From contig JAKSMC010000014.1 in assembly GCA_024400835.1 (NCBI GenBank), forward strand, positions 1-64,000: DNA of 64,000 bases, in the 5' to 3' direction. The notes under the pieces were generated by a model. It ran no database searches, was not told the origin of the DNA, and saw nothing but the letters and a program-made list of their open reading frames with translations. Origin of the DNA: Bacteroidales bacterium. Its GTDB lineage: Bacteria > Bacteroidota > Bacteroidia > Bacteroidales > WCHB1-69. Position 1 is the first letter of the stretch, and each line of letters opens with the position of its first letter. Below are positions 1 to 64,000 of this stretch, piece after piece. A program made the translations under genes and the position numbers.

Positions 1-90
1 AATTGCATCGCTGCTGGGCAGAACAAAAACTTATAGATAATAACATTACCCACAACAAGACAGTTGACTTCATAACTCTTCTATTTAAAA

Positions 91-636
91 TTAAGGAATC
101 CATTGCAAAGCAAACGTACTGTCGGGTTTGTAATCAAATTTATGAAAATGATATACAATGGTGTCGGAATAACCATCCCTATACACAAATGTTGTGTCAT
201 TCATTATGTCAGACGTGGTTAAACAATAATGAGTACGTGGATCAAATCCATCGTGACATTCAAATTCTTGAAACAATTGATTTCCAGACACCTGATACAC
301 CCCCCAACGATCAAAAAATTGAGAATATAATCTTTCAAACGATAAGATACTATCTTTTGTTATGTGAGCTGGTATTGTGTCATAAAAAGACATTCCCCAC
401 AAATAAACACCATTTCTGTAAAAAAATGATACCAGCATTTTCGTTGGAGCGTGTTTGTTTTTTCTCAAGCAATAATAAAAACCATCCGTCCTTAACTCAT
501 CACCTTCATAATTCATTCTTTCCAAAGTTCTTACATCGTCCTTACACCCAATAAACAACACTAATAAAAATGCTGAAACCAGCAATATTTTTACTCTAGA
601 AATAAACACCTTATTTTCCATACTATTTTTTACCAT
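91..636 (-). CDS. Hypothetical lipoprotein
   Basis: A 181-residue protein of unknown function. The N-terminus has a basic stretch, a hydrophobic run and a lipobox-like LFIGC at about residues 27-31, so it is probably a lipoprotein anchored in the cell envelope. The rest is Tyr/Phe/Asp rich and soluble; I recognise no family. Start choice is open: the ATG at 636 overlaps the stop of the upstream remnant (TTATGGTAA), which would couple translation, while an ATG at 621 gives a more usual signal peptide. The tight link to the upstream glycine-rich remnant resembles a toxin/immunity layout, but nothing in the protein itself shows this. Confidence 0.7.
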   Translation of the reverse strand: MVKNSMENKVFISRVKILLVSAFLLVLFIGCKDDVRTLERMNYEGDELRTDGFYYCLRKNKHAPTKMLVSFFYRNGVYLWGMSFYDTIPAHITKDSILSFERLYSQFFDRWGVYQVSGNQLFQEFECHDGFDPRTHYCLTTSDIMNDTTFVYRDGYSDTIVYHFHKFDYKPDSTFALQWIP

Positions 637-928
637 AACGTATTACCATTTGAACTACCAAAATACCAAAACCAGGATGGGGGTATATCTAAAATCTGAA
701 ACCATTTCGCCGTACCATGAGTAAGCATATCGTGCGCAAATCTATTTTGAAAAACATGTCGTATCTGCTCAGAATTCCGGCCAAACAGAAATGGACCAAT
801 ACCAAAACTGAGAACTCCCGCACGTTGATTAGGATTGTTCGCCTCATATCCCGTGTAATATTTAAGGGGACTTCTATTATTAACATTTTCGCGCCGTCCC
901 TCAGAACTTCGTGAAGTCCATTAGCCAA
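630..928 (-). pseudogene. Frameshifted remnant of a glycine/aromatic-rich protein
   Basis: On the minus strand a 96-codon frame is open from 920 to 633 with a stop at 630-632. It has a protein-like composition (KYYTGYEANNPNQR, then AGVLSFGIGPFLFG, then HDMLTHGTAKWFQ) but no usable start in its own frame. A TAA stands at 921-923. An ATG at 928 lies in a different frame, just downstream of a good minus-strand -7 box (950-957). The simplest reading is a gene damaged by a frameshift, or the surviving C-terminal tail of a larger one. The style resembles tails of Rhs or polymorphic-toxin proteins; that is an impression only. Confidence 0.4.
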
Positions 929-949
929 AATTCAAAGTGAACAACGTGG

Positions 950-957
950 CAAAGATA
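950..957 (-). promoter_or_regulatory. Promoter -7 box TATCTTTG
   Basis: Reads TATCTTTGCC on the minus strand, matching the Bacteroidota -7 consensus TAnnTTTG. It points at the remnant and lipoprotein gene downstream. Confidence 0.55.
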
Positions 958-1121
958 TAAATTTTCTTCTATTTTCCAACTTTTCATCATTATTTTACGG
1001 GGAGGTAAAATTGTTGTATATCAATATATTACACAAATCAATTCATTCCTAAGCCAAACACATGTTCCACCTGTACACGTGTCTTGGACTTGTCAAAATC
1101 AGCAAAGAATTGCCAACTTTT

Positions 1122-2438
1122 TCACAAAAACATCACATAATATATTGGAATATAGGTGATTGCATTTTCAGTTCTGACTACCCTTTCGTTAGATAATACC
1201 ATAGCATTTACGATATGGTAATTCTGGTTGGCAATAAATTTGTCAAGAGCGCGGTGAATGGTGTAATCTTTTCCGGATTTCACTTCCAAAGGCATTATCG
1301 ACAGCGTGTCATAATCATCAATCAGAAAGTCAACCTCACCCTTCTGCTTATTGTCATAATAATAGAGTTTGTGCTGATGCGCCAATAATTCGGAGGCCAC
1401 AGCAGTTTCATATAGGGAGCCAAGGTTAACACTGTTATGGTCGTCTAAAACGGCACTGATGTTATGTTGGAACAGCAATTGAGATAAGAGCCCCACGTCA
1501 TTGAGGTAAAGTTTGAGTAGATTTTTTTGTGCGGACTCAATAAGGGGAAATACGGGATTGGAGATGGCAAGTACATCAATAGCGATACCGGAGCGCACCA
1601 AATATTCGAATTCCTCCTCATAGTTGCTGCTACGACCACCCTTTTTCCCTTCTATTTTATTGAAATAGACTCGTTTCTTCTTGTTTTCCATATAGGATGG
1701 TATCAATTCGTAGATGCGCTTGATTTTAAGGGAATGTTCCAAACTATATTGGGCAGCGTCTTCCTTGTATAAATTGAGAATTTCATCGTGGGTCTCGCGC
1801 ACACGTCGTACATTTTGAGTCTCTACAAAAATGTTGACGGCATCTGGAAGTCCGCCAATAAAGAGATACTGCTTGAACAACGACAGAAATTTGTTGTGCA
1901 ACGCTTCATTCAGCGATTGACGTTGCACAAATTGTTCACGCATAAAGGCAATGACCTCTTCTCCGATGTGGTTGGCCCAAAGGAACTCTTCAAAGTCTAA
2001 CGGATACATTCGTTCCACACGAATTCTTCCTCCGGGCTTAGAAAGAGTCTGATTGAGGGCAATTCCCAAGAGCGAACCGCTGACAATATAGGTAAATCTA
2101 TCTTCATCTTTGAGAAACTTAAGCAGCGTCAGTAATTCAGGATAGGCCTGTATTTCATCAATAAAGACCAACGTATCATACTTGTCCCCCATCTTATCGC
2201 CAGCCACGGAACTGAGTCGCATATAGAAATCAACGGTGGAGGTAACATTGGCAAATATCCGTTCGCCCATTTTGTCTTCCAAAAGGTTGACTTCAATATA
2301 GTTGGGAAATTGTATCTGTCCTTCGTGTCGAATAATGAAAGACTTACCGATTTGGCGTGCGCCATCGATAATGAGAATCTTATTAGAATTCGATGTAAAG
2401 TACTCTTTTATAACATTTTGAATTTTTCTATTAAGCAT
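1122..2438 (-). CDS. DUF4143-type AAA ATPase
   Basis: A 438-residue ATPase of the AAA/DUF4143 family, common in Bacteroidota and often present in many copies. Walker A is GARQIGKS (about residues 26-33) and Walker B is TLVFIDEIQ (about 89-97). The C-terminal DUF4143 part carries a nuclease-like GEVDFLI followed by PLEVKSG, the D...E-x-K pattern of the PD-(D/E)xK fold. The physiological role of the family is unsettled. The gene stands alone. Its promoter (TAATTTTG, 2469-2476) sits among three GAAAAAGTGT boxes spaced 32 bp apart, which suggests autoregulation or control by a dedicated repressor. Confidence 0.9.
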   Translation of the reverse strand: MLNRKIQNVIKEYFTSNSNKILIIDGARQIGKSFIIRHEGQIQFPNYIEVNLLEDKMGERIFANVTSTVDFYMRLSSVAGDKMGDKYDTLVFIDEIQAYPELLTLLKFLKDEDRFTYIVSGSLLGIALNQTLSKPGGRIRVERMYPLDFEEFLWANHIGEEVIAFMREQFVQRQSLNEALHNKFLSLFKQYLFIGGLPDAVNIFVETQNVRRVRETHDEILNLYKEDAAQYSLEHSLKIKRIYELIPSYMENKKKRVYFNKIEGKKGGRSSNYEEEFEYLVRSGIAIDVLAISNPVFPLIESAQKNLLKLYLNDVGLLSQLLFQHNISAVLDDHNSVNLGSLYETAVASELLAHQHKLYYYDNKQKGEVDFLIDDYDTLSIMPLEVKSGKDYTIHRALDKFIANQNYHIVNAMVLSNERVVRTENAITYIPIYYVMFL

Positions 2439-2444
2439 ACATCA

Positions 2445-2517
2445 CACTTTTTCGATTATTTTACGCGGCAAAATTACACTTTTTCAAGAAAAATCGAACT
2501 GATTTTTACACTTTTTC
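2445..2517 (-). promoter_or_regulatory. Three phased GAAAAAGTG operator-like boxes
   Basis: CACTTTTTC occurs at 2445-2453, 2477-2485 and 2509-2517, exactly 32 bp apart (about three helical turns). On the minus strand these read GAAAAAGTG, with TGT or TGTAA following. The middle box runs directly into the -7 element of the DUF4143 ATPase gene and the last lies next to its start codon. Spacing and position suggest operators bound by one protein on one helix face. Confidence 0.55.
2469..2476 (-). promoter_or_regulatory. Promoter -7 box TAATTTTG of the ATPase gene
   Basis: The minus strand reads TAATTTTGCCGC 31 bp before the ATG at 2438, matching the -7 consensus TAnnTTTG and the GC-rich tail seen at other promoters here. 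Confidence 0.6.
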
Positions 2518-2663
2518 CAATGAATTCTGGAACAGCAAGAGGTTTCAGGTTTATTCACTTTGTTCATACTCTCCTTGCAGCTCGGCAAAGCCAAACAAGT
2601 TGTGTCTTTGCTCTCGCTTGCTGCGTCGAGACAGGTTTCAAGTTTCAGGTTTCAAAGTACATC

Positions 2664-2785
2664 ATCATATTATCGTATTACCATATTATCGTATTATCAC
2701 ATTATCGCATTATCGTATTACCACATTACCGCATTATCGTATTAACACATTACCGCATTATCGTATTACCACATTACCGCATTAA
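2664..2785. repeat. Decamer tandem repeat (cATTAyCGta type)
   Basis: About twelve degenerate copies of a 10-bp unit, in which ATTATC or ATTACC alternates with GTA, GCA or ACA, lie just upstream of the methyltransferase promoter. The repeat is translatable in frame with the methyltransferase, producing a false Tyr/His/Ile-rich N-terminal extension. The function is unknown; it could alter spacing upstream of the promoter through slippage. Confidence 0.8.
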
Positions 2786-2790
2786 TTTCG

Positions 2791-2798
2791 TACTTTTG
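2791..2798 (+). promoter_or_regulatory. Promoter -7 box TACTTTTG
   Basis: TACTTTTGCCGCC sits 19 bp before the ATG at 2817. It fixes the methyltransferase start downstream of the decamer repeat. Confidence 0.65.
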
Positions 2799-2816
2799 CC
2801 GCCCAAATACGAAATT

Positions 2817-3536
2817 ATGGCAACTGGCAAATTATACCTCATTCCCACCCCCATTGGCGAGGGCGGCTTCAGCAACTTCTTCCCGGCATTCAATGCGGAA
2901 GTCATCAATACAATAGATTATTATATAGTAGAAGAACTGCGCACGGCGCGGCGCTTTCTGCGCTATGCCGGCATCAACAAGAAAATCGACGAGTTGGAGT
3001 TCTTCGAACTGAACGAGCACACGCAGGGTGTGGAGCTCAACGAATACCTGAAGCCCTGTTTGGAAGGCAAGAACGTGGGGCTGATGTCCGAGGCCGGTGT
3101 GCCCTGCGTGGCCGATCCCGGCAATGTGGCCGTGGCCAAAGCCCACCAACTCGACATCGAGGTGGTGCCGCTCATCGGCCCGAGTTCCATCATCCTGTCC
3201 CTGATGGGCAGCGGACTGAACGGCCAGAATTTCACCTTCCACGGCTATCTGCCCGTGGAGCCCTACGACCGCGAGAAGAAGCTCAAAGCCATCGAAGCGT
3301 ATGCCGTCAAAACTGGCCAGACACAGATTTTCATCGAGACACCCTACCGCAATCGCCGGATGGTGGGCTCCATCTGCAAGGTATGCCAGCCCGCCACGAG
3401 ACTCTGCATCGCCGCCGGCCTCACCACCGAGCAGCAATTCCTCAAAACACAGTCCGTCTCCAAATGGCGCAAATACTTCGATGACGAACGCAATTTGATG
3501 GACAAAAGACCGTGTATTTTCCTAATTGGGAGGTAA
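2817..3536 (+). CDS. SAM-dependent methyltransferase, RsmI-like
   Basis: A 239-residue member of the tetrapyrrole-methylase-fold family to which the 16S rRNA 2'-O-methyltransferase RsmI belongs. Features are KLYLIPTPIGEGG near the N-terminus, MSEAGVPCVADPG (about residues 91-103), VVPLIGPSSIILSL (about 115-128) and FIETPYRNRRM (about 180-190), all typical of the family. It is shorter than E. coli RsmI (286 residues), matching the short Bacteroidota form; whether the substrate is 16S rRNA is inferred. The ATG at 2817 is chosen because the -7 box and repeat lie upstream; the open frame continues to 2310 only through repeat sequence. Confidence 0.85.
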   Translation: MATGKLYLIPTPIGEGGFSNFFPAFNAEVINTIDYYIVEELRTARRFLRYAGINKKIDELEFFELNEHTQGVELNEYLKPCLEGKNVGLMSEAGVPCVADPGNVAVAKAHQLDIEVVPLIGPSSIILSLMGSGLNGQNFTFHGYLPVEPYDREKKLKAIEAYAVKTGQTQIFIETPYRNRRMVGSICKVCQPATRLCIAAGLTTEQQFLKTQSVSKWRKYFDDERNLMDKRPCIFLIGR

Positions 3537-3540
3537 AAAA

Positions 3541-3577
3541 GTGAGAAGTGAGAGGTGAGCAGTGAGAAGTGAGAAGT
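3541..3577. repeat. Heptamer repeat GTGAGAA
   Basis: Five consecutive 7-bp units (GTGAGAA, GTGAGAG, GTGAGCA, GTGAGAA, GTGAGAA) follow the methyltransferase stop. This is a short slippage-prone tandem repeat of unknown function. Confidence 0.8.
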
Positions 3578-3655
3578 AGAAATTCCATCGCAACAACTTA
3601 TTTGTAAGTAATTTATAAAAAAATCAAATAATGTTGCAACATAATGATTTTTTTG

Positions 3656-3663
3656 TATTTTTG
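3656..3663 (+). promoter_or_regulatory. Promoter -7 box TATTTTTG of the tRNA pair
   Basis: TGTATTTTTGCGGCCTC ends about 22 bp before tRNA-Leu. The identical 17-mer precedes the tRNA-Pro gene (around 11385-11400). Confidence 0.75.
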
Positions 3664-3694
3664 CGGCCTCAAAAAGGAACTCGTTCTTTGAAGA

Positions 3695-3781
3695 GCCGAA
3701 GTGGTGGAATGGTAGACACGAGGGACTTAAAATCCCTTGCTCATTGCGAGCGTGTGGGTTCAAGTCCCACCTTCGGTACCA
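3695..3781 (+). tRNA. tRNA-Leu (anticodon TAA)
   Basis: The acceptor stem GCCGAAG pairs with CTTCGGT, followed by discriminator A and an encoded CCA (3779-3781). A long variable arm marks a class II tRNA. The anticodon loop ACTTAAAAT gives TAA. It is co-transcribed with the tRNA-Gly 7 bp downstream. Confidence 0.95.
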
Positions 3782-3788
3782 AACACAA

Positions 3789-3864
3789 GCGGAAGTAGCT
3801 CAGTTGGTAGAGCACAACCTTGCCAAGGTTGGGGTCGCGAGTCCGAGTCTCGTTTTCCGCTCCA
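3789..3864 (+). tRNA. tRNA-Gly (anticodon GCC)
   Basis: The acceptor stem GCGGAAG pairs with TTTCCGC (one G-T pair), with discriminator T and encoded CCA (3862-3864). The D arm is AGCTCAGTTGGTAGAGC and the anticodon loop CTTGCCAAG gives GCC. Confidence 0.95.
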
Positions 3865-3871
3865 ACAACAC

Positions 3872-3904
3872 AAAACGCCCAGTCTGATGATTGGGCGTTT
3901 TTGT
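3872..3904 (+). terminator. Rho-independent terminator of the tRNA pair
   Basis: AAAACGCCCA (3872-3881) pairs with TGGGCGTTTT (3892-3901) over a 10-nt loop and runs into T residues. Confidence 0.85.
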
Positions 3905-3928
3905 TTATGCGACTATACTTGATGTAAG

Positions 3929-4007
3929 GCCCACGAATTAGCACGAATGGGCACGAATTATGTAGAAGATAATTTTCATTCGTGGTAATTGGTGGAAATT
4001 CGTGGGC
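3929..4007. repeat. CACGAAT palindromic intergenic element
   Basis: A 79-bp imperfect palindrome. The ends GCCCACGAATT (3929-3939) and AATTCGTGGGC (3997-4007) are perfect inverse complements. The interior repeats GCACGAAT twice on one side and has CATTCGTGG on the other. It looks like a repetitive extragenic palindromic element and fills most of the gap between the tRNAs and the GH92 gene. Confidence 0.7.
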
Positions 4008-4096
4008 AGATATTTCCCCGCCTGCGGCGTGCTTTCCACAAATTTCTCTAATTAAGACACATTAGGACAAATAATAAAAAATGTCTTTCTTTTTCG

Positions 4097-4104
4097 TATT
4101 TTTG
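4097..4104 (+). promoter_or_regulatory. Promoter -7 box TATTTTTG of the GH92 gene
   Basis: CGTATTTTTGCCTCCC ends about 14 bp before the ATG at 4124. Confidence 0.7.
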
Positions 4105-4123
4105 CCTCCCTAAAAAAAATGAT

Positions 4124-6898
4124 ATGAAAAAAATATTCTTTATCCTTTTAACCACCATCTGGTGCGCATCACCTCTCTTAGGGCAAGACATCGATTCCAC
4201 AGATTACGATGAGAAAGATGTCCAAACCCTTGCTGAAACGATGCCCAAGTTTCCCGGCGGAATGGGTTCCCTCAGTCTCTTTTTAGCCGAACACATCGAA
4301 TATCCCAATACGGCACGATTCCACGGTATTTCGGGCACCGTGCTGATTGAGTTCGTGGTGGACGAAAACGGCCAAGTGTGCCATCCCAAAGTGAAAGTGC
4401 CGCTTTTCAAGGATTGCGACTCTGCAGCCCTTCGCGGCATTATGGCGATGCCTAAATGGAAACCAGCAATGAATAATGGCAAACCTGTCAGATGCGATTT
4501 CCAAATTCCCATCACGTTCAGGATGGATGATAAAGATGCCGAAAAATACCATCACAACTACTCCATCTACGTTGACCCCATCATTGGGACCAATGGTATG
4601 GGGCACACCTTTCCGGGCGCGTGCCACCCCTTCGGCGGCATCCAGCTAAGTCCAGACACGGATACCATCCCACACAACATCAACGGCAAATACCAGCCCC
4701 GCGTTTACGACCACTGCGCCGGCTACCAACATAAAGACAGCACTATCGTGGGTTTCAGCCACACCCACTTCAGCGGCACCGGGCACTCCGACTTGGGCGA
4801 CATCCTGCTGATGCCCTACACCGGCGAAACGCAACTGCACCCCGGCACCGCCGACAATCCCGACAGCGGCTACCGCTCCCGCTTCAGCCACAAGACTGAG
4901 GTATGCGAGCCCGGATACTACAAAGTGCGCTTGGCTGACGATAACATCAAGGTAGAACTGACCGCCACCGAACATTGCGGCATCCACCGATACACCTACC
5001 CCGACACGGCAGACCAGAAACTGATTATCGACCTCAACCACGCGCTCTACAATTACAATGGCAAAGTGCTGTGGGCCTCCGTGCGCTTGGAAGACCCGCA
5101 CACGCTCACCGGCTACCGCATCACGTCCGGTTGGGCCCGCGAGAACTACACCTACTTCGCCATCCGCTTCAGCAAGCCCGTAAAAGATTACGGTTACGAG
5201 GATTTCGACAAAAGAGGCTACAACGGCTTTTGGGGACGCTTCGACGTCAACCACAACTTCCCCGAAATGGCCGGCCGCAAGATGGTTTGCTGGTTTGAGT
5301 TTGCACAAGAAGACAATCCCGACCTGCAAGTGACAGTAGCCCTGTCGGCCGTGAGCACCGACGGCGCCCTCAAAAATCTTTACGCCGAAACTTGTGCTGA
5401 AAAAACAGAAAGCACCTCATTCCAAAGTACCAAAGAATACATCTTCAAGACTTTCGATGAGCTTCGCAACGAGACATACAATGCTTGGAAAGAGCATTTG
5501 GGCATTTTTGAGGCCCAAGGCAACGAAAACCAATTGGCGATGTTCTACACCTCGCTCTACCACACTATGATCAACCCGTCCGTTTATCAGGACGTAGATG
5601 GGCAATATCGCGGCGTTGACCACAACATCCACTATAACACGGAAGGTTATACCAACTACACGATTTTCTCCTTGTGGGACACTTACCGCGCCGAGCATCC
5701 GCTGCTCAACATCATCGCCCCTGAAAGGGCCGCCGATATGGTTTCCTCAATGCTTGACCACGCCGAGCAGAGCGTACACCACATCCTGCCCATCTGGAGC
5801 CACAACGGCAACGAGAACTGGTGTATGATCGGCTATCACGGTGTCTCTGCCGTAGCTGACGCCTATATGACCAGCTTCCGTACCAAATTCCACTCGGAGC
5901 CTAAAATGAATTTGGCACTTATCAACTCCATAGAGTATCTCCTCAACAGCGCCAACACGGATTACTACGACCACACCGGCGTGTATAAAAAAATCGGCTA
6001 TGTGCCTTACAATCTCTCCCCTACCGGCACATCTGTAACCCTGGAGAACGCATACGAAGACTGGGTGATTTACAACCTCATCGACAAAGGCAACATCTCC
6101 TCAGGTCACAAAAAACTTAAAGAGCACTACCGCGAGCGGGCCTTGAATTTCAAAAATGTATATAACCCGAAGACCGGTTTTGCGCAGGCACGCTACGAGG
6201 ACGGCAGTTGGAAGACACCTGCCGACCTGCTGTCCACCTCCAACGAGGGCTTCATCGAAGGCAACAGTTGGAACTATTCGTTCTACGTGCCGCACGATGT
6301 GAACGGACTCATCAAAATTATGGGCGGCGAGAAAACGTTCATCAGCCGTTTGGACACCCTCTTTGAGATGTACGTGCCCGACGAGTTCTTTGCCGCCACA
6401 GAGGACGTGACGCGCGAGGGCATGCTGGGTGGCTACGTGCACGGCAACGAGCCCAGCCACCATATCCCGTACCTTTATATGTGGACCTCCCAGCCCTGGA
6501 AGACGCAGTACCGCGTGCGCGAGGTGATGAACAAGATGTATCGGAACAACATCGACGGTTTGTGTGGCAACGACGACTGCGGCCAGATGTCGGCGTGGTA
6601 CATCTTCTCCGCGATGGGCTTCTACCCCGTTTGCCCGTCCAGCGGCCAATACGTCATCGGCGCGCCCTACCTGCCCGAAATCAAGTTGAACCTGCAAAAT
6701 GGCAAAACCTTGGTTATCCGTGCCCCGAAGGTCAGCGACGAGAACTGCTACATCCAGTCCGTCAAACTGAACAGGAAACCGCTGCACAAGTGCTACATCA
6801 CCTACGACCAGATTATGAAGGGCGGCGAACTCCTGTTCGAGATGGGCAGCACGCCTAACGAACACTGGTTCACGGAGAAGCCGTACTCGCTGGAATAG
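4124..6898 (+). CDS. TonB_C domain fused to GH92 alpha-mannosidase
   Basis: A 924-residue exported enzyme. After a signal peptide (about residues 1-20) comes a TonB C-terminal-like domain (about 35-135) with the family pattern PKFPGGMGSL, then GTVLIEFVVDENG and a closing FQIPITFRM. The rest (about 145-924) is a complete glycoside hydrolase family 92 module, opening with VDPIIGTNGMGHTFPGA. It carries HGNEPSHHIPYLY (catalytic-type Glu near 776) and GNDDCGQMSAWY (Asp 817-818), the acid/base and metal-linked residues of the calcium-dependent mannosidases. It probably trims alpha-mannose from host or yeast glycans in the periplasm or at the cell surface. A TonB_C domain ahead of GH92 is unexpected; the frame is continuous and I see no sign of artefact. 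Confidence 0.9.
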   Translation: MKKIFFILLTTIWCASPLLGQDIDSTDYDEKDVQTLAETMPKFPGGMGSLSLFLAEHIEYPNTARFHGISGTVLIEFVVDENGQVCHPKVKVPLFKDCDSAALRGIMAMPKWKPAMNNGKPVRCDFQIPITFRMDDKDAEKYHHNYSIYVDPIIGTNGMGHTFPGACHPFGGIQLSPDTDTIPHNINGKYQPRVYDHCAGYQHKDSTIVGFSHTHFSGTGHSDLGDILLMPYTGETQLHPGTADNPDSGYRSRFSHKTEVCEPGYYKVRLADDNIKVELTATEHCGIHRYTYPDTADQKLIIDLNHALYNYNGKVLWASVRLEDPHTLTGYRITSGWARENYTYFAIRFSKPVKDYGYEDFDKRGYNGFWGRFDVNHNFPEMAGRKMVCWFEFAQEDNPDLQVTVALSAVSTDGALKNLYAETCAEKTESTSFQSTKEYIFKTFDELRNETYNAWKEHLGIFEAQGNENQLAMFYTSLYHTMINPSVYQDVDGQYRGVDHNIHYNTEGYTNYTIFSLWDTYRAEHPLLNIIAPERAADMVSSMLDHAEQSVHHILPIWSHNGNENWCMIGYHGVSAVADAYMTSFRTKFHSEPKMNLALINSIEYLLNSANTDYYDHTGVYKKIGYVPYNLSPTGTSVTLENAYEDWVIYNLIDKGNISSGHKKLKEHYRERALNFKNVYNPKTGFAQARYEDGSWKTPADLLSTSNEGFIEGNSWNYSFYVPHDVNGLIKIMGGEKTFISRLDTLFEMYVPDEFFAATEDVTREGMLGGYVHGNEPSHHIPYLYMWTSQPWKTQYRVREVMNKMYRNNIDGLCGNDDCGQMSAWYIFSAMGFYPVCPSSGQYVIGAPYLPEIKLNLQNGKTLVIRAPKVSDENCYIQSVKLNRKPLHKCYITYDQIMKGGELLFEMGSTPNEHWFTEKPYSLE

Positions 6899-6978
6899 AC
6901 GTTAGCTATTGATGGCTACAAAGAACATTGACATTGACTTTGACTTTTGTGGAACTTGAAACTTGAATCCTGAAACCT

Positions 6979-7017
6979 AAAGAAGGCTCTTCCGCCATTT
7001 GCAGAAGAGCCTTCTTT
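6979..7017. terminator. Bidirectional terminator
   Basis: AAAGAAGGCTCTTC (6979-6992) and GAAGAGCCTTCTTT (7004-7017) are perfect inverse complements with an 11-nt loop. It lies between the convergent GH92 and metallopeptidase genes and works with A/T tails on both sides. Confidence 0.85.
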
Positions 7018-7037
7018 AAGTCAACCGTCAGTGTTTT

Positions 7038-9098
7038 CTATTTCTTTTTAGCACTTTTCTTCGATTGTTTATTCAGATTATCAACAGCCTGGTCAGCACG
7101 TTGAATGAGCGGTTGGGCAGACAGTTTCTCGCCAACAGCCTTCTGCATCCACAAGTCGGGGTTCAACTTGCCGAGTTTGTAAATACGGCAGACCTCTTCG
7201 CCCAAGTTCTTGCCCTTCAGGTAAGACTCCAATTGGAAATCGATAAGATGGCCGATTGGGTAAGCGGAAAGATAGAGCGGATCGATAATCATATGGGAAT
7301 AGACGGCCAAGATAGGTTCGTCCTTAACTTTGAAAACGGGAGCATAATATTGATTCCAGACGTCTTTGGCAATAGAGATGACAGCGTTTTTCAGTTCGTT
7401 AGCCGTAGCATTCTGGTGGTCATACATCCATTCCCAAACGCGAATATCCACCATAGAGACGCCCATAATTTCATAGCAGCCCCAGAAGAGGTCCAACGTG
7501 TTGAGGTCTTCTGCATTGTCGTCAGCAGAGGTAACGCCGAGCAGGTCAAGGTCCTTACCTTGGAACACGAAAGCAAGTGCTTCTGTAAAGCCCGTATTAG
7601 GCACACCAGCCAGGAAGTAGTTGGGTACATCGTGCATAGAGATGGTCTGTTCAACATTGTGGCCGAATTCGTGCACACCGATATTGTAGCCTTTATAGTC
7701 CATACCGTCGGCACCCACGCGGGTACGAAGCACGGACTTGTCGTTGCGCATCTGCGTGCCCCAAGCGTGACCGGCACCGAGGGAGGCGTCAACAGCCACG
7801 TGAGAACAGATGAACTGAGCCTTTTCAGCTGTGAAACCCAACTTTGTCAGGATATTGGGGAGGTCCTTTTCAAAAGCATCTTTCGAGGGATATTTGGCAC
7901 GTACGATTCTGTCAAGTTCGTTTTGATCCACGCCGCTACGTCCTTTGAAGCCGTCATACCAGATGTCAAAGGGCTGCAGTTTTCTGCCCAGACGCTTAGA
8001 AATGAGGTTTGCCACTTTTTCAATCGTTTGGGAAGTCATCAGTTCTTCAAACAGTTTTTCAGTCTCCTTTACAGAAATCTCATATTCATCATCGAACTTG
8101 CGCTGGATGAAGTTGGAAGAAGAGTATTGGTCGGCAGCCTTTTCAGCCTTGAAGAAATCGAGCAGATATTGATAGCGACTGCGCGGGTTCTTCTCATCCG
8201 ATAAAATCTGGATGCCGTTCATCATAATCTGGTTGGTAGAGGGATACCATTTGTAGCTTTTGTCCTGTTTTGCGATATCGACGGGCACCTCGTCCTTGAT
8301 GATGCGTTTCATCACATCATAGATAACCGTTTGCTTGTCGAGGCCCTTGACATTATCAGCATATGCAGCCTTGAGTTCGTCGCGCAGTCCCCAATGAGTA
8401 ATCAGCGGGAGAGAGGAGCGCCAGAAAAATTCGTTCTTGAAACTGCCGACCTGCTCCATATCGATGTTGTAGTTGTCGATGTAGTTGTTGGCGGCAGCAG
8501 CCACGTTGGAGATATTCTGCTGGATATCGGAAGGCACGCGGGATGTGAAGACATCCCCGAGGCGGACGAAGCCCCATTCCAAGTCAGACCAGCGGGCACC
8601 GTTATTCTGTTTCTCGGCCAATGTGAAATGCGGGAAATTCAGAATCACGACAAAGGCCAACTTGCTGGCGAACATATCCTCCTGGAAGTGGGAAAGGCCG
8701 CTATACGCACTGAAGATCTGGTCAACGGAAGTAGATTCGTAGCCGACCAGTTGTTCGGGACGCTGCAACTCGATAGACAAACGATTGTTGTATCCGAAGA
8801 TCATTTCGAAATTGTCGCACAGACGGTTGAAGAGAATGGTTTTCTCATTCAAATCCTTACAGAAATTGTCCTTACAGAACTGTTGGAATTCCTGCTGAGT
8901 GCCGTCCTTGTCGGTCCACAGTGCGGCAGCCTGCGTCACCCCGCGTTCCACCAACGCCTCCGGCATTGATGACACGGCGCGAACGGCTTGGATGGTTTTG
9001 TTAATCGTAACGGACTGAACGTTTTGGTTTTCTGCAATTAAAGAGTAGTTGGTTGTCATTAGCATAGCTAATAAGATAATCAGGTAGTTTTTTCTCAT
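7038..9098 (-). CDS. Secreted HEXXH zinc metallopeptidase
   Basis: A 686-residue protein with an N-terminal signal peptide. The zinc motif HEFGH is at residues 476-480, and a candidate third ligand Glu lies in GFTEALAF near residue 506, about 26 residues on. HEFGHN and this spacing resemble the M3-type gluzincins, but the overall sequence is not a standard oligopeptidase and I cannot assign a subfamily. The N-terminal 450 residues are helical and contain no repeat. It is expected to degrade peptides outside the cytoplasm, fitting the C10 peptidase gene upstream. The C-terminus is very Lys rich (SKKSAKKK). Confidence 0.75.
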   Translation of the reverse strand: MRKNYLIILLAMLMTTNYSLIAENQNVQSVTINKTIQAVRAVSSMPEALVERGVTQAAALWTDKDGTQQEFQQFCKDNFCKDLNEKTILFNRLCDNFEMIFGYNNRLSIELQRPEQLVGYESTSVDQIFSAYSGLSHFQEDMFASKLAFVVILNFPHFTLAEKQNNGARWSDLEWGFVRLGDVFTSRVPSDIQQNISNVAAAANNYIDNYNIDMEQVGSFKNEFFWRSSLPLITHWGLRDELKAAYADNVKGLDKQTVIYDVMKRIIKDEVPVDIAKQDKSYKWYPSTNQIMMNGIQILSDEKNPRSRYQYLLDFFKAEKAADQYSSSNFIQRKFDDEYEISVKETEKLFEELMTSQTIEKVANLISKRLGRKLQPFDIWYDGFKGRSGVDQNELDRIVRAKYPSKDAFEKDLPNILTKLGFTAEKAQFICSHVAVDASLGAGHAWGTQMRNDKSVLRTRVGADGMDYKGYNIGVHEFGHNVEQTISMHDVPNYFLAGVPNTGFTEALAFVFQGKDLDLLGVTSADDNAEDLNTLDLFWGCYEIMGVSMVDIRVWEWMYDHQNATANELKNAVISIAKDVWNQYYAPVFKVKDEPILAVYSHMIIDPLYLSAYPIGHLIDFQLESYLKGKNLGEEVCRIYKLGKLNPDLWMQKAVGEKLSAQPLIQRADQAVDNLNKQSKKSAKKK

Positions 9099-9242
9099 AA
9101 ATGGGATTTTAGTGTTAATAAATTCATGCAGTTCAGGTAGGTTAACGGTTCGGTCTGATTATTACTTACAATAAATAAAGAACTAATGGTTTGATAGGTT
9201 TTGGGGCTTAGGGAACTTTCAAGGCCCTATGAATGAAATGTC

Positions 9243-11291
9243 TTACTGTTTGACAAATTTACGGGAGACGGTTTTGCCGCCCATGCGAATTTGAAGCATA
9301 TAGATTCCGGCAGAGAGGTTGCTGACGGGAATCACAGATTGCATATCATTGACATCAACAGCATTGAGGATTCTGCCTTGGATATCGCGCACGGTAACCT
9401 GGTCAATCAGTTCAAGGGCGGATATACGGAGGATGTTCGTTGCTGGATTGGGAGCAACAGCGATGTTGTCTTGAGCGAATTCTTCCACACCTACGTGGCC
9501 ACCGGCGTATTCCAGCTGGAAGCCTGCCGCATTGTCTTGTGCGTCAGATTCAAACAACAGTACAAGTCTCTTTTCATCGAAAACAATCGTCGTATCCGGC
9601 ATCGTTCCAGTATAGGAAGCCAGCAAGGCGTCGTTATTGATGGGCAGTTTGTAAATATAGAGGTAGTCGCCTTGTTGCAAATCGAATTGTTGGAAATGAA
9701 GCGTAATAGCGGAATAAGAAGGCAGCACGATTCTGTACTCACAGTTGCTCAGTGCGTTGTAATCGTCATCGCCACTGCCATCGGAGAATGAGCCGGTGGG
9801 AGTTGTGAAATATTGAGGCTGGGAGCAGAAGCTTGTCACCGTCGCATTGTAACTGGCTCTGAAGCCCGAGGCAGCCGTGCTGTCGTCAGTGACAAATCTC
9901 ACCGTCATATCGGAACAGTCCCAAGAGATGTGGATGCTTCCGCTGTCTGCTGTCAGGGCATAAAAAGTATTCACAGCCGGAGAAGTGACCCAGAGGGTAT
10001 CACCTTCGGCGACGTCATAGTCGAGGTCCAAAGTTATGGACTCCACGTTATCGGCTTGCGGGCTAATAATCCAGGAGTAGTCCATATTGGGGCGATATTC
10101 AGCAGCAGCCAGCGTGCCGTCCGTGAAGGAGCCGGCCAGCGTGGTGAGGGTTTTCGAGCCCGTCAATGGCTGAGCTACAGGATAGTCATAATTTACTGTA
10201 TCAGGATAGGCATTCACGATAAGTTCCTGGGAAAAGTTGAAATGCGTGCCCATCAAGGTGAGGCCGTCAGAATAGAAATAGCCGTCGTATGAGCCGTCCC
10301 AGCCAAAGTTGAAGTGGAAATAGTAACAGCTGTCCATCAACTTATAGCCATCACAGATAAAGCCGTGGCCATTGATGTTGGCCAAGCTCCAACCCGCATA
10401 ATACATCGGTATCTGTCTGTCCAGATGAGAGACAATCACGCTGTCCCAATTCAAATCCGTAGAGTCACGGAAGAGGTATTCCGTTTCGGGAGAGTATTTG
10501 AAGAAAGTGCGGAGCACGCGTGCGGCGCTGTGGTTGTACATACCGGAGCCATCAGGACCGTACACCATATCAACACCTACGCCGCAGTGGTGCATCAGCG
10601 TGGAAATTTCAGCATTGATAGCAGTCGGTTCGTCGCTCATAGCCTCGAAATTGTATGTCGTGGCGCCATAGTCAGCCGACTGCACACCGTAAGTAGAATC
10701 CAGATAAGAATATGAGCCGATGCCCGTTTCAGGGAAGCGGAAATAGTACATCAGCTGAGCCATAGCGGTAGCCACGCAACCAGTCACCACGCGGTTGTTC
10801 TCGCCATCGACGTCTCTCGGGCAATAGTAGTTGTAGTAGGTACCTTGGCCCCAGTGCGACTGCATCAGCGGAGCGACGTCTGCCATATCGCGCATGCCCT
10901 GGTGTTGGAGAACGGTGTTCCACAAAGAGTTTTCAGCGCCAACTCCCCTACCCTCTTTTTTCAGGAAGGCCAGCTGCTCGCGATAGTAGTTGAGCCACAT
11001 CTTCACCGGAGGGATGACATCTTCCGAATTATAAAGTTGGTGGTCGGAAAAAGCCAAGACAGGTTGGACGCGTTTGTCACCGCTGATAACCACGAATCCA
11101 TTGTCGGCATTGAACACGAAAAACAGAGTATCTGCGCCATCAGTTTCGATGCCCGCACAACTTTTCAACATTTTTCCATGGGTCTGGAAGAAGTTGTTCG
11201 CAGCGGCAGTTGCGTCAGACAAATTTACGTTTTGTGCGAAAGTGCTTCCAAAAAGGAGCATTATCAATGCAGAAAGTAGGATTTTTTTCAT
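9243..11291 (-). CDS. C10 family cysteine peptidase with type IX secretion tail
   Basis: A 682-residue streptopain-like (Peptidase_C10) protein. In order: signal peptide (1-19), a Spi-type propeptide (about 20-115, with FNADNGFVVISGD), the catalytic domain (about 130-360) with nucleophile Cys in TGCVATAMAQ (C172) and His in NGHGFICDGY (H309), and FHFNFGWDG completing the active site. Two CUB-like segments follow (about 385-600), each with SFTDG or SFSDG. The last 85 residues are a type IX secretion sorting domain (VAPNPATN, ending in LSAGIYMLQIR and KFVKQ). It is therefore exported and probably surface-attached or released, for proteolysis of external protein. The promoter is TATCTTTG at 11317-11324. 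Confidence 0.93.
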   Translation of the reverse strand: MKKILLSALIMLLFGSTFAQNVNLSDATAAANNFFQTHGKMLKSCAGIETDGADTLFFVFNADNGFVVISGDKRVQPVLAFSDHQLYNSEDVIPPVKMWLNYYREQLAFLKKEGRGVGAENSLWNTVLQHQGMRDMADVAPLMQSHWGQGTYYNYYCPRDVDGENNRVVTGCVATAMAQLMYYFRFPETGIGSYSYLDSTYGVQSADYGATTYNFEAMSDEPTAINAEISTLMHHCGVGVDMVYGPDGSGMYNHSAARVLRTFFKYSPETEYLFRDSTDLNWDSVIVSHLDRQIPMYYAGWSLANINGHGFICDGYKLMDSCYYFHFNFGWDGSYDGYFYSDGLTLMGTHFNFSQELIVNAYPDTVNYDYPVAQPLTGSKTLTTLAGSFTDGTLAAAEYRPNMDYSWIISPQADNVESITLDLDYDVAEGDTLWVTSPAVNTFYALTADSGSIHISWDCSDMTVRFVTDDSTAASGFRASYNATVTSFCSQPQYFTTPTGSFSDGSGDDDYNALSNCEYRIVLPSYSAITLHFQQFDLQQGDYLYIYKLPINNDALLASYTGTMPDTTIVFDEKRLVLLFESDAQDNAAGFQLEYAGGHVGVEEFAQDNIAVAPNPATNILRISALELIDQVTVRDIQGRILNAVDVNDMQSVIPVSNLSAGIYMLQIRMGGKTVSRKFVKQ

Positions 11292-11316
11292 ATTGTCAAA
11301 GTCAAAAAATGAGCTG

Positions 11317-11324
11317 CAAAGATA
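11317..11324 (-). promoter_or_regulatory. Promoter -7 box TATCTTTG of the C10 peptidase
   Basis: The minus strand reads GCTATCTTTGCAGC about 25 bp before the ATG at 11291. Confidence 0.65.
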
Positions 11325-11385
11325 GCATTTATTAGGGTGTTACAAAAAAAAATTTATCAACAGTACAACCATATTGAAAAAAGTG

Positions 11386-11393
11386 TATTTTTG
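11386..11393 (+). promoter_or_regulatory. Promoter -7 box TATTTTTG of tRNA-Pro
   Basis: TGTATTTTTGCGGCCTC, identical to the promoter of the tRNA-Leu/Gly pair, ends 7 bp before the tRNA. Confidence 0.75.
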
Positions 11394-11407
11394 CGGCCTC
11401 GAAAGCT

Positions 11408-11482
11408 CGGGGTGTGGCGCAGTTGGCTTAGCGCACTTGCATGGGGTGCAAGGGGTCGTCCGTTCGAGTCGGATCACCCCGA
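11408..11482 (+). tRNA. tRNA-Pro (anticodon GGG)
   Basis: The acceptor stem CGGGGTG pairs with CACCCCG, discriminator A, and no encoded CCA (the next bases are CTG). The anticodon stem CTTGC/GCAAG encloses the loop ATGGGGT, giving GGG. Confidence 0.95.
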
Positions 11483-11496
11483 CTGAGCAAAGAAAG

Positions 11497-11524
11497 AAGG
11501 TAACCATTCGGTTACCTTTTTTTA
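11497..11524 (+). terminator. Terminator of tRNA-Pro
   Basis: AAGGTAACC (11497-11505), loop ATTC, GGTTACCTT (11510-11518), then a T run. Confidence 0.85.
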
Positions 11525-11701
11525 TTTCTCCTCACTGGTCAACCTAAATCAGGGAAAGACAGACTGCGGCGTGCCTTCACCAATTAGAATAATTGGAATA
11601 ATTATTCTAATAATTTTAATTATTCTAATTTGTGAATACGGAGCGTAGCGACCATCACGGCCGGCGCGGAGATCCAGAAAAGAATCAGAAAAAACGTGAA
11701 A

Positions 11702-12478
11702 TCAGAAGATTTTCCAACGGCGGATGAGACGCAATGCGCAGGTGGGTAGCAATGCCACCAAGAAAAGCAGCACGTGGTTAAGAAATCCCGGCGTCACCTG
11801 GGCACGCTTGTTGAACATAGCCCGCACTCCCCTCCTTGCCAATCTCTCCGGCGTGGTGATGTAGCCGACGAACAATCCTATTTTGGTGGCTGCATTGCTG
11901 ATGTTGTAGAGACCGGTGTTCACCGCACCTGGACGGACAGCCGTCACATAGACACCCTTATGATAAAGCTCTATATGCGTACTGCGGGAGAAATTCTTGA
12001 GGAAGGCCTTCGTGGCACTATACGTGGCCAGACGTTGTACAGCGATATTGGACGTAATCGAACTCATATTCAGGATATAGCCTTTATGACGGGCCACCAT
12101 TTCCTTGCTGAAATAGTACATCAACATAGCCGGGGTGTTCATGTGCAAGTTGAGGATGAGCTCGTTGAAAGCTTCCGAATCATCCAGGAAATCGCGATCG
12201 TGATAGACGCCGGCATTGTTGATTAAGACTTCGACCACGAGGCCTTTGCTCTGGCAAAAGTCGTATAGTTCCTTTGCGGCATCAGGTTTGCCAAGGTCGC
12301 GAACCAACGCCACAACCTCAACGGGAAAGTCCTTTCTCAAGATTTCAGCTTTTTCTTCAATGGCCTGTTCGTTGCTGACGATAATCAGATTATACTGTTT
12401 TTCGGCCATCACGCGGGCATATTGGTAGCCAATGCCCGAACTGGCGCCTGTAACGAGTGCGTACGGTTTTCCTGTCAT
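11702..12478 (-). CDS. Short-chain dehydrogenase/reductase
   Basis: A 258-residue NAD(P)-dependent SDR protein. TGASSGIGYQY at residues 9-19 is the cofactor glycine motif, LINNAGVYHD (about 90) the structural NNAG, and the catalytic YSATKAF (about 157) holds Tyr and Lys. The C-terminus (about 225-258) is hydrophobic and basic, so it may be membrane associated, as in SDRs acting on lipid substrates. The ATG at 12478 is preferred because a -7 box (12500-12507) lies upstream; a longer frame to 12547 would run through the promoter. The substrate cannot be told. Confidence 0.9.
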   Translation of the reverse strand: MTGKPYALVTGASSGIGYQYARVMAEKQYNLIIVSNEQAIEEKAEILRKDFPVEVVALVRDLGKPDAAKELYDFCQSKGLVVEVLINNAGVYHDRDFLDDSEAFNELILNLHMNTPAMLMYYFSKEMVARHKGYILNMSSITSNIAVQRLATYSATKAFLKNFSRSTHIELYHKGVYVTAVRPGAVNTGLYNISNAATKIGLFVGYITTPERLARRGVRAMFNKRAQVTPGFLNHVLLFLVALLPTCALRLIRRWKIF

Positions 12479-12499
12479 AGTTCCAAAATTTAGAGGCGG

Positions 12500-12507
12500 C
12501 AAAAATA
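12500..12507 (-). promoter_or_regulatory. Promoter -7 box TATTTTTG of the SDR gene
   Basis: The minus strand reads TTTATTTTTGCCGCCTC about 22 bp before the ATG at 12478. Confidence 0.7.
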
Positions 12508-12575
12508 AACAATAATCCATAAAAAAGAATGGGCCAATGCATTGCACTGGTCCATTCTCATAATCTCACAAATCA

Positions 12576-13106
12576 TTAATTATTTATTATCCTACTATGT
12601 CCCTGATCGATTTGCTCTTTCGTAAGTTCGAATTGCGTGATGGTATCAACGCTAATTCTCACGGGACGGCCGTAGTATCTTTCTGTTTTCCGCTTAGGAG
12701 TTTTCTGTTTGACTGGTTTTGGCGCGGGAGCAGCAGTTTCTTCAGGAATCTGAGGCTCAGGTTTGGCGACTGGAGCGGCAGGTTTCACACTCTTAGGTTG
12801 CACTTCGGGCAGTGGTTGGACATTTTCCTCCTTCATATTGTCGGGAACTGTTTCCACCGTATCCTGTTCAACAGCAATTTCAGTGACCTCCGGCTGAGCG
12901 GCTGGTTGTTGGCTTTGATGTTTCACCACACCGAGGGTGATGCCGCCGGCGACCAGCAAAGCGGAGACCACGACAGCGCCCCACTGCAGGGCGGTGAGGC
13001 CCGTCTTAATGCCTGCTTTGGCCGCAAACGACTTCCACGCGGAGGCCTTGTACGAGAATTCGGCCTGCTCGGCCTTTTCTTTTATGAGGTTGTCAAAATC
13101 AGTCAT
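12576..13106 (-). CDS. Single-pass membrane protein, likely partner of the ECF sigma factor
   Basis: A 176-residue protein encoded 3 bp after the ECF sigma factor stop. It has a short cytoplasmic N-terminus (about 40 residues), one membrane span (GAVVVSALLVAGGITLGVV), and a Pro/Ala/Glu/Lys-rich periplasmic stretch. The last 40 residues (YYGRPVRISVD, then ITQFELTKEQID) look folded. Position and topology fit an anti-sigma factor or other membrane regulator, but the usual zinc-binding anti-sigma motif is absent, so the role is inferred from context. Confidence 0.7.
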   Translation of the reverse strand: MTDFDNLIKEKAEQAEFSYKASAWKSFAAKAGIKTGLTALQWGAVVVSALLVAGGITLGVVKHQSQQPAAQPEVTEIAVEQDTVETVPDNMKEENVQPLPEVQPKSVKPAAPVAKPEPQIPEETAAPAPKPVKQKTPKRKTERYYGRPVRISVDTITQFELTKEQIDQGHSRIINN

Positions 13107-13109
13107 AGA

Positions 13110-13688
13110 CTATATTTCACTATTTCGTTTGTAAATTTCGTTTTTCAAGCGGGTGCGTGCTGCGTTGACGTGCCAGGCGGAGGTCCCTTCGCTCATGTTC
13201 AGCTGTTGCGCAATCTCGGCGTGGGAGAAGCCTTCGAACACGAACAGGTTGAACACCGTACGTGTCATCGGCGGGAGGAGTTGGATAAGGGCGACCACTT
13301 CTTCGGCACTCATCCTACCGACTGCCGTGTTCAAGTCGTAGCCGATTTCCGTCGAATCTACGACCTCCTCGATATCGGTGGTAGCCACCTTGGGGTCGTA
13401 TTTTCGTCTGTGGTCCAACGCCGCATTCACCATCACTCGCTTCATCCACGATTCAAAAGAGCCTGTCTCCTCATATTTGTCAAGATTCGAAAAGACCTTG
13501 AGGAAACCTTCGCTGAGCATGTCTTCAGCCTCGCCTGTTGTGCCGGCATAACGCATGCACAGGCGCAACATCGGCGAATAGAAGTGCTTGAACAGCTTGT
13601 GCTGCGCACGCCTGCTGCCGCTACGGCAACCTTCTACCCAACGGGCGACTTCAGCTTTTTCACGCTCGCTCATATTGAATAACGACAA
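13110..13688 (-). CDS. ECF-type RNA polymerase sigma factor
   Basis: A 192-residue sigma-70 family protein of the extracytoplasmic-function class. Region 2 spans about residues 25-95 (FKHFYSPMLRLCMRYAG, then EDMLSEGFLKVF and FESWMKRVMVNAALD) and region 4 spans about 135-185 (MTRTVFNLFVFEG, then SHAEIAQQLNMSEGTS, the helix-turn-helix). It directs RNA polymerase to a small regulon, probably an envelope stress response. Two neighbours on the same strand, a membrane protein downstream and an outer-membrane barrel upstream, suggest what it senses or controls. Confidence 0.93.
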   Translation of the reverse strand: MSLFNMSEREKAEVARWVEGCRSGSRRAQHKLFKHFYSPMLRLCMRYAGTTGEAEDMLSEGFLKVFSNLDKYEETGSFESWMKRVMVNAALDHRRKYDPKVATTDIEEVVDSTEIGYDLNTAVGRMSAEEVVALIQLLPPMTRTVFNLFVFEGFSHAEIAQQLNMSEGTSAWHVNAARTRLKNEIYKRNSEI

Positions 13689-13730
13689 TTAGAAATGAAA
13701 TCTTGGGTATAAAAATGATTTTTTTTCAAA

Positions 13731-14315
13731 TTATTTGATAAACTTGAAACCTAAGGAAACCACAATCATATTCTGCTTCCAGAATTCGGGGTTGCCACTA
13801 ATCTCGCTGAACTTGTTGGCTGAGATGTCGTAACGAGCATCCAATGTGAAGCGCCAGAAATCAAAGCCAAGGCCGAACTGACCGCCCCACTGCGTCTTGC
13901 CTGATTCGTCGGTAAGCACTTGGATCTCATCAATGTTGCTACCCATTCTCACGCCGAAACGCGGACCCACTATCAAATGGAATTTGAAGTTATCTTTATT
14001 AATAAAATTGTAACCTAACAAAAGAGGGACATCAATGAAATGCTGTTTCAGACGGACATTTTCGCTCATCTCGTTGACAACATCCTGAATTTTGGTGCTT
14101 CTGAACGAATAGTTGGCTTCGGGTTGGAAATAAAAACGCTCACCCAACCTGAGGAAAACGCCGGCATCCACACCGCCATCCAATTCGGAGAAGTTCATAT
14201 AGTTCGTAGCATTGCCAGCCACTTTCACACCAACAGTGAACTGAGCATTCGCTTTGCTGCAAGTGATAGCTAAAACAAAAATTGTCAGGCAGAGAATTGT
14301 TAATCTATTTTTCAT
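13731..14315 (-). CDS. Outer-membrane beta-barrel protein
   Basis: A 194-residue PorT/OMP_b-brl_2-like protein. It has a signal peptide (about 1-24, ending in SKANA), then alternating hydrophobic strands such as FTVGVKVAGNATNY, FKFHLIVGPRFGVRMG, and a terminal VVSLGFKFIK that ends in the aromatic/basic pattern of outer-membrane barrels. It is probably an eight-stranded barrel. It lies 42 bp upstream of the ECF sigma gene on the same strand, so the two may be linked. Confidence 0.85.
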   Translation of the reverse strand: MKNRLTILCLTIFVLAITCSKANAQFTVGVKVAGNATNYMNFSELDGGVDAGVFLRLGERFYFQPEANYSFRSTKIQDVVNEMSENVRLKQHFIDVPLLLGYNFINKDNFKFHLIVGPRFGVRMGSNIDEIQVLTDESGKTQWGGQFGLGFDFWRFTLDARYDISANKFSEISGNPEFWKQNMIVVSLGFKFIK

Positions 14316-14423
14316 CTTCTTAAAAATTTAAAACGATATAAAAAACGAGTTCTTCTAATTATTATTATTTAAGTCTTAAAAAAAATTGCAAACCAATATA
14401 AGTCAGGCACATATCCAAACCTT

Positions 14424-15875
14424 CTATTCATATCTGTTATGCTCGCCGGCATGGTTAGGCAGCCATGTTTGGGCAAAGAACGGATTATATTGTGCCTGTT
14501 CATCGTAATTCCATACAGGAGGAAGGCAGTCGGGGCACCAATGCCCACCCCAGAGAATGAGTTTGGGTGTCATCGTGAAGCGATGTCCGTCGTGGCATTC
14601 CCATTCGAGAGGTTTTTCGGGATTCCCGTCGTATGTTTCCGTAAGAAGTTTTCCGCCACGGAATTCGGCAGCCGCGCGCAAGTCTTCTATCGTCAAGTCC
14701 TCCAGCCTTTTGGTTTCGTCGTAGCCATGGTCCATTCGGAAAGCGCACTCGGGATTGGCATCCACGTACAAATCCCAGTCTTTCCACTTCGGAATATTCT
14801 TCCAAGCCTCCTTACTGCCGTAATAGGCTTTGATGTGCGCTTCGTCATTGTTCTTAATCCACCACTGTGTGCCATACTTTTTCTTGTATGCCATCGGGCG
14901 CATAGCCCATTTGATGATGAACGGCGGGACAATCTTCACCAATTTGAAAAATCCAGGCAGGCTTTCGCTCATCAGGCGGAAATATTCATCGGCGGGAATG
15001 TTAGCACGGAAGTGCAGGTATTTTTCCAACTCGTCAGCATCCAAGTAGAACTGGCCGTGGAAGTTTCGAAGCACGAACCATTCGGGATTGAATATTTTCT
15101 CAGGCTTCGGGCAATGCACGGCTTCGAGCAGTTTGCACTCGAATTCGTAATTGGACATCCGGTATGTCGGGCCGCTGCTGATGTTGTAGAATCTGTTCCA
15201 GAACTCCTCGGGCACGTCGTCGCCACAGACATTGGCCAACAGGCGGCCGGAATCTTCCACAGTGGCCCATTCCAAGACGCCCTTGATGGGGACGTGGAAC
15301 ATAATGGGGTCATACTTTTTCAAGATGCCGGAATAGAGGATGCCGGACTGGCGCAGGCTCACCCAGTGTTTGAGTCCAGACTCGGCGAACACGCGTTCGG
15401 AAATGATTTTACTCACGCCATAACAGTCAAAGACACCGGCACAGATAGGGTCGCCCGTGCGGCCCCAGTAGGTCCGCGCACAGCGGTCGGAGGTCTGCGC
15501 CACCGATCCGATGTAGACCACACGGATGTCGTCGGCGTTTGGCTGCGCTTTGACCGCCTTCACCACATACTCGGCCGAAGTGACGTTCACCTTCAGCGTC
15601 TTTTCCGGGAAATAGTCCGCGGCGGGCGATACCATACCGCCCACGTGCAGCACATAGTCCGCACCCGTGACGCCCTTCAACACGTCCTCGTAATTCATCA
15701 AATCGCCCCAGACGATTTTGACTTTGTCCTCTATCGGTTTCAGTTTCTCGATGTTCTTCTGGCTGTGCCGCGCTAAAATGACGACCTCGAATTTGTCGGG
15801 CTGCTTCAACAGTTCCTGCAAGCCAGCCCAGCCCATCACACCAGTAGCCCCGGTGAGAAAAACTCTCTTCTTCAT
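14424..15875 (-). CDS. NAD-dependent epimerase/dehydratase with C-terminal zinc ribbon
   Basis: A 483-residue protein. The N-terminal half is an extended-SDR Rossmann enzyme: FLTGATGVMGWAG at residues 5-17 binds NAD(P), and DCYGVSKIISE (about 150) holds the Tyr-x3-Lys pair. After about residue 330 it departs from the family. The tail contains WECHDGHRF followed 16 residues later by WCPDC, a CxxGH...CPxC pattern like the zinc-ribbon repeats (PF14311-like). It probably modifies a sugar nucleotide or lipid-linked substrate; the tail may bind zinc. It ends a two-gene run with the M16 peptidase (9-bp gap). Confidence 0.85.
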   Translation of the reverse strand: MKKRVFLTGATGVMGWAGLQELLKQPDKFEVVILARHSQKNIEKLKPIEDKVKIVWGDLMNYEDVLKGVTGADYVLHVGGMVSPAADYFPEKTLKVNVTSAEYVVKAVKAQPNADDIRVVYIGSVAQTSDRCARTYWGRTGDPICAGVFDCYGVSKIISERVFAESGLKHWVSLRQSGILYSGILKKYDPIMFHVPIKGVLEWATVEDSGRLLANVCGDDVPEEFWNRFYNISSGPTYRMSNYEFECKLLEAVHCPKPEKIFNPEWFVLRNFHGQFYLDADELEKYLHFRANIPADEYFRLMSESLPGFFKLVKIVPPFIIKWAMRPMAYKKKYGTQWWIKNNDEAHIKAYYGSKEAWKNIPKWKDWDLYVDANPECAFRMDHGYDETKRLEDLTIEDLRAAAEFRGGKLLTETYDGNPEKPLEWECHDGHRFTMTPKLILWGGHWCPDCLPPVWNYDEQAQYNPFFAQTWLPNHAGEHNRYE

Positions 15876-15884
15876 AAATAAATA

Positions 15885-18791
15885 TTAGTAGCCAAAGATT
15901 TCTTCCAACGTAAGTTTCTTCACAGGACCGAATTTCTGACCGATCTCGTCCAAATCGACTTCGCCTTCGGTGGCTAATATCATATAGGTCTTCGGCTGGT
16001 TTTTGATGTATTTTTCGTTGAAATTGCAAACGTCCGTCATCGTGAAGCCATCGATAAGATTGTAGAAATCGCGACGGTAGTCGTAGTTCACACCGATTTT
16101 GCGCGTGCTCAGGTAGTAGTCCAAGACAGACATCTTCGTGATGCGGTTGGCGGCAATAGAACTTTTGGCGCCTTCCTTAGCCAAGTCAAAAGCTGCCTGA
16201 GAAACCGGCATAGCGTTGAACAAGGAGTCGAATGCTGTCAGCGCATCCACGATCTTGTCGTTTTGCGTGGCTATATAAGAATAATTGTACATATATTCTG
16301 AAGAATCGGACGGCATAACAAAAGAAGACTGCGCGCTGTAGGCCAGGGAACGTTTTTCACGCATCTCCTGGAAGACGATGGCATTCATACTGCCGCCGAA
16401 GTACTGATTATACATTTTAACAATAGGATTCTCCTTGAGGTTAAATTTGCCGGAGCGCATAGAGGTAATCACGCGGGACTGCTTAGCCGGATACGGAGCG
16501 TAATAGACCACGTTTTCATCCGTAGCCAGACGGTCGAACTTCTGCGCAGTAGGCGGAGTGGCGAAATTCTTCGGCATCTTATAGTTCTTAGCCAAAGAAC
16601 TCTTCACACCCTTGACACTGGCCGGACCGTAATAGAGGATTTCAGGCTTGTAGGTCAGCAGCTGACGAAGAGTGGAGAGCAATTGCTCACCGGTCAACTC
16701 ACGGAGTTGTGCTTCGTTCAGTTGGTAGTTCACCAATTCCGGGCCGAACTCGCAATACGTGCGCAGGCAGTTCATCACACTCTGCTGCGAAGACTTCGCA
16801 TTCTTACGTTGCAGCAGGATGTCGTCCACCATATTCTGCAGAGCCGTTGTATCGACAGTTGCATTTTTCAGGACATCCATCATCAGTTTGAGCGCTTTAT
16901 CACGACTGCCGTCAATGCCGGACAGTGTGACGTAGGTTTCGTCATCCGAAACGGAAATGCTGTAGTTGCAAGCCAGCGTGTAGAACTGGGTTTTGATTTG
17001 CTCCACCGAGAGCTTGTCAGTTCCCAGTTTGTCAAGATATCTGGCAGCAAACGGCAGCACCTTGTCGTGCATTTCACCGACAGGGTAAATCATACGCAGC
17101 GTGAAAGTCTGGTCTTCATCATTGTGCAGATAATCCACTTGTGCTTTCTTGTACTGGTCGAAAGTAATGCTGTTCTGGAAGTCAACGAATACAGGTTTAA
17201 TGGGATTCACCTTGTTGGCCTTTATGGATTTGAAGAAATCCGACTCTGCATCGCGGTTCATTTGAATTGCCGTGATAGCCGGTTTGGTAACCTTTTCTGT
17301 TTCCTCGGGCGCACCTTGGCGTTTGAAGACCACGACATAGTTGTTGTCGGCAAAATACTTTTGGGCGAATTTCACCACATCCTCCTTAGTCACCTTCTTG
17401 TAATATTCGAGTTCCTGGGAAGCGTAGTACCAATCGATGTTATTTTCAAAAGCGCCGGCCATAGCGTAAGCGCGGGAGCGGTTGCTCTGGAGTTGTCGCA
17501 TGTTTCGGGCTTCGATGTTGTTCACTGCAGCCTGCAACAGAGCCTCGTCAAATTCGCCGTTTTTCAGTTTGTTGATTTGTTCCAGCAAGATATCGCGAAC
17601 TTCCTCTAACGTCTGGCCCTTGTTCGGGCGGCCGGAGAGTACGTATGCCGAATTGTCGCACAAGCCATAAACGTATGAGGAGGCGCGGTTTACGAGATGC
17701 TTTTGGTTGACATCAAGGTCGATCAGGCCGCAGCGGCCATTGGACATAACGTTGTCCAACATCTCCACGATGTACATATCGCGGCTGTTAGCCGGCAAGT
17801 CCAAACGAAAAGCCACATTGACGAACTCAGCCTCACGGCCAGAGACTTCGCGCACGATCGGCTCGGTAATAGGACGTTCTTTGGGGATGACATAGTGAGG
17901 CACATCTTTGCTTTTCAACTGTCCGAAATATTTGTCCACGATGGCGATAGCTTCGTCATAATCGAAGTCGCCAGCCAGGCAAACAGCCATATTGTTAGGC
18001 ACATAGTAAGTATTGAAGAAGTTCTTGATATTGGTAAGAGACGGATTTTTCAGATGCTCGCAACTGCCCAAAGTGGTTTGCTTGCCATAGGGGTTGTTGG
18101 GAAAAAGGGCACTCAGCATCGCCTCGCTGGCCTTACGGCTGTCCTTGGCCAAAGAGGTGTTCTTTTCCTCATACACCGTTTCCAATTCGGTATGGAAAAT
18201 GCGGAAAATAGGATTGGAAAAGCGGTCGGCCTGAATCATAGCCCAGTTTTCCAATTGGTTGGAAGGGATATCTTCGATATAGACGGTATAGTCATTGGAT
18301 GTGCCTGCGTTAGTGCCTTGTGAGCCGATGAATTTCATCATTTTGTCATACTCATTAGGGATGGCGTAGCCGGAAGCCAAGAACGAGAGGCTGTCGATAA
18401 CGTGATAGATGCTGTCGCGTGCCTGCTGGTCACGGGTACGGCGATAGACCTCGAACTGTTGCTCGATTTGGTCAAGCAGCGGGGCCTCGGCCTCCCAGTT
18501 CATCGTACCGAAATGGGTGGTGCCCTTAAACATCAGATGTTCCAGATAGTGGGCCAGGCCTGTGGTTTCAGCGGGGTCATTCTTACTGCCCACGCGCACG
18601 GGAATGAGACACTGAATGCGCGGGGCATCCTTATACACCGAAAGGTACACCTTCAATCCGTTATCCAACGTGTAGATACGGACATTCATAGCATCGTGCG
18701 AATAGCTGATGTATTCGTATTTTTTCTGAGCTTGCAAAACGGCCGGCACCATCAGGCAGACAGCCATCAAAAGGAGGAAAAGTTTTTTCAT
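15885..18791 (-). CDS. M16 family zinc peptidase (two-domain)
   Basis: A 968-residue pitrilysin/insulinase-like peptidase with signal peptide (1-22, ending LQAQ). The inverted zinc motif HYLEH is at residues 81-85 in GLAHYLEHLMFKG, and the third ligand lies in ELETVYEEKNTS (about 200-210). The C-terminal half is the inactive partner M16_C domain. A family member of this length forms a closed chamber that degrades short peptides; location is periplasm or outer membrane. It is transcribed from TATTTTTG at 18814-18821 together with the epimerase gene. Confidence 0.92.
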   Translation of the reverse strand: MKKLFLLLMAVCLMVPAVLQAQKKYEYISYSHDAMNVRIYTLDNGLKVYLSVYKDAPRIQCLIPVRVGSKNDPAETTGLAHYLEHLMFKGTTHFGTMNWEAEAPLLDQIEQQFEVYRRTRDQQARDSIYHVIDSLSFLASGYAIPNEYDKMMKFIGSQGTNAGTSNDYTVYIEDIPSNQLENWAMIQADRFSNPIFRIFHTELETVYEEKNTSLAKDSRKASEAMLSALFPNNPYGKQTTLGSCEHLKNPSLTNIKNFFNTYYVPNNMAVCLAGDFDYDEAIAIVDKYFGQLKSKDVPHYVIPKERPITEPIVREVSGREAEFVNVAFRLDLPANSRDMYIVEMLDNVMSNGRCGLIDLDVNQKHLVNRASSYVYGLCDNSAYVLSGRPNKGQTLEEVRDILLEQINKLKNGEFDEALLQAAVNNIEARNMRQLQSNRSRAYAMAGAFENNIDWYYASQELEYYKKVTKEDVVKFAQKYFADNNYVVVFKRQGAPEETEKVTKPAITAIQMNRDAESDFFKSIKANKVNPIKPVFVDFQNSITFDQYKKAQVDYLHNDEDQTFTLRMIYPVGEMHDKVLPFAARYLDKLGTDKLSVEQIKTQFYTLACNYSISVSDDETYVTLSGIDGSRDKALKLMMDVLKNATVDTTALQNMVDDILLQRKNAKSSQQSVMNCLRTYCEFGPELVNYQLNEAQLRELTGEQLLSTLRQLLTYKPEILYYGPASVKGVKSSLAKNYKMPKNFATPPTAQKFDRLATDENVVYYAPYPAKQSRVITSMRSGKFNLKENPIVKMYNQYFGGSMNAIVFQEMREKRSLAYSAQSSFVMPSDSSEYMYNYSYIATQNDKIVDALTAFDSLFNAMPVSQAAFDLAKEGAKSSIAANRITKMSVLDYYLSTRKIGVNYDYRRDFYNLIDGFTMTDVCNFNEKYIKNQPKTYMILATEGEVDLDEIGQKFGPVKKLTLEEIFGY

Positions 18792-18813
18792 ATACTATAT
18801 TTTAAAAGAAGCG

Positions 18814-18821
18814 CAAAAATA
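18814..18821 (-). promoter_or_regulatory. Promoter -7 box TATTTTTG of the M16 peptidase
   Basis: The minus strand reads TTGTATTTTTGCGC about 22 bp before the ATG at 18791. Confidence 0.7.
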
Positions 18822-18862
18822 CAAAAAAAAGACGCTCTATTGGTTTCTATTGATACACAGTC

Positions 18863-20500
18863 TCAACGCTGCCGAGCCACATACGCTCTTCCGTCAGACA
18901 ATCGGCGCTCATGATTCGCATTGTACTTAGGATTGAACACACTACGCTCCGGCTGGAACACAGGAGAAGACACATTTGACAAATCTATGAGCGAATGAAA
19001 CAGGTCATCTATCATATAGGGATGATGGACAGACTTTTTCAACACGTTGCCACGCTGCCGGTCCTTCTCATTATACGGACTGGTCCACAAAATGAAGGGG
19101 ATTTCCGCTATAGAATACGGAATGGTGTCCGAAACATCATGGCCTGCATTGTTCCCGTCATCATACACGTTTTCACCGTGGTCGGAAACGAACAGTGCGG
19201 AAACTCTTGTCTGAGGATGTTTTGCCGCATAGGCATCAATGATGTCGAACATTGCATTTACAATATTGTCATTGTATAAAATAGAATTGTCGTAGGCGTC
19301 GATTGTACATTGGCGCTTATCCTTACCGCCTTTAAACACGTCGTATTCTGACGGATAGCGTTTATCGTATTGGGAGTGGCTGCCCATCAGATGAAGGACA
19401 ATCCATTTCTTCGAAGCCTTGTCCTCCTCCAGCAAAACTTGCAATGGATTCAGCAGAAGATTATCGTATGAGGCGATCTTCGTGCTTTCAAAAGACGAGT
19501 TACCGCCCAAGTTCACATATCGCACCACATCCGAGAGGTTGGCAATGCTGGCCACCGCATTGTCCCATACGCCAATCGGCGACTGATTGGAAATCCAGAA
19601 GGTCTTGAATCCGGCCGAAGACAGAACTTCCTGTAACAGCACACATTGTTCTATGGGACGTTCGTCTTCCGTATTCTGCTCCGACAACATATGCAATACG
19701 GACGCCATTGTATAGGAATAGGGGCTTACCACATCGTCAAAAACAAGAATATCTTTCCGGGCAGAGAGCCTCGGCGTTGTTTCGCGATTATATCCATACA
19801 GAGACAAATGGTTACGGTTGCAGGATTCACCCAGAATCAGAATGCACACTTGGGGATCCTCCGAAGAAGTAGTTGCGACCTTCTTCAATTCTCTTTTTTG
19901 CAACAACTTGTAGGAACCGCTTTCTTGAGCAAAAGAGGCCACAGCCTTAACGGTCGGTGGAGCGACCGTCCGCAAAAATCGCTTGTTCACAGCCGCATCT
20001 GTCATAAACAATACACTGAAGATAGAGAATGCCACGACAAAAATCTTCCACCATTTGGATTTCAGCGAAAAACTCGGAATCCTCTTCATTGCGACAACAA
20101 ACAAGGCAAAATACGGAATCAGCAGGAGCCAGCGCGGGGACTGCTTTAAGGATACGAACTCCGTTGCCTCTTGCGCATTGGTATTAAAAAACACGAACAG
20201 CGATGAAGCACTAATCGGACATTTCAAGACAAGCCAATGTGCCAGATTCAGCAGGCCTTCTACGAAAAGCAGGACAACAGCTGTGCGGTACAGCCACCGT
20301 TTTCGGAAAAACATTGACGGCAATGTGAGCAGGAATGTCCATACGGGCAAGACCATCAGTATGCCCGCCTCCCAAATCGGCGGATTCAGGAACAGCGTCA
20401 CTACCGGGACATAGAGCACCATAGCCCAAATCCACAAATAGGGGCGGCTTGAATTCTCTTCGTATGCAAGCAAAGACGCCATCTGTTCTTTATTTTTCAA
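18863..20500 (-). CDS. Phosphoethanolamine transferase-like sulfatase-fold protein
   Basis: A 545-residue inner-membrane protein of the EptA/CptA type. The first 200 residues contain about five hydrophobic spans (for example VVTLFLNPPIWEAGILMVL and WKIFVVAFSIFSVLFM), and the rest is a periplasmic alkaline-phosphatase fold. Motifs are ILILGESCNRNHLSLYGY (the nucleophile region; here Ser-bearing GES in place of the usual GET), LHLMGSHSQY, and ALFVSDHGENVYDDG (metal ligands Asp-His). It should move phosphoethanolamine to lipid A or another surface glycan, which can change charge and peptide resistance. The substrate is inferred. The -7 box TATTTTCG at 20516-20523 is a one-base variant. Confidence 0.88.
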   Translation of the reverse strand: MKNKEQMASLLAYEENSSRPYLWIWAMVLYVPVVTLFLNPPIWEAGILMVLPVWTFLLTLPSMFFRKRWLYRTAVVLLFVEGLLNLAHWLVLKCPISASSLFVFFNTNAQEATEFVSLKQSPRWLLLIPYFALFVVAMKRIPSFSLKSKWWKIFVVAFSIFSVLFMTDAAVNKRFLRTVAPPTVKAVASFAQESGSYKLLQKRELKKVATTSSEDPQVCILILGESCNRNHLSLYGYNRETTPRLSARKDILVFDDVVSPYSYTMASVLHMLSEQNTEDERPIEQCVLLQEVLSSAGFKTFWISNQSPIGVWDNAVASIANLSDVVRYVNLGGNSSFESTKIASYDNLLLNPLQVLLEEDKASKKWIVLHLMGSHSQYDKRYPSEYDVFKGGKDKRQCTIDAYDNSILYNDNIVNAMFDIIDAYAAKHPQTRVSALFVSDHGENVYDDGNNAGHDVSDTIPYSIAEIPFILWTSPYNEKDRQRGNVLKKSVHHPYMIDDLFHSLIDLSNVSSPVFQPERSVFNPKYNANHERRLSDGRAYVARQR

Positions 20501-20515
20501 TTCCTATAGAGGGCG

Positions 20516-20523
20516 CGAAAATA
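20516..20523 (-). promoter_or_regulatory. Variant -7 box TATTTTCG
   Basis: The minus strand reads GTATTTTCGCGCCC about 15 bp before the ATG at 20500. It has C for T at the seventh position of TAnnTTTG, but keeps the GC-rich tail. Confidence 0.45.
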
Positions 20524-20632
20524 CTATTTTTACCATAACAAAAACCGCCAGGTGAGACAGGATTTGAACATAACAGGATAAAGAACATTATTTTTATATC
20601 ATCTCTTTGAGACAGGATTCGAGATTTTTATG

Positions 20633-20640
20633 TACGTTTG
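20633..20640 (+). promoter_or_regulatory. Promoter -7 box TACGTTTG
   Basis: TGTACGTTTGCGCCCTC ends about 13 bp before the ATG at 20660 and shows that the upstream in-frame ATG at 20630 is not used. Confidence 0.65.
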
Positions 20641-20659
20641 CGCCCTCAAAAATGCAGAT

Positions 20660-22072
20660 ATGTTGTCCGAAAATGCCATAAAATATGCGTTACGACATCT
20701 TTTCGCCGTGGCCATTCCCACCGATGAAGATTTGGATTTCACCTTCGAAGTGGAAAACGAACGGTTGCACATCGTCTTTGCCGACGACTGCCGCATTGAC
20801 TTGGCACTGTTTTCAGACGAAGAGCGTGAGGCATTTCTGAATGGAGAAGCCTCCCCCACTCTTTTGGCTTCTGCCGACAAGAACATCCAGATTCCGGTGT
20901 TCACGCCCCAGAGCGCTCTCGGCACAAGGTTGGACGGGCAGTACGCCCAACGGCTGCTCAACATTCCATACGACCTGGTCACTCCCAGTTTCGCACTGCT
21001 ATCCCGAGAGGAAGAATATCGAGGGCTGCCCCGCGACGAGCACAACAGATTCCTGTTTGCCTACAGCCTGACACGCCGCTACGACTGCATCAGTTTCCCG
21101 CTCGTGGACGAATACGCTATGCTGCTGCGGCAGTGGATTTCGGACTATCTGAAGCCTAACATCACGATTCGGCCGCGCGCATATCGCTTCGTCCCGACCC
21201 ACGACATCGACATCCTGCACCGGTTCACCGGAGGCTTCCAGGCATACAAGTCCATCTACGGCCGCGACCTGCTCATCAACCACAGCCTCGGCGATGTCCG
21301 CAAGTCCCTCCAAGAATACCGCGATTGGAAAGACGACCATTTGAAAGACCCCTACATTTCAGCCATCCAGGAGCTGATTCAGCTTTCGCAACAACATCAT
21401 CTTTCCTCCATTTTCTTTTTCAAAGCCATAGTTCCCGAAGAGTCCGACTGTACCTACGACATTGCAGGCGAAGACGTTCGTTTCGCCATCCAGCAGATTC
21501 GCAATGCCGGTATGGAAGTAGGATTGCACGGCAGTTACAACAGTTACAACGATTCAGCGTGCTACCTGAAAGAGATGTCGCGATTGGAACAGGTAATCGG
21601 CGCACGCGTGGCGTCAGGTCGCCAGCACTACCTGAGATTCAGCCTACAGCGGAACCTCTTCAGTTATCAGAACAGGTCCATTTACACGACGCAAGAAGTT
21701 GCGAGCACGCAGGTCAGCCACCAAAACACCCTGCAAGTATGGCAGGAGGCAGGGCTGCAGCACGACTACACCTTGGGTTATGCTGAACAGCCGGGATTCC
21801 GGTGCGGCACGTGCCACCCCTACCCGCTTTACGACTTGGACAACGACGAGCCCTCCGACATCGTTGAGCACCCGCTCATCGTGATGGACGGCAGTTTGTT
21901 CGACTATCTGGAATTAGGAATTGCCGACAGCAACCAGCTCATCGACCGTCTGCTCGGCCGCTGCCGCGCCGTGGAAGGCGACTTCGTGATATTGTGGCAC
22001 AACCACTTGCTCAGCCGGAATTACCGCACGAGATTCGAAGAGGTTTACGTACATCTATTGAGAAACAGCTAA
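20660..22072 (+). CDS. Polysaccharide deacetylase family protein
   Basis: A 470-residue protein with an N-terminal domain of unknown role (about 1-170) and a NodB-like deacetylase domain. Visible motifs are FVPTHDIDILHRF (about 177, the DxD-type metal motif), MEVGLHGSYNSYND (about 290, the HxxxH-type segment), and VILWHNHLLS near the end. No signal peptide, so it acts in the cytoplasm or on a carrier-linked sugar. The closest matches I know are deacetylases of Bacteroidota with the DUF7033-type N-terminus. It starts at 20660 because the -7 box lies just upstream. It is divergently placed from the phosphoethanolamine transferase, suggesting surface glycan modification. Confidence 0.82.
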   Translation: MLSENAIKYALRHLFAVAIPTDEDLDFTFEVENERLHIVFADDCRIDLALFSDEEREAFLNGEASPTLLASADKNIQIPVFTPQSALGTRLDGQYAQRLLNIPYDLVTPSFALLSREEEYRGLPRDEHNRFLFAYSLTRRYDCISFPLVDEYAMLLRQWISDYLKPNITIRPRAYRFVPTHDIDILHRFTGGFQAYKSIYGRDLLINHSLGDVRKSLQEYRDWKDDHLKDPYISAIQELIQLSQQHHLSSIFFFKAIVPEESDCTYDIAGEDVRFAIQQIRNAGMEVGLHGSYNSYNDSACYLKEMSRLEQVIGARVASGRQHYLRFSLQRNLFSYQNRSIYTTQEVASTQVSHQNTLQVWQEAGLQHDYTLGYAEQPGFRCGTCHPYPLYDLDNDEPSDIVEHPLIVMDGSLFDYLELGIADSNQLIDRLLGRCRAVEGDFVILWHNHLLSRNYRTRFEEVYVHLLRNS

Positions 22073-22157
22073 TAGCCGCCATTAACTTTTGATGAATTTG
22101 CAAGTGAATTCATCAAAAAACAACATCACGACATTCGGAAATCATCGCCTTTTTTTG

Positions 22158-22165
22158 TATTTTTG
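22158..22165 (+). promoter_or_regulatory. Promoter -7 box TATTTTTG of hutU
   Basis: TTGTATTTTTGCCGCTC ends 26 bp before the ATG at 22192. Confidence 0.7.
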
Positions 22166-22191
22166 CCGCTCATTTTTTAAAATACAATATT

Positions 22192-24189
22192 ATGACACTT
22201 CAAGAATTTCAAGAAGATCTTAAAAGAGGCATTCCCAGCACATTACCGCAGGCAAAGCCTTACGACCCCACGGTAAACCACGCTCCCAAGCGCAAAGATA
22301 TTTTAACCAAGAAAGAGAAGCAACTCGCCTTGCGCAACGCTCTCCGTTATTTCGACCCATCATTGCATGCACAACTGGCTCCTGAATTTGTCAAGGAGTT
22401 ACAGGACTACGGCCGCATCTATATGTACCGTTATCGTCCGGACTACGAAATGTACGCCCGTCCGATTGAAGCCTATCCTGCAAAATGCCAGCAGGCTGCT
22501 GCCATCATGCTGATGATTCAGAACAACCTGGACCCCGCAGTGGCTCAGCACCCGCACGAACTTATCACTTACGGCGGCAACGGCGCCGTGTTCCAGAACT
22601 GGGCACAATACCGCTTGGTTATGAAATATCTGTCCGAGATGACCGATGAGCAGACGCTCGTTATGTATTCCGGCCACCCACTGGGACTGTTCCCGTCACA
22701 CAAAGACGCTCCGCGCGTGGTCGTCACCAACGGTATGGTGATTCCGAACTACTCCAAGCCTGACGATTGGGAGAGAATGAACGCCATGGGTGTCAGCCAG
22801 TACGGCCAGATGACTGCAGGTTCCTATATGTACATCGGACCTCAGGGTATCGTACACGGCACCACCATCACCGTGTTGAACGCCAGCCGTAAAATCGGTG
22901 GCGAAATCGGTGGCAAGTTGTTCGTGACCGCAGGTTTGGGCGGTATGTCCGGCGCTCAGCCAAAAGCCGGCAACATCGCAGGTGTGGTTTCCATCACCGC
23001 AGAAATCAACCCGTCAGCTGCTCAAAAGCGCTTCGACCAAGGCTGGGTAGATGAGATCCACGAGAACCTCGACGAACTTTTCGAGAAAGTCAACGACGCA
23101 CGTGCTAAGAAAATCGCACGTTCCTTCGCATACCAGGGCAACGTAGTTGACCTTTGGGAATACTGTGCCGCACACGACATCCAAGTCGACCTCGGCAGCG
23201 ACCAGACCTCCCTGCACAACCCGTGGGCGGGCGGTTACTACCCTGTCGGCATCTCCTTCGAAGACGCAAAAGTCATGATGGCCGAAAGACCTGAGGATTT
23301 CAAAAAGGCTGTCGAAGAATCCCTTCGCCGCCAAGTTGCTGCTATCAACAAGCTGACCGCCAAGGGTATGTACTTCTTCGATTACGGCAATGCCTTCCTG
23401 TTGCAATCCTCCCGTGCCGGTGCCGACATTCTGAAAGAAGACGGTTCCTTCAGATACCCGTCATACGTTCAAGACATTATGGGACCGATGTGTTTCGACT
23501 ACGGTTTCGGACCGTTCCGCTGGGTATGTACCTCCGGCAAGCCCGAAGACCTCGATGTCACCGACCACTTGGCCATCGACGTGCTGAACGAAATCAGCGC
23601 CACGGCACCTGCTGAGATTTCCCAACAGATGAGGGACAACATCACCTGGATCAAGGGTGCCAACGCCAACCATCTCGTCGTCGGCTCGCAGGCCCGTATT
23701 CTGTATGCGGATGCGGAAGGCCGTACGAAGATTGCCGCAGCCTTCAACGAGGCAGTGAAGAGCGGCAAGCTCAGCGCTCCGGTAGTGCTCGGCCGTGACC
23801 ACCACGACGTTTCTGGCACGGACTCCCCGTTCCGTGAGACCTCCAACATTTACGATGGCAGTAGTTTCTGCGCCGACATGGCCATCCAGAACGTCATCGG
23901 CGACGGCTTCCGCGGCGCCACCTGGGTAAGTATCCACAACGGCGGCGGTGTTGGTTGGGGCGAAGTCATCAACGGCGGCTTCGGTATGGTTCTCGACGGC
24001 TCCGCTGACAGCGACCGCAGACTGCGCAACATGCTGTTCTGGGATGTCAACAACGGTATCTCCAGACGTGCTTGGGCTCGCAACGACGGCGCTCTCTTCG
24101 CTATCAAACGCGCAATGGAAGCCAACCCGAACCTCACCGTCACACTGCCCAACATGGCAGACGACAACCTTATCGAAAATGCTTTCTAA
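22192..24189 (+). CDS. hutU: Urocanate hydratase
   Basis: A 665-residue urocanase, converting urocanate to 4-imidazolone-5-propionate in histidine degradation. Hallmarks are MYSGHPLGLFPSHKDAP, ITVLNASRKIGGE, GLGGMSGAQPKAGNIAG (NAD-binding region) and NGGGVGWGEVINGGFGMVLDG near the C-terminus. It is longer than the 550-residue proteobacterial enzyme, as is usual in Bacteroidota and their relatives. It has its own promoter, and no other hut gene lies in the window. The next gene, on the same strand, is a lipoprotein. Confidence 0.96.
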   Translation: MTLQEFQEDLKRGIPSTLPQAKPYDPTVNHAPKRKDILTKKEKQLALRNALRYFDPSLHAQLAPEFVKELQDYGRIYMYRYRPDYEMYARPIEAYPAKCQQAAAIMLMIQNNLDPAVAQHPHELITYGGNGAVFQNWAQYRLVMKYLSEMTDEQTLVMYSGHPLGLFPSHKDAPRVVVTNGMVIPNYSKPDDWERMNAMGVSQYGQMTAGSYMYIGPQGIVHGTTITVLNASRKIGGEIGGKLFVTAGLGGMSGAQPKAGNIAGVVSITAEINPSAAQKRFDQGWVDEIHENLDELFEKVNDARAKKIARSFAYQGNVVDLWEYCAAHDIQVDLGSDQTSLHNPWAGGYYPVGISFEDAKVMMAERPEDFKKAVEESLRRQVAAINKLTAKGMYFFDYGNAFLLQSSRAGADILKEDGSFRYPSYVQDIMGPMCFDYGFGPFRWVCTSGKPEDLDVTDHLAIDVLNEISATAPAEISQQMRDNITWIKGANANHLVVGSQARILYADAEGRTKIAAAFNEAVKSGKLSAPVVLGRDHHDVSGTDSPFRETSNIYDGSSFCADMAIQNVIGDGFRGATWVSIHNGGGVGWGEVINGGFGMVLDGSADSDRRLRNMLFWDVNNGISRRAWARNDGALFAIKRAMEANPNLTVTLPNMADDNLIENAF

Positions 24190-24267
24190 TGACCAATTGG
24201 AAATTGAAAATTATGAGCGCCCAAAGCACTTCTGAATTTTAATTTTGAATTTTTAATTTTTGATTGA

Positions 24268-25152
24268 TTGAAATACCGTATCATTATATTATCAATCGTA
24301 ATGGCAATCGTAGCCGGTGGATGTAGAAAAAAACCGGAGCCGATTGTCATTACGCCTGATATTGAAAAAAGCCATCTGCAGCGCAACCACATTTTCGGAA
24401 CGGTTCGCAACATCCAGACTTTCACCTACTATTTAGGAGAAGATTCCATTCCCGTGTCGGACACTACCAACATCGCAAAAGTGATAGCCAAACGAAAGGC
24501 CGACTTTTCCACGTGGCAGCGTTACAGCGCGGACGGCTTTCTGATGCACTACACCAAGTTCAACCAGAACAAGGATACGCTCATGCACCAGGAATACGCC
24601 TACAACTGGAAAGCCAAATTGGTACACTGGGAAGAGTCCGACTCCACAGGAGCCATCGTCACGCGCGGCAAATACATTTACGACCGTAACGACTTCCTCT
24701 GCGGCGAACAGGTCTTCCAAGGTGACAGTGTGGTGATGGCCTTCACCTACACCACAGACGGCATCGGCAATATCGTCAAGAGCACTCAATCCTTCGGTGA
24801 CTACTCCACTCATACCGAGAACAAATACAATGCCTTAGGACTGGTGGAGAAAATCACCGAATACGAGCCCAACGGCAAACCCTTCAAAACCGTCAAAATC
24901 GAATACGACAATTACGGCGACGAAGTCAACAGGTGCGTTTACAAGGCTGGCGACCAGATGGTTGAATACACCTACAACCAATACAACCAGGAAGGCAGAC
25001 AGATCAAAACCATTTACGAAGACAAACTGCATCATCAAAAAGAGGTCACCTATTATGCTGACTACGACAGTCAGAACAATTGGCAGACCGAAATCAAAGT
25101 CAAAGACAATAAAATCATTTCTATAAGAAAACGTAAAATCATTTATTATTAA
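24268..25152 (+). CDS. Lipoprotein with YD-like repeats (TTG start)
   Basis: A 294-residue exported protein of unknown role. Only a TTG at 24268 gives a full lipoprotein signal (IIILSIVMAIVAGGC); the first in-frame ATG (24301) would leave just seven residues before the Cys. The body has repeated aromatic blocks such as FTYTTDGIGNI, KYNALGLVEKITEYE and IEYDNYGDEVNR, like the YD repeats of Rhs proteins, so a beta-stranded extracytoplasmic protein is likely. It is 5 bp upstream of the DUF5606 gene. Confidence 0.75.
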   Translation: MKYRIIILSIVMAIVAGGCRKKPEPIVITPDIEKSHLQRNHIFGTVRNIQTFTYYLGEDSIPVSDTTNIAKVIAKRKADFSTWQRYSADGFLMHYTKFNQNKDTLMHQEYAYNWKAKLVHWEESDSTGAIVTRGKYIYDRNDFLCGEQVFQGDSVVMAFTYTTDGIGNIVKSTQSFGDYSTHTENKYNALGLVEKITEYEPNGKPFKTVKIEYDNYGDEVNRCVYKAGDQMVEYTYNQYNQEGRQIKTIYEDKLHHQKEVTYYADYDSQNNWQTEIKVKDNKIISIRKRKIIYY

Positions 25153-25157
25153 AAACT

Positions 25158-25559
25158 ATGGATTTAAGTAACATCTTATCAATCACCGGAAAAGGCGGAC
25201 TTTTCAAACTCGTTTCCAGAACTCCCAACAGTTTCATCGTTGAATCATTAGAAGACGGTCATCGTTTCCCCGCATTTTCACATGACGGCGTAGCAACATT
25301 AGACAACATAGCCATATTCACAGAAGACGGAGAAGTTTCTCTGCAATCCGTATTCCAATCCATCTTCAAATTGGAAAACGGTGCCAAGAAGGAAATGCCG
25401 AAGGACAACAATGCCATGAAGGCCTATTTTGCAGAAGTTCTTCCCGAATACGACCGCGACCGCGTTTACGTTTCCAACATCAAGAAAGTAATCGCTTGGT
25501 ACAACATCTTAGTTGACAACAAGCTGGTTGATCTGGAAGAAGAGAAAGAGGAAAAGTAG
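25158..25559 (+). CDS. DUF5606 protein
   Basis: A 133-residue cytoplasmic protein of a family restricted to Bacteroidota (DUF5606), with SITGKGGLFKLVSR at the start and a central YVSNIKKVIAWYNIL. No enzyme motif is visible and the role is unknown. The C-terminus is Glu/Lys rich. It overlaps functionally with nothing obvious nearby except the lipoprotein gene 5 bp upstream, with which it is probably co-transcribed. Confidence 0.8.
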   Translation: MDLSNILSITGKGGLFKLVSRTPNSFIVESLEDGHRFPAFSHDGVATLDNIAIFTEDGEVSLQSVFQSIFKLENGAKKEMPKDNNAMKAYFAEVLPEYDRDRVYVSNIKKVIAWYNILVDNKLVDLEEEKEEK

Positions 25560-25647
25560 CTGTTAGCTATTAAAACTCAGAACTTGGCTATTGCCCCATA
25601 AGCATTGAGTCTTAGGGATCATTGTTTGAACAAAAAATACAATTATT

Positions 25648-27075
25648 ATGAAAGAGGATTACACCCCCGAAAAGCACCACGGCTGGATTATTTGGCTGAG
25701 CATCTTCGCTGTCCTGATCATCGGCGTCGGAATCTTTTTTTACTACACATTTCTACGGCAGACCCATTCAGAGTTGGTTGAAGCCGTGCCCACGGATGTA
25801 GAGTATCTATTCGAAGTGAACGACAACGAGACGTTCTATCAGACAGTGACGCCCTTGCTTCCCTATTTCAACGAAGCTTTCGCAATGGAAGCATTGCCGG
25901 CCTACGAGACAGTCTATCACAAACTGCCGGGCAGAAGTCCGTACAACCTGACTATTTCAGGGCACCCGACGGAAAACGGCACGCACATCCTCTTCAACAC
26001 GCATATCGAAAAAGCCGAGTTCAAGAAACTGCTCCGCGCACTCAGCATAGACCCAGCGAACTACAAGAAATTCGAACAGTACAAAATCTACACCTACGGC
26101 ACGAACTTCAAAAGTCTGAAGTTCGCCTATTTCAACCACATTCTCTCCATTTCCGACGATGTGGAGTTGGTGAAGAAAGCGCTTATCCAGCACACTCACC
26201 CCAAAAGCCTGCTGAATGACGACATCTTCAAAGATCTTTACACATTGACGAACAAGAATGTTAAGCAAAACTGGTTGATTCTCAACTGTCCTACTTACGG
26301 AAAATCCATTTCGGAACTTTTCACCAAAGAAGTTGTTTCCAATGTAAAAGAAAACAACTTGTTCACCTCGTGGGCAGCCTTCCAGCTTCGAATTTCAAAG
26401 AACGAGGTATTCCTGTCCGGGTACACTCCTGCCTCCAGCGAAGCCAAAACATTTAAACAGAAAGTTAACCAACAGCTGTCAGAAGGTTTTCTGCCGTTCA
26501 ACACAGAATGGTTTCACAAGACAGGACATCGGGCAAGAAGCCAGTATGCCACCTGCAAATTCTCGCTTGCAGCAGATTCGTCTCGTCACTATGAATATTT
26601 TGTCATTATGCAGGACTCGTTGCTCAAGACATTCATTCCTTACGGTGACGTTGACAAAGCAGAAGCACTGCGAAACAACTATCCCAACGGCATCTATCCA
26701 GTGACCGACAGCACTTTCCAAGGCCGGTTGGTTGCCGAGTCCAAAAATTACGCATTCTTTGAGGAACGCAATGGCAACTACATTTTTGCCCCAACGGAAG
26801 ATGCGCTTAATCTTTATAATAAAGCGATGAGTTCGAATGGCAACATTTTGGACAACAGGTACTATAAGTTCTCGAAAAACAACGTGGCGTCCACCAGTAT
26901 CGAAGAGTTCACCTACTACAACTCCGAGAGCAACGGGCACACACAGTGCGTCTTCTCCAAAATCGGGAAGGCTACGAAGCTCGGACAGCAGCTAACCATC
27001 TTCACGGCCAGTTGCACTGACATCTCTAACGACGACTACGCGGCAGTGAACCTATACATGAATTTCAATAAATGA
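25648..27075 (+). CDS. Membrane-anchored protein of unknown function
   Basis: A 475-residue protein with one N-terminal membrane span (about 13-35: WLSIFAVLIIGVGIFFYYTF) and a large periplasmic domain. The pattern EAVPTDVEYLFEVND, with a second similar half around residues 300-470, resembles the DUF3352-like proteins that cradle an internal repeat, but I cannot confirm this. No catalytic motif. It is followed at once by a perfect bidirectional terminator. Confidence 0.75.
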   Translation: MKEDYTPEKHHGWIIWLSIFAVLIIGVGIFFYYTFLRQTHSELVEAVPTDVEYLFEVNDNETFYQTVTPLLPYFNEAFAMEALPAYETVYHKLPGRSPYNLTISGHPTENGTHILFNTHIEKAEFKKLLRALSIDPANYKKFEQYKIYTYGTNFKSLKFAYFNHILSISDDVELVKKALIQHTHPKSLLNDDIFKDLYTLTNKNVKQNWLILNCPTYGKSISELFTKEVVSNVKENNLFTSWAAFQLRISKNEVFLSGYTPASSEAKTFKQKVNQQLSEGFLPFNTEWFHKTGHRARSQYATCKFSLAADSSRHYEYFVIMQDSLLKTFIPYGDVDKAEALRNNYPNGIYPVTDSTFQGRLVAESKNYAFFEERNGNYIFAPTEDALNLYNKAMSSNGNILDNRYYKFSKNNVASTSIEEFTYYNSESNGHTQCVFSKIGKATKLGQQLTIFTASCTDISNDDYAAVNLYMNFNK

Positions 27076-27102
27076 AAAAAGCACCCGTTTGGGTGCTTTT
27101 TT
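27075..27102. terminator. Bidirectional terminator
   Basis: AAAAAAGCACCC (27075-27086), loop GTTT, GGGTGCTTTTTT (27091-27102): a perfect 12-bp stem between the convergent genes at 25648-27075 and pepD. Confidence 0.9.
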
Positions 27103-27119
27103 CATATCAGCAATTTAGT

Positions 27120-28586
27120 TTATTTCAACAGTCTGAAGAACTCGACCAAGAGGTCCCAGCACATCTGGACGGTTTTGATTTCGAGTTTTTCATCAGGAGA
27201 GTGTACGCCGCGCAAAGTCGGTCCGATGGAAACCATATCCAAGCCCGGGTACTTCTCGGAGAAGAGGCCGCATTCAAGACCGGCGTGGATAGCTAACACT
27301 TGCGGCTCTTTGTGGAAGAGGTTCTTGTAAGAATCCACCAAAACGCGGAGCACTTCGGAATCCGGATTGGGGTTCCAGCCTGGATAGCCGTCGCCGGAAA
27401 CGACATCGGCACCAATCATCCAGAATGCTGTGGAGACTTTGTCCACGATGGCATCCTTACGAGATTCCACAGAACTACGTTGGCTTGTGGTAATGGTGAT
27501 TTTGTCGTCAACTTTCTTCACGGACGCCAAGTTCGTTGAAGTTTCCACGAAGCCCGGAATATCCTGAGACATAGCGACTACGCCGTGAGGACAAACCATC
27601 AAAGCATTGAGGAGGTCGATTTGCAACATTTCCTCAAGCACTTTTTCAGCCTTGTCAGCGGGTTCCATAACGACCATAACGCCAGCATCGGTGGTGTGGA
27701 ATTCAGCTTTGTAGGTAGCATCCATTTCTGTAACATAGGCCTTCAAAGACTCCACATTGACAGCGGGGACGGCGATAACGGCAAAGCCTTCGCGGGCAAT
27801 TGCGTTACGCAAGTTGCCGGCTTGGATGTCGACCAGGCGAACACCGTAGTCGCAATAAGCATTCCAGAGTACGCGGGTGAGCAGTTTCACAGCATTGCCA
27901 CGGCCTTTGTTAATGTCATCACCGGAATGGCCGCCTTGCAAACCCTTAACCGTCACTTTGAAGAATTCATACTCGTCTTCTTCCAGATCCTTGACATTCT
28001 CATAGTCACATTCCAAGGTTGCAACCGTATCCTTACCGCCAGCGCAGCCGATGAAGAACTGACCTTCGTCTTCGGAGTCGAGGTTGATGAGCATCTTACC
28101 CGTCATAAAGCCGGGTTTGAGTTCGTTAGCACCTGTCAGGCCCGTTTCCTCATCGATGGTGAAGAGGCATTCGATCGGACCGTGTTGAAGTTCTTTGTCA
28201 TCGAGAATGGCGAGCATCATAGCCACGCCGATACCGTCATCAGCACCGAGAGTTGTGCCCTTAGCCTTCAGCCATTCGCCATCAACGTATGTTTGGATAG
28301 CATCTGTATCGAAGTTGAAATCAGTGTCATTGTTCTTTTCGCAAACCATATCCATGTGAGCTTGGAAAATCACCGGGGTGACATTTTCCTTACCCGGGGT
28401 AGCCGGTTTGGAAATCAAGACATTGCCGACATAGTCGCGCTTCGTGGGAAGGCCCATGGCAATACCTGTTTTTTCCAACCACTCAGATATCTTGGCTTCC
28501 TTCTTGGAAGGATGCGGAATCTTAGTAATCTCATTGAAGTAATAGAACACCTTTGCAGGTTTCAAATTGAGCATTTCTTCATTCAT
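27120..28586 (-). CDS. pepD: Aminoacyl-histidine dipeptidase (Xaa-His dipeptidase)
   Basis: A 488-residue M20-family zinc dipeptidase that cleaves short peptides in the cytoplasm. Metal-binding motifs are visible: FQAHMDMVCEKN (His and Asp near residue 80), TLGADDGIGVAMML (about 118), IDEETGLTGANEL (about 150; Glu-Glu pair) and LINLDSEDEG (about 173). GGHSGDDI (about 220) is typical of the PepD branch. The ATG at 28586 is chosen because the family begins with this residue and a -7 box (28623-28630) lies upstream. It fits the peptide-using lifestyle suggested by the secreted peptidases. Confidence 0.95.
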   Translation of the reverse strand: MNEEMLNLKPAKVFYYFNEITKIPHPSKKEAKISEWLEKTGIAMGLPTKRDYVGNVLISKPATPGKENVTPVIFQAHMDMVCEKNNDTDFNFDTDAIQTYVDGEWLKAKGTTLGADDGIGVAMMLAILDDKELQHGPIECLFTIDEETGLTGANELKPGFMTGKMLINLDSEDEGQFFIGCAGGKDTVATLECDYENVKDLEEDEYEFFKVTVKGLQGGHSGDDINKGRGNAVKLLTRVLWNAYCDYGVRLVDIQAGNLRNAIAREGFAVIAVPAVNVESLKAYVTEMDATYKAEFHTTDAGVMVVMEPADKAEKVLEEMLQIDLLNALMVCPHGVVAMSQDIPGFVETSTNLASVKKVDDKITITTSQRSSVESRKDAIVDKVSTAFWMIGADVVSGDGYPGWNPNPDSEVLRVLVDSYKNLFHKEPQVLAIHAGLECGLFSEKYPGLDMVSIGPTLRGVHSPDEKLEIKTVQMCWDLLVEFFRLLK

Positions 28587-28622
28587 ATCAATAAATATTA
28601 AAAGGTTAAATTTTCGAGGCCG

Positions 28623-28630
28623 CAAACTTA
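28623..28630 (-). promoter_or_regulatory. Promoter -7 box TAAGTTTG of pepD
   Basis: The minus strand reads ATGTAAGTTTGCGGCC about 36 bp before the ATG at 28586. Confidence 0.65.
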
Positions 28631-28691
28631 CATAAAAAACTTATTGGTGCCTGCTAAAAAATGAGGATAAAATGCGCCCGACAAAAAAAGC

Positions 28692-28711
28692 GCACTATCG
28701 CAGTGTAGTGC
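28692..28711. promoter_or_regulatory. Inverted repeat GCACTA-N8-TAGTGC
   Basis: GCACTA (28692-28697) and TAGTGC (28706-28711) are perfect inverse complements in the gap between pepD and groES. It is not the CIRCE element, whose arms are TTAGCACTC and GAGTGCTAA. It may be an operator; weak evidence. Confidence 0.35.
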
Positions 28712-28798
28712 CGTCGCGTTGAAATATTTAGGACATCTCCCACCCCACGTCTCCCACTTCTTCGATGCACATGGGCGTCTGCACACTTCACCATCATC

Positions 28799-28823
28799 TG
28801 TCATATACTGACACAATGTCAGT
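28799..28823. promoter_or_regulatory. TGTCA/TGACA half-site cluster before groES
   Basis: TGTCA (28799-28803) and TGACA (28809-28813) form one inverted repeat with a 5-nt spacer; TGACA then pairs with TGTCA (28817-28821) over 3 nt, extended to ACTGACA/TGTCAGT. Such TGTCA palindromes are typical of sites for activators with Fis-type helix-turn-helix domains. It lies 12 bp upstream of the sigma-54 promoter, closer than most enhancers. Confidence 0.5.
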
Positions 28824-28835
28824 TTGGATTTCGTT

Positions 28836-28852
28836 TTGGCACAGATTTTGCA
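28836..28852 (+). promoter_or_regulatory. Sigma-54 type promoter of groES-groEL
   Basis: TTGGCACAGATTTTGCA matches the -24/-12 consensus TTGGCACR-N4-TTGCW at every fixed position, with the GG and GC doublets correctly spaced. The predicted transcript start is near 28862, giving a leader of about 55 nt to groES. No TAnnTTTG box is visible in this leader. Confidence 0.75.
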
Positions 28853-28916
28853 GTTCAAAGCCGCTCCAATAAGCATACAATAAATAATAATCAATAAACA
28901 ATCAAAAACTATCATC

Positions 28917-29192
28917 ATGAAATGTAACATCAAACCCTTGGCAGACAGAGTACTTGTAAAGCCTGCCGAAGCAGAACAAAAAACAGCCGGTGGCATCATC
29001 ATCCCTGATACCGCAAAGGAAAAACCTCAAAAAGGCACTGTAGTGGCTGTTGGTCCTGGCAAAAAAGACGAACCGATGACTGTCAAAGTAAACGACACCG
29101 TTCTCTACGGCAAATATTCAGGCACGGAAATCCAATGGGAAGGCGAAACCTATCTCATCATGAAAGAAAGCGACATTTACGCAATCTGCTAA
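28917..29192 (+). CDS. groES: GroES co-chaperonin
   Basis: A 91-residue Hsp10 that caps the GroEL chamber. It has [16 protein letters not shown] at the N-terminus, the mobile loop with [19 protein letters not shown], and [11 protein letters not shown] near the end. The first gene of a two-gene operon, 45 bp before groEL. The upstream region holds a sigma-54 promoter and paired TGTCA half-sites, so heat or stress control through an enhancer-binding activator is likely in place of HrcA/CIRCE control. Confidence 0.97.
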
Positions 29193-30875
<1,683 letters not shown>

Positions 30876-30907
30876 GATTATTCTTAACATTATCTCATAT
30901 CTCAACG

Positions 30908-30940
30908 AAAAGGAGCGACCTACGGCCGCTCCTTTTCTTC
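30908..30940 (+). terminator. Terminator of groES-groEL
   Basis: AAAAGGAGCG (30908-30917) pairs with CGCTCCTTTT (30927-30936) over a 9-nt loop, followed by a pyrimidine run. Confidence 0.85.
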
Positions 30941-30988
30941 TTAGGAAAACAAAAGTACTCGCAAGTCTTAAGAAAACGAGTTATAGCA

Positions 30989-33900
30989 TTATTCAACAAT
31001 CAATTTTTCAAATACAGGCAGGCAGCCATCTCTAAGCACCTGGACGACATATATGCCTGCGGACAGTCCCTCAACTGAAAATTCTTCACCGTTTTTTCTA
31101 ACAGTAGATTTCACCATACGGCCCGTCATATCCACAATACGGATATTGCAAACACCATCGGCAACATTCTGTTCCTCTGACTCAATCCTCAATTTTATCG
31201 AAGTTCCGACTTTGGAAGGATTTGGAGCCACCCGTAACACCAAAGGCTTCCCATACCTAATACCATCAGAATAGGCCACATCCGAGCATAGACCGGCATT
31301 GTTTCGCGCCATCACCCCAACTCTGAGCACGCAAGGAATATCGAATGGGAGCGGTCGGTAAAAGTACTGTTGGTTGGCAGTCTGCAACCAATTGATTCTG
31401 CCTTGTGCGTCATTCATATCTTCTGTGAGGTAATAACTATAGCCACTGATTCCAGAGTTCTCATCAACCGAAGCGGTCCAATGCGCACTGACCATATTCA
31501 CATCCGTTGCCACATCTATATCGGCATTCAGTCCGTCCATCACTATCGGAGCAGTCGGAGGCGTGTAATCCACTTTGACGGATTTTTCCACCAAAGGGGA
31601 AAACACATTCGAGCCATTCAGCACAATGGATTTCAATTTACAGGTTGGTGTTTCATTCTGCGCTTGTTTTCTAATCATCTTAGTCGCGTCCTCCCCTACT
31701 GTTATCAGCTGAGATGCAGTTCTGGAGATATAACAGCGCACATTATCTATCGATACTGCACTCCCATAAGTTGCAAACCCGACGTACTGTGGCGCATTTG
31801 TTGGTAGAGCGCCAACATCACATATTGCAGCGAGCAGCGACGCATGGCGAAACACTTTGATAGATTTTCGCACACGATCCCACACTACGCGATATAGTTG
31901 TGATTGTCCCGACAAGTAGTATATCTGCTGCTGTTTTTTCAACAAAGACCTGGTCCCATTGAGAATCTTGTAAAGACATAACGAGTGTTCATCATTGTCC
32001 AGAACCATTTCATAAGCACATAGGTTCCCCGTCTGACTATTTGTGCCATTAGCATGAAAGAGGAACGAGCATTTCCCAGAGGAAGCAAATTTTACATAGA
32101 AATCATAAAGAAAGGTTTCAGCGGCATTGCCATTATGACGAGCAAAAATCATAGCATTGTCCAGGGTTGAGTTCTGCTGGCACAAAGCACCGTCAGACAC
32201 CTGCCAATGTCCGTCATTCGTCCAAATCTGGCTATCTATGGAATAATCAAAATTGTCACACAGGAAACCGCAGTTGGGATTGCTCGTCCATACATTGTTG
32301 TCTTTTTCCATAACCTGGAAAAAACGATTTTGCAAGGAGTCTCCGTTGTCAGAAAAGGCCACTGTAAAATCACGCGTTACCCAATCCTCTTCATTCCAAG
32401 AAATAGTTGTTGCAGGTCCGGTGTCATCATTTTGTTCGTCAGTTTGAGTGTTATTTTCAAAAACACCGTACCACTCGGCAGTCCATCCCTGATGCGTTGT
32501 TGTACAATCGGAACGGAATTCCACCATCATATACTCGCCGGAGGCAACCACCCTATTGGGGCTATGAGTATTCCAGCGGCCCAACAGAGGTGCAAAGACA
32601 TTGTCACCGGCATATATCCACATAAAGTCATAGTCGGTTTCCAAATCAAAGGTTGAGAACTCAAGCACCACGCTATCAGCATCAGGCACGTGTATCAGTG
32701 TCAGTTGCCGCTCGTTATCGGCATAGTTTCCAAAATCGCCCCCGGAGTCGGTAAAGGAACCTCTCAAACCTGAAACCGTACGAATCTCATCATTAGGATT
32801 CAGCAGTTTGTAATAATAGTTCCAGTTCCAATAAGGACCGGGATCCGTATGAGATTGTCCCGGATAATGCTGATGTCCACGGATTTGGGTACAGGCCCCA
32901 GTGCCGCCCAAATTATGGATACCGGCATTCAGCACCGTACCATCATCCAACGTATCGTGGCAAAAGGTCCGCTTAGTGCTGATAATCGGTCGACGTGCAC
33001 AGATATTACGCACCAAATTAGCCGACGACTGGTACATAGCCTCCGTGAACCAGCTGGCCACATTGCCGTACGCCTCATGTTCGATGCCTATAGTGTAGCC
33101 ATTCTCATTGCCCACATGCCAGGCGCGGTCGGCTTCTGACACCATCTGCGTCACCTGCCCGTCAAAAGAGCGTATGACATAGTGCGATGAGACACTGGAC
33201 TGGCAGTTTTGGAACCACGCAATAGAGCCCGCATAGGTGCCAGAGGTATAGTGGATGACCACATTTGACGGCGTCAGACTTCGTCCGGCCGCATAATTGC
33301 AAGAGGCTGCCGGGCACCATATTGCAGCCGGATAATCCAAACCATCCCCAGATTTGCCTGAGCAAGAAACATCCATAGACAGCCCGTTCTTTCGCAGCAA
33401 GTCCAAATTTCCACCAAAAAGTTCCGCAAAGTCTATTGCATAGCCCGGCGTTCCGATTTCAGCATTCGAGGTATCGGCCAAGAAACAATAGATTTCATAC
33501 AGCGAACTGTACAGAGGATACAACGTCATCGAGTTCTTAAAATCTGCCTGCACATAGGCGAACTGTCCCTCCTGATCCAACGGCACACCCAAGGGGAGTT
33601 CGGAAAGCGCGACAAAAATCGGACGATATTTTTCCATCTTATCGCCAAAACAGCCATAATATTCCTGTAATCTCGCGAAAGCTGCCGCGTACGCCAGAAC
33701 CGACAATCGGTTGTCCACAACCAAATCCATCACATCCACGCCAGACAAATCTGAGACCAGGCGCAGATTCTCACGAAAAACGCCCTTCCCATTCAACGTG
33801 AGCCCCAAAACACCATACATTTTAGGCATAGCCGAAGCATCGGTCTCCAGCGTATCCATCGGCAGACAACTATAGCGAGTATACGAATAAGCCACAGCCT

Positions 33901-34126
33901 CCAACGCACCTTTCGGCACTGATGGGTACATCTGATAAGCCTCTTCAAAATAAGGACGCACCCGTTCGTATTCATGCAAAACATTCAGACGCGCACGAGC
34001 ATCTTCATCCCTATTGATTTTCGGATAGCAATCATCAGAAAACGATAGTTGCGCCTGCAAAGAAAAGCAGCATATCACTACCATCCAAATAAGTAAAGCC
34101 GTTTTCAGTAAAGTTTGTAGTTTCAT
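30989..34126 (-). CDS. Secreted N-acetylmuramoyl-L-alanine amidase with type IX secretion tail
   Basis: A 1045-residue exported protein. In order: signal peptide (1-25, ending SLQAQ); an N-terminal helical domain (about 45-280, with QMYPSVPKGALEAVAYS); an Amidase_2 domain (about 285-440) with zinc ligands in NVVIHYTSG (His 291) and later GHQHYPGQSHTDPG, plus GIEHEAYG; a CUB-like domain (about 450-555, SFTDSGGDFGNYADNE); a large beta-sandwich region; a fibronectin-like segment (about 870-950); and a type IX secretion sorting domain (LRVAPNPSKVG, GLSAGIYVVQVLRDG). It probably cuts peptidoglycan outside the cell, either its own or that of competitors. It is transcribed from TATTTTTG at 34155-34162. 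Confidence 0.92.
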   Translation of the reverse strand: MKLQTLLKTALLIWMVVICCFSLQAQLSFSDDCYPKINRDEDARARLNVLHEYERVRPYFEEAYQMYPSVPKGALEAVAYSYTRYSCLPMDTLETDASAMPKMYGVLGLTLNGKGVFRENLRLVSDLSGVDVMDLVVDNRLSVLAYAAAFARLQEYYGCFGDKMEKYRPIFVALSELPLGVPLDQEGQFAYVQADFKNSMTLYPLYSSLYEIYCFLADTSNAEIGTPGYAIDFAELFGGNLDLLRKNGLSMDVSCSGKSGDGLDYPAAIWCPAASCNYAAGRSLTPSNVVIHYTSGTYAGSIAWFQNCQSSVSSHYVIRSFDGQVTQMVSEADRAWHVGNENGYTIGIEHEAYGNVASWFTEAMYQSSANLVRNICARRPIISTKRTFCHDTLDDGTVLNAGIHNLGGTGACTQIRGHQHYPGQSHTDPGPYWNWNYYYKLLNPNDEIRTVSGLRGSFTDSGGDFGNYADNERQLTLIHVPDADSVVLEFSTFDLETDYDFMWIYAGDNVFAPLLGRWNTHSPNRVVASGEYMMVEFRSDCTTTHQGWTAEWYGVFENNTQTDEQNDDTGPATTISWNEEDWVTRDFTVAFSDNGDSLQNRFFQVMEKDNNVWTSNPNCGFLCDNFDYSIDSQIWTNDGHWQVSDGALCQQNSTLDNAMIFARHNGNAAETFLYDFYVKFASSGKCSFLFHANGTNSQTGNLCAYEMVLDNDEHSLCLYKILNGTRSLLKKQQQIYYLSGQSQLYRVVWDRVRKSIKVFRHASLLAAICDVGALPTNAPQYVGFATYGSAVSIDNVRCYISRTASQLITVGEDATKMIRKQAQNETPTCKLKSIVLNGSNVFSPLVEKSVKVDYTPPTAPIVMDGLNADIDVATDVNMVSAHWTASVDENSGISGYSYYLTEDMNDAQGRINWLQTANQQYFYRPLPFDIPCVLRVGVMARNNAGLCSDVAYSDGIRYGKPLVLRVAPNPSKVGTSIKLRIESEEQNVADGVCNIRIVDMTGRMVKSTVRKNGEEFSVEGLSAGIYVVQVLRDGCLPVFEKLIVE

Positions 34127-34154
34127 CGCACTCGATTAGTTTAGAATTCGAGCG

Positions 34155-34162
34155 CAAAAATA
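34155..34162 (-). promoter_or_regulatory. Promoter -7 box TATTTTTG of the amidase gene
   Basis: The minus strand reads ATGTATTTTTGCGC about 28 bp before the ATG at 34126. Between here and 34329 the sequence is strongly AT rich without visible genes. Confidence 0.65.
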
Positions 34163-34329
34163 CATCGACAAAACAATCTTGTCAAGTAGTTATATTATTT
34201 TTAACTATTTTTAATATATTTAAACTTTAAAATCTTTTCTATAAACCTATGTTTAAGCCACTTATATATAAAGTTAACCTATAATTGTTAAAATCAAAAT
34301 TAACACAATTTAGTTAAACAAGGCTATTT

Positions 34330-36081
34330 TCATGAATCACGTTGGTTTTCTTTGTGCAAATTATTATCCTTGGCATTAAGATTATCCACGAAAGTATTCT
34401 CCAAAAAGGAGAATCTTCGCAAGGCACTATTAGAAAAAGCAATAAAAATGACAATAGCAGTAGCGAGAAGGACCACAACCCACTTTGTATATTTATAGAA
34501 ATTAATCAAGATGGAGCCCACGAAGAAAGCCGCAAGAGCCAGTCGGATTAATGTCCAAACCGTAATGACAATCACATTTCCCTTACTTTTCTTAGCCATT
34601 TCGGCATATAGTTTTCGTATTTTCTGGTTATTGCGGACCAATCCCAACAGGAAAGGAGAAACCACGAGAAGGCACAGCACAGCACATATCGTATTAAACG
34701 TCCAGCGAGGCATCATCTTAGCGAATTCCAGTCCTTTGAGGAAAGGGACCACGTGGTCGAAGAGGATGGCCAGCAAAGCGAAACTCAAGACCGTAAATAT
34801 CAGCACGCGGGGAAGTGTGGCGCCAATAATGCTTTTCCAATTCTTATTGCCGCTTTGCTTGCCCAAGAGGGAATATTCATCCAGCGTTCGTTTAGTCGCC
34901 GGAGACATTCTTCCATTCAAGAAATTATACACAGGAGTGGCCGCCTTAATCCAATATGGTGTTGTAAAAGTAGTTATCACCGAAGCGGCAATCACCACCG
35001 GATAGATATGTTTGGGCATCACACCCAGTGAAACGCCCACGGAGGCAATAATGAAGGCGAACTCGCCGACCTGCGACAAGGTAAAGCCAGTCTTCACAGA
35101 TTCTTCCAGAGAGGCGCCGGCGACCAAAGCCGCAGCCGTTGAAATAAACGCTTTCAGCACCAATGTTATAATCACAAGTGAAAGAATCAGCTTCCAATAT
35201 TGGACAAGAATCTGAGGATCAATCATCATGCCCACAGACACGAAGAAAATAGCCCCAAAGAGGTCTTTTATGCTTCTAGTAAGTTCAATAATCTTCTCGC
35301 TTTCGATAGTTTCAGAGAGAATTGAACCTATCACAAACGCGCCGAGAGCGGAAGAGAATCCCACATTGTTGGCTATCACCACCATGGCAAAGCACAGGCC
35401 GATGGAGATAATCAGCAAAGTCTCGTCATTGATATATTTTTTGAATTTCTTAAAGAAAGACGGAATCACGAAAATGCCAATCACGAACCACAATATGAGG
35501 AAGAACACGAGTTTCACGATGCTGAAGGCCATTTCCTTGCCGGCACCCTGTTGGCTGGCAGAAGCCGTAGATAGGAGCACCATCATGACGACAGCCACGA
35601 TATCCTGTATAATCAGCACCACCATAGTCAAGTCAACAAACGGCTCGTTTTTCAGTTTCATATCCTCAAACGCCTTGATGATGATGGTAGTAGAAGACAT
35701 CGCAAGCATACCGCCCAGGAAGACGCTTTCCATCGTCTTCCATCCCATTATGAAGCCCAGGACCATACCGACCAAAATCATGGCCATAATACCCAGCAAG
35801 GCAGTCACAAAGGCCTTGCTACCCACCGTGAACAGTTTTTTGAAGCTGAATTCCAGTCCCAGACCGAAGAGAAGGAAGATAATACCGATTTCCGACCACA
35901 CTTCCACTTCTGCGACATCCGTCACGGTTGGGAAAATATGCAAATGCGGGCCGACAATAAATCCGGCAACGATATAGCCGAGCACGAGCGGCTGTTTCAG
36001 CAGTTTGAATATGATGGTCACGACGCCAGCGGAGACCAAAATCAACGCTAAATCGGAAACAAGTTTAAGATTTTCAGCCAT
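34330..36081 (-). CDS. Cation:proton antiporter (CPA2/KefB type)
   Basis: A 583-residue inner-membrane antiporter. About twelve hydrophobic spans are visible in the first 380 residues, including LGYIVAGFIVGPHLHIF and GIIFLLFGLGLEFSF, followed by ALGAFVIGSILSETIES. The motif TGFTLSQVGEFAFIIASV (about 330-350) is characteristic of the CPA2 family. The C-terminal part has three more spans, and no TrkA-N domain is present, so the ligand-gating domain of E. coli KefB is missing. It should exchange K+ or Na+ for protons. Confidence 0.9.
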   Translation of the reverse strand: MAENLKLVSDLALILVSAGVVTIIFKLLKQPLVLGYIVAGFIVGPHLHIFPTVTDVAEVEVWSEIGIIFLLFGLGLEFSFKKLFTVGSKAFVTALLGIMAMILVGMVLGFIMGWKTMESVFLGGMLAMSSTTIIIKAFEDMKLKNEPFVDLTMVVLIIQDIVAVVMMVLLSTASASQQGAGKEMAFSIVKLVFFLILWFVIGIFVIPSFFKKFKKYINDETLLIISIGLCFAMVVIANNVGFSSALGAFVIGSILSETIESEKIIELTRSIKDLFGAIFFVSVGMMIDPQILVQYWKLILSLVIITLVLKAFISTAAALVAGASLEESVKTGFTLSQVGEFAFIIASVGVSLGVMPKHIYPVVIAASVITTFTTPYWIKAATPVYNFLNGRMSPATKRTLDEYSLLGKQSGNKNWKSIIGATLPRVLIFTVLSFALLAILFDHVVPFLKGLEFAKMMPRWTFNTICAVLCLLVVSPFLLGLVRNNQKIRKLYAEMAKKSKGNVIVITVWTLIRLALAAFFVGSILINFYKYTKWVVVLLATAIVIFIAFSNSALRRFSFLENTFVDNLNAKDNNLHKENQRDS

Positions 36082-36129
36082 AACAGATTAGCAGATTTGT
36101 AAGTTACTTTGACATTATATAATAAGGCA

Positions 36130-36933
36130 TCAATATTTGACAGTAATTTCACCCACGCACTTGCCTTTGCCCGCCATTTGGTAAACACGTGTGTTGCCGA
36201 CCATTTTGGGCTGTGCCATTTCGGAATGGGAATGTCCCCCAATAATCAAGTCAATTCCGGGGACGCGTTCGGCCAAGATGAAATCATTGATTTTCTCAGA
36301 AGTTATACCCAAATGGGACAAGCAGATGATAAGATCGCAGCCTTCAGCCTTCAGCGCCTCCACTTGTTTCTGAGCAGCCGCAATCGGGTCCAAATAAACG
36401 AGTTCGCTATATACAGAGCCCATCACCAGGGGTTGCAAGTCGACAAGTAGTCCGAAAAGGCCGATTTTCAAGCCGTCGCGCTTAATGACGACATAATCTT
36501 TGACCACTTTAGACAAAGCCTTGTTTTTAAAGGAATAGTTCGCGCACAGAGCCGGGAAATGGGCAGAGCGGAGGCGTTTGGCCAAAGCCTGCGAGCCGAA
36601 ATCAAACTCATGATTGCCCAACGCACAAGCGTCGTAATGCATGGCATTCATCAGTTTAATTTCCGTATAGCCTTTGAAGACATTGAAAAAAGGCGTACCT
36701 TGAGAGAAATCGCCGGCATCGAGCAAGAGCAGTTCAGGATGTTCTGCACGCAACTCGCGTACGTAAGCCTCGCGGCGCAGTGCACCGCCGACATTCGAGT
36801 CGGGGCCGGCGGTATAGGGTTCGATCTGGCTGTGCGTATCGTTGGTATGGACTATGACGAGTTCGTGGTTCTGTGCCATGCCCATCGTACACAGGGCCCA
36901 AAACACGAGTAAGAACAATATATTTTTATACAT
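36130..36933 (-). CDS. Metallophosphatase (5'-nucleotidase/UshA N-terminal type)
   Basis: A 267-residue exported calcineurin-like phosphatase. A signal peptide (about 1-20) precedes the metal motifs VHTNDTHSQIEPY (about 29), LLDAGDFSQGTPFF (about 76), ALGNHEFDFGS (about 107) and IGGHSHSE near residue 235, the classic dimetal set of UshA. It hydrolyses nucleotides or related phosphomonoesters in the periplasm. The C-terminal 5_nucleotid_C domain of UshA is absent and not encoded next door. Confidence 0.9.
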   Translation of the reverse strand: MYKNILFLLVFWALCTMGMAQNHELVIVHTNDTHSQIEPYTAGPDSNVGGALRREAYVRELRAEHPELLLLDAGDFSQGTPFFNVFKGYTEIKLMNAMHYDACALGNHEFDFGSQALAKRLRSAHFPALCANYSFKNKALSKVVKDYVVIKRDGLKIGLFGLLVDLQPLVMGSVYSELVYLDPIAAAQKQVEALKAEGCDLIICLSHLGITSEKINDFILAERVPGIDLIIGGHSHSEMAQPKMVGNTRVYQMAGKGKCVGEITVKY

Positions 36934-36970
36934 ATATATTATTAGATTTGAGGGTGCAAAGATAACAAAA

Positions 36971-36997
36971 AAAAGCGGGGCTCGTTACCCCGCTTTT
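36971..36997. terminator. Terminator after kdd
   Basis: AAAAGCGGGG (36971-36980) pairs with CCCCGCTTTT (36988-36997), loop of 7 nt, between kdd and the metallophosphatase gene. Confidence 0.8.
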
Positions 36998-37030
36998 CAT
37001 CGTCAAAAATTATTACTATATGGTATCAGG

Positions 37031-38104
37031 TTATGCGTACAATTCGGTGAAGATATCGCGTAAAGCCTTGCATTCGCGAAGTTCTTGCAACGTAATTTCA
37101 GCATGTCCTTTAGTATAGCCGTTACCAATGATCATAGTCACATCGCTACCAATGCCTTCTGCGCCGAGAGCGGCTTTGGTGAAAGATGTAGCCATTGAGA
37201 AGAAATAAACAATACCGTCGTCCTTAGTAACGAGGACAGAAGGCATTTCCTGATCAGGAACATTCACGCAGTTGATAGTGACGTCAGCCATCTTACCGTT
37301 AGTGAGTTTTTCAACCAATTCGTAGATTTGAGGAGGAGTCATACCAGCGACGCTTTCCACAACATCACAGAAACCGAGTTCTTTGATACGGTTTGTAGAT
37401 TTCGGGCTGTTAGCGAGACCGATAACCTTACCTGTCACGCCGACACGTTTTTTAGCCTCATAGCAGCAAAGCATACCGGATTTACCGCCTGCGCCGAAGA
37501 TGACAACAGTTTGGCCAGATTGGCAAAGTTTAGCGGTTTGAGCAGGTGCACCTGCAACGTCCAATGCGGAAAGAGCGAGTTTTTCAGGAAGATCGGAAGG
37601 GATCTTAGCATAGATACCGCTTTCGAAGAGGATAGCCTTACCTTTGATGTCGACTTGGTCAACGTCCGGACGGATATCCAGGATTTCGTCGATGCGAAGC
37701 GGAGTAAGAGAAAGGGAGACCAAAGTAGCGATTTTGTCACCTTCTTTGAGATCGATTTTGCCCTTCAAAGCGTCACCGATTTTTTCAACTGTACCGAGGA
37801 GCATACCGCCGGAACCAGTTCTTCTGTTACGATGTTTGCCTTGGAGTTCAACATTCAGCAGCATTTCCTTCTTGATTTCTTCTTTCACGCGTTCATCGCT
37901 TGCGCCTTCGCCTGCTTGTTGCTTAGCGTAGTTGTGGATATCGGTGAATGAAGCAGAGTCAATGTTAAGGGTCTGAACATCAATGAGAATCTCGTTGTCA
38001 AAGATTTCATCCATGTTGTTGTCGATCTTATTAGCTGGCTGAGGAAGAACGCCTTTCGGCTCGATCACACGGTGAGTACCGTATTTGTTACCTTTCTTTT
38101 GCAT
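37031..38104 (-). CDS. kdd: L-erythro-3,5-diaminohexanoate dehydrogenase
   Basis: A 357-residue NAD-dependent enzyme of lysine fermentation, oxidising L-erythro-3,5-diaminohexanoate to 5-amino-3-oxohexanoate. It opens with KYGTHRVIEPKGVLPQPA, has GSGGMLLGTVEKIG in the GroES-like domain and a Rossmann segment VIFGAGGKSGMLCCYEAK (about 200-217), ending with TELYA. The usual partners (kce, kal, kamA, kamD, kamE) do not flank it here. The promoter TATTTTTG (38161-38168) is 57 bp upstream and a terminator follows, so it is a single-gene unit. Confidence 0.93.
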   Translation of the reverse strand: MQKKGNKYGTHRVIEPKGVLPQPANKIDNNMDEIFDNEILIDVQTLNIDSASFTDIHNYAKQQAGEGASDERVKEEIKKEMLLNVELQGKHRNRRTGSGGMLLGTVEKIGDALKGKIDLKEGDKIATLVSLSLTPLRIDEILDIRPDVDQVDIKGKAILFESGIYAKIPSDLPEKLALSALDVAGAPAQTAKLCQSGQTVVIFGAGGKSGMLCCYEAKKRVGVTGKVIGLANSPKSTNRIKELGFCDVVESVAGMTPPQIYELVEKLTNGKMADVTINCVNVPDQEMPSVLVTKDDGIVYFFSMATSFTKAALGAEGIGSDVTMIIGNGYTKGHAEITLQELRECKALRDIFTELYA

Positions 38105-38160
38105 ATACTATTGATTTTTAAGTTTGTACTATTATGAACTTTCTTTTTTAGAAAGCGGCG

Positions 38161-38168
38161 CAAAAATA
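38161..38168 (-). promoter_or_regulatory. Promoter -7 box TATTTTTG of kdd
   Basis: The minus strand reads CACTATTTTTGCGCCGC, 57 bp before the ATG at 38104. Confidence 0.65.
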
Positions 38169-38252
38169 GTGTTTTTTTCGAATTATCCAAGAGATCGGAC
38201 GAAAAAGAAATGCACAATCACAAGTGAAAATAACATCTTGAAAATGAGCGAA

Positions 38253-39020
38253 TCAACGTCGGCATTCATGCATAATGTACGCAGATATCATACGATAAAG
38301 TTCCTGTAATTCCGCAGTCGGGAGCGCATTCATGTGTTTTTCCATCACCGACTTGTCAGCACGGACAGCAGGACCGGTTTGAGCGAGAACCGGAGGCATC
38401 ATTTTGAGTTTGTCCAAAGTCTGCTGCATCAACGGCATCAGCATGTCCAATGACATATTGTTGTCCTGTAAAATCCCATTCGCCGCACAAGCCATGGCAT
38501 TGCTGAAATTGCAGGCAAAAACGGCAGCCAAATGCAGGACGCCGCGCTGTTTCTCGGAAATCATGTAGCGGGCATCTGACAACTCCGCAGCAAGTCGCAT
38601 GACCATTTCGCAGTCATCGCCCAGCGCCTCATGCTCCACGCACAAAGGAACCTTCAATTCATTCATATCCATTGTTTTTGTAAATGTCTGCAATGGATAC
38701 AGGACCCCATAATGACGCGCGTGGCCAGCAAAGACAGACTGAGAGACCGTTCCGGCGGTATGCACAGCGACAGGAAGTTCAAAAGGCAGTGACGAAAGCA
38801 CTTCCGCATAGGCATCATCCTTCAATGAAAAGACAAACACATCGCACGAAGGGTCAAGGTCTGAGAGGTTGTCTATGGCCCGAGCCCCGACCTTCAGGGC
38901 CAGTTCCCTGGCGTTTTCAATATGGCGGCTATACACCTGTCCGACGGGAAAAACCTTGGAATCCCTCAGGCGTTGGGCAATCCAATGCGCCACATTTCCA
39001 GAACCAATCAACGCAATCAT
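38253..39020 (-). CDS. Rossmann-fold DUF2520 protein
   Basis: A 255-residue protein with an N-terminal NAD(P)-binding motif (IALIGSGNVAHWIAQRL, residues 2-18) and a C-terminal all-helical DUF2520 domain (about 125-255, HLAAVFACNFSNAMACAAN). It resembles pyrroline-5-carboxylate reductase and F420-dependent reductase folds. The substrate is unknown. Its start overlaps the end of the nucleoside kinase gene by one base, so translation is coupled. Confidence 0.85.
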   Translation of the reverse strand: MIALIGSGNVAHWIAQRLRDSKVFPVGQVYSRHIENARELALKVGARAIDNLSDLDPSCDVFVFSLKDDAYAEVLSSLPFELPVAVHTAGTVSQSVFAGHARHYGVLYPLQTFTKTMDMNELKVPLCVEHEALGDDCEMVMRLAAELSDARYMISEKQRGVLHLAAVFACNFSNAMACAANGILQDNNMSLDMLMPLMQQTLDKLKMMPPVLAQTGPAVRADKSVMEKHMNALPTAELQELYRMISAYIMHECRR

Positions 39021-40684
39021 TAGTAGGAGAATTTGCTCCCGCCCACGAACTCGCGGAGAATGGAGGTCCCGGGAATATTGTCTTCGGAAATGTATTTGAA
39101 ATAAGAGAGGAACTTCAGCAAGCGAACAGCCTCAGCATATTCCACGGCCGTTTCCGGCACAGCACGCAGTATAAAGGAGGCATATGGTTTCAACACTCCA
39201 AGTTCGAAAATCAACGACGTGTTTATCATCTCGTCTGCGTTCTCCTGATACGGGAAAATGTTCTTTTCCTCTCCATTTCGAACACTGGCCCAACGACTCA
39301 GTGTCTCCTGAGCTGAATAACCACGATAGTTAAAGTCCCTAACTATACGTCTAATCAATCTATTATCAGTTGTAGGAATCGGGTTTTGACGGTCAATGGA
39401 AATAGATGTCAATGCCGAAACGAAGATTTTGAACTTCACATCATCGGAAACTTGCTCAGTCAATTTCGGATTCAGGCAATGGATGCCTTCAATGACCATA
39501 ATGGAATTTTCATCCAATTGGATAGACTTTCCCTTCCACTCTTTTTTACCTAAAGCAAAATTAAAGGTAGGAAGTTCAACTCTTTTACCTTCAATTAATT
39601 CCGATAAAGTTTTATTAAACAAAGGAAGGTCTATGGCCTCCAGTGCTTCGAAATCGAAATTGCCGTCTTTGTCCTTTGGAGTTTCATCTCTTTCCACGAA
39701 GAAATCATCTACTGAAATTTGGACGGGGTGATAGCCTAAGACACCCAATTGGACGGACAGCCGCTTGCAAGTAGTAGTCTTGCCGGAACTGGACGGTCCG
39801 CTGATAAGCACCATTTTCACGCCCGGACGTTTGGAGATGGATTCAGCCACAGAGGCAATACGTTTCTCTTGAAAGGCCTCTGCCACCATAATCATGTCCA
39901 CGATTTTGTTCTCATCAATCATCCTATTGACATCGCTGACATATTGCACACCGAGATGTTCGGCCCACGCCTTGTTTTCCTGATACACAGAAAACAATTT
40001 GGGATACTGGCGTGTTTTCGTCAACACATCCAAATTCTTGGAAGAAGGAAGTTTCAGCAACATGCCGTTTTCGTATTTTTCCAAGCCAAAAGTCTTCAAA
40101 TAGCCTGTTGACGGCACCATAAATCCATAATAGTAATTGATGGTGTTTTCCAATTTATACACAGAAGTATAAATGTTATCGCGATTTTTGAACAGTTCGT
40201 ATTTGTCTTCCAGACCATGTTCCTGGAATGCCTTGATAGCATCCGGCGTCAACATGCCTACGCGTTCGAAAGGGATATTTCGGTCCACCAGTTCATGCAT
40301 GTGGGTACACAATTTACTGACCAATTCGTCCGTAAGAGGTTCTTTCAAATTTCCCAATGTGCAAAAACGGCCACCGGAAATCGAATGTTTGATATGGAGT
40401 TTCACTTCCAGCGGCAGCATGTCATGAACCGCCTTGCATAGAAGCAGATAGAGTGAGCGGATATACATATTGCGGCCATAAGAGGAATAGTAGTCAAAGA
40501 AATCTATGATGGCCGGTTTGTGGATGCGATAGGTCAGATCGCGGACCTTGTTGTTGACTAAGGCGCCCAAAAAGATGTTGTCGCCTTTCACTTTATAAGT
40601 ATCAATAAATTCCTGCAATGTCATGCCGTAAGGCACTGAGCAAGAGGTTTCTAGTGTTTTACAATAAATAGTTACTTCTGACAT
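39020..40684 (-). CDS. TGS-domain nucleoside kinase (uridine kinase-like)
   Basis: A 554-residue two-part protein. Residues 1-230 resemble the N-terminal part of threonyl-tRNA synthetase (TGS-like, MTLQEFIDTYKVKG, then a second editing-like region). Residues 285-490 are a phosphoribulokinase/uridine kinase domain with Walker A SGPSSSGKTTTCKRL and IMVIEGIHCLNP. Such fusions occur in Bacteroidota and Firmicutes; the role is probably phosphorylation of a nucleoside, but tRNA- or stress-related control by the N-terminus cannot be excluded. Promoter TACCTTTG at 40708-40715. Confidence 0.88.
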   Translation of the reverse strand: MSEVTIYCKTLETSCSVPYGMTLQEFIDTYKVKGDNIFLGALVNNKVRDLTYRIHKPAIIDFFDYYSSYGRNMYIRSLYLLLCKAVHDMLPLEVKLHIKHSISGGRFCTLGNLKEPLTDELVSKLCTHMHELVDRNIPFERVGMLTPDAIKAFQEHGLEDKYELFKNRDNIYTSVYKLENTINYYYGFMVPSTGYLKTFGLEKYENGMLLKLPSSKNLDVLTKTRQYPKLFSVYQENKAWAEHLGVQYVSDVNRMIDENKIVDMIMVAEAFQEKRIASVAESISKRPGVKMVLISGPSSSGKTTTCKRLSVQLGVLGYHPVQISVDDFFVERDETPKDKDGNFDFEALEAIDLPLFNKTLSELIEGKRVELPTFNFALGKKEWKGKSIQLDENSIMVIEGIHCLNPKLTEQVSDDVKFKIFVSALTSISIDRQNPIPTTDNRLIRRIVRDFNYRGYSAQETLSRWASVRNGEEKNIFPYQENADEMINTSLIFELGVLKPYASFILRAVPETAVEYAEAVRLLKFLSYFKYISEDNIPGTSILREFVGGSKFSY

Positions 40685-40707
40685 AAATTAGATTATTTTA
40701 AGGGCGG

Positions 40708-40715
40708 CAAAGGTA
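40708..40715 (-). promoter_or_regulatory. Promoter -7 box TACCTTTG
   Basis: The minus strand reads TTGTACCTTTGCCGCCC about 24 bp before the kinase ATG at 40684. Confidence 0.7.
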
Positions 40716-40769
40716 CAAAACAATTCGCAAATGGTAAATAGGGATCAAAAAAAAACGCCCTGATATTTT

Positions 40770-41492
40770 CTATTTTCCAATAAGTTTTTGCAAAACAGCG
40801 GCGGCGGCAAAACATCCAAAAGTTGCCGGCATATAGGAGATTGTGCCTACGGTTGACAGTTTGTTGATAGATTCGTCCTTTTCAATGACGACGGCTTCTT
40901 CCGGCACATGTTCTGAGGAGAAGACCACATCGAAGCCACGGCGCACGCCCATACGGTACAATCGTTTTCGGACGGTTTTGGCCAAATGGCAGTTATAGGA
41001 TTTTGAAATGTCGGCAATCTGAATTTTCCCAGGGTCCATTTTACCCCCAGCGCCCATCACTGAGACTACCGGAATCTGACGTTGCAGGGCCTGGTAGATA
41101 AGATATACTTTCGGAGAGAGTGTGTCAATGGCATCTAAGACGCAGTCGTAGGCAGCGGCATCTAAGATTTCCGCAGTACGCTCGTCGCGGATGAACTCCT
41201 CAATGCAGTGGAGTTTCAACTCCGGATTGATATCCAGCAGACGGTCAGCCATAACCTGCACTTTTGTTTTTCCGACGGTGGAATGGAGCGCTGGAAGTTG
41301 GCGATTGATATTGCTCACCGACACGATGTCAGCGTCAACAATGGTCAACTCCCCCACTCCGGCCCGGCAAAGCTGCTCAGCCGAATAGGCACCCACGCCG
41401 CCAAGTCCTACTTGCAGCACATGGGATTTCGATAGTTTTTCCAAACCATCCTCTCCAATAAGGAGTTCCGTTCTTGATTGCCAATCCTTCAT
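40770..41492 (-). CDS. tcdA: tRNA threonylcarbamoyladenosine dehydratase (ThiF/E1-like)
   Basis: A 240-residue member of the E1-like superfamily that converts t6A to the cyclic ct6A form at position 37 of tRNAs. The ATP site is VLQVGLGGVGAYSAEQLCRAG (split here by its GxGGxG), with DADIVSVSNINRQ and DAIDTLSPK following. The start at 41492 (MKDWQSR) fits the family; the longer frame to 41513 adds six atypical residues. It lies 28 bp after miaA, another tRNA position-37 modification gene. Confidence 0.9.
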   Translation of the reverse strand: MKDWQSRTELLIGEDGLEKLSKSHVLQVGLGGVGAYSAEQLCRAGVGELTIVDADIVSVSNINRQLPALHSTVGKTKVQVMADRLLDINPELKLHCIEEFIRDERTAEILDAAAYDCVLDAIDTLSPKVYLIYQALQRQIPVVSVMGAGGKMDPGKIQIADISKSYNCHLAKTVRKRLYRMGVRRGFDVVFSSEHVPEEAVVIEKDESINKLSTVGTISYMPATFGCFAAAAVLQKLIGK

Positions 41493-41520
41493 ATATATAA
41501 GTTTGAAATTCAAAAAGTCA

Positions 41521-42402
41521 TTACAGATCAGTTGTCGTATTCAGTTCAACGAAATCGCGTTTGAACCACGTCAGCTGGCGTTTGGCATAGCGTCGAGTGT
41601 GGGTTTTGATATCCGTAACAGCTTGTTCCAAAGAGCATTTTCCATCCATATAGTCAAAAAGTTCTTTATAGCCAACGGTATTCAATGCGTTAAGTTCTTT
41701 GTATGGATAAAGTCCGCGGGCCTCTTCCAGCAGTCCCAATTCCATCATCTTGTCCACGCGCAAACTGATACGTTCAAAGAGTTCCTCTCGTGGTCTGTTC
41801 AGATAGTATTTCTGGATGTTGAAATTCCGTTCGGCGGGTTTCTGGTTCAGGCATTCGGAGTAAGGTTTTTTCATTTGGAGGGAGACCTCGACGGCTCGCA
41901 TCATGCGTTTGTGATCATTATGGTCCACCTTATCAAAATACGCAGGATCAAGCAATTGCAACTGAGCCCGCAAAGCCTCAATGCCGTTGGTTTGGTAAAG
42001 ATTCTGCACATGTTGGCGGGTTACGGGGTCTGGGTCAGGGAGTTCGTCAATGCCCTTGCAAACCGCATCTATGTATTGCGGGCTGCCCCCCGTCATAATC
42101 ACCACGGGATAGGACAAAAAAAGTGTCTCCAATAATTTGAGCACTTGCTGTTCAAACATGGAGACATTGTAGTAATCGTGTATGGAAAGCGTTCCCACGA
42201 AATAGTGCTGAGCGCGGGAAAGTTCCTCTTCCGTCGGACGAGCGGTGCCGATAGACATTTCGCGAAACATCTGTCGGGAATCCGCAGAGATAATCGGGGT
42301 GTGCAGCTTCTCAGCCAGGGCAATCGTGTATTCCGTCTTACCCACAGCCGTCGGTCCTGTAACCACCAACAGCGTTCGATTAGGAAAAGTCGGAAAATTC
42401 AT
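41521..42402 (-). CDS. miaA: tRNA dimethylallyltransferase
   Basis: A 293-residue enzyme that adds a dimethylallyl group to A37 of UNN-reading tRNAs. The P-loop is VTGPTAVGKTEYT (about residues 13-25). SADSRQMFREMSIGTARP, ILTGGSP-like VIMTGGSPQYIDAV and YAKRQLTWFKRD are family motifs. The start at 42402 is chosen because upstream codons are shared with the end of the previous gene (23-bp overlap), which suggests translational coupling. Cytoplasmic. Confidence 0.95.
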   Translation of the reverse strand: MNFPTFPNRTLLVVTGPTAVGKTEYTIALAEKLHTPIISADSRQMFREMSIGTARPTEEELSRAQHYFVGTLSIHDYYNVSMFEQQVLKLLETLFLSYPVVIMTGGSPQYIDAVCKGIDELPDPDPVTRQHVQNLYQTNGIEALRAQLQLLDPAYFDKVDHNDHKRMMRAVEVSLQMKKPYSECLNQKPAERNFNIQKYYLNRPREELFERISLRVDKMMELGLLEEARGLYPYKELNALNTVGYKELFDYMDGKCSLEQAVTDIKTHTRRYAKRQLTWFKRDFVELNTTTDL

Positions 42403-42976
42403 TGAATTCGCTGAGATCTTCGTCATCGAATGCATCACCGAACAAGCCATCGTCTTCTTCCTCGTCATCATCAAAATCCAGATCCAGATCGTCAGGATCA
42501 GGGATAGGGGCAGCCGTGACTTGAGCAGGTAGTTCCATCATCTTGTATATACAACGAGGAAAATCCTCAGCACTGTCGGTCTTGAGAACCTTCTGCAACT
42601 CGATATAGAAGACCTTCGGGTTCATGAAGTCATACTCATACATAATGTGCTGATGAGGATCTGAAATGAAATCCTTCAAAACGGCTTCAGCCATAACGAA
42701 CTTCGGAAGATGCGTTTTGGTGGTGTATTGGTCTTCATCCTCATATTCGGGTTCTTCGATGAGTTCGTCATCTGCCGTATCCATCAAAGTAATTTCCTTC
42801 TGTTTGTTCCATTTCGGGTCACAGATGGAAAAAGCGGCAAACTCATTACCTTTCAGTCCAATGCATTCATAGAGCAGTTTGTGAAAAGACTCGAAGTTGT
42901 CGTTAGCCAGGATTTCGACATCTCTCACAAAATCCTCAATTTCGTCGTAATAGACTCTGAATTTGTAGTAGTACAT
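42380..42976 (-). CDS. pRiA4b ORF-3-like protein
   Basis: A 198-residue cytoplasmic protein of the plasmid pRiA4b ORF-3 / IS1096 TnpR-passenger type, with YKFRVYYDEIEDFVRDVEIL at the start and MYEYDFMN in the middle. The C-terminus is an acidic tail (DDLDLDFDDDEEEDDG). The function is unknown; despite the family name there is no sign of a mobile element here. It overlaps miaA by 23 bp. Confidence 0.8.
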   Translation of the reverse strand: MYYYKFRVYYDEIEDFVRDVEILANDNFESFHKLLYECIGLKGNEFAAFSICDPKWNKQKEITLMDTADDELIEEPEYEDEDQYTTKTHLPKFVMAEAVLKDFISDPHQHIMYEYDFMNPKVFYIELQKVLKTDSAEDFPRCIYKMMELPAQVTAAPIPDPDDLDLDFDDDEEEDDGLFGDAFDDEDLSEFNEFSDFS

Positions 42977-43004
42977 GATGATTGGGGTTAATGGTTATAT
43001 GGAT

Positions 43005-43075
43005 TCAAAGCTCAAAGTTCAAAGTTCCAATCAAACAGAGTAAAGATTGTTGAGTTCCGAACTTTGAGCCTTGAT
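43005..43075. repeat. Imperfect inverted repeat in the yebC-ORF-3 gap
   Basis: TCAAAGCTCAAAGTTCA near 43005-43022 is nearly the inverse complement of the segment near 43058-43075 (GAACTTTGAGCCTTGA). It may form a hairpin in the intergenic region; weak as a terminator because it lacks a T tract. Confidence 0.4.
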
Positions 43076-43082
43076 TTTCGAA

Positions 43083-43814
43083 TTATTCTTCGCCTTCTTC
43101 GGCTGGTTCTTCCATATTATGGTAGACGTTCGTCACATCTTCGTCATCGTTGATTTTGTCGAGGAGAAGATTGACTTCGGCACGTTGTTCGTCTGAAAGG
43201 GCCTTGAGTTCCTTCGGGATACGGTCCATCTTGAAGCTCTTGATTTCATACTTGTTGTCTTCAAGATATTTTTGAATAGGTCCGAAAGCTTGGAATTCAG
43301 CAATAACGATGATTTCTTCATCATCAGCATCGATTTCAGCATCGAAATCCATCATTGAGAGTTCGAATTCTTCGATATCGATTTCGGCTGTACGTGCGAT
43401 CGTGAAGATACATTTGTGGTCGAACAAGAAGTCAAGCATACCGGAAGTACCGAGGGAGCCTCCGAACTTATTGAAATAGCTTCTCACGTTAGCGACAGTA
43501 CGTTGGTTGTTGTCCGTAGCAGCTTCAATGAGGATGGCGATACCGTGAGGTCCGCGGCCTTCGTATACCATTTCCTTATAATCGGACTGGTCTTTTTCAA
43601 ACGCACGTTTGATGGCGCGATCGATGTTGTCCTTCGGCATGTTCTCATTTCTTGCCGTTTGGATTAACAGACGAAGTTTAGAATTCTGGTCGGGATCGGG
43701 ACCTCCAGCCTTAGCAGCCATTGTGATTTCCTTGCCGATACGTGTGAACGTACGGGCCAAATATGCGTTACGTTTGAAAATTCTTGCCTTACGGTATTCA
43801 AAAGCTCTACCCAT
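43083..43814 (-). CDS. YebC/PmpR family protein
   Basis: A 243-residue YebC-like protein, with MGRAFEYRKARIFKRN at the start, FTRIGKEITMAAKAGGPDP and NMPKDNIDRAIKRA following. Family members were called transcription regulators and more recently linked to ribosome stalling at proline codons. The acidic C-terminus (EPAEEGEE) is typical of Bacteroidota forms. The promoter is not clear; a minus-strand -7 box lies 165 bp upstream. Confidence 0.93.
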   Translation of the reverse strand: MGRAFEYRKARIFKRNAYLARTFTRIGKEITMAAKAGGPDPDQNSKLRLLIQTARNENMPKDNIDRAIKRAFEKDQSDYKEMVYEGRGPHGIAILIEAATDNNQRTVANVRSYFNKFGGSLGTSGMLDFLFDHKCIFTIARTAEIDIEEFELSMMDFDAEIDADDEEIIVIAEFQAFGPIQKYLEDNKYEIKSFKMDRIPKELKALSDEQRAEVNLLLDKINDDEDVTNVYHNMEEPAEEGEE

Positions 43815-43978
43815 AGTAAATTGTTTTTAAATTATTAGAGTTAATTCAATATTTCATCTATTTGGAGAACAGCAAATTAACGATGAAAAACCAAAAATCG
43901 ACGCATTAGAAACGAATACTTCGAGAAAGCGTCAGTCATCAATTTTCCATTCTCAACTCTCAATTCTCCAAGCGGCCG

Positions 43979-43986
43979 CAAAAATA
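43979..43986 (-). promoter_or_regulatory. Minus-strand -7 box TATTTTTG
   Basis: The minus strand reads TTGTATTTTTGCGGCCGC. It points toward yebC, 165 bp away. It is back-to-back with the plus-strand box at 43998-44005, only 11 bp apart. Confidence 0.5.
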
Positions 43987-43997
43987 CAAAATTTTCT

Positions 43998-44005
43998 TAT
44001 TTTTG
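43998..44005 (+). promoter_or_regulatory. Promoter -7 box TATTTTTG of the permease gene
   Basis: CTTATTTTTGCGCCCTC ends about 16 bp before the ATG at 44026. Confidence 0.7.
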
Positions 44006-44025
44006 CGCCCTCTTAACAAATCGGA

Positions 44026-45123
44026 ATGCAGTTATTCAAGAAAAAGCCCAAGGAATATCGCGCGACGTCGCTATCTGAATTGACGTGGCAGCGCTTCAAG
44101 AAAGAAAAGGAAGGGATGATATCCTTGGCTTTTATCGTACTCGTCATTCTGATTGCCATACTTGGCTATCTCATCACCCCGGACAGCACGCCGCACTGCA
44201 ATCACCAGCAGTTGGAAATCGCGCTGCAGTCACCCGGTTTCTCGGTTGACATGCTGCAGGAGAAACAGGGACGGGACATTCCGAAGGTGGGCTTTTTCAG
44301 GAAAATGCTCACCGGACAGCCGGCGATTTACCACACTATACCTATTAGTAAATATAAGGAGGCGCCTGACAGCATCCACGCACAGCTGTTCGGGCAGTCC
44401 GACTGGGTGACTTACGCCAAAGCGGATTTGGCAGATGAGCCCGTCATCCACAAAAAGTTTGTCTTAGGCACGGATCGTTACGGCCGTGACGTGTTGAGCC
44501 AGCTGATGATGGGCACGCGCGTGAGCTTGGCTGTCGGCTTCCTATCCATCTTCATCGCCCTGGTCATCGGCATCACCGTCGGCGCCATCGCCGGATACTA
44601 CCGCGGCAAGGTGGACGACGTGCTGATGTTCATCATCAACGTAGTGTGGTCCATCCCCACCCTGCTTTTGGTCATCGCCATCAGTTTTGCCTTAGGCAAG
44701 GGATTCTGGCAGATTTTCATCGCCATCGGTCTCACGATGTGGGTTGACATCGCGCGTGTGGTGCGCGGGCAGGTGATGAGCCTCCGCGAACAGGACTTCG
44801 TGGAATCCGGCAAGGCATTAGGTTACAGCAATCTGCGAATCATCTTCAAACACATCCTGCCCAACATCACGGGCACGGTGATCGTCATCTCGGCCTCCAA
44901 CTTCTCATCCGCCATCCTGACGGAAGCCGGCCTTAGTTTTCTCGGGCTCGGCGTGCAACCCCCGATGCCGTCGTGGGGCATGATGATGAAAGAGAACTAC
45001 GCCTACATTGTCTTGGACAAAGCCTATCTGGCCATCGTTCCCGGCATCGCCATCATGCTGCTCGTGCTTTCCTTCATGCTCATCGGCAACGCGCTGCGCA
45101 ACGCCATGGACGTGAGAAGCTAA
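44026..45123 (+). CDS. Oligopeptide ABC transporter permease, OppC/DppC type
   Basis: A 365-residue inner-membrane permease. One N-terminal span (about 30-52), a periplasmic insert of about 100 residues, then five spans. The cytoplasmic coupling loop EQDFVESGKALGYSNLRIIFKHILPN (an EAA-type motif) marks the BPD_transp_1 family, and GTDRYGRDVLSQLMMGTRVSL is characteristic of OppC/DppC. It needs an OppB-type partner, ATPases and a binding protein, none encoded in this window. Peptide uptake fits the peptidase content. Confidence 0.92.
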   Translation: MQLFKKKPKEYRATSLSELTWQRFKKEKEGMISLAFIVLVILIAILGYLITPDSTPHCNHQQLEIALQSPGFSVDMLQEKQGRDIPKVGFFRKMLTGQPAIYHTIPISKYKEAPDSIHAQLFGQSDWVTYAKADLADEPVIHKKFVLGTDRYGRDVLSQLMMGTRVSLAVGFLSIFIALVIGITVGAIAGYYRGKVDDVLMFIINVVWSIPTLLLVIAISFALGKGFWQIFIAIGLTMWVDIARVVRGQVMSLREQDFVESGKALGYSNLRIIFKHILPNITGTVIVISASNFSSAILTEAGLSFLGLGVQPPMPSWGMMMKENYAYIVLDKAYLAIVPGIAIMLLVLSFMLIGNALRNAMDVRS

Positions 45124-45129
45124 GTCCTT

Positions 45130-45228
45130 GTTGGGAGTCAAATCTTCTCTGTTGGGTAGCAAATCCTTGCTAATTGAAGCGAATCTTTGACACTGGGAAC
45201 AAATCTTTCAATTAAGCAAATCCATATC
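45130..45228. repeat. Degenerate repeat of about 20 bp upstream of the RhuM array
   Basis: The core CAAATCTT or a close variant (CAAATCCTT, CGAATCTT, CAAATCCA) occurs at 45139, 45160, 45180, 45200 and 45217, in steps of 21, 20, 20 and 17 bp, each preceded by GTTGGGA, GTTGGGT or a relative. Repeated near helical phase, iteron-like. Part of the 351-bp gap 45124-45474, which otherwise holds the hairpin at 45327-45355 and the array promoter. Confidence 0.5.
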
Positions 45229-45326
45229 ACAACAGCAGCTAACAACGACTAATGTGTTGCTTGGCTTCCAACCATCGCTTTCCTCCGAAATCAGTCCTTA
45301 TGCCATCTTCTATTTTGTTTTTTGTC

Positions 45327-45360
45327 ATTGATGGAAAAATACAGATTCCATCAATTTTTG
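45327..45360. terminator. AT-rich hairpin before the RhuM array
   Basis: ATTGATGGAA (45327-45336) and TTCCATCAAT (45346-45355) are perfect inverse complements over a 9-nt loop, followed by TTTTTG. It may terminate upstream transcription or serve as a control site for the array. Confidence 0.45.
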
Positions 45361-45441
45361 CACAAAAACACAAACATTTTGCGCCTTTTACAATTATTTG
45401 GCATACAATATTTTGCACTTGATTTTCAATTCGTTTTGTTG

Positions 45442-45449
45442 TATTTTTG
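45442..45449 (+). promoter_or_regulatory. Promoter -7 box TATTTTTG of the RhuM array
   Basis: TTGTATTTTTGGCGACGG ends 25 bp before the first ATG (45475). It is the only -7 box found before the array, so units A to D are probably one transcript. Confidence 0.65.
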
Positions 45450-45474
45450 GCGACGGAATTTTAAAAAAAACATT

Positions 45475-46359
45475 ATGGAAGAACTTCAAAACAACATCGT
45501 CATTTACAATCCTTCAGATGATATCAATCTTGAGGTCAGAGTGGCCGAAGATACAGTCTGGCTGACTCAGGCACAGATGGCAAGATTATTTAGCGTCAAA
45601 GAGAACACCATAACGTACCATATAAAAGAAATTTACAAAATAAAGGAATTGCAGCAAAATGCAACTACTCGAAAAATTCGAGTAGTTCGAAATGAGGGTC
45701 AACGAATAGTAAATCGTCAAATAGATTTTTATAATCTTGATATGATTTTATCTATTGGATATCGCGTAAATACAGTCTCTGGCATTCAATTCAGACATTG
45801 GGCGACATCTGTCCTAAAAGAATTCATGTTCAAAGGATACGTTGCGAATCAACGACTAGTTGCTTTTGAGCAAAACATCGAAAACCGCTTGGTAAGTCAT
45901 GAACAACAGATACAGTCTATCAACCAGCGGATTGACGAGATGGTACAGACTGCCATGCCGCCCAAGTACGGTCTGTTTTTCAACGGGCAGGTTTTCGATG
46001 CATACGTCTTTGTCGTGGACTTGATTAAATCTGCGACCAATAGCATCCGACTGGCGGACAACTACGTTGACGAAAGCGTGTTGCTGATGCTTAGCAAACG
46101 AAGTGAATCTGTTGATGCAACTATTTTCACAGAGAGAACCACGCCGCAGCTGCAACTGGACCTACGCAAGCACAACGCGCAGTACCCGCCTGTTCACATT
46201 AAGCAAATTGAAAAGATCCACGACAGATTTCTGCTGATTGACGACGAACGGCTTTATCATTTCGGAGCATCTTTCAAGGACTTGGGCAAGAAGTTATTCG
46301 TTGTAACTTTGATTGAGGAACCTGCGCTGATCGGTGCGATGAGAAAGATGTTATCTTAA
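45475..46359 (+). CDS. RhuM-family protein, array unit A (intact)
   Basis: A 294-residue RhuM (virulence-protein family) DNA-binding-type protein. Residues 1-35 (MEELQNNIVIYNPSDDIN, then VAEDTVWLTQAQMA) form the constant leader. Residues 35-140 hold the divergent RhuM core with TTRKIRVVRNEG, then FYNLDMILSIGYRV and GIQFRHWATSVLKEF. A coiled stretch (EQQIQSINQRIDEMVQ) leads to the constant C-terminal domain (158-294), whose IHDRFLLID and FGASFKDLG resemble a phospholipase-D-like motif. Inside the core the DNA has a perfect 11-bp-arm palindrome (45663-45687). The role is unknown; a regulator or defence protein is plausible. The upstream ATG at 45322 is not used, since the promoter lies after it. 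Confidence 0.85.
   Translation: MEELQNNIVIYNPSDDINLEVRVAEDTVWLTQAQMARLFSVKENTITYHIKEIYKIKELQQNATTRKIRVVRNEGQRIVNRQIDFYNLDMILSIGYRVNTVSGIQFRHWATSVLKEFMFKGYVANQRLVAFEQNIENRLVSHEQQIQSINQRIDEMVQTAMPPKYGLFFNGQVFDAYVFVVDLIKSATNSIRLADNYVDESVLLMLSKRSESVDATIFTERTTPQLQLDLRKHNAQYPPVHIKQIEKIHDRFLLIDDERLYHFGASFKDLGKKLFVVTLIEEPALIGAMRKMLS
45663..45687. repeat. Intragenic palindrome, unit A
   Basis: AACTACTCGAA (45663-45673), spacer AAA, TTCGAGTAGTT (45677-45687): 11 of 11 pairs. The centre (45675) is the third base of codon 67. Confidence 0.9.
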
Positions 46360-46555
46360 AAAAAAATCATGGAAGAACTTCAAAACAACATCGTCATTTA
46401 CAATCCTTCAGAGGACATCAATCTTGAGGTCAGAGTGGCCGAAGATACAGTCTGGCTGACTCAGGCACAGATGGCAAAACTTCTAGGAACAACATCTCAA
46501 AATATTACTCTTCATATAAAAAACATTTACAGAGAGCACGAACTTGAGACAGTTC

Positions 46556-46582
46556 GAACCTGTAAGGATTTCTTACAAGTTC
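46556..46582. repeat. Intragenic palindrome, unit B1 (imperfect)
   Basis: GAACCTGTAAGGA (46556-46568) against TTCTTACAAGTTC (46570-46582): 11 of 13 pairs, centred on 46569, the third base of codon 67, the same place as in unit A. Confidence 0.7.
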
Positions 46583-46801
46583 AAATGGAGGGAGGACGTT
46601 CAGTCAAACGAAACATTAAAACATATAATCTGGACGTCATTATATCTGTTGGCTATAGAGTGAAATCCATACAAGGTACATTGTTTAGGATATGGGCAAA
46701 CGAGATAATCAAAAAACACATATTGAAAGGTTACACGATCAATTATCAGTTAACTGCACTTCAGCAAAGTATAGAGCATCGTTTGGAAAGTCATGAACAA
46801 C

Positions 46802-46812
46802 AGATACAGTCT
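46802..46812. other. Deletion junction AGATACAGTCT between units B1 and B2
   Basis: The 11-mer occurs in the leader of every intact-type start (45549-45559 in A) and, separately, before the C-terminal domain (45908-45918 in A). Here left flank is C-terminal type (GAACAAC) and right flank is leader type (GGCT, then ACTCAGGCACAGATGG). Confidence 0.85.
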
Positions 46813-46829
46813 GGCTAACTCAGGCACAG

Positions 46830-47600
46830 ATGGTTATCTTATTTCAATCCAGCAAATCCAATGTAAGTGAGCACATAAAAAGCATCTACGCGCAACAGGA
46901 GTTAGAATACAATTCAACTGTTCGGAAAATCCGAACAGTTCAAAAGGAAGGAGGACGAACAATATCCAGACCTATTACATACTATAGTTTAGATACGATT
47001 ATTTCGTTAGGATTTCGCATAAACACCAAGCGCGGTATTCAATTCCGGCAATGGGCAAATGCCATGCTCCAGTGTATGATTCGAAACGGTGACACAATCA
47101 CTCCGCGATTGGATAATATTTCTCGTGAGCTTTATCTTCACAAACAACAGATACAGTCTATCAACCAGCGGATTGACGAGATGGTGCAGACTGCCCTGCC
47201 GCCCAAGTACGGTCTGTTTTTCAACGGGCAGGTTTTCGACGCGTACGTCTTTGTCGTAGATTTGATTAAATCTGCGACCAATAGCATCCGACTGGCGGAC
47301 AACTACGTTGACGAAAGCGTGTTGCTGATGCTTAGCAAACGAAGTGAATCTGTTGATGCAACTATTTTCACAGAGAGAACCACGCCGCAGCTGCAACTGG
47401 ACCTACGCAAGCACAACGCGCAGTACCCGCCTGTTCACATTAAGCAAATTGAAAAGATCCACGACAGATTTCTGCTGATTGACGACGAACGGCTTTATCA
47501 TTTCGGAGCATCTTTCAAGGACTTGGGCAAAAAGTTATTCGTTGCAACTTTGATTGAAGAACCGGCGCTGGTCGTTGCGATGGGAAAGATGTTATCTTAA
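46830..47600 (+). CDS. RhuM-family array unit B2, N-terminally truncated
   Basis: A 256-residue frame that starts at an internal ATG (MVILFQSSKSN) because the first 35 residues of the leader were lost in the deletion. Upstream in the same frame the leader remnant WLTQAQ is readable. The core (STVRKIRTVQKEGG, YYSLDTIISLGFRIN, GIQFRQWANAML) and the complete C-terminal domain are intact (47187-47600, last 414 nt). Translation could restart from the B1 stop 12 nt upstream. Whether the product is functional is open. It holds a perfect palindrome at 46916-46940. Confidence 0.65.
   Translation: MVILFQSSKSNVSEHIKSIYAQQELEYNSTVRKIRTVQKEGGRTISRPITYYSLDTIISLGFRINTKRGIQFRQWANAMLQCMIRNGDTITPRLDNISRELYLHKQQIQSINQRIDEMVQTALPPKYGLFFNGQVFDAYVFVVDLIKSATNSIRLADNYVDESVLLMLSKRSESVDATIFTERTTPQLQLDLRKHNAQYPPVHIKQIEKIHDRFLLIDDERLYHFGASFKDLGKKLFVATLIEEPALVVAMGKMLS
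46916..46940. repeat. Intragenic palindrome, unit B2
   Basis: AACTGTTCGGA (46916-46926), spacer AAA, TCCGAACAGTT (46930-46940): 11 of 11 pairs, centred on 46928, the third base of a Lys codon aligned with that of unit A. Confidence 0.9.
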
Positions 47601-47611
47601 AAAACAATATC

Positions 47612-48460
47612 ATGGAAGAACTTCAAAACAACATCGTCATTTACAATCCTTCAGAGGAGATCAATCTTGAGGTCAGGGTGGCCGAAGAGACGGTCTGGCT
47701 GAATCGTCAACAAATCGCCCTGTTATTTGGTAGAGATGTTAAAACAATTGGCAAACATATTTTAAATGCGAAGCAAGAAGAGTTGCGAGACATTCCAACT
47801 GTCGCAAATTTTGCGACAGTTCAATATGAGGGTAACCGTTTGGTTAACAGAGTTGTTGAATATTACAATTTAGATATGATCATCTCCATTGGTTACCGCG
47901 TCAAATCACCCAAAGGCGTTGCTTTTCGTCAGTGGGCGAATACTATCTTAAAGAACTATATCATCAACGGAGGCATTATCTATCAAAAATTCCTGCAACT
48001 TGAAGCACGAGTATGCAAAACAGAAGCAGTAATCAAGGAAATCACCCAGACTGCCCTGCCGCCCAAGTACGGCCTGTTTTTCAACGGGCAGGTTTTCGAC
48101 GCGTACGTCTTTGTCGTAGATTTGATTAAATCTGCGACCAATAGCATCCGACTGGCGGACAACTACGTTGACGAAAGCGTGTTGCTGATGCTTAGCAAAC
48201 GAAGTGAATCTGTTGATGCAACTATTTTCACAGAGAGAACCACGCCGCAGCTGCAACTGGACCTACGCAAGCACAACGCGCAGTACCCGCCTGTTCACAT
48301 TAAGCAAATTGAAAAGATCCACGACAGATTTCTGCTGATTGACGACGAACGGCTTTATCATTTCGGAGCATCTTTCAAGGACTTGGGCAAAAAGTTATTC
48401 GTTGTAACTTTGATTGAGGAACCGGCGCTGGTCGTTGCGATGAGAAAGATGTTATCTTAA
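47612..48460 (+). CDS. RhuM-family protein, array unit C (intact)
   Basis: A 282-residue RhuM protein, with leader MEELQNNIVIYNPSEEIN then WLNRQQIALLFGRD, so it diverges from unit A earlier. The core carries PTVANFATVQYEGN, YYNLDMIISIGYRV and GVAFRQWANTILKNY. The coiled linker differs (EARVCKTEAVIKEI) and the constant C-terminal domain begins at TQTALPPKYG (48047-48460), differing from B2 by only a few bases. The palindrome at 47797-47821 has 12 consecutive pairs. It is 11 bp after B2. Confidence 0.85.
   Translation: MEELQNNIVIYNPSEEINLEVRVAEETVWLNRQQIALLFGRDVKTIGKHILNAKQEELRDIPTVANFATVQYEGNRLVNRVVEYYNLDMIISIGYRVKSPKGVAFRQWANTILKNYIINGGIIYQKFLQLEARVCKTEAVIKEITQTALPPKYGLFFNGQVFDAYVFVVDLIKSATNSIRLADNYVDESVLLMLSKRSESVDATIFTERTTPQLQLDLRKHNAQYPPVHIKQIEKIHDRFLLIDDERLYHFGASFKDLGKKLFVVTLIEEPALVVAMRKMLS
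47797..47821. repeat. Intragenic palindrome, unit C
   Basis: AACTGTCGCAA (47797-47807), spacer ATT, TTGCGACAGTT (47811-47821); with the spacer A/T it makes 12 pairs. The centre (47809) is the third base of codon 66, aligned with codon 67 of unit A. Confidence 0.9.
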
Positions 48461-48472
48461 AAAAACAATATC

Positions 48473-48649
48473 ATGGAAGAACTTCAAAACGTAGAATCGA
48501 AGATACTGACCATTCGCGGACTGCCAGTGATGCTGGACCGCGACTTAGCGGAATTGTATGGTGTGAAGACGAAAAAAATCAAAAAAATCCCCTCCCCTCT
48601 TGCGTATGTCAAAAAAAATGTTTTACTTTGCAGCGCAAAGCACTTTTAG
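48473..48649 (+). pseudogene. ORF6N-type fragment, array unit D
   Basis: A 58-codon frame beginning with the same MEELQN leader and the same preceding spacer as the other units, then switching to an ORF6N-type domain start (VESKILTIRGLPVMLDRDLA, ELYGVKTK). It breaks off into low-complexity sequence (KKIKKIPSPLAYVKKN) and stops at 48649, 5 bp before the next gene. The remaining ORF6N domain and the PLD-like C-terminus are missing, so it marks the decayed end of the array. Confidence 0.7.
48625..48641. promoter_or_regulatory. Operator-like palindrome ACTTTG-N5-CAAAGC
   Basis: TTTTACTTTG then CAGCG then CAAAGCACTTTTA, 14 bp upstream of the membrane protein ATG at 48655. It matches the element at 49616-49634 almost base for base outside the spacer. 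It probably is the binding site of the winged-helix regulator encoded in the operon. Confidence 0.6.
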
Positions 48650-48654
48650 AAATT

Positions 48655-49296
48655 ATGAATACAAACGAAGCACAAAAGACGCTCAGCGAAATCAAGGACA
48701 TGATGGCAAAGTCATCACGTTTCCAAGCTGTTAGCGGAATATCCATCATCATTGTCGGCATATACGCCTGCATTGCCTGCATCGCAGGGTACATGATCAT
48801 CGGTGCGCCTGACGCACTGCCATTTCTCCCAAAAAGCTGGGCCGATTTCTCTTTGAACACACCGTACCGTATCAAACTTGCCTGTCTGCTGTCGGCCGTA
48901 CTTTTCGCAGTGGCCTTTTTGACCGTAGTCCTGATGGCTTGGAGAAAATCAAAAAAACACCAATTGCGTTTCACTTTTGACAAACGAATGAGGCAGATGA
49001 TTTTCAACTTCCTTTTGCCGCTTGCTATCGGCGGATTGCTTTGCCTCGCGCTCATCTACCAAGGCCACTACGGTCTCACATCCTCCATCATGCTGCTGTT
49101 CTACGGTCTGGCTTTGGTAAACTGCCAGCACTACACCTACCCTGCCATGCGCTTCCTCGGCTATGGCGAAATCATCCTCGGAATTTTCGACTGCTTTTCC
49201 ATCCACCATGCCCTCCTATTCTGGTTTTTAGGCTTCGGTATTCTGCACATCATCTTCGGCATTTTCTACACCATAAAATACGACAGAGCAAAATGA
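48655..49296 (+). CDS. Four-span membrane protein of unknown function
   Basis: A 213-residue inner-membrane protein with a short cytoplasmic start (NTNEAQKTLSEIKDMMAKSS) and about five hydrophobic stretches (GISIIIVGIYACIACIAGYMI, LLSAVLFAVAFLTVVLM, MIFNFLLPLAIGGLLCLALI, SIMLLFYGLALVNC, LLFWFLGFGILHIIFGIFY). It has no recognised motif. Its stop overlaps the start of the winged-helix regulator (ATGA), so the pair is translationally coupled. Regulators of this type in Bacteroidota often sit beside CreD, as here. The ATG at 48655 is chosen; the earlier one at 48628 is inside the operator. Confidence 0.75.
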   Translation: MNTNEAQKTLSEIKDMMAKSSRFQAVSGISIIIVGIYACIACIAGYMIIGAPDALPFLPKSWADFSLNTPYRIKLACLLSAVLFAVAFLTVVLMAWRKSKKHQLRFTFDKRMRQMIFNFLLPLAIGGLLCLALIYQGHYGLTSSIMLLFYGLALVNCQHYTYPAMRFLGYGEIILGIFDCFSIHHALLFWFLGFGILHIIFGIFYTIKYDRAK

Positions 49297-49595
49297 TATC
49301 AGGACTGGACGGTTTAAATAAGGCTTTTGAAAGCAAGATTCGCTTAGGCATCATGTCGGTGCTGATGGCCAACGAGTCCGCTGACTTCAACACCCTGAAG
49401 TCACTGCTCGGCCTGACAGATGGCAACCTGGCCAGTCATGCACGCAGTCTGGAGGAATTAGGCTACATCCAATGCGAGAAGAAGTTCATCGGCCGCAAGC
49501 CGAACACCTCCTTCACCGTCACGGAAGCCGGCCGCGACGCCTTCACCGCACACATCGCTGCTCTCGAAGCGTTTTTGAAAGCCACCAACATGTGA
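49293..49595 (+). CDS. Winged-helix transcriptional regulator
   Basis: A 100-residue winged helix-turn-helix protein (HTH_34/ArsR-like). FESKIRLGIMSVLMANES (helix 1), FNTLKSLLGLTDGNLASHARSLEELGY (split by its recognition helix LTDGNLASH) and the wing KFIGRKPNTSFTVTEAGRDAF are visible. It probably represses or activates its own operon and creD through the two ACTTTG-CAAAGT palindromes at 48625 and 49616. It overlaps the membrane protein gene by 4 bp. Confidence 0.85.
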   Translation: MISGLDGLNKAFESKIRLGIMSVLMANESADFNTLKSLLGLTDGNLASHARSLEELGYIQCEKKFIGRKPNTSFTVTEAGRDAFTAHIAALEAFLKATNM

Positions 49596-49615
49596 CAATA
49601 TTTTTTTTGCCATTT

Positions 49616-49634
49616 TACTTTGTATTTCAAAGTA
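49616..49634. promoter_or_regulatory. Operator-like palindrome TACTTTG-N5-CAAAGTA
   Basis: A perfect 7-bp-arm palindrome (TACTTTG, TATTT, CAAAGTA) followed by CTTTTA, 74 bp before creD. Same flanks (TTTTACTTTG and CAAAG-ACTTTTA) as the copy at 48625. Confidence 0.65.
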
Positions 49635-49707
49635 CTTTTATATATTTAAAGTTCAAATGTCAACATTCAACACAAACACATATCACAACACAAAAAACAC
49701 AATCATT

Positions 49708-50997
49708 ATGGAAGTAATCTCAACAAAACAAGAAGAAAAGAGCCCGCGTTTGTGGCTCAAGGCATTATTGATTTTCGGCATCAGCGTAGCATTGCTCATT
49801 CCGCAGGTGCTCATCACCCACCTCATAGACGAGCGTCAGGCGACGCGCACCGAAGCCCAGTCCGAGGTTTCGCAAAGTTGGAGCGGTACGCAGCACATCG
49901 CGGGGCCGGCCATCATCATTCCGAACTCCAACGACAGTTCCTACATCTCCATTTTCCCATCAGATCTCAAAATCACCGGTAACCTGACCACTGAGACGCT
50001 CAAGCGCGGCATCTTCAATTTCAGCGTTTACAACGTCCCACTGACCATCACGGGCGAGTTCGACTTCCCAGCGAAATTAGCCTCGATGAACATCTCCCAT
50101 TATGTAATGGAGAAGGCCTACCTTTTCATTTCGTTAAGTGACCTCCGAGGCCTGACCGACAACGCCACGCTCACATGGAACGGGGAGAAGCACACGATTG
50201 AAACGGCCACTGGCGGCAGCAACAACGACATTGCCACCGGGCTCACCTACGCGGTCAACATCCAGCCGATATTGGACGGTCAGAAAATCCGTTTCACCAT
50301 CCAGCTGCCCCTCAAGGGTTCCGAAGGACTTTACGTCGCACCCGTCGGCAACATCACGAACGCAGAGCTCAAATCCGACTGGGGCTCGCCGAGTTTCCAA
50401 GGCAACTTCCTGCCTACCAGCAGACAAGTTAGCGACAGCGGCTTCACGGCTTCTTGGAAAGTACTTGCCATGAACCGCAATTTCGGACAGGTCCGCACCA
50501 ACAGCACTTGCTGGGACAGCCTAATGGAAGACTGCGAGTTCGGTGTCGATCTGCACATTCCGGTGGACCAATACCAGCAAACCACACGCACGGTGAAATA
50601 CGCATTCTTAGTCATCGTACTCACTCTCGCCGTTGTCTTCTTCGTAGAAATCCGCCGCAATACGTTCATCCATCCCATCCAGTATCTGCTCATCGGCATC
50701 GCCTTGTTGCTCTTCTACACCCTCCTACTCTCCTTCTCAGAGCACATCGCATTTTCCTGTTCCTACCTAATAGCGGCCATCATGACCATCGGGCTCATCA
50801 CCGCCTTTATGGCCGCCATCTTAAAAGGCAATCGCAAGACAGCCTTTATTGTAGGACTTTCATTGAGTGCGCTTTACATATTCCTCTATGTACTGCTGCA
50901 ATTGGAGACTTACGCTTTGTTGGTCGGCAGCATCGGATTGTTCGTCATCTTAGCGGTCGCCATGTTCGCCACCGTAAAACTGAGAAACGAGAGGTAA
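49708..50997 (+). CDS. creD: CreD-like inner-membrane protein
   Basis: A 429-residue CreD (cell envelope integrity, Inner_membr-CreD) protein. One N-terminal span (about 15-37), a periplasmic domain starting QSWSGTQHIAGPAIIIP, and four to five C-terminal spans (YAFLVIVLTLAVVFFVEI onwards) with PIQYLLIGIALLLFYTLLLSFSEHI characteristic of the family. E. coli CreD is linked to the CreBC response and beta-lactam/colicin tolerance; here control is more likely by the neighbouring winged-helix regulator. The ATG at 49708 is chosen; the ATG at 49657 is inside the leader. Confidence 0.9.
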   Translation: MEVISTKQEEKSPRLWLKALLIFGISVALLIPQVLITHLIDERQATRTEAQSEVSQSWSGTQHIAGPAIIIPNSNDSSYISIFPSDLKITGNLTTETLKRGIFNFSVYNVPLTITGEFDFPAKLASMNISHYVMEKAYLFISLSDLRGLTDNATLTWNGEKHTIETATGGSNNDIATGLTYAVNIQPILDGQKIRFTIQLPLKGSEGLYVAPVGNITNAELKSDWGSPSFQGNFLPTSRQVSDSGFTASWKVLAMNRNFGQVRTNSTCWDSLMEDCEFGVDLHIPVDQYQQTTRTVKYAFLVIVLTLAVVFFVEIRRNTFIHPIQYLLIGIALLLFYTLLLSFSEHIAFSCSYLIAAIMTIGLITAFMAAILKGNRKTAFIVGLSLSALYIFLYVLLQLETYALLVGSIGLFVILAVAMFATVKLRNER

Positions 50998-51121
50998 CGT
51001 CTTAGTGCCGCGACACTTCACAAACTCGATTTACTGGGCCGTGCCACGCCGTTTTACAACGGCTTTGGCACGGCCCTACGTTTCTATCTCCATCTATCAT
51101 TAAACCTTGGCTCATTTTTTG

Positions 51122-51129
51122 TATCTTTG
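51122..51129 (+). promoter_or_regulatory. Promoter -7 box TATCTTTG of the FKBP gene
   Basis: TTGTATCTTTGCCGCCTG ends 38 bp before the ATG at 51168. Confidence 0.7.
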
Positions 51130-51167
51130 CCGCCTGTTTTTGAAAATCAACAATAAACTATAAAGCA

Positions 51168-51845
51168 ATGAAAAAAGTACTAACCCTCGGACTCGTTTTA
51201 GCATTGGTTTGCACTACCATGTCCGTTAAATCACAAAACACAGAAATGACGAAAGAACAGAAAATCAGTTACGCCCTCGGCGCAAACTTCGGAACCCAAA
51301 TCAAACGCGACAACATCAGCGTTGACATCCAAACTTTCACTGACGGTCTTCGTGATGCCCTCGCCGGCCAAAACAAATTCACAGACCAGCAAATGCAGGA
51401 AGCCTTCATGCAACTTCAGGAAGACCTTCAAGCAAGACAGGCCAGCGCTGCTTCTGAAGCAAAAGCCGCTGGTGTAAAATTCCTCGAAGAAAACAAGAAG
51501 AATTCTGACGTGAAAGTCACTGCATCCGGTCTCCAATACAAAGTCATCACTATGGGCAATGGTCCCAAACCGACTGCTACCAGCAAGGTCACTGTGAAAT
51601 ACAAAGGCACCCTTATCGACGGCACCGTATTTGATTCCACTGACAACAACGGCGGCGAACCGATTTCATTCGGTTTGAACCAAGTCATCAAAGGTTGGAC
51701 AGAAGGTTTGCAACTTATGCCTACCGGCTCTAAGTTCATTTTCTACATCCCGTCCGAACTCGCTTACGGCGAACAAGGTGCTGGCGGCGTCATCCCTGGC
51801 GGTGCTACCCTTATTTTCGAAATCGAATTACTCTCTTTCGAATAA
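51168..51845 (+). CDS. FKBP-type peptidyl-prolyl isomerase (FkpA/Mip-like)
   Basis: A 225-residue exported protein: signal peptide (1-22), N-terminal dimerisation domain (about 28-110, [19 protein letters not shown], with long helices) and an FKBP domain (about 118-225) with [36 protein letters not shown] and [11 protein letters not shown]. It speeds proline isomerisation in the periplasm. It is transcribed alone and followed by a terminator. Confidence 0.95.
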
Positions 51846-51864
51846 TATCCAATTATCCATATTC

Positions 51865-51896
51865 AATCCCCTCTCTTCGCGCGAGGGGATTTTTTA
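51865..51896 (+). terminator. Terminator of the FKBP gene
   Basis: AATCCCCTC (51865-51873) pairs with GAGGGGATT (51883-51891), loop of 9 nt, then a T run. Confidence 0.85.
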
Positions 51897-51910
51897 ATTT
51901 TTTCAGCATT

Positions 51911-52624
51911 ATGAAACGCATCATTTTCAGTTTTCTCCTATTGATATTCGCAATCGGTTTTGCGCAAGCGCAACAGGACTGCGGTGCTGTGGACTGTCCG
52001 GGACGCTGCGGGCGGTTTGTGGACCAAAACGGTGACGGATTCTGCGACCACGGCGGATTGTCAGCACCGGCAGCCGTGAGCAAGCCCGCCGCCGAGGTGA
52101 AATCCGAAGAGAGTCCTGCCAACAAACCCAGCACAGAGAAGAACGCCGCCACTACTGCTAAAGCACAAAAGGCAGACAAGCAAAATGTCACGCCCAACGT
52201 TCCGATCGCAAAGTCCGAGGCTTCATCAGAAATCGTTCCTGAAGAAGAAGGAACAACCTTAGAGGAACAGCCGACGGAAGTGGAGGAAGAAAAGCCTGCA
52301 AAGACCAAAAGTCCATACAGCCTCATTCTCATTTCAGCCATCACCTTAGGCCTATATCTCCTGACGTCCATTTTAGTGAAAACCAAGGTGATGAACAAAG
52401 CCACGCATCGCAAGATCTGGAACATACTGTTGCTCATCACCGCCCTGTTTTCCTGTCTGTTAGGATTCTTCTTGGTCATTCAGATCAACTACAGCCTGAA
52501 GATGGACTGGCTATGGACGGTGAAGCTCTACCACGTGCAGTTCGGCATCGCCATGACCATCATTGCCGTGATACACATCCTCTGGCACGTCAATTATTGG
52601 AAAAGCTATTTCCGCAAGAAATAA
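51911..52624 (+). CDS. Exported membrane protein with Cys-rich calcium-like motif
   Basis: A 237-residue protein. A signal peptide (1-20) is followed by a Cys-rich segment CGAVDCPGRCGRF then VDQNGDGFCDHGG (about 24-49), in which DQNGDG resembles a calcium loop flanked by paired Cys. A low-complexity Ala/Lys/Glu stretch (about 50-130) leads to three membrane spans (about 135-235) with conserved His in YHVQFGIAMTIIAVIHILWHVNYW, suggesting heme or quinone chemistry as in DUF4405-like proteins. The role is not known. Confidence 0.7.
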   Translation: MKRIIFSFLLLIFAIGFAQAQQDCGAVDCPGRCGRFVDQNGDGFCDHGGLSAPAAVSKPAAEVKSEESPANKPSTEKNAATTAKAQKADKQNVTPNVPIAKSEASSEIVPEEEGTTLEEQPTEVEEEKPAKTKSPYSLILISAITLGLYLLTSILVKTKVMNKATHRKIWNILLLITALFSCLLGFFLVIQINYSLKMDWLWTVKLYHVQFGIAMTIIAVIHILWHVNYWKSYFRKK

Positions 52625-52661
52625 TCAGTTCAGCAATCAACAGCGGCAACCAAATATTTTG

Positions 52662-52669
52662 TAAGTTTG
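52662..52669 (+). promoter_or_regulatory. Promoter -7 box TAAGTTTG of argS
   Basis: TTGTAAGTTTGCCGCCC ends 24 bp before the ATG at 52694 and rules out the in-frame ATG at 52667. Confidence 0.7.
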
Positions 52670-52693
52670 CCGCCCTTGAAAAAACATAAGAAT

Positions 52694-54484
52694 ATGTCAT
52701 TAGAAAACACCATTTCAACAGCATTACAATCCACATTAAAGGAACTTTACAACATAGATGTAGAAGCCAATGCTTCACAAATACAACCCACCCGCAAGGA
52801 ATTCGAAGGCGACCTCACCATTGTAGTCTTCCCCTACGTCAAGATGGCCCGCAAGGCGCCTGACATGGTAGCCAAGGAGATTGGCGACAAGCTCTGCGAG
52901 AAAGTAGGCTTCCTCACGGGTTATAATGTCGTGAAAGGCTATTTGAACTTATCCATAGCCGACAGCTTCTGGGCCGGCTATCTGCAGGAGAACCACAGCA
53001 ACGAGCAATACGGCATCGTCCCCACCAAAGACGAGGCTCCCGTGCTGATTGAATACTCTTCACCGAACACCAACAAGCCGTTGCACCTCGGTCACGTCCG
53101 CAACAACCTGCTTGGCCATTCCGTGTCACAAATCGCAGCTGCCTGCGGTCACCCCGTCGTGCAAGTCAACCTGGTGAACGACCGCGGCATCCACATCTGC
53201 AAATCCATGGTGGCATGGCTCCGCTATGGCAATGGCGAGACTCCGGAAAGCGCCAACATCAAAGGTGACCACCTCGTGGGCAACTATTACGTGGAATTCG
53301 ACAAACATTATAAAGAAGAGCAAAAGGAACTTATCGAGAAGGGCATGAGCGAAGAGGACGCCGCACAACAGGCCCCTATCCTGCTCGAGGCTCGTGAAAT
53401 GCTCCGCAAATGGGAAGCCGGCGACGAAACCGTGCGCAACCTCTGGAAACAGATGAACCAATGGGTGTACACTGGCTTTGACGCCACCTACGAGCGCTTA
53501 GGCATCCATTTCAACAAGACTTATTACGAATCTGAAACCTACCTTTTGGGCAAGGCTCTCGTTCAGGAAGGTCTCGACAAAGGCGTTTTCTACAAACACG
53601 AAGACGGCTCCGTGCGAGTCAGCCTGACCGACGAAGGCTTGGACGAGAAAGTGTTGCTGCGTAAAGACGGCACCTCCGTATATATGACCCAGGACCTCGG
53701 AACCGCGCAACTGCGTTATGAAGAATTCAAACCGCAAAAGATGATTTACGTCGTTGGTAACGAACAGAACTACCACTTCGACGTTCTGAAGCTCGTCTTG
53801 GGCAAAAAGTTGGGCAAAGAGTTCGGCAACAGCATCTACCACCTATCCTACGGCATGGTGGAACTTCCTTCAGGCAAGATGAAATCCCGCGAAGGCACCG
53901 TCGTTGACGCCGATGACTTGATGGACAGTATGTTCAACGAGGCCAAAGAAGGCACTGAATCACTCGGCAAATTCAACTTCGAAGCAGATGAGGCCGCCGC
54001 ACTGTACGAAATGGTCGGCTTGGGCGCACTCAAATACTTCATCCTCAAAGTGGACCCCACGAAGAACATGCTCTTCAACCCCGCAGAATCCATCGATTTC
54101 AACGGCAACACGGCTCCGTTCATCCAATACACCCACGCACGTATCAAGTCCCTGCTGCGTAAAGCCGCCGACCAAGGCATTGACGTTTCCACAGCACTTC
54201 CGTCCGACATCGCACTGGAAGGCGAAGAAAAACAGGTCATCAAGGTGCTTTACAAATATCCGCAGACCGTTCTTTCTGCCGGTGACAGCTTCAGTCCTGC
54301 CCTGATTGCCAACTACATCTACGACTTGGCTAAGCAGTTCAACCACTTCTATCAGGAAACGCCGATTATGAAGGAAGCCGACGAACAGAAAAGACTGCTC
54401 CGTTTGCAGATTTCTCAGTTCGTGGCACTGACCATCAAAAACGGCATGAAGTTACTCGGTATCAATGTCCCGGAAAGAATGTAA
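52694..54484 (+). CDS. argS: Arginyl-tRNA synthetase
   Basis: A 596-residue class I synthetase charging tRNA-Arg. The N-terminal additional domain (about 1-110) is followed by the HIGH-type site SSPNTNKPLHLGHVRNN (about 118-134). The second active-site region reads SGKMKSREGTVVDADDL in the place of KMSKS, which is usual for ArgRS. The C-terminal anticodon-binding DALR domain ends in ALTIKNGMKLLGINVPERM. It stands alone, housekeeping. Confidence 0.97.
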   Translation: MSLENTISTALQSTLKELYNIDVEANASQIQPTRKEFEGDLTIVVFPYVKMARKAPDMVAKEIGDKLCEKVGFLTGYNVVKGYLNLSIADSFWAGYLQENHSNEQYGIVPTKDEAPVLIEYSSPNTNKPLHLGHVRNNLLGHSVSQIAAACGHPVVQVNLVNDRGIHICKSMVAWLRYGNGETPESANIKGDHLVGNYYVEFDKHYKEEQKELIEKGMSEEDAAQQAPILLEAREMLRKWEAGDETVRNLWKQMNQWVYTGFDATYERLGIHFNKTYYESETYLLGKALVQEGLDKGVFYKHEDGSVRVSLTDEGLDEKVLLRKDGTSVYMTQDLGTAQLRYEEFKPQKMIYVVGNEQNYHFDVLKLVLGKKLGKEFGNSIYHLSYGMVELPSGKMKSREGTVVDADDLMDSMFNEAKEGTESLGKFNFEADEAAALYEMVGLGALKYFILKVDPTKNMLFNPAESIDFNGNTAPFIQYTHARIKSLLRKAADQGIDVSTALPSDIALEGEEKQVIKVLYKYPQTVLSAGDSFSPALIANYIYDLAKQFNHFYQETPIMKEADEQKRLLRLQISQFVALTIKNGMKLLGINVPERM

Positions 54485-54559
54485 AGAACATGGTATTCGG
54501 ATTTTGAATAGCCATTCCTTTTTTAGAAAAAAATTATTAACACAAAAAGATCCACTATT

Positions 54560-55003
54560 ATGAAACAAATCAAAAGTTCCAGCATTTTAGCTGTAATCGT
54601 CATTGCCATCACGGCATTATTGGCCACTTCCTGCGGTGACAAGCCCCAACAAGAACTCGTCAAGCACACTATCACACTTGACTTCGCAGCCGCATTTCCT
54701 CACCACACCGAGGTTGCCGCTTCTGTCAGCTTACACGAATGGGATCCTGAAACAGAGGCATTCAGAGACACTGTTATCAATTGCAACATTGATGAGAACA
54801 ACCCCACCGTTTCCATCACCAGCAATTGCCTCAGCTCATTATATGACTGCAACGTCAGCTACATCAACCTTTCCAATGATCATGTCAACGTACATGCCAA
54901 ATTCGGCAGCGAGGCTGGCGACGACAAGACTTACGAAACAGAGTTCAACATGGACAAGACCTATTATTGGAATGACAATGCGCAGTATATGGTATTGAGA
55001 TAA
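54560..55003 (+). CDS. Small lipoprotein
   Basis: A 147-residue lipoprotein with signal ILAVIVIAITALLATSCGDK (Cys about residue 27). The mature part (about 120 residues) contains repeated beta-type segments (HTITLDFAAAFPHHTEVAASV, split by its strands, and YNVSYINLSNDHV-like text) and looks like a single beta-sandwich domain. No family recognised. A terminator follows. Confidence 0.75.
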   Translation: MKQIKSSSILAVIVIAITALLATSCGDKPQQELVKHTITLDFAAAFPHHTEVAASVSLHEWDPETEAFRDTVINCNIDENNPTVSITSNCLSSLYDCNVSYINLSNDHVNVHAKFGSEAGDDKTYETEFNMDKTYYWNDNAQYMVLR

Positions 55004-55021
55004 TCTCTTCCAATAGCAATA

Positions 55022-55049
55022 AAAAAGCCCCGCGAAAACGGGGCTTTTT
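55022..55049. terminator. Bidirectional terminator
   Basis: AAAAAGCCCCG (55022-55032) pairs with CGGGGCTTTTT (55039-55049), loop CGAAAA, between the convergent lipoprotein gene and lepB. Confidence 0.9.
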
Positions 55050-55072
55050 CTTTTTATCTTCATTTCAAGAAA

Positions 55073-56710
55073 TTACATCTTAATTCTTTTGAACATCCTG
55101 TTCCATCTGATTTTTCCCTTGTCGCCCCAAGTCTTGAACTTGTCAACAGAGAGCCAGACGAAAGAGGCGCGGCCTACGATATGGTCTTCCGGCACAAAGC
55201 CCCAGAATCTGGAATCGGCGGAATTATGACGGTTGTCGCCCATCATAAAATAGTAGTTCATCTTAAACGTATAAGAAGTGGCAACCTTGTCATTGATATA
55301 GATTGCACCATCCTTAACTTCGAGTTTGTTTTTCTCGTATTGACGAATAATCTGCTCGTAAAGCGCAATGTTCTTGGCATTCAGCTGAACGGTCATGCCC
55401 TTGGCAGGAACTTTGAGCGGACCGAAATTGTCCTTGTTCCAATTGTATTCCGGTGAATGTGGGAAGATTGAGGGATCATACTCTCCTGCCTTGTCTTCGA
55501 GAACTTGGACTTGATAGCCCATCTTCTGGATTTTATCACGTTGTTCCGCATTCAAGCGATAAATGGCCATGTTCTGGTCATAGCGCTGAATATCCTCCTC
55601 GTTGATGTTGAGTTCTTTGCGTTTCTTAACAGACAGCTGCATGCCAGACGGATGATAAACCACATAGGAATACTGAATTCTTCTGGGGTTCTTTGCGGCC
55701 TTGCCGTTGATGTAGACTTGTTTGCCTACAATCTTGAGTTCGTCACCGGCAATGGCGATACAGCGTTTCACATAGTTCTCGCGTTTGTCAACCGGGCGGG
55801 CGATGACATGATACTCTTTCCAAACCGCGTCGCGACCTTTGCCTTTGTAATAGGGAGTACTGCCATATTTCTGCTGATACATCGCAATCGTTTCCGGCGC
55901 ATAACGATAGTAGACGTTCTGACGTTCCGCCGGAGTAGCATCCGGATTGAGCATAGCCTCGAACTCACGGACAATGGCGTAGTAGCTTTCTGCCTGTCTC
56001 TCCAACGCCACCGTATCACCGTCAGGATAATTGAAGACAACCACGTCGTTATTGCGCACCTGATGAATAGCCTTAGAGCGCAGATACGGCAGTTTGACGG
56101 CTTCAGTATAAGACTTGGCGTGATCGGTAAGCGGCAGCTTATTATGGATAAAAGGAACAGCCAACGGCGTGTTCGGCATGCGGACACCATATTCGTATTT
56201 ATTGACGGACAGGAAGTCGCCAATCATCAAAGAGCTCTCCATAGAAGAGGTCGGGATGGTGTAGAGTTCAAACCAGCACATACGGATGATATAGGCTGCT
56301 GCGACAGCAAAAATCAAAGCATCTATCCAAGAGCGTGCGCTGCTCTTCTTCACTTCCGGCAACTCCTTGATATAGTTTTCCTTCTTTGAGAATCCCAAAT
56401 ACGGCATATAGAATGGGAAAAGCAACGTGCCGAAAATCAGCGGCAGGTAACCGTTTTTGCCGAAATGATGAATGGTTTCCCATATCATATAGAGGAACAT
56501 AAAGATACCTATAAAAGGAACCAGGAAAAGCAGGAACCACCACCATTTCTTGCAGATGACATCGCGGGTCCACAACCATATATTATAAAATGGTATAAGA
56601 GATTTCCACGGTGTGATTCCAGCCTTTTTGAAAATTCCCCAAAGGCCTATCTGCCAACCGAGGAAAGCAATAATGAGTATAATAGTCAATGCTGTTACCG
56701 ACAAATACAT
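55073..56710 (-). CDS. lepB: Signal peptidase I
   Basis: A 545-residue inner-membrane peptidase that removes signal peptides. Nucleophile Ser lies in TIPTSSMESSLMIGDFL (about 151-167) and the general-base Lys in VKRCIAIAGDEL (about 288). It ends with YFMMGDNRHNSADSRFWGFVP, box E of the family. It is much longer than E. coli LepB (324 residues): three membrane spans precede the catalytic domain, and a large insertion lies between boxes C/D and E (about 300-460). It forms a co-directional block with dapB and the par genes. Confidence 0.95.
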   Translation of the reverse strand: MYLSVTALTIILIIAFLGWQIGLWGIFKKAGITPWKSLIPFYNIWLWTRDVICKKWWWFLLFLVPFIGIFMFLYMIWETIHHFGKNGYLPLIFGTLLFPFYMPYLGFSKKENYIKELPEVKKSSARSWIDALIFAVAAAYIIRMCWFELYTIPTSSMESSLMIGDFLSVNKYEYGVRMPNTPLAVPFIHNKLPLTDHAKSYTEAVKLPYLRSKAIHQVRNNDVVVFNYPDGDTVALERQAESYYAIVREFEAMLNPDATPAERQNVYYRYAPETIAMYQQKYGSTPYYKGKGRDAVWKEYHVIARPVDKRENYVKRCIAIAGDELKIVGKQVYINGKAAKNPRRIQYSYVVYHPSGMQLSVKKRKELNINEEDIQRYDQNMAIYRLNAEQRDKIQKMGYQVQVLEDKAGEYDPSIFPHSPEYNWNKDNFGPLKVPAKGMTVQLNAKNIALYEQIIRQYEKNKLEVKDGAIYINDKVATSYTFKMNYYFMMGDNRHNSADSRFWGFVPEDHIVGRASFVWLSVDKFKTWGDKGKIRWNRMFKRIKM

Positions 56711-56778
56711 AATATCAATTTTTTATAGAAACAAAAGATAATAAGGCTGTTCGCCTAAATTCATTAAACAATCAAAAA

Positions 56779-57507
56779 TCAACGGATATCCATCGCGATA
56801 TCCTGGAAGTCATATATGCCCGGATGTTCAACCAGCCAATGTGCTGCGCGAATGGCGCCACGGGCAAAGCCCTGACGGCTGTGGGCGGTATGCGTGATTT
56901 CAATATCGTCGTCCTCGCAATGCCACGTGATTTTATGGATGCCCGGGACTGTGCCGATACGGTTGGCTTTGATAGGCAGCGCCATAGGATCTTCCAATGT
57001 CTGCTCAGAGAGTTCCCAATGGTCGAGGCGTTGCACGCAGGCAATCAGATCCTTTGCCAGACGGATAGCCGTGCCACTGGGGGCGTCCTTCTTGGTGACG
57101 TGGTGTGTCTCTTCCATAAAGGCCGCATACTGCTCCTGATGGTTCATCACCTCGGCCAGAACCTTGTTGAGGTGCATGAAGAGGTTGGCACCAACACTGA
57201 AGTTGGAACCATACACCAAAGAACCGCCGAACTGCTTGCAGGCATCAGAAACGTAGCCCAACTGCTCGAGCCAGCCCGTGGTGCCCACCACAATGGGAAC
57301 ATGGTTCTCAAATGCTTTCAACATATTGGGCACTGCCACTGAAGGCATAGAAAAGTCTATGGCTACGTCTGCCGTCTTGAAGGCATCCAGACGACTGCCC
57401 CACTCCTCCTCATTGTCAATGGTGGCAACAACTTCCTGATGGTCGTCCTTCAGAAGTTGCTCGACCATCTTGCCCATTTTACCATATCCCAGAATTGCAA
57501 ATTTCAT
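56779..57507 (-). CDS. dapB: 4-hydroxy-tetrahydrodipicolinate reductase
   Basis: A 242-residue enzyme of lysine and diaminopimelate synthesis, reducing 4-hydroxy-tetrahydrodipicolinate with NAD(P)H. The nucleotide motif FAILGYGKMGKMVEQLL is at residues 3-19, and the substrate motif KKDAPSGTAIRLA (about 137-149) is canonical. VVGTTGWLEQLG also fits. Start at 57507 (MKFAIL); an ATG two codons upstream is possible. Cytoplasmic. Confidence 0.95.
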   Translation of the reverse strand: MKFAILGYGKMGKMVEQLLKDDHQEVVATIDNEEEWGSRLDAFKTADVAIDFSMPSVAVPNMLKAFENHVPIVVGTTGWLEQLGYVSDACKQFGGSLVYGSNFSVGANLFMHLNKVLAEVMNHQEQYAAFMEETHHVTKKDAPSGTAIRLAKDLIACVQRLDHWELSEQTLEDPMALPIKANRIGTVPGIHKITWHCEDDDIEITHTAHSRQGFARGAIRAAHWLVEHPGIYDFQDIAMDIR

Positions 57508-57632
57508 ATTCAATTTATTTTATCTAAAGGAATCGTAGTTCTTCAACTGTTAAAGTCATTGTCTATTAGAACTTTGACATCACTCCTTTCAATTATCAAT
57601 TATCAATTTTAAATTATCAATTATACATTGTT

Positions 57633-58208
57633 TCACCACCGGAACTGCAGCGTCAGTCCATAAGCCATACGATTAGAGGCATACGTTGGCACCAGTGATG
57701 GAGCCCACTGCAGCGACAAATCGTCAGAGACATCAAAGTAGTACAAATGCGCATCCACCATGGCGTCCACGATGTTCAGTGCATACACGATGGCTGCAAT
57801 GCCGATGGCAATTTCCATGTTGCGCATATAGTCGTTTTTGAGTTGGATGAGGTTCTCTGTCGGCGTATCTTCGAATTTAGGATTGAGCAGTTCAATGTTG
57901 CCGTCGCGACGGTTGATATACTCGTTGCGCGACCCCACCATCAGATTTGCATAATGATAGATGAAATGCCCACAGCCAGCCAGTCCGGCATAGAAAATAG
58001 GGATCTTCCAAGCCTTGTGGTTGTATATCTGCCCACCGCCGGGCACAATCGAAAGCAGCATCGCAGTTGTCGGGCTGTGCTTGGACACTTTCACGGAGTC
58101 CGCTTTGGTAACACGCATAGGATTAATAAGCGAATCGTTTTGAGCCTGCACGGTGAGGTTCAAAACGATTGCGGTTATAATTAATAATAGTATCCTAACG
58201 TGTTTCAT
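57633..58208 (-). CDS. DUF5683 membrane protein
   Basis: A 191-residue protein of a Bacteroidota family (DUF5683) usually found next to parB and dapB. Signal peptide-like start (HVRILLLIITAIVLNLTVQAQ), the motif AMLLSIVPGGGQIYNHKAWKIP (about 45-66), and two hydrophobic segments (PIFYAGLAGCGHFIYHYANL, IAIGIAAIVYALNIVDAMVDAH). Its role is not known; conserved context suggests a link to cell envelope growth or division. Confidence 0.85.
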   Translation of the reverse strand: MKHVRILLLIITAIVLNLTVQAQNDSLINPMRVTKADSVKVSKHSPTTAMLLSIVPGGGQIYNHKAWKIPIFYAGLAGCGHFIYHYANLMVGSRNEYINRRDGNIELLNPKFEDTPTENLIQLKNDYMRNMEIAIGIAAIVYALNIVDAMVDAHLYYFDVSDDLSLQWAPSLVPTYASNRMAYGLTLQFRW

Positions 58209-58249
58209 GTCTAACAAAAAAACAGTTGGCTAACGTCTTTTTGAAACTT

Positions 58250-59125
58250 TTATTGTAAGAGTTTCATAATCTTTTTGAGTTCTTCGTCTGAAGCAAACGG
58301 AATCGTCAAAGTGCCCTTGCCAGAAATGTCCTTTTTGATATTGACCTTGGTCTGGAGTTTCTTGGAGAGGTCGGATTGGAAAGTGCGGACCTCGTCAGAG
58401 AGCGTGATTTTGACCTTGGTCTTCTGGTTTTTGAAATCAGAAGAATATTTCTTCACCAGAGTTTCAGTTTGGCGGACAGACAGGCCTTCGCTGATGATTT
58501 GTCTGACGATTTTGTTCTGGAGGTCCTCATCCTCGATGACAACCAGCGCACGAGCGTGGCCCATGGTGATTTTCTTGTCGCGCACGGCGATTTGCGTTTC
58601 AGAGGCCAGTTTCAAAAGACGCAGGTAATTGGAAATCGTACTGCGGTCCTTGCCCAGCTTGTCGCTCAGTTCTTCCTGTTTGAGGTGGCATTCGTCAATG
58701 AGAAGTTGGTAGCAGAGGGCGACTTCAATGGCGTTGAGGTCGGAGCGTTGGATATTCTCCACGAGGGCCATCTGCACAGACTGCACGTCATCAACGGTGC
58801 GCACGTAAGCGGGAATTTCCGTCAGGCCGGCCATTTTGGCGGCGCGGAAACGGCGTTCACCGGAAATCAGTTGGTACTTGCCGTTCTCAATAGGACGGAC
58901 CGTCACCGGCTGAATCAGCCCATAGGTTTTGATAGACTGAGCCAACTCATTGAGTGCCTGTTCATCAAACTGAGTACGGGGTTGGAAGGGGTTCACCTCG
59001 ATGGACTCCAGTTTTATCATACTGTTGTTGCCTACGGCATAATGCGCACTTACGCCAGTCGGAATCTCAGCTCCGCCCAGCAGCGCGCCAAGACCGCGGC
59101 CCAGGGGTTTGTCATTCTTCGTCAT
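58250..59125 (-). CDS. parB: Chromosome partitioning protein ParB
   Basis: A 291-residue ParB/Spo0J. The N-terminal CTPase/ParB box has VNPFQPRTQFDE and the motif ISGERRFRAAKMAGLTEIPA (about 87-106), followed by the helix-turn-helix that reads parS (DKLGKDRSTISNYLRLL). The C-terminal 60 residues dimerise. It is 8 bp downstream of parA in the same operon. I saw no good parS 16-mer in the window. Confidence 0.97.
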   Translation of the reverse strand: MTKNDKPLGRGLGALLGGAEIPTGVSAHYAVGNNSMIKLESIEVNPFQPRTQFDEQALNELAQSIKTYGLIQPVTVRPIENGKYQLISGERRFRAAKMAGLTEIPAYVRTVDDVQSVQMALVENIQRSDLNAIEVALCYQLLIDECHLKQEELSDKLGKDRSTISNYLRLLKLASETQIAVRDKKITMGHARALVVIEDEDLQNKIVRQIISEGLSVRQTETLVKKYSSDFKNQKTKVKITLSDEVRTFQSDLSKKLQTKVNIKKDISGKGTLTIPFASDEELKKIMKLLQ

Positions 59126-59133
59126 AATAATGT

Positions 59134-59907
59134 TTAGATGGTATAACCGTTTTTCAAAAGGAATTCTTTGGCCAAATTCAGATAGTTCGTGCTGCCTCGT
59201 GACTGGACGTCATAGAGCACGATAGGTTTGCCGAAGCTCGGCGCCTCGCTCAAGCGCACGTTACGGGACACGATGGTTTCGAACACAATATCCTTGCAAT
59301 GGAGTTTCACATCATCAACCACAGCATTGGAAGACTTGTAACGGGAGGTGTACATTGTGAGCAGGATGCCTTCGATAGACAAGTCGGGATTCATGCTGGA
59401 CTGCACGAGGCGTACGGTGTTGAGCAGTTTTCCCAAGCCTTCGAGGGCGAAGTACTCGCACTGCACCGGGATAATCACGGAATCGGCAGCCACAAGGGCA
59501 TTGAGCGTAATCAGTCCCAAAGAAGGTGCACAGTCGATGAAGATGAAGTCGTAATCGTTCTTCAGCGTGTATATGGCATCCTTCATGCGGTATTCGCGGC
59601 GGTCGAAGGAAATCATCTCGATTTCAGCGCCCACAAGGTCGATGGTGGCGGGCAGCAAGTCGAGATGAGCGATTTGGGTCTTGGTAATGGCCTCAGCCGC
59701 CATGCTGTTGCCAATCATACAGTCGTAGATGCTCACCGACTCGTCAGTGGGTTCGAACCCCACGCCGGAAGAGGCATTGGCCTGCGGATCGGCATCAATG
59801 AGTAGCACATGGAAATCCAGCACTGCCAATGATGCAGCCAGATTAACGGCAGTGGTGGTCTTGCCCACCCCGCCCTTTTGGTTTACAATGGCGACAATCT
59901 TACCCAT
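59134..59907 (-). CDS. parA: Chromosome partitioning ATPase ParA/Soj
   Basis: A 257-residue deviant-Walker ATPase. Residues 2-20 read KIVAIVNQKGGVGKTTTAV with the ParA-type KGGVGKTT; LLIDADPQANAS (about 38-49) and FIFIDCAPSLGLITLN (about 116) are further family motifs. It drives origin segregation with ParB. Its start overlaps the stop of the PUR protein gene by one base, so the three genes form one transcript. Confidence 0.97.
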   Translation of the reverse strand: MGKIVAIVNQKGGVGKTTTAVNLAASLAVLDFHVLLIDADPQANASSGVGFEPTDESVSIYDCMIGNSMAAEAITKTQIAHLDLLPATIDLVGAEIEMISFDRREYRMKDAIYTLKNDYDFIFIDCAPSLGLITLNALVAADSVIIPVQCEYFALEGLGKLLNTVRLVQSSMNPDLSIEGILLTMYTSRYKSSNAVVDDVKLHCKDIVFETIVSRNVRLSEAPSFGKPIVLYDVQSRGSTNYLNLAKEFLLKNGYTI

Positions 59908-60242
59908 TATAATGTCATATCTAAATTGTCAAAATCAACGTCGATGCTGCCTTCTTCACCATTCTCCGGTTCGAACATCGTTTCCTCTGGGACCTTGCCG
60001 GTTTGGATGAAGTCAATAACACCAGCCAAGGCGTTCTGGAATTTTTCAAAATCTTCTTTATATAAAAACACTTTGTGCTTCTCGTAAAAGAAAGTTCCCG
60101 TTTCGGCGTTGAACTTGCGTTTACTTTCCGTAATGGTCAAATACAACTCTTCCGTCCTCGTACTTTTCACATCGAAAAAGTAGGTTCTCTTTCCGGCCTT
60201 TACGGCTCTGGACAATACTTCATTCTTTTCTTGATTTTCCAT
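59907..60242 (-). CDS. PUR family nucleic acid-binding protein (DUF3276)
   Basis: A 111-residue single-PUR-domain protein (DUF3276), with VKAGKRTYFFDVKSTR, LYLTITESKRK and FFYEKHKVFLYKEDF; PUR domains bind single-stranded DNA or RNA. Bacteroidota and spirochaetes carry it; in Borrelia such a protein is a regulator. The C-terminus is acidic (DVDFDNLDMTL). It leads the parA-parB operon here. Confidence 0.9.
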   Translation of the reverse strand: MENQEKNEVLSRAVKAGKRTYFFDVKSTRTEELYLTITESKRKFNAETGTFFYEKHKVFLYKEDFEKFQNALAGVIDFIQTGKVPEETMFEPENGEEGSIDVDFDNLDMTL

Positions 60243-60330
60243 CTCTTTTATTTTTTAAGTTGTTGTATATCCCACGGCAGAACGATGTCTTTCCGCAGTA
60301 TTCAGCGAGAAGGCCTGAGCCCCCCTCACA

Positions 60331-62262
60331 TTATTTTCTTTTTTGTTGTTGCTGTTGTTGTTTGAGCATCTGAGCCTGCTGTTTCTGCAATTCTTCCATC
60401 TTCAGCTGCCATTTGGACTTCTTGACCGGCTTCTTCATATTGGCTTTCAGTTTGGCGTGAAGTTTGTCCTCATTCACAGCCGCACGGAAGATGAACATCT
60501 GTGCGAACGTTGCCAAGTTGAAGAGCAGGTAGTAATATGTCAAAGCGGATGAGAAGTTGTTGAACATGAACAAGAACATAATCGGCATCATGTACATCAT
60601 CATGTTCATCATGCGCTGTTGGTCTTTGTTGCCCTGTGTCGGGTTCATCAGCTTGTTGTTCAGCCAAGTATAGAAGAGCGTTGCAATCGTCATGAGGATG
60701 GTGAACAAGCTCATGTGGTCGCCGTACAACGGCACTCTGTGACCGAAATCCCAAATGGAGTCATACGTGGAAAGGTCCTCTGCCCACAGGAACGACTGTT
60801 GACGAAGTTCGTAAGCAGCCGGGAAGAAACGGTACATAGCGATAAGAATCGGCATTTGGAGCAGCATCGGCAGGCAGCCGCCGGCCGGACTGACACCCGC
60901 GCTCTTGTACAAAGCCATCGTGGCCTGCTGTTTCTTCATCATATCCTCATCCTTCGGATAACGTGCAGAAATCTCCTCGATTTCGGGTTTCAAGGCACGC
61001 ATCTTCGCAGATGACATATAGGTCTTGTAACTTACCGGCAGCAAGACGACCTTCAAAATCAGCGTGAGAATCAGGATGATGAGACCGTAGTTCAAACCGT
61101 AGGCGTCCAGCCAGTTGAACACCGGGATGATGGCGAAACGGTTGACCCAGTGCAGCAGGAAGAATCCCCAGCCCAGCGGAACCTGGCGTTCCAACTTGAG
61201 ATCGTAGTTCTTGAGCAGTTTGTACTGGTTCGGTCCCACATAGAGTGACATGTCAAACGCGCCCTTGTCCAAGTCGTCGACTTCGAAATCCAAGACAGCG
61301 GCGCAGTTCTTCAGCACAGAGGTTTCCTCTTTCACAGGGGCCTGAACGGAAAGTGCGCCAGAGTTAAACGGTTTGCCTTCCGAAATCAGCGTAGTGGTGA
61401 AGAACTGTTGTTTGAAAGACACCCACTTCAAAGCAGAAGTGAACTCCTTGGCGTCGTCTTTGCGTTCGTCGAGGTTGCCAACATCTTCCGTGTTATCCAT
61501 ATAGTAAACAGAAGTCAGCATCTTCTCAGCTTCGTAGTTCTTTTCCACGCTACGAGGTTGTGCATTCCATTCCAACGTATAGTCGTGTTTGTTGGAATAG
61601 AGGTATTTATCCATATTCACGAAGCGGACCTTGAATCCGAAACGGTAGTCGTTGTTGTCAAAAGAATAGAGATATTCTATGTAGGATTTGGAATCCTGGG
61701 TCTGGCACTGGTTGGAGTCGCCCTGAGCATTGGGATAGAGACGCAGGGAGAGCGTTTTGTGCTTCTCATCAATCACAACGGAATCAGGACCGTCGGACAG
61801 GAAGTAGCAGTCCTTGGTAGCAATTTCCGTCTGGTCACGCAGCATAAGTTTGATGCTCATCTCGTTGGTGCCACCCTCGAAAAGTTCCAGCATGATTTTG
61901 GCGGAATCCTTCGGTGTGTAGCGATATACGTCTTTGAGCCAAAGATGTTTGAGGTAGCCGCCCTTCTTGCTGAAAGCGTAATAAGCCTTAGCGGTTTCAA
62001 CGATATAGTCGTTTTCATCAGCCACCTGCGGACTGGAGAACATCTGTGCGGGTGTAAGGGAAACCGCCGCCGCACTGTCCGTTTCGGTAGTGTCTGATTC
62101 TAATGAAAGGGTCTTTTCTTCTTCTGCTTTCTGGGCGGCCTGAGCGGTCATTTGTTCTTCCTGTGCTTTCCTAAGCTTCTGATTTCTATTAGTTTGGTAA
62201 AAACTAAAGCCCATAAACAAGCCAAAAATCAAAAGCAATCCAATAACTGTATTCTTATCCAT
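60331..62262 (-). CDS. yidC: YidC/Oxa1 membrane protein insertase
   Basis: A 643-residue insertase. After an N-terminal span (about 5-23) comes the large periplasmic beta domain (about 50-360), then the conserved core of four to five spans (about 370-600) with the motif SPAGGCLPMLLQMPILIAMYRFF (split by its SPAGGCLPMLLQ) and MMMYMMPIMFLFMFNNFSSAL. The C-terminal tail is Lys/Gln rich and ends in a polyglutamine-like run. It inserts inner-membrane proteins with or without SecYEG. Promoter TATCTTTG at 62285-62292. Confidence 0.96.
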   Translation of the reverse strand: MDKNTVIGLLLIFGLFMGFSFYQTNRNQKLRKAQEEQMTAQAAQKAEEEKTLSLESDTTETDSAAAVSLTPAQMFSSPQVADENDYIVETAKAYYAFSKKGGYLKHLWLKDVYRYTPKDSAKIMLELFEGGTNEMSIKLMLRDQTEIATKDCYFLSDGPDSVVIDEKHKTLSLRLYPNAQGDSNQCQTQDSKSYIEYLYSFDNNDYRFGFKVRFVNMDKYLYSNKHDYTLEWNAQPRSVEKNYEAEKMLTSVYYMDNTEDVGNLDERKDDAKEFTSALKWVSFKQQFFTTTLISEGKPFNSGALSVQAPVKEETSVLKNCAAVLDFEVDDLDKGAFDMSLYVGPNQYKLLKNYDLKLERQVPLGWGFFLLHWVNRFAIIPVFNWLDAYGLNYGLIILILTLILKVVLLPVSYKTYMSSAKMRALKPEIEEISARYPKDEDMMKKQQATMALYKSAGVSPAGGCLPMLLQMPILIAMYRFFPAAYELRQQSFLWAEDLSTYDSIWDFGHRVPLYGDHMSLFTILMTIATLFYTWLNNKLMNPTQGNKDQQRMMNMMMYMMPIMFLFMFNNFSSALTYYYLLFNLATFAQMFIFRAAVNEDKLHAKLKANMKKPVKKSKWQLKMEELQKQQAQMLKQQQQQQKRK

Positions 62263-62284
62263 CTATCAATTTTATTTTGGGCCG

Positions 62285-62292
62285 CAAAGATA
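62285..62292 (-). promoter_or_regulatory. Promoter -7 box TATCTTTG of yidC
   Basis: The minus strand reads TTGTATCTTTGCGGCCC about 23 bp before the ATG at 62262. Confidence 0.7.
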
Positions 62293-62389
62293 CAAAAAAA
62301 GTGAATAGTGCCGAACCCTTGTTCTTCACTATCCACTCGTAATTGCTAACCTGTCCGCCAGCCGTTGAACTTTGAACTTCGGACGCTAA

Positions 62390-62418
62390 TCTACCCATCT
62401 ACCTATCTACCCATCTAC
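62390..62418. repeat. Octamer repeat CTACCCAT
   Basis: Consecutive units CTACCCAT, CTACCTAT and CTACCCAT run up to the stop of the TPR gene at 62415. Part of the intergenic region 62263-62414, which otherwise holds only the yidC promoter. Confidence 0.65.
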
Positions 62419-63779
62419 TTCTTCGACATCTTCTTCCTCCACATGTCTGCGGCATCGTTGTCGCCTTTGAGTTTATAGGCTTCAGCGAGGCCTTGGTAGA
62501 TGACGTCAAGTTGTTCTTTTTCGTATGCAAATGTTTTCGCCTGCATGAAATATTCGATAGCCTTGTCAGCGTGTTGGCTGTAGAGGTGGGCCAGGCCGAG
62601 GTTGCACAGCATTCGGGCGTTCTGCGGGAAGAGTTCCTGCAAATCCGTTTCATACTTCAGAAGGTTGGGCCATCTGTCAAGCTGGTTGAGGACGAAGCAG
62701 TAGTCGTCCCACAATGAGTAGGCCGCATTGTCAATCGAGATAGCCTTCTCATAGTTCGTCAGGGCCAGTTCGTATTTTTTCTGGATAGTGCTGGCCGTTG
62801 CCTTGAAAGCATAGCCGTTGGCATCATCGGGATGTACGGCAATCAGGGTGTCAGAGAGCATATCGGCCATGCGGAGGGCCTTGGTGTCCTTATTGCGAAG
62901 GGCCTTGCTGAGGAGCGTGCGCATATAGGGGACCTTCTCCTGCATGGAAACCGCGGAGTTGCCAAAGACCTTCATCAGGCACTGGACCTGTTTTTCGGAA
63001 TTGCCTTGCTGCTCCCAGTAGTTCGCCATCGTGATGTTGAACTGCGGGTCATTGGAACTGAGTTCCTGTGCCTTTTTATAATACTCCATTGCCTGCGCGG
63101 GCATATTGTTGCTTTGGTAGATATTGCCGGCCTTCACATAGTATTCGGCATTGTGCGGAAACATCTTGATAAGCTGGTCATACTCCCCTACTGCTTCCTT
63201 CACCTTGTTCATATAGAGCCAGATAGAGACCTTCGCCTGCGTCATGTCGTCGTTATAGCCGATAATTTTCTCCATGCGGTTGTAGGTATCCAGCACTTTG
63301 TCGAGCTTCTTCATGTTCAGGTAAGCCTCGGAAAGCGCGTAGAGGTAGTACTCGTTGTTGTTTTTCTCCTTGCAGATCTGCTCCCAGAGTTTCGCAGCGG
63401 CAGGATATTCCTGCATCTGGATGTAGAGGTCGGCGAGGTCCACTTTGTACCAAACGTTCTTCTTGTTGATTTTGATGGCTTTTTTAAGCGCCTCGACGGC
63501 ATCCTGAGTATTCTGCTGCTCGGTATAGATGCGGGAGAGCATGTAGTATGAAGCATCGTGCTTGGGATTGTCCAAGATAATGCCGTTGAAAATAGAGAGT
63601 GCCTCCGCCATATTGCTGTTATAGAAAGCCTTGAGACCTTCTGTATATTGCACAGAGATCTTGCGCGCGCTCACGGCGTTTGCGTCCGTCTGGGCGATAT
63701 TGCGGGTCTTCTTCCCACTCTGGCCAAACGACATCAGGCAGAGGGAGGACACCAGAACAAATATTAGCAGTCTTTTCAA
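62415..63779 (-). CDS. Tetratricopeptide repeat protein
   Basis: A 454-residue exported protein with signal peptide (1-19, LLIFVLVSSLCLMSFG) and about ten TPR units across the rest, for example GLKAFYNSNMAEALSIFNGI, ASYYMLSRIYTEQQNTQDAVEALKK (separate helices) and FKATASTIQKKYELALTNYEKA. It likely scaffolds a protein complex in the periplasm or at the outer membrane. No other domain seen. It ends with MSKK. It is 98 bp downstream of dut, on the same strand. Confidence 0.88.
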   Translation of the reverse strand: MKRLLIFVLVSSLCLMSFGQSGKKTRNIAQTDANAVSARKISVQYTEGLKAFYNSNMAEALSIFNGIILDNPKHDASYYMLSRIYTEQQNTQDAVEALKKAIKINKKNVWYKVDLADLYIQMQEYPAAAKLWEQICKEKNNNEYYLYALSEAYLNMKKLDKVLDTYNRMEKIIGYNDDMTQAKVSIWLYMNKVKEAVGEYDQLIKMFPHNAEYYVKAGNIYQSNNMPAQAMEYYKKAQELSSNDPQFNITMANYWEQQGNSEKQVQCLMKVFGNSAVSMQEKVPYMRTLLSKALRNKDTKALRMADMLSDTLIAVHPDDANGYAFKATASTIQKKYELALTNYEKAISIDNAAYSLWDDYCFVLNQLDRWPNLLKYETDLQELFPQNARMLCNLGLAHLYSQHADKAIEYFMQAKTFAYEKEQLDVIYQGLAEAYKLKGDNDAADMWRKKMSKK

Positions 63780-63878
63780 AATGATAAATTTAAAATTTAA
63801 TAATAATAGAACAACTCAGAAGACTTTTGCGTCTTGCCTTTGCGTCTTTGCGGTAAAACAAGGCACGGTGCTTCGCAT

Positions 63879-64000
63879 CTACTTCGTGCCGCTGTGGCCG
63901 AAGCCGCCGGCGCCGCGCTGGGTGTCGGAGAGTTCGTCGGCAGAGGCAACAGGTACGAGTTCAACCTGTTGGAATTTAGCGACAACCATCTGGGCGATGC
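63879..64000 (-). CDS. dut: dUTP diphosphatase, C-terminal part (cut by window end)
   Basis: The last 39 residues of a dUTPase run from the window end to the stop at 63879-63881: IAQMVVAKFQQVELVPV, then ADELSDTQRGAGGFGHSGTK. The motif RGAGGFGHSG is motif V of trimeric dUTPases, which closes over the active site. The enzyme hydrolyses dUTP to dUMP. The rest lies beyond the window. A TPR-protein gene follows on the same strand. Confidence 0.92.
   Translation of the reverse strand, partial: IAQMVVAKFQQVELVPVASADELSDTQRGAGGFGHSGTK

Follow-up and report, generated by a model that had tools for sequence, protein, structure and literature searches.

Control of groESL by HrcA at a CIRCE element is common in many other phyla, and the HrcA/CIRCE and sigma-32 heat-shock systems share their target genes with the system considered here. 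How Bacteroidota switch on their chaperones without HrcA has so far been poorly described. The closest described case is Flavobacterium psychrophilum, in which the mapped starts of groESL, lon, dnaK, grpE-dnaJ, htpG and clpB were assigned to a sigma-54 motif, SM4 (PMC9723704). That study left the activator open and describes no palindrome in its main text, and in the same organism a sigma-54 regulator gene and lptE lie near groES (THC0290_0733, THC0290_0729) (PMC9723704). In addition, a 2025 matrix survey of sigma-54 regulons predicts the chaperone cluster as targets, enriched in Bacteroidota, and calls groES and grpE of B. thetaiotaomicron sigma-54-dependent, but the source cited for this statement (its reference number 80) is a Blattabacterium genome paper (PMC12316311).

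The groESL locus studied here lies in a window of 64,000 nucleotides, which is the whole stretch of Bacteroidales DNA that was analysed (Table 1). Its setting resembles the SM4 regulon in the phylum, in the targets groESL, dnaK, grpE-dnaJ, htpG and clpB and in the -24/-12 promoters; however, starts were mapped in F. psychrophilum, whereas the Bacteroidales regulon is predicted from sequence, and an operator and an activator are proposed for it. The matrix survey differs in offering statistical enrichment by gene class, and the sections searched name neither an operator nor a chaperone activator (PMC12316311). A sequence-only reading of the window had regarded sigma-54 control of the chaperonin as a wiring different from the HrcA or sigma-32 models; sigma-54 control is supported by the present analysis, but such wiring of chaperones is not new for the phylum, for which it has already been published (PMC9723704). 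The part not found reported, within the open-access literature, is the assignment of the operator and the activator.

Table 1. Features of the groESL locus and of the candidate activator gene (window positions, except in the last row)
Feature	Position	Strand	Basis
Predicted sigma-54 promoter, -24 (TTGGCAC) and -12 (TTGCA) elements, TTGGCACAGATTTTGCA	28836..28852	+	consensus match, conservation
groES, co-chaperonin, 91 aa	28917..29192	+	Pfam Cpn10, E 2e-35
groEL, chaperonin, 545 aa	29238..30875	+	Pfam Cpn60_TCP1, E 4e-83
Operator-like palindrome TGACA-N3-TGTCA	28809..28821	.	sequence; enrichment; composite scan
Perfect palindrome ACTGACACAATGTCAGT, encloses TGACA-N3-TGTCA	28807-28823		
Additional TGTCA half-site, upstream of palindrome, role uncertain	28799..28803	.	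sequence
Candidate activator, AAA-HTH_8 protein, adjoins lptE	G000:C60:54965-56176		GAFTGA motif, no receiver domain

The locus has further neighbours on the - strand. Convergent with groEL, the interval 30989-34126 encodes a secreted-looking protein of 1045 aa with Amidase_2 (N-acetylmuramoyl-L-alanine amidase), CUB and Por_Secre_tail sorting domains. A hairpin resembling a terminator, with a T-run behind it (28692-28711), is located between groES and a divergent M20 peptidase gene (27120-28589), about 100 nt before the start of the latter.

The predicted sigma-54 promoter of groES-groEL

The element TTGGCACAGATTTTGCA lies on the + strand, 64 bp ahead of the groES ATG (28917), and it is the sole site on that strand of the window to match all 12 fixed positions of TTGGCACN5TTGCA. 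Its GG (28838-28839) and GC (28850-28851) doublets have 10 nt between them, which equals the -24/-12 spacing. When the 291-bp gap before groES was shuffled 4000 times with dinucleotides preserved, seven shuffles scored 11 and none reached 12. The exact site claimed from the sequence alone is confirmed. Across the 3.0-Mb genome, the exact core TGGCACN5TTGC occurs in eight copies, against about six by our own chance estimate; two precede heat-shock genes (groES and htpG), and the six that lie within ORFs were taken as chance matches. Because an exact core match is not rare genome-wide, it is context and conservation that carry the case for the groES promoter. Genus-mates retain the groES site within otherwise unrelated flanking DNA. 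The element is very probably a working sigma-54 (RpoN) promoter of groES-groEL, and from the usual 12-nt distance groES transcription would be expected to start near 28863.

The machinery for such a promoter is encoded in the genome, which carries one intact copy of rpoN with all three sigma-54 domains (AID, CBD and DBD). Two enhancer-binding proteins are clearly recognisable, an AAA-HTH_8 protein on C60 and one of the NtrC type on C33. Control of groESL by HrcA at a CIRCE element, an arrangement generally known from many other phyla, has a practically negligible probability here: HrcA is absent from 30 of 30 genomes (this genome and 29 relatives) by a search whose control was positive in 7 of 14 named genomes, and the best CIRCE match in the 291-bp gap reaches 9/18. 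The earlier observation that the gap lacks both CIRCE and TAnnTTTG is likewise borne out, as no exact TAnnTTTG occurs on either strand. Sigma-54 control of groESL is thus supported by the intact rpoN, the two enhancer-binding proteins, the absence of HrcA, the conserved site at groES and at four other chaperone operons, and the start mapping in F. psychrophilum (PMC9723704).

Conservation of the promoter and the chaperone regulon

In this genome, corresponding sites are located 40-99 bp before the starts of grpE (TTGGCAAATTATTTGCA), dnaK (TTGGCACAATTATTGTT), htpG (TTGGCACAAAGTTTGCA; start used, MQTGNINV) and clpB (TTGGCAAAGTTGTTGTT). In the 30 genomes compared, groES has the strict core.TGGCA-N6-TTG at most 180 bp from its start in 14/20 cases, dnaK in 22/24, htpG in 23/23 and clpB in 18/23; the corresponding rates are 0.2-0.6% for shuffles and 0/15 for control promoters. 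A loose core is present in 26 of 27 grpE upstream regions, and at groES loci across the phylum it was observed in 63 of 80 against 1.7 expected. Divergent GroES-like loci (L148-L156) did not lend themselves to start calling.

Conservation of the GG/GC doublets in relatives, on which the sequence-only reading had staked its proposal, holds for TGGCA and for the G of GC, but only partly for the C. TGGCA and the -13 G are invariant in the frequency tables by construction, as these letters were required, and the fair tests of conservation are the rates against shuffles and controls, a whole-genome composite scan and the unconstrained C at -12. This C is present in 13/13 genus-mate groES sites; the order set has it at 62% of sites, and the phylum-wide groES sites, where GA is the commonest -12 doublet, at 30%. 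In relatives it is often replaced by A or T. Since a sigma-54 start has been mapped at groES in a Flavobacterium, GA/GT is read as a tolerated phylum variant.

These comparisons also bear on transcription of groESL from a primary sigma factor at a -33/-7 promoter (TAnnTTTG), with the sigma-54 match being incidental. Such a promoter could draw on the TTTTG in the -12 region and on imperfect TAnnTTTG matches (5/6) ending at 28826 and 28838; however, the gap holds no exact copy, the relatives conserve TGGCA and TTG at a fixed spacing and not TA, and the same -24/-12 element recurs at five chaperone operons, which makes this explanation very unlikely. An extra weak housekeeping start may nevertheless exist beside the sigma-54 promoter of groES. 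The prediction that groESL, grpE-dnaJ, dnaK, htpG and clpB form a regulon under sigma-54 is well supported.

A palindrome beside the promoter

Next to the groES promoter lies a palindrome, TGACA-N3-TGTCA, that was absent from the sequence-only reading. Near-exact palindromes no more than 60 bp before the -24 box were found at 6/19 groES, 5/26 grpE, 16/24 dnaK, 7/23 htpG and 15/18 clpB promoters, while about 0.1 per promoter set would be expected by chance. A near-exact palindrome is missing from several genus-mates that keep the groES promoter, and within the genus most grpE promoters are likewise without one. A search of the main texts of open-access papers yielded no mention of the palindrome.

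The combination of palindrome and -24/-12 box, defined as TGACANNNTGTCAN{9,37}TGGCANNNNNNTTG, was scanned over 60 whole Bacteroidales genomes and gave 29 matches in 24 of them, with none for the reversed control. All 29 lie 25-130 bp before chaperone genes (groES 8, clpB 9, dnaK 7, htpG 4 and grpE 1), but they are not 29 independent events, because most come from genus-mates. Two of them, at groES and htpG, belong to this genome. A further exact match to palindrome plus TGG in this genome (C39:17665, L012) was rejected, as it falls inside a 391-aa ORF. Because the layout of promoter and palindrome recurs before the main heat-shock genes, the heat-shock chaperones of this bacterial order seem to be run by sigma-54 and not by the textbook sigma-32 or HrcA.

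At groES loci across the phylum, the distance from the palindrome centre to the -24 box follows the 10.5-bp helical period (one locus per genus, n=24; R=0.92, Rayleigh p ~1e-9). All 24 centres fall at 6.5-9 modulo 10.5 bp, at distances of 18, 28-30, 38-39, 49-50, 71, 80-82, 91 and 101 bp. The phasing is weaker in the Bacteroidales five-gene set than in the phylum groES loci. In this genome, the palindromes of htpG (spacing 17) and clpB (18) keep the phase and that of dnaK (31) deviates slightly, while the groES palindrome in the window has a spacing of 21 bp and misses the phase preferred in the phylum by about 3 bp. Most sites of enhancer-binding proteins lie farther out than the centre of this palindrome, which is near -48.

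Additional half-sites accompany some of the palindromes. Upstream of groES and dnaK (L129, L143, L218-L232), extra single TGACA/TGTCA half-sites flank them, an arrangement which suggests half-site arrays instead of one dimer site. In Flavobacteriia (L058, L084, L098, L104, L110 and others), TGNCA half-sites upstream of groES overlap a hairpin with a T-run, TGCCAGCNTGTCAnnGCTGGCATTTTTT. Some palindromes of the phylum coincide in part with hairpins that resemble terminators of the upstream gene and may thus have a dual role there; the Flavobacteriia hairpin may be both the terminator of the upstream gene and an operator of groES.

A candidate activator

The likely enhancer-binding protein of these promoters would be the conserved, PspF-like C60 protein. 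It shares with PspF-type proteins an AAA domain near the N-terminus, the GAFTGA motif, a C-terminal Fis-type HTH and the lack of a receiver domain; unlike them, it is linked to lptE and groESL, and its proposed targets are cytoplasmic chaperones. Orthologs are present in 29 of 30 relatives with 51-72% identity. Among the 73 phylum loci with enough DNA, 34 carry an ortholog upstream of groES in the same orientation, its C-end 1.7-2.9 kb away. In five other families of the order, too, a gene of this type precedes groES at a short distance; in the genus of the window it is not beside groES. Furthermore, the recognition helix ISERTLYRKIKEY is nearly invariant (conservation 0.91 vs 0.43 for the linker), as expected for a constant operator.

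In the proposed mechanism, sigma-54 RNA polymerase would rest on the -24/-12 box in a closed complex, while the ATP-driven enhancer-binding protein would occupy TGACA-N3-TGTCA, either adjacent to this box or farther upstream by whole turns of the helix, and would open the complex under protein-folding stress. The C60 protein would accordingly have to bind the palindrome and to activate rather than repress, with heat or misfolded protein as the presumed signal. Judged from these sequence comparisons, an activator role of the C60 protein and an operator role of the palindrome are modestly favoured.

A less probable but serious possibility is that the sigma-54 promoter is real while the palindrome is occupied by an unrelated repressor or co-regulator, with activation coming from another enhancer-binding protein, such as the NtrC-type C33 protein, or from a distant site. 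The palindrome is near the polymerase site, as repressor operators often are, a second enhancer-binding protein is present in the genome, and several groES and grpE promoters have no palindrome. However, the helical phasing is more in keeping with contact through looped DNA than with steric blocking. In addition, the C33 protein (G000:C33:19705-20199, L122) is likely to have a separate signalling role, because it is a response regulator with a receiver domain and its gene adjoins an ORF resembling an ABC-transporter permease.

Concluding remarks

We lean towards the reading in which the master heat-shock activator of Bacteroidota is the conserved enhancer-binding protein whose gene goes with lptE and groESL. 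At sigma-54 chaperone promoters this protein would work from a TGACA-N3-TGTCA operator that lies close to the promoter and keeps helical phase, which would constitute a third wiring of the bacterial heat-shock response beside sigma-32 and HrcA. The promoter side of this wiring was known from one flavobacterium and is now extended to Bacteroidales, and candidates for the operator and for the master activator are added. If true, this would suggest why Bacteroidota keep rpoN, which would be needed for their core stress response.
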